A stretch of DNA of 11,968 bases, from contig JAUVIY010000049.1 of the NCBI GenBank assembly GCA_030592625.1, positions 1 through 11,968 on the forward strand. The letters are read 5' to 3'. Shown one piece after another: positions 1 to 11,968 of the stretch. The position numbers were made by a program, and so were the translations under genes. Under the pieces are notes generated by a model. That model had not been told where the DNA came from, made no database searches, and saw only the letters and a list, made by a program, of their open reading frames with translations. Position 1 is the stretch's first letter, and the number at the start of each line of letters is the position of its first letter. Source of the DNA: Spirochaeta sp. GTDB lineage: Bacteria; Spirochaetota; Spirochaetia; DSM-2461.

Positions 1-1844
1 ACGCCCTTGATGAGATAATCGCTTACCGGAAACTGATCGGAACCGGAGATGAGACTTCTCTGCTTGAAATCCACCACTGCAGCCACATCTTCCTTGGTGG
101 TGAAGCGGACGATTTTCCCTTCTTCCGGTACCATTGAGTAGCTGCGGTTCAGGATGAACTGGGTGACTCTGCAGCGCTTGATGTATGGATAATTGTTCTC
201 GATGTTCCTGTATACAAGGGAGAAAACAACCTCCTCGCAGGTTTCCTTGTCAGCCAGCCCCGCATAGAGCATACCTTTGCCCACGAAAAGTTTGTCCGGA
301 ACATCGGTAATCAGATAGCTCCCGTCCTTTTTGACGTAGAGTACGCGGTCGTATACCGAGGCGTCGAAGAGCACCCGGCCACCTGAGGTTTCGTGTCCCA
401 GATAGCCGGTGTCGGGATTGTACTTCACCTTGAGGTTTTTCTTGGCCGCATCCCGGACGTCCACCTTACGAAGGCTGACTATTTCGCTATGTCTGGGATA
501 CTTGCCGCGATATTTCTCCAATACACCGTCGAGAAAATTTAAAGCGTATTTCACAAGATGCTTCAAGTGGTGTTCCACTTCGTCGAGTCGCTCCTGGAGC
601 TGCCTGATTTCGTCTTCCATCCGCTCGATATCGAACTGACTGATGCGGCGGATGGGTATTTTCAGGAGCCTCTCGACATCATCGTCGGTGACAGTACGGC
701 CGATTTCACCGGAGAAGGGGTCGAAACCCTTGTGCACAGACCGGAAAATACCGGAGACGGTCTTGATAGGTTCGATTCTCTTGTATATTTTCTCGGTGAT
801 GAAGATTTTCTCCAGGGTACGGGCGTGGATTCTGTCCAGGAGCTGACCCTTTTCCAGGAGCAGTTCTTTCTCCAAAAGCTCTACCAGTCTTCCGGAATGG
901 TGCTCAATCACCTCGGGAACCGTCATAATGACGGGTTTATCGTCCCGGATCATCAACATGTTCAGCGCGATGCTGACTTCACAGTCGGTGAAGGCGTACA
1001 GACCATCCAGGACATCCCTGGTATGGACTCCCCGAGATAGTTTTATCTCAATTTCCACGTTTTCGGTGGTGTAGTCATTGATAGCACCGACTTTAATCTT
1101 GCTGGACCGGGCGGCAGCCTCGATGGATGCAATGAGGTTCTCAGTAGTTACACCATAGGGCAGCTCCCTCACAACGATGCGCTTGGGATCGGATGAGTCC
1201 AGCCGGGCACGGCTGAGTATCTTGCCGTTACCCTCATTGTAGTTGGATACGTCAATTGTACCACCTGAAGGGATATCGGGAAAAAGCTCAAACTCCTCAC
1301 CCCTGAGATGGGCCTGTTCGGCTTCGAGAACCTCAACGAAGTTATGCGGCAGCATACGTGTGGACATGCCGACAGCGATGCCTTCGGCTCCCAGTATGAG
1401 GGGCAGAGGAATTTTTGCCGGCAGGGTGATTGGTTCTTTCCGCCTTCCGTCATAGGAATCGGTAAAATCGGTGATTTCCGACCGGAACAGCACTTCCCCA
1501 GCCATGGGCAGAAGCCTGCATTCGATGTACCGGGCCGCCGATGCCGGATCACCGGTGAGAGTATTTCCGAAGTTTCCCTGTTTATCGATGAATAATTCTT
1601 TGTTGGCCAGATTCACCAGGGCTTCGTAAATTGAAGAATCGCCGTGGGGGTGATATTGCATGGCATGACCCACGATATTGGCCACTTTATGAAATTTGCC
1701 GTCATCCACATCGTGAAGGGATTGGAGTATTCGTCTCTGCACCGGTTTGAGACCGTCTTCCAGGTGGGGAATAGCCCGCTCCTTGATGACGTATGAGGCG
1801 TATTCAAGAAAATTTTCGTTGAAAATCTTATTGATATAGGCCAT
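1..1844 (-). CDS. parC: DNA topoisomerase IV subunit A (ParC), 3' end beyond the window
   Basis: This is the DNA-cleaving and rejoining subunit of a type IIA topoisomerase, which pairs with ParE to decatenate daughter chromosomes. The frame is open from an ATG at 1844 to the left edge, giving 614 codons without a stop. The N-terminus reads MAYINKIFNENFLEYASYVI, followed by the family signature DGLKPVQRRIL (residues 30-40). The quinolone-determining stretch HPHGDSSIYE lies at 65-74, with Ser70 and Glu74 at the places of GyrA Ser83 and Asp87. The catalytic tyrosine is Tyr106 in the AARYIE motif (codon 1529-1527). A charged heptad-like stretch around residues 400-430 fits the tower/coiled-coil part. 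The start directly abuts the parE stop, and a GGAGA inside the parE end (1860-1856) is a possible ribosome site. No GyrA box is seen in the visible part. GyrA is the alternative, but pairing with this ParE and the gene order favour ParC. Confidence 0.93.
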   Translation of the reverse strand, partial: MAYINKIFNENFLEYASYVIKERAIPHLEDGLKPVQRRILQSLHDVDDGKFHKVANIVGHAMQYHPHGDSSIYEALVNLANKELFIDKQGNFGNTLTGDPASAARYIECRLLPMAGEVLFRSEITDFTDSYDGRRKEPITLPAKIPLPLILGAEGIAVGMSTRMLPHNFVEVLEAEQAHLRGEEFELFPDIPSGGTIDVSNYNEGNGKILSRARLDSSDPKRIVVRELPYGVTTENLIASIEAAARSSKIKVGAINDYTTENVEIEIKLSRGVHTRDVLDGLYAFTDCEVSIALNMLMIRDDKPVIMTVPEVIEHHSGRLVELLEKELLLEKGQLLDRIHARTLEKIFITEKIYKRIEPIKTVSGIFRSVHKGFDPFSGEIGRTVTDDDVERLLKIPIRRISQFDIERMEDEIRQLQERLDEVEHHLKHLVKYALNFLDGVLEKYRGKYPRHSEIVSLRKVDVRDAAKKNLKVKYNPDTGYLGHETSGGRVLFDASVYDRVLYVKKDGSYLITDVPDKLFVGKGMLYAGLADKETCEEVVFSLVYRNIENNYPYIKRCRVTQFILNRSYSMVPEEGKIVRFTTKEDVAAVVDFKQRSLISGSDQFPVSDYLIKG

Positions 1845-3644
1845 CTAGATCAGGTTCTCCATAATGTATTCCCGCCTCTGAGGCGTGTTCTTGCCCATAT
1901 AGAACGCCAGAGTTTCAGGGACGGTTTTCATGGAATCAATGCCTACCGGAACAATGCGCATGTCTTCGCCGATGAACTGCCCGAATTCCTTGGGGTTTAT
2001 CTCTCCCAATCCCTTGAAGCGGGTCACTTCCGGCCCCCTGATGGCTTCCATAGCCTCATCACGTTCCCTTTCGGAATAGCAGTACCGGGTCTCCTTCTTG
2101 TTGCGCACCCGGAACAACGGCGTTTCCAGGATATGGATGTGCCCTCCGATCACCAATTCTTCAAAATAATTCAGGAAGAACGTCAGGATAAGGTTCCGGA
2201 TATGGAATCCGTCGGTATCGGCATCAGTGGCCAGAACGATGCGCTCGTAGCGCAGGTTCTCGATGTCGTTTTCTATTCCCAGGGCCATCATCAGGTTGAA
2301 AAGTTCTTCGTTCTTATAAATAGCCGCCTTTCCCTTGCCGTAGCTGTTCCAGGGCTTTCCCCTGAGGGAATATATGGCCTGGGTGTAAACGTCCCGGCAG
2401 CTCACCATGGATCCGGTGGCCGACTGTCCCTCAGTAATGAAAATGGTGGATTCCTCTCCCCTTTTATCACCCCGGTGGAACTTGCAGTCTTTGAGTTTGG
2501 GAATGTTCAGGGAGATTTTCTTGGCAGCGGCCTTGGCTTCCTTCTTCACTGCCGCCAGTTCTTTTCGGAGCTTCTCGTTGTTGACGATCTTGTTCTCGAG
2601 GTTTTTGGCGGACTCGGGATTCTTGTGGAGATAATCCACTACCGCCGCCTTCACCTCATTGATAATCCAGGAACGTATTTCGGTATTCCCCAGCTTGTTC
2701 TTGGTCTGGCTCTCGAACACCGGATCCTTCACCTTGATGGCAATGGCACCGACAACGCCTTCTCTGACATCGGTTCCCGAATAATTCTTCTTGGTGAACT
2801 CGTTCACACCCTTGAGCATGCCCTCCCGGAAGGCACTGAGGTGTGTTCCCCCATCCGAGGTGAACTGACCGTTAACGAAGGCAAAATGGGTCTCGCCATA
2901 GGCACTGGTGTGGGTGAAGGCAATCTCGAATTTATCTCCGGCGTGATAGACGATTGGATAGAGGGTAGTATCTCCGACTTCCCGTTCCAGAAGGTCGTGC
3001 AGACCTTTTTTCGATTCGAACTTCGTACCGTTGTAATAGAGCTTCAGGTTACGGTTCAGACAGGCGTAATTCCACATCCGGCGATCGATAAATTCATCCG
3101 TAAAATCGTATTCCGGTAATATCTCGGTATCCGGCGTGAACTCGACATAAGTACCATCGGCGTATCCCTCGCAGGAACCTTTACGCTCCTTGAGAAGAAC
3201 CCCTTTCGAGAATCTTACTTCCCGGTATTTCCCCTCACGATAGGAGCGGATGAGGAAGTGGCTGGAGAGGGCGTTCACCGCTTTTGTTCCTACACCGTTA
3301 AGCCCTACCGAGAATTGGAACACCTCGTCGTTGTACTTGGCGCCGGTGTTGATGACACTGACGCATTCCACCAGTTTTCCATGGGGTATGCCCCGTCCAT
3401 AGTCCCGACAGGAGATGCTGCCGTTCTTATGCTTTATCTCGATCTTCTTTCCAAAGCCCATGATGTATTCATCGACAGCATTATCCACAACTTCCTTCAG
3501 CATGATGTAGATACCGTCTTCGGGATTCGAGCCATCACCCAGGCGACCGATATACATACCTGAACGCAGGCGAATATGTTCGAGCGAACTGAGTGTTTTA
3601 ATCTTACTTTCGTCATAGACTTGTGCGGGAGAAACCATAACCAA
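1845..3644 (-). CDS. parE: DNA topoisomerase IV subunit B (ParE)
   Basis: This is the ATPase subunit of topoisomerase IV, 599 residues, a usual length for ParE without the GyrB-type insertion. The GHKL ATPase motifs are present: RSGMYIG (28-33), EVVDNAVDE (51-59, Mg-binding Asn), DYGRGIP (81-87), GLNGVG (114-119), and the transducer QTK (313-315). The Toprim domain has Glu405 in TEGQSATGS and the metal-binding DADTD (474-478). RFKGLGE (542-548) closes the family signature. The third residue of the usual EGDSA is Gln407 instead of Asp. The start is read as TTG at 3644, because AAGAGG (3656-3651) sits 6 nt before it. An ATG two codons later (3638) is 12 nt from the same site, a longer gap. The TAG stop abuts the parC ATG, so the two are co-transcribed and probably translationally coupled. 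Confidence 0.95.
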   Translation of the reverse strand: MVMVSPAQVYDESKIKTLSSLEHIRLRSGMYIGRLGDGSNPEDGIYIMLKEVVDNAVDEYIMGFGKKIEIKHKNGSISCRDYGRGIPHGKLVECVSVINTGAKYNDEVFQFSVGLNGVGTKAVNALSSHFLIRSYREGKYREVRFSKGVLLKERKGSCEGYADGTYVEFTPDTEILPEYDFTDEFIDRRMWNYACLNRNLKLYYNGTKFESKKGLHDLLEREVGDTTLYPIVYHAGDKFEIAFTHTSAYGETHFAFVNGQFTSDGGTHLSAFREGMLKGVNEFTKKNYSGTDVREGVVGAIAIKVKDPVFESQTKNKLGNTEIRSWIINEVKAAVVDYLHKNPESAKNLENKIVNNEKLRKELAAVKKEAKAAAKKISLNIPKLKDCKFHRGDKRGEESTIFITEGQSATGSMVSCRDVYTQAIYSLRGKPWNSYGKGKAAIYKNEELFNLMMALGIENDIENLRYERIVLATDADTDGFHIRNLILTFFLNYFEELVIGGHIHILETPLFRVRNKKETRYCYSERERDEAMEAIRGPEVTRFKGLGEINPKEFGQFIGEDMRIVPVGIDSMKTVPETLAFYMGKNTPQRREYIMENLI

Positions 3645-3650
3645 ATATTA

Positions 3651-3656
3651 CCTCTT
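3651..3656 (-). promoter_or_regulatory. Ribosome binding site of parE
   Basis: AAGAGG is read on the minus strand 6 nt before the TTG at 3644 and 12 nt before the ATG at 3638. The spacing argues for the TTG start. The rest of the 122-bp gap upstream (3645-3766) shows no convincing -35/-10 pair on the minus strand. Confidence 0.55.
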
Positions 3657-3719
3657 TCACCTAACGCCCGTAAAGTCATCAGGAAACCCTACAGGTAGTG
3701 TTTTTTATTTACTTGTTCC

Positions 3720-3753
3720 GGAAATTGACCTCTGGCGACATCTGGTAAATTCC
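3720..3753. repeat. Imperfect inverted repeat between the MFS gene and parE
   Basis: GGAAATTGACC (3720-3730) and GGTAAATTCC (3744-3753) can pair as a stem of about 9 bp with one bulge and one mismatch around a 13-nt loop. No T-run follows on the minus strand, so it is not a canonical intrinsic terminator. It could be a protein-binding site or chance. It is the only structured element seen in this gap. Confidence 0.25.
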
Positions 3754-3766
3754 TTTTCCGAATCTG

Positions 3767-4960
3767 TCAGAATCGACGATCCTTCCTTAACAACGGGAAA
3801 ATCATCAGTGTCGCCAGCAGGGCCAGAGCTGCCGAAATAAGTCCCATACTTCGGAATGAGGTCAGCGGCAGAACGGCGAATCCGATGAAGGGGGCGAGTA
3901 TCCCTCTGAAACCGGCAAGAAAGGCATGGGCCGACTGATATATCCGGGTTTCATCAGGATGGGCGATACGGGTTACCCAAAGCTGCCAGATGAACGGAGA
4001 ACCCGATGTGCCTATCCCGAACAATATGGAAGCTAAGACAATAACCGAAATCCTGTCAGTCAGGAAATACAGGGGCATAGATACCATGTAAAAGAAATTT
4101 ATGGATATCCTGAATGTCGGGAAACTCAATTTCTGGTAAAGACGGGCCCAAAGGGGATTGAATATCAGCTTTATAACCGTGGGAATAATAACCAGAATCA
4201 GGGTAATCGTCATCGGCGAGAGCCCCAGCCCACGCTCTTGTTCGGCCAGATAAACCACTTTAAGGGGTAAGGTCCAGAGATTGCCGAAACCGATCAACAT
4301 CCACGAAATTTGCACATAGACAAACACCGGATTCCGGAAGGGCAAGGCCAGAGCCTGCCACCATCTATCCTTTCTGGGAACCGGACGGGCACCCGGCAAT
4401 CTGCCGAGGAGAACTACGGCGGAAAGAAACACGATGATACTGAAACCGGTAATCCATCTCCAATTTTCCAATCTGAAATCAAGCAGTAGACCGTAGAGAA
4501 ATCCCATTCCAACCGACAATGCCAGATTAAGCCTCAATCCGAGAGAAATCAGTTTTGCCCGCCGATTCGGGGGGTAAAGTTCGCTGTAGAGGTCGGTGAA
4601 AAACGGTTGCCGCAGGTGGACCGCCGCCAGGGCTATGGAAACAGAGACGGCAAAAACAACGCCGGACCCCGAAACCGTCCCCGCGGTCATAGCTGCGGCC
4701 GCCAGAGCGGTGAGCATGAGTAGAACACGGGATCGGGGAATGCCGGTTCGATTCAGCAGGCCGGTGAGCGGAGCCGTTAGTAAAAAACCGATGAAACCCG
4801 ATGCGGAGATAAGCCCCTTCCATACATCCCCGACGGCGAAATACCGAATGGCAACGATCATGAGGACCGAATCGATAAGCGGTTGAAAAATTCCGTCGGC
4901 AGCCTGGCGGTATGTATCGATGCGGAAAGCACGTTGTTCTTCGGAGGCGATTTCGATCAT
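3767..4960 (-). CDS. Major facilitator superfamily (MFS) transporter
   Basis: This is a 397-residue polytopic inner-membrane protein with the length and hydrophobic pattern of a 12-helix MFS carrier, probably driven by ion gradients. A motif-A-like loop GLLNRTGIPRSRV (67-79) lies between helices 2 and 3. A charged loop around 129-138 (YPPNRRAKL) and a basic central loop around 187-200 separate the two six-helix halves. The substrate cannot be named. The ATG at 4960 is the first in-frame start after an upstream stop. The Shine-Dalgarno sequence is poor (AGAG about 11 nt upstream), so the start is moderately sure. It lies 102 bp downstream of the RND-OMF gene on the same strand. No terminator is visible between them (only weak pairings in 4961-5062), so it may be the last gene of the efflux operon, which would suggest a drug or metabolite exporter. 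Confidence 0.85.
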   Translation of the reverse strand: MIEIASEEQRAFRIDTYRQAADGIFQPLIDSVLMIVAIRYFAVGDVWKGLISASGFIGFLLTAPLTGLLNRTGIPRSRVLLMLTALAAAAMTAGTVSGSGVVFAVSVSIALAAVHLRQPFFTDLYSELYPPNRRAKLISLGLRLNLALSVGMGFLYGLLLDFRLENWRWITGFSIIVFLSAVVLLGRLPGARPVPRKDRWWQALALPFRNPVFVYVQISWMLIGFGNLWTLPLKVVYLAEQERGLGLSPMTITLILVIIPTVIKLIFNPLWARLYQKLSFPTFRISINFFYMVSMPLYFLTDRISVIVLASILFGIGTSGSPFIWQLWVTRIAHPDETRIYQSAHAFLAGFRGILAPFIGFAVLPLTSFRSMGLISAALALLATLMIFPLLRKDRRF

Positions 4961-5062
4961 ACCGCAGGTATTCTCTGCCGAATCACACAGATTGGGGAAG
5001 CCTCAGGCCATTGCCCTTCGGAGATCCGCCTCAGCTCTTCGGGAATCAGCTATCGAAAAAGA

Positions 5063-8000
5063 TTACTCCAGACCGGCTACCTGTCTCAGCTGCCGGTACC
5101 TGCGAATATATTCCAGTACTTCCCTCAATCTGCGGAGTTCAGAGGCCAGGCTGTCCAATTCGGCCAGGAGCCACTCCTCTTCCCTTCCATATCCGGATTC
5201 CCAGGAGCTTTGTTTCTGTGCCGCCCTGGAGGTATCCGTGTTCCGAAGCCCGATGTAGTACCCGATATTGTCCCGATTGAGATTCATGGAATACAAGGTC
5301 GATCTGATGAAGGATTCTACCGTTCTCCGACCGCCTTCCGCCCTGGCTCCGGCTGCCTCAAGATTTGCTTCGGCACTTCTGATATCCGAGCGTGATCGTC
5401 CTGAATCGAACAATGTACTCCTGGCGCCGATGGTAACTCTCCAGGTACCGTTGATATCATCGGGAATCCGGTCGAAACCACCTCCATAACCAAACTCGGT
5501 TCTGAATGCCAGATCCGGCTTTGCCGCCGCCCCGCCCCTGGCCATGCCCAGTTCCGCTCGAGCCATGTTCTCCAACGAGGAGAGGGCCATGATGTCAGGG
5601 TTTGAAGACCAGGCCGCGGTAATCAGTACTTCGGCGGATTCCGGCAGATAGGTATTCAGAGAATCATCCACCATCGGAAAATCCAGTAATTCCATTTGCA
5701 GATTGCTCAGTCCTGTTACTTGCTCCAGATCCAGAAGCAGATTCTGTCGCTCATTCCGAAGAGACGAAGCGGTGAGGAGAATCTGCTGCAGTCGGTTTCG
5801 AGTGTCCCGGTACTCGGATTCCAGCAGGAATCCTTCTTCGAAATTCCGGAGTGTGAGATCGGCCAGGCGGCTTCCAAATTCCTCCTGATCAACCGTGAGT
5901 TTCAACATCCTTTCCACAACGACAAGGGACTCAAGGGCGATGAGAATTCCTGAACGCAACTCATTTTCTCTGGACCGGGCATACCACCCGGCAGCGGCGG
6001 TACCCGCTTCGGCGACATCGATACCCGACGAGATCTTTCCCCAGGTAAAAAGAGGCTGCTCAAAAACAGCGGTGAGGTCGTAACGAAAATCGTTGGCCCG
6101 ACCCCAGATATCGATGTCATCCGACGGCATAACAACCGGGCCGCCTGGAAGTCCGAGATCGAGACTTCCCAGAGCTCCGGCCGGGACACTGAGAAGAGGA
6201 TCGCTGAGATATGAGGCCCCGAGCTCCAGATCCACCGTTGGTCCCCTCTCGGCTCTGGCACCCCTGAGACGCTCGGCCGCCGACCTGGCATCATACCGAG
6301 CGGCCAGGAGGTCAGGATCGTTTACCAGTGCCATGACAGTCAGCTCTTCAACATTCCAGGGGGATCCTTCTTCCGCTCCGAGCTTAGCCGGTCCGATTCC
6401 CTGTAACACCAGAAGGGCTGCAACGATGAGGGGCAGCACCGGAAACCTGCCTGCCCCGCCTTCCGGCTTCTCATTCAACTCATCAGAGGCAGCTATTGCT
6501 TTCTCCCGGCGTTCTTCAACCCATTCGTACAGAAGGGGAACCAGTCCGAGAGTAATCAGGGTGGAGGTGATCAGCCCGCCGCCGATAACCTGCCCCAGAG
6601 GGGCGTATATCTGCGAGCCTTCGCCAAGGGAAAATGCCAGGGGAATGAGTCCCAGCAAGGTGGTGAGGGTGGTGATGAGAATGGGCTTGAGGCGGATCTG
6701 TGCCGCTTCAAGGACGGCATCCCTGATTCCCAGACCTTCCCGTCTCCGCTGATTGGTGAATTCCACGAGTACGATAGCGTTGTTCACTACCATTCCTCCC
6801 AGGGCGATAACACCGAAGAAACTCATCATCGTTATTCTTCCGCCGAAAGCCGTCAGGGAGAGGGCCACACCGATGAGGATGAAAGGAACCGCTCCCATGA
6901 TGATGAACGGCTGGGTGAAACGTTCAAACTGAACCACCATAACGGCATAAACCAGAAAAATCGCAATCCCCAGGGAGATTAAAAGATTTCTGAAGGTGTC
7001 ACCCATGACATCCGCTACACCGGTGATGCGCCAAGAGACCCCGGGAGGCAGGGATGATGTCTGCAGCATCGGTTCGATCCTGCCGCGGATGGCCGTGAGA
7101 TCGGATTCAACCAGCTCTCCCACAACCAGAATCGATGGAAGTCTGTCCGAATGTGGGATGCTGTCGGTAGTAGGTTGCCTCTCCTGCCGGGAAAAGGCGG
7201 AATACGGGATGCTGGTTCCGGCGGCGTTTCTGATACGAATCCGGCCCAGTATACCCGACGGTATGTTCCTTCCGGCCAGGGAAGAGTCGATGAAAATGGG
7301 ATAGCTCTCGCTTTCAGTTTTTAAAGTACCAGCCTCTTCTCCCGCAAAGAGTATCCTCAGATTCCGCCCGGCGGCTGTGGGATCTACGGCCATGCGACCG
7401 GTACTCACCCGATCCAGGTTGATGCTCAACATATCCCGGTCCAGTCGAACGTTTAATGACGCTCTTTCAATGAGGGGATCGTCCTCCATGAGAATCCGGA
7501 CCGCTCCGGCGGCTTCCAGGACATCATCCCAGTCGGCCCCGAACAGTTCAACGCGGAATCCGGCACCTTCGGTGGCATAATTTATCTGTTTGGCCAGTCC
7601 GCCGTTCCGGACCGTGATGTCGGCATCCGTGATTTTCGCCGGAAGAACCCGGTTCAGATGTGATACGATATCGAATACCGAACGGTTCCGTTTAACGGTC
7701 CTTACCAGCCGGACCCGGCCGTATCCCTCGATGGGGTTGCCGCTTTCGATGAAGATAGCGCTGTCCCCAAGGCCGGCGTACCAGAGATCGGTTTCGATTT
7801 CAGGCACCTCAAGGGCCACCGCTGCAGCAATTTCGGCCATCTTGGCCTCGGCCTTCTCCAGATTGTAACCCGCCGGTAAACGGACGCTCAGCTCGAACTC
7901 GTTCATGTCGGGAGCACTTAAGAATTCTCCACCTAACATGCCCAGCACCGCCAGTGATGCGGCAACCAGTACGGCTGCAAGCACCAGGACGAAGCCCTTG

Positions 8001-9580
8001 CGGTTGAGGATGATTTTCAGAACCTGAACATAGTAGAGGGACAGGTGGTCGAACAGCGCATCGAATTTCTCGCCGAACCGCGCCAGAGGTCCCCTTTTAT
8101 GTTCCACCGCCAGAATCCGGGCTGAAAGCCAGGGTACGATGATGATTGCCGTCACAGCCGACGAGGAGAGAGCGAAAACCAGAACCCAGGAGACTTCTTT
8201 CAGAATCGCTCCGGCCAATCCTGAAAGAAAGAGAATCGGGATGAAAACCGACAGGGATGTGCTGGTGGAGGCCAGAACCGCTCCGCCCACCTCGGCGGCA
8301 CCCAGGGACGCCGCTTCAACAGCATTCCGCCCGAGCTTGCGGTGACGAATGGTGTTTTCCAGAATGACGATGGAAGCGTCGACAATCATGCCGATGGAAA
8401 CCGTCAGCCCTGCCAGGGTCATCATATTCAGGCTCATTCCCCGGGCCCGCATCAGGAGAAATGAGAGAAAAATCGTAAAGGGAATCGAGAGGGAGACGAT
8501 CAGCGCGGCTCGCAAGTCGTGGAGGAACAGCAGAAGAACAACGACGGCCAGAAGACCGCCGAGCCAGGCCGATTTGCTCACCGATTTCAGTGTGATCCCT
8601 ATGGTTTCGGCATTGTCGATCACAGGAACGAAGCGAATACCGCCGCCGGTTTCCTCTTCGATGGATTTTTGAAGGTTTTTCACCTCTGCCACAAGGGTTT
8701 CGGTGTCCCCGCCGGGACGTTTCATGATGTCCAACACCACGGTCCGGTGTCCGCCGGAAAGGGTACGAAACTCCGGGTTCTCATACCCCATTTCGATAAC
8801 TGCAACATCCTCGAGATAGACAGGATTGCCGTCGTCGGCATAACCCACGGGCTGACGGCCTACCTGCCGCAGTTCCGAATATTGGCCATCCGACTGAAGG
8901 GAAAGACGGTCGGCCCCCATCAGAACGTATCCTGCGGGAACAGATCCCTGACCTCTTTTTACGGCGGCAAATGCCTCCAGGGCGGTGATGTCCATGGCAT
9001 CGAGTTTTCCGGGATCCAGTTCCACTCTCAGCGCCGGTTCTTCGACGCCCCGTGCATAAACAGCCGAAACGTCCGTCAGACGGCTGAACCGTGGAATGAA
9101 CTCTTCATTGAGCAGCAGGGCAAAAACACCCACTTCCAGAGTGGATTCCACCAGGCAGGTGTAAACCGGGAGAAGCGAGGTGCCCAGCTCGAAGAGCCGG
9201 GAGCTGCCGGCCAGGCCTTCGGGAAGTTCGGAACCTGCGTTGCTGATCTTGTCCCGGATGTCGTTTTTCTTAGCCTCGATATCGGCATCCCAGTCCATCG
9301 TAAGGAATATCATGGAGACTCCGTCCTGGGACTCGGAGAAAATCTTGCGTATGCCGTTAATGAGGCTGAATTCCTTCTCCAGGGGTTCGGTGACATCTCG
9401 TTCCACCACTTCGGGAGAGGCTCCCGGATAAACGGTGAGAATCAGGACTTCAGGCTTTTCGATATTCGCCAGAAGATCCCGGGGCATACCCTGGAAAGAC
9501 AGTAGGCCGAAAAGAGCCAGGGAAATGAGTAATATGCCGATAACCGCTGGATGCCGTATGGCATAATCGGCGATTTTCAT
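5063..9580 (-). CDS. RND efflux pump fused to a TolC-family outer-membrane factor
   Basis: One unbroken 1505-codon frame. Residues 1-1030 are a full AcrB-type RND permease: TM1 about 11-29, a first periplasmic porter region, TM2-TM6 about 336-488, TM7 about 529-549, a second porter region, and TM8-TM12 about 863-1018. In TM4 the proton-relay motif is GMIVDASIVILEN (397-409), with one Asp (401) where AcrB has two. In TM10, VVNNAIVLVEF (931-941) has Asn where AcrB has Lys940. After a polar linker, a hydrophobic segment (1046-1063) ends in AKLGA|EE, a plausible signal peptidase I site after Ala1069. Residues 1070-1505 are a complete outer-membrane factor with two repeats: FEQPLFTWGK (1173-1182) and its counterpart STLFDSGRSRSDI (1388-1400), and RNFEEG (1245-1250) and WESGY (1460-1464), which match the usual adaptor-contact tips. 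The ATG overlaps the adaptor stop (ATGA). Permeases and OMFs are normally separate genes. The substrate is unknown. Confidence 0.93.
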   Translation of the reverse strand: MKIADYAIRHPAVIGILLISLALFGLLSFQGMPRDLLANIEKPEVLILTVYPGASPEVVERDVTEPLEKEFSLINGIRKIFSESQDGVSMIFLTMDWDADIEAKKNDIRDKISNAGSELPEGLAGSSRLFELGTSLLPVYTCLVESTLEVGVFALLLNEEFIPRFSRLTDVSAVYARGVEEPALRVELDPGKLDAMDITALEAFAAVKRGQGSVPAGYVLMGADRLSLQSDGQYSELRQVGRQPVGYADDGNPVYLEDVAVIEMGYENPEFRTLSGGHRTVVLDIMKRPGGDTETLVAEVKNLQKSIEEETGGGIRFVPVIDNAETIGITLKSVSKSAWLGGLLAVVVLLLFLHDLRAALIVSLSIPFTIFLSFLLMRARGMSLNMMTLAGLTVSIGMIVDASIVILENTIRHRKLGRNAVEAASLGAAEVGGAVLASTSTSLSVFIPILFLSGLAGAILKEVSWVLVFALSSSAVTAIIIVPWLSARILAVEHKRGPLARFGEKFDALFDHLSLYYVQVLKIILNRKGFVLVLAAVLVAASLAVLGMLGGEFLSAPDMNEFELSVRLPAGYNLEKAEAKMAEIAAAVALEVPEIETDLWYAGLGDSAIFIESGNPIEGYGRVRLVRTVKRNRSVFDIVSHLNRVLPAKITDADITVRNGGLAKQINYATEGAGFRVELFGADWDDVLEAAGAVRILMEDDPLIERASLNVRLDRDMLSINLDRVSTGRMAVDPTAAGRNLRILFAGEEAGTLKTESESYPIFIDSSLAGRNIPSGILGRIRIRNAAGTSIPYSAFSRQERQPTTDSIPHSDRLPSILVVGELVESDLTAIRGRIEPMLQTSSLPPGVSWRITGVADVMGDTFRNLLISLGIAIFLVYAVMVVQFERFTQPFIIMGAVPFILIGVALSLTAFGGRITMMSFFGVIALGGMVVNNAIVLVEFTNQRRREGLGIRDAVLEAAQIRLKPILITTLTTLLGLIPLAFSLGEGSQIYAPLGQVIGGGLITSTLITLGLVPLLYEWVEERREKAIAASDELNEKPEGGAGRFPVLPLIVAALLVLQGIGPAKLGAEEGSPWNVEELTVMALVNDPDLLAARYDARSAAERLRGARAERGPTVDLELGASYLSDPLLSVPAGALGSLDLGLPGGPVVMPSDDIDIWGRANDFRYDLTAVFEQPLFTWGKISSGIDVAEAGTAAAGWYARSRENELRSGILIALESLVVVERMLKLTVDQEEFGSRLADLTLRNFEEGFLLESEYRDTRNRLQQILLTASSLRNERQNLLLDLEQVTGLSNLQMELLDFPMVDDSLNTYLPESAEVLITAAWSSNPDIMALSSLENMARAELGMARGGAAAKPDLAFRTEFGYGGGFDRIPDDINGTWRVTIGARSTLFDSGRSRSDIRSAEANLEAAGARAEGGRRTVESFIRSTLYSMNLNRDNIGYYIGLRNTDTSRAAQKQSSWESGYGREEEWLLAELDSLASELRRLREVLEYIRRYRQLRQVAGLE
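6374..6493 (-). other. Internal signal-peptide-like linker joining RND and OMF halves
   Basis: This covers residues 1030-1069 of the fusion. A charged stretch with a final Arg1045 precedes an 18-residue hydrophobic run (FPVLPLIVAALLVLQGIG). Pro-Ala-Lys-Leu-Gly-Ala then gives small/neutral residues at -3 and -1 before Glu1070. This has the n-, h- and c-regions of a Sec signal peptide, but it is placed after the cytoplasmic C-terminus of a 12-helix permease. An in-frame GTG (6439-6437) preceded by GGCAGG with 6 nt spacing, and an in-frame TTG (codon 1035), could also serve as internal starts for a separate OMF. Confidence 0.6.
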
Positions 9581-10650
9581 CCGTCGGTACCGCTCAGAAT
9601 GCGGAGCTCGGTGCCTTCCCGGAGGAAGTGCTGACCTTCAACGATGAAGCGGCCGCCCTCCCATTCGCCGGGAACCACAACATAACCTGACGACAAGAAG
9701 GGGACCTCCAGTTCGAGGCGTCTGGCCCGTCCTTCGGAATCTACCGACCAGATCCACTTCCCTCCGCCGAGGGCCGATTCCGGCAGGGTTAAGACCTCAT
9801 CCCGGACATCCAGAACAAACTCCACATAGAGAAGCATTCCGGGAAGCAGAAACAACCGGGCACTCTCGTCGGGGAGTATTCTGCAGGTGACGGTGAATGT
9901 ACGGGTTGCCGGGTCAATCCAGGGAGCCACCGAACGGATTTGCGCTTCCAGGGGTGAATCGGGAAAGCTGTCGGCTGCGGCCCTGACGGCAGGGTCGCCG
10001 GTATTGAATGCCGGGTAGTAAGCCGCCGGGAGCCTTACCGCCACTTCCAGGTTGTCAAGTGATCCGACGGTATAGAGGGGTGTTCCGGCATCCGGGGCCA
10101 CAAGAGAACCGACATTGACATGTCGTACCAGAACCACACCCACCACCGGTGAATGAACCAGGGTCCAGTCAAAACGCAGCTTCGCAGCAGCGGACTGGGC
10201 TTCGGCTGCGGTATGGGCGGCTCGGGCTTCTTCCCAATTCTGCCGGGTTGAATTACCGGCGGTGAATAAGCGGTCGATACGTTCCCATGTGGAGGCGGCA
10301 TTGACATAAACCGCTTCCGCCCGTATCAAATCGAATTTATAGGCCTCCCGATCAATTTCCGCCAACAGGCTTCCCTCTTCCACCGCATCCCCCACTTCGG
10401 CGAACAGGGCAGTAATGGAACCGGCAACCTTCGGCAGGAGAGTCACCTGATTGGCCGATTTCAGGTTTCCATAGGCCGAAAGTGTTTCTTCGAGTCTTCT
10501 CTTCACGGGCTTTTCCACCCGAACCGGAGTCGGCGGTGGTGGGACCGCCCTTCCGATGCCTGATATTGTCAGAAACCGCGCCAGAATGACGATGGCAATA
10601 ATAAGTAGAATAAAAGATGCCTGAATAAAGCGACGTCTGCCGTTACGCAT
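9577..10650 (-). CDS. RND efflux periplasmic adaptor (membrane fusion protein, HlyD/AcrA type)
   Basis: This 357-residue adaptor links the inner-membrane pump to the outer-membrane channel. An N-terminal basic stretch and membrane anchor (about 5-29) are followed by a proline-rich spacer (37-42). There is no lipobox cysteine, so it is probably held by the uncleaved anchor. The lipoyl half-motifs are near 68-100 (VTLLPKVAGSI and a GDAVEEGSLLAEID turn) and 165-195 (VHSPVVGVV and GSLVAPDAGTPLYTV). A short alpha-hairpin lies between them (about 101-160). The beta-barrel domain is about 200-285 and the membrane-proximal domain about 286-357. The ATG lies 2 nt after the regulator stop, with GGGGGAAA just upstream inside the regulator end. 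The TGA stop overlaps the pump ATG by 4 bases. Tight coupling to the RND-OMF gene makes it the dedicated partner. Confidence 0.94.
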   Translation of the reverse strand: MRNGRRRFIQASFILLIIAIVILARFLTISGIGRAVPPPPTPVRVEKPVKRRLEETLSAYGNLKSANQVTLLPKVAGSITALFAEVGDAVEEGSLLAEIDREAYKFDLIRAEAVYVNAASTWERIDRLFTAGNSTRQNWEEARAAHTAAEAQSAAAKLRFDWTLVHSPVVGVVLVRHVNVGSLVAPDAGTPLYTVGSLDNLEVAVRLPAAYYPAFNTGDPAVRAAADSFPDSPLEAQIRSVAPWIDPATRTFTVTCRILPDESARLFLLPGMLLYVEFVLDVRDEVLTLPESALGGGKWIWSVDSEGRARRLELEVPFLSSGYVVVPGEWEGGRFIVEGQHFLREGTELRILSGTDG

Positions 10651-10652
10651 AA

Positions 10653-11264
10653 CTATTTCCCCCTGACCAGCCGGTGGGACTGCCGCCGGCCCTCTTCGGA
10701 CAGAATCCCGGTGAACATCACCGTTTCCACGAATTCCGAAAGGGATTTAACTTCACCTTCCATCAACGTCGAATCCCGCCGGCCCCAGACGACAATGAGG
10801 GTCACCATCACTTCCGACAGGGATCGGATCGGCAAATCCTTCCTGAGCAGTCCTTTTCGGATCCCTTCACCGAAGAAGCAGGTGAAGGCTTCCACATATC
10901 GAGATTTTAGCTCTGAAAAGAAGAACTCCTGATCCTCCCCAGACAAAATCATACCTTCCGGACCATAAGACAGCTCTACGACTTCCCGGCCGATGTCGAG
11001 GATAGCACCTCCCCGTTCCACATAGTCTCTGTCTGTATCGTCGACAATGAGGAACAGACGCGCCGCGAAATCCCGCATCTGACGTTCGATACAGCTTTTC
11101 CATATGTCCCTTTTGCCACCGGGGAAATGGTTGTACAACGTCTTGCGGCTCAGTCCCATGTGATCTGCTAAAGTCTTCATACGCAACCCTTGGTAGGAGA
11201 ACTGCCTGAAAAGCCTGTCGGCGGCATCGAGAATGCGTTCCCGGGTCTGTTGATTTTGTTTCAT
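10653..11264 (-). CDS. TetR/AcrR-family transcriptional regulator
   Basis: This is a 203-residue one-domain-plus-ligand-domain repressor type. The N-terminal DNA-binding part reads QTRERILDAADRLF, then a helix-turn-helix about 31-47 (TLADHMGLSRKTLYNHF), which is the family signature with the typical LYNHF end. The remaining roughly 150 residues are helical and variable, as expected for the ligand and dimer domain; the ligand cannot be told. It heads the efflux operon and the adaptor starts 2 nt after its stop, so it very likely regulates itself and the pump. I chose ATG 11264. An in-frame GTG at 11273 would add three residues, but it would sit at the predicted transcription start. The leader would be very short, with only a weak AGTGG before the ATG. 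Confidence 0.92.
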   Translation of the reverse strand: MKQNQQTRERILDAADRLFRQFSYQGLRMKTLADHMGLSRKTLYNHFPGGKRDIWKSCIERQMRDFAARLFLIVDDTDRDYVERGGAILDIGREVVELSYGPEGMILSGEDQEFFFSELKSRYVEAFTCFFGEGIRKGLLRKDLPIRSLSEVMVTLIVVWGRRDSTLMEGEVKSLSEFVETVMFTGILSEEGRRQSHRLVRGK

Positions 11265-11276
11265 TGCTGCCACTTT

Positions 11277-11303
11277 TTACACACTAATGCATATTTTGTG
11301 TAA
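11277..11303. promoter_or_regulatory. Putative TetR-family operator (27-bp inverted repeat)
   Basis: TTACACA (11277-11283) and TGTGTAA (11297-11303) are perfect 7-bp inverted arms around 13 bp that include the palindrome ATGCAT. The size fits TetR-family sites. It fills the whole spacer and -10 region of the promoter in front of the TetR gene, so binding would block RNA polymerase. That the neighbouring regulator is the protein that binds is inference. Confidence 0.6.
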
Positions 11304-11309
11304 TGTCAA
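11281..11309 (-). promoter_or_regulatory. Predicted sigma-70 promoter of the efflux operon
   Basis: A perfect -35 TTGACA (11309-11304) is followed by a 17-bp spacer and TAGTGT (11286-11281), which keeps the three most conserved -10 bases (T1, A2, T6). The start of transcription would fall near 11275-11273, giving a leader of only about 10 nt before the ATG of the regulator. Confidence 0.55.
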
Positions 11310-11310
11310 G

Positions 11311-11341
11311 AAAAAAACCTTCGACAAATGATACCAAAGGT
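11311..11341 (-). terminator. Likely intrinsic terminator after the rhodanese gene
   Basis: On the minus strand, ACCTTTGG (11341-11334) can pair with TCGAAGGT (11324-11317) in an 8-bp stem with two G-T pairs around a 9-nt loop. A run of six to seven T (to 11311) follows directly. The stem is modest, with few GC pairs. It lies about 85 nt after the rhodanese stop and just before the efflux promoter, a sensible place to insulate the two units. Confidence 0.5.
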
Positions 11342-11380
11342 CAACAACTACCTGTAAAGCAGACAATTTGGGGGGTAGCG

Positions 11381-11392
11381 CTCCTATAGGAG
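11381..11392. repeat. Perfect 12-bp palindrome CTCCTATAGGAG
   Basis: CTCCTATAGGAG is a perfect inverted repeat in the non-coding gap between the rhodanese and TetR genes. No T-run follows on either strand, so it does not look like a terminator. It may be a protein-binding site or chance. Confidence 0.4.
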
Positions 11393-11426
11393 GCATCTTT
11401 AGCTTGAGTTGATTTTCGTTCTGTTT

Positions 11427-11849
11427 TTAAGCGGTAAGTTTTTTCATCCGGGCGAGGGTTCCACCGACGTGAATAGATGTAAAACCCATGGATTTCATGA
11501 TTCGCACAGCCTGTTTTGCTCTGGATCCGGAAGCACAGTAGATGATTTTGGAGGGTTCCTTGTCGCCGAGACGTTTGACGCTTTTCGATATTTTTTCCAC
11601 GGGAACGTTCATCGCCCCGGAGAAGTGACCCGCGCGGAACTCGGCGACCGTTCTCACATCGATTACCATTGATTCGGGAAGAATCTCCTTGAGCTTTTCT
11701 GCACTTTTCCCCGAAAATATCATCTTCGAATAGCCATAGATGACAAGCCCGACAAGGGCAACGGCGCCGATAACCGTCGGACCGAGCAATCTCAATGCCG
11801 CGGCTATGGGTATGGACAGAGGGTACAAAAGTGCATTGCCGTTTGTCAT
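11427..11849 (-). CDS. Membrane-anchored rhodanese-like sulfurtransferase
   Basis: This is a single-domain rhodanese of 140 residues as read from ATG 11849. A membrane segment (about 22-41, LGPTVIGAVALVGLVIYGY) precedes the domain, which would place the domain on the outer face of the inner membrane if the N-terminus is inside. The domain shows VIDVRTVAEFRAGHFSGAMNVP (62-83, first half quoted by motif: Asp64, Arg66, Glu70, Gly74-His75). The active loop CASGSR follows, with Cys105 as the persulfide-carrying residue. The family moves sulfane sulfur to thiol or cyanide acceptors; the physiological acceptor here is unknown. The start is uncertain: no Shine-Dalgarno is seen before 11849, and a TTG at 11795 (just before the membrane segment) would avoid overlap with the possible plus-strand gene. 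A likely terminator follows downstream. Confidence 0.85.
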   Translation of the reverse strand: MTNGNALLYPLSIPIAAALRLLGPTVIGAVALVGLVIYGYSKMIFSGKSAEKLKEILPESMVIDVRTVAEFRAGHFSGAMNVPVEKISKSVKRLGDKEPSKIIYCASGSRAKQAVRIMKSMGFTSIHVGGTLARMKKLTA

Positions 11850-11968
11850 CGGGGTCTATTTCGGGTTGTCCATACTCCTCAGTCTCGTTGGATTCCTGAA
11901 ACTGGCGGTCAATGATTTTTTCTACCGAAATATACTCATATTCAGGATCGCAGGTTCTGCATACCTGC
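11812..11968 (+). CDS. Possible membrane protein, N-terminal part only
   Basis: A plus-strand frame is open from 11740 to the right edge, with ATGs at 11740, 11806 and 11812. From 11812 it begins MDRGYKSALPFVIGVYFGLS and continues with a strongly hydrophobic helix (residues about 9-32) and then a basic, mixed stretch. This looks like the signal anchor or first helix of a membrane protein, but no family is recognised and no Shine-Dalgarno is seen. It would be divergent from, and overlap by 38 bp, the rhodanese gene read from 11849. The exactly antisense minus-strand frame is also open here and gives an acidic, cysteine-containing peptide, so the coding strand is not settled. Confidence 0.35.
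   Translation, partial: MDRGYKSALPFVIGVYFGLSILLSLVGFLKLAVNDFFYRNILIFRIAGSAYL

Follow-up and report, generated by a model that had tools for sequence, protein, structure and literature searches.

One gene for an RND pump and its outer-membrane channel: a recurrent fusion with an internal signal-like segment in spirochaetes and other bacteria

In ordinary RND efflux operons, the pump and its outer-membrane channel (OMF) are encoded by two genes with a stop codon between them. Among those compared here (L016, L019, L053, L057, L060, L065 and L122), the RND gene is followed by the OMF gene on the same strand, the adaptor gene lies upstream in L053, L057 and L060, and the separate OMFs, where examined, begin with a signal-like segment. 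The locus studied here has the same order, including the upstream adaptor; however, its pump and channel are joined in one frame without a stop. Both parts come from known families, and bacterial membrane polyproteins that undergo processing have precedents, e.g., Bradyrhizobium FbcH, a one-gene cytochrome b/c1 precursor with an internal signal peptide, which is cut by signal peptidase. However, both products of FbcH stay at the inner membrane, whereas the second product of the fusion gene is predicted for the outer membrane. Bacteroidota also have CusA/CzcA-family proteins, about 1450 aa long, that include a channel domain. Within the RND superfamily, the SecDF partners are fused in Thermus thermophilus (PMC8277102); there, both halves share one membrane and the fusion is lasting, in contrast to the cut precursor predicted here. 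Another paper states that outer-membrane pore proteins are only rarely fused to other domains (PMC4827864), and a literature search, with sources largely short of full text, found no paper describing a natural RND-OMF fusion or polyprotein. The statement of an earlier, sequence-only reading of this DNA that no example is described holds for the papers searched, but not for databases, where fusions are present in RefSeq and JGI under pump names.

The window, i.e., the whole stretch of DNA analysed, spans 11968 bases, and the genes described here all lie on its minus strand. The cluster begins with a TetR-type regulator (10653..11273; PF00440, 1.2e-9), which is found at the same position in three other loci (L042, L043 and L044). 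Next comes the periplasmic adaptor RND_mfp (9577..10650; TIGR01730, 166 bits vs. a cut-off of 94.9), whose stop codon shares an ATGA (9577-9580) with the start codon of the fusion, so that an adaptor gene scoring above its cut-off lies directly beside pump and channel, as in a tripartite pump. The RND-OMF fusion gene (5063..9580) has an ATG start and 1505 codons plus a stop, and in the translation of its minus-strand frame (9580-5063) the single stop is the terminal one. Downstream lie an MFS transporter (3767..4960; PF07690, 1.5e-15), which is also found at this position in L044 and is probably not part of the pump, and the topoisomerase IV type parE and parC genes (3644-3).

The first two thirds of the fusion (residues 1-1021; 6518..9580) match the RND permease family PF00873 (ACR_tran) at residues 3-1021 with 664 bits against a gathering cut-off of 28, covering profile positions 1-1020 of 1021, and the best solved relative of this part by sequence in the PDB is MdtB (9lyq, 2.6e-92). 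A hydropathy scan, in which two single-point maxima (148 and 1221) were disregarded, gave 11 clear segments in the RND part; as one of them (342-370) is long enough for two helices, the twelve helices claimed by the sequence-only reading fit. A further segment, with a maximum of 1.99, lies beyond the RND part at 1050-1060. No NCBIfam RND permease cut-off was reached (AcrB, MdtB/C, CusA/CzcA, RND_permease_1 and 2), the best score being 585.7 vs. 1250 (NF033617), with 330.7 vs. 701 for CusA/CzcA. The predicted mature channel (residues 1070-1505; 5066..6373) contains two stretches of PF02321 (OEP), with 126 bits against a gathering cut-off of 22, and scores under the NCBIfam cut-off of TIGR01844 (73 vs. 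225). A profile built from five channel parts matches TolC chains in the PDB, the best being 7ng8 (2.8e-7, partial length). The single 1505-codon frame with a complete permease followed by a complete OMF, as first read from the letters, is thus borne out by the Pfam matches. In AcrB, the proton relay consists of Asp-Asp in helix 4 and Lys in helix 10. The Asp pair and the Lys were looked for in the window and are absent, the corresponding stretches being GMIVDAS, with a single Asp at residues 401-402 in helix 4, and MVVNNAI, with Asn-Asn at residues 933-934 in helix 10. With the AcrB residues replaced, proton coupling of this pump may differ from that of AcrB.

Between the two domains lie the cytoplasmic tail of the pump together with the n-region of the putative internal signal (residues 1022-1045; 6446..6517), a hydrophobic core defined by hydropathy (residues 1046-1062; 6395..6445), and a c-region (6374..6394) in which a loose signal rule predicts a signal peptidase I site, L1067-G1068-A1069↓E1070 (arrow, predicted cut). 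This site falls at 6382-6374, after the same Ala1069 that had been proposed before. The core and the small residues typical of signal peptidase I substrates are found in the window by this loose rule (LGA↓EE), and the residue at − 3 is Leu, which is tolerated at such sites but not ideal. The loose rule is passed by all 14 scored fusion junctions and the strict rule by 13, the window's alone failing, on charge, because acidic residues forming a net-negative stretch precede its hydrophobic core; the other 13 have the net-positive n-region. None of 82 unfused RND tails passes. The rule is home-made, and its loose charge test was added after the window had failed the strict form. An initial strict version was run on 11 junctions, of which 10 passed and the window's failed, and was passed by nine of ten N-termini of separate OMFs used as a positive control (P0126 failed); the later strict version bars charged residues in all ten core positions and drops the bar on Pro at − 2. 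The control tails derive from 115 RND proteins among the matches listed, none longer than 1200 aa, of which 82 have a tail of at least 15 residues. The shortest of these are too short ever to pass, so that the count of tails with any hydrophobic 10-mer, 1/82, is the fairer control. Shuffled linkers pass the strict rule in 2-24% of trials; part of every match is thus due to composition, and the weight lies with the set taken together.

The fused linkers share an order of basic residues, hydrophobic core, small residues and channel motif, and small residues recur at − 1 and − 3 of the junctions. In several fusions the site reported by the rule differs from the one that looks best by eye; the best site in L149 is weak (APS↓G), and the junction of L158, which is not among the 14 scored, reads by eye as a signal ending AAA↓Q. 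In six pairs among four proteins (P0003 left out), the linker is 25-41% identical, compared with 61-72% for the RND part and 42-64% for the OMF, the values being close in the pair P0001/P0004 (linker 41%, OMF 45%). This poor conservation of the linker suggests that the feature is kept rather than the letters. Genes of the signal peptidase I family (Peptidase_S26) are present in the window's genome. In Bacteroidetes, signal peptidase I cleavage leaves an N-terminal Gln in most substrates, termed the Q-rule (PMC5837995). As this rule predicts, Gln follows Gly at a possible site in two Persicobacter fusions despite their differing linkers (LSWG↓QVQ by the signal rule; LSSG↓QKS by eye, one residue beyond the rule's site), a pattern that points independently to cleavage but was spotted post hoc in two related proteins.

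In total, 15 RND-OMF fusions were collected, including the window's: nine in or near spirochaetes, two from Bacteroidota, two from Gemmatimonadota and two without a taxon. A whole-protein search (7989 candidates scored, 2640 found) gave, among the 120 matches listed, four further clusters with the same architecture (P0002-P0005), which are 58-70% identical by local alignment and 58-66% by multiple alignment; the fusion is thus not a chance event. They lie on separate contigs, one of 1.5 Mb, and P0004 is cut near its C-terminus by a contig end. A search with the channel part among fusion-size proteins gave seven matches of 7992 scored, namely the window and P0002-P0005, plus the distant fusions P0121 and P0122; JGI names one of this pair AcrB/TolC. 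When P0122 was compared with plasmids, at least 5000 records matched, and the four covering 80% or more of it are two from Gemmatirosa and two from Persicobacter. A second, diverged RND-OMF fusion, L158, is found on Gemmatirosa plasmid 2, in the same organism as L127. L046 is a further fusion from named spirochaete loci, and P0129, a junction-spanning fragment that begins inside the RND part, brings the fusions to 15.

Within the window's phylum, a channel-profile scan of 296 genomes gave 25 with a match at 1e-30, and frames longer than 1300 aa were found in three of these (the window, G267 and G303). OEP matches at 1e-15 occur in 25 of 26 genomes of the window's family; of those listed, just the ones in the window and G005 lie in frames longer than 1300 aa. 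Of nine genomes in the genus, the fusion is found in the window, G005 and G007, the last cut C-terminally by a contig end; the copies in G006 and G004 stop before the junction, and there is no close copy in the other four. In the closest copy (L025, G004:C463), with 87% identity across the first 283 residues, the frame is interrupted near the contig end by a stop that may be real or a sequence error at the edge. The locus L044 is syntenic with the window (TetR-adaptor-fusion-MFS-parE-parC). This synteny and the recurrence indicate a real architecture, rarely encountered in these searches, that is conserved at this locus. The database search suggested by the sequence-only reading for RND-OMF proteins of this size was thus productive, with some fusions in related genomes, and relatives are not always split. 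Two other long frames were observed: an OEP pair in an 805-aa open frame (G009:C53:18061-19359), possibly another channel fusion, and a 1978-aa open frame (L123 851-6784, G037:C63) whose RND match spans 878-1949 and which overlaps another RND frame at 294-3461.

A database entry resembling the window is AABK40_RS19240 of Persicobacter psychrovividus (WP_338399011.1; 1467 aa, 4404 bases), in which, again, an adaptor gene overlaps a single RND-OMF gene with an internal signal-like segment. However, it belongs to another RND branch, and its site fits the Bacteroidetes Q-rule. It is annotated as an efflux RND transporter permease subunit, with the channel unnamed. Its channel part matches four plasmid records, two from Persicobacter, one from Gemmatirosa and one a separate Bacteroides TolC-family gene.

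The seven nearest unfused proteins (P0006-P0012, so labelled from their predicted length) are 63-76% identical in the RND part and end at residues 1030-1054, which is the start of the fusion linker. Separate channel proteins (P0123-P0125; 71-72% identity) have an N-terminal signal peptide, and the internal segment of the fusion sits where these separate channel genes have theirs. P0128 and the unfused RND protein P0009 come from contigs that are both 10300 long and share one source. In L016, L019, L053 and L057, among other split loci, the start of the channel gene lies across or next to the RND stop; in other split relatives the OMF gene is separated by hundreds of bases or is encoded on the opposite strand. 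Two long frames were rejected as fusions: that of G020:C65 (L121) has a TGA between pump and channel, and the 1482 aa of G029:C1 (L122, 3402-7850) include a stop between a 1044-aa RND frame and a 437-aa OEP frame, which has its own ATG and signal. Both L121 and L122 have RND, one stop, a short gap, a new start and OMF in the same frame, an arrangement that is plausible as the step before fusion.

Phylogenetic trees showed that the fused state is scattered. The fused label must change at least six times over the 50 labelled rows of a 51-row RND tree (L042 left out), and L046 is sister to the unfused L062. In a 19-row RND tree of the window's group, both the five fused rows as one clade (p-AU 8.9e-7) and the seven split rows as one clade (p-AU 2.7e-6) were rejected. 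In the OMF tree, six fused rows as one clade were rejected (p-AU 1.3e-4), with P0127, which begins at an internal Met and whose state is uncertain, counted as standalone. L149, L150, L157 and L158 are in no tree. These results, together with the L046/L062 sisters, indicate that fusion and splitting have alternated, and the distant branches suggest more than one gain of fusion. The sequence-only reading had noted that the fusion would fix 1:1 synthesis; that this is its point is not supported, since both states come and go within one group, so that a fixed pump-to-channel ratio is evidently dispensable.

Taken together, the window gene is probably a membrane polyprotein, in which the pump inserts, an internal signal restarts export and signal peptidase frees the channel. 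The one frame and the internal export signal found here are those of a processed polyprotein; of what was first proposed, one gene, an internal export signal and, as the letters suggest, probable cleavage stand, while the window's signal falls short of the strict charge rule. In the main rival account, most of the channel would come from translation that begins within the junction, the long frame being a by-product of in-frame overlap. An ideal signal in L150 (MNRKKTVAGLLVLMLAAAALA) is directly preceded by a Met, a Met also lies close to the core in P0122 and L126, and both the overlapping or abutting genes of the split loci and the ATG of the L122 channel are what such a start would resemble. 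However, the in-frame candidates in the window junction (TTG1035, GTG1048 and GTG1058) have no listed Shine-Dalgarno word upstream, nor does any in L043, L044, L046 or L127 (in L126, scanned without a Shine-Dalgarno filter, in-frame starts exist). Moreover, a channel with a start of its own could keep the RND stop, yet none of the 15 fusions has a stop between the parts. This account is thus unlikely. The separate channel start that the sequence-only reading had set against its own proposal therefore has no Shine-Dalgarno match in the window junction, and the missed stop or frameshift that it had also considered there is at odds with the fusion being carried by independent assemblies.

Indeed, although the window comes from a 438-contig assembly that is 73% complete, a sequencing or assembly error, or decay, that joined two ordinary genes is extremely improbable, as both parts are intact and conserved and the fusion turns up again in separate assemblies, among them plasmid records labelled as complete; as a general account, an assembly artefact was rejected on this recurrence and on the L044 synteny. 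A programmed frameshift was rejected because the frame is continuous; the other two minus-strand frames hold stops across the junction. It is also conceivable, but highly unlikely, that the segment stays uncleaved as a permanent thirteenth helix, anchoring the channel to the inner membrane as a covalent bridge across the envelope. The hydrophobicity of the segment would suffice for a helix, and the window's charge pattern is unlike that of a classic signal. However, W1075, the first channel motif, lies about 16 residues past the hydrophobic core, too few, given the dimensions of such pumps, to link an inner-membrane protein to an outer-membrane channel across the periplasm, which makes cleavage the simplest reading, in keeping with the recurrent small residues at the predicted sites. 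The gain and loss of the link within one group would also not be expected if it had a structural job.

Under the polyprotein reading, we infer the insertion order, cleavage, assembly and efflux of the fusion product as follows. Two adjacent genes would have fused, with the fused state gained or lost several times; as both forms would give the same end products, such changes would be easy and expected. One mRNA with one start codon would give a 1505-residue chain, whose RND part would insert through 12 helices and leave its C-terminus on the cytoplasmic side, the topology standard for RND proteins such as AcrB. Because of this topology, the next hydrophobic segment must point outward, and the former signal peptide of the channel, with its N-terminus facing in and its C-terminus out, would serve as an internal signal that takes the channel part into the periplasm. 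Signal peptidase I would then cut after Ala1069, and the freed OMF would enter the outer membrane in the usual way and assemble with the pump and the separately encoded adaptor into a tripartite efflux complex of the ordinary kind. It is likely that fusion and its undoing have been repeated in several phyla, with one initiation event yielding a two-membrane machine via an internal signal.

A pump and a channel in one chain break the expectation that proteins of different membranes have separate genes, and the fusion makes it possible to test cleanly how an internal signal that follows twelve helices is recognised. Annotation pipelines that call such genes "RND permease" hide an outer-membrane channel. 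The mix of fused and split relatives amounts to a natural experiment on the importance of the pump-to-channel ratio and, if the polyprotein reading is true, an outer-membrane case would be added to the short list of bacterial membrane polyproteins.
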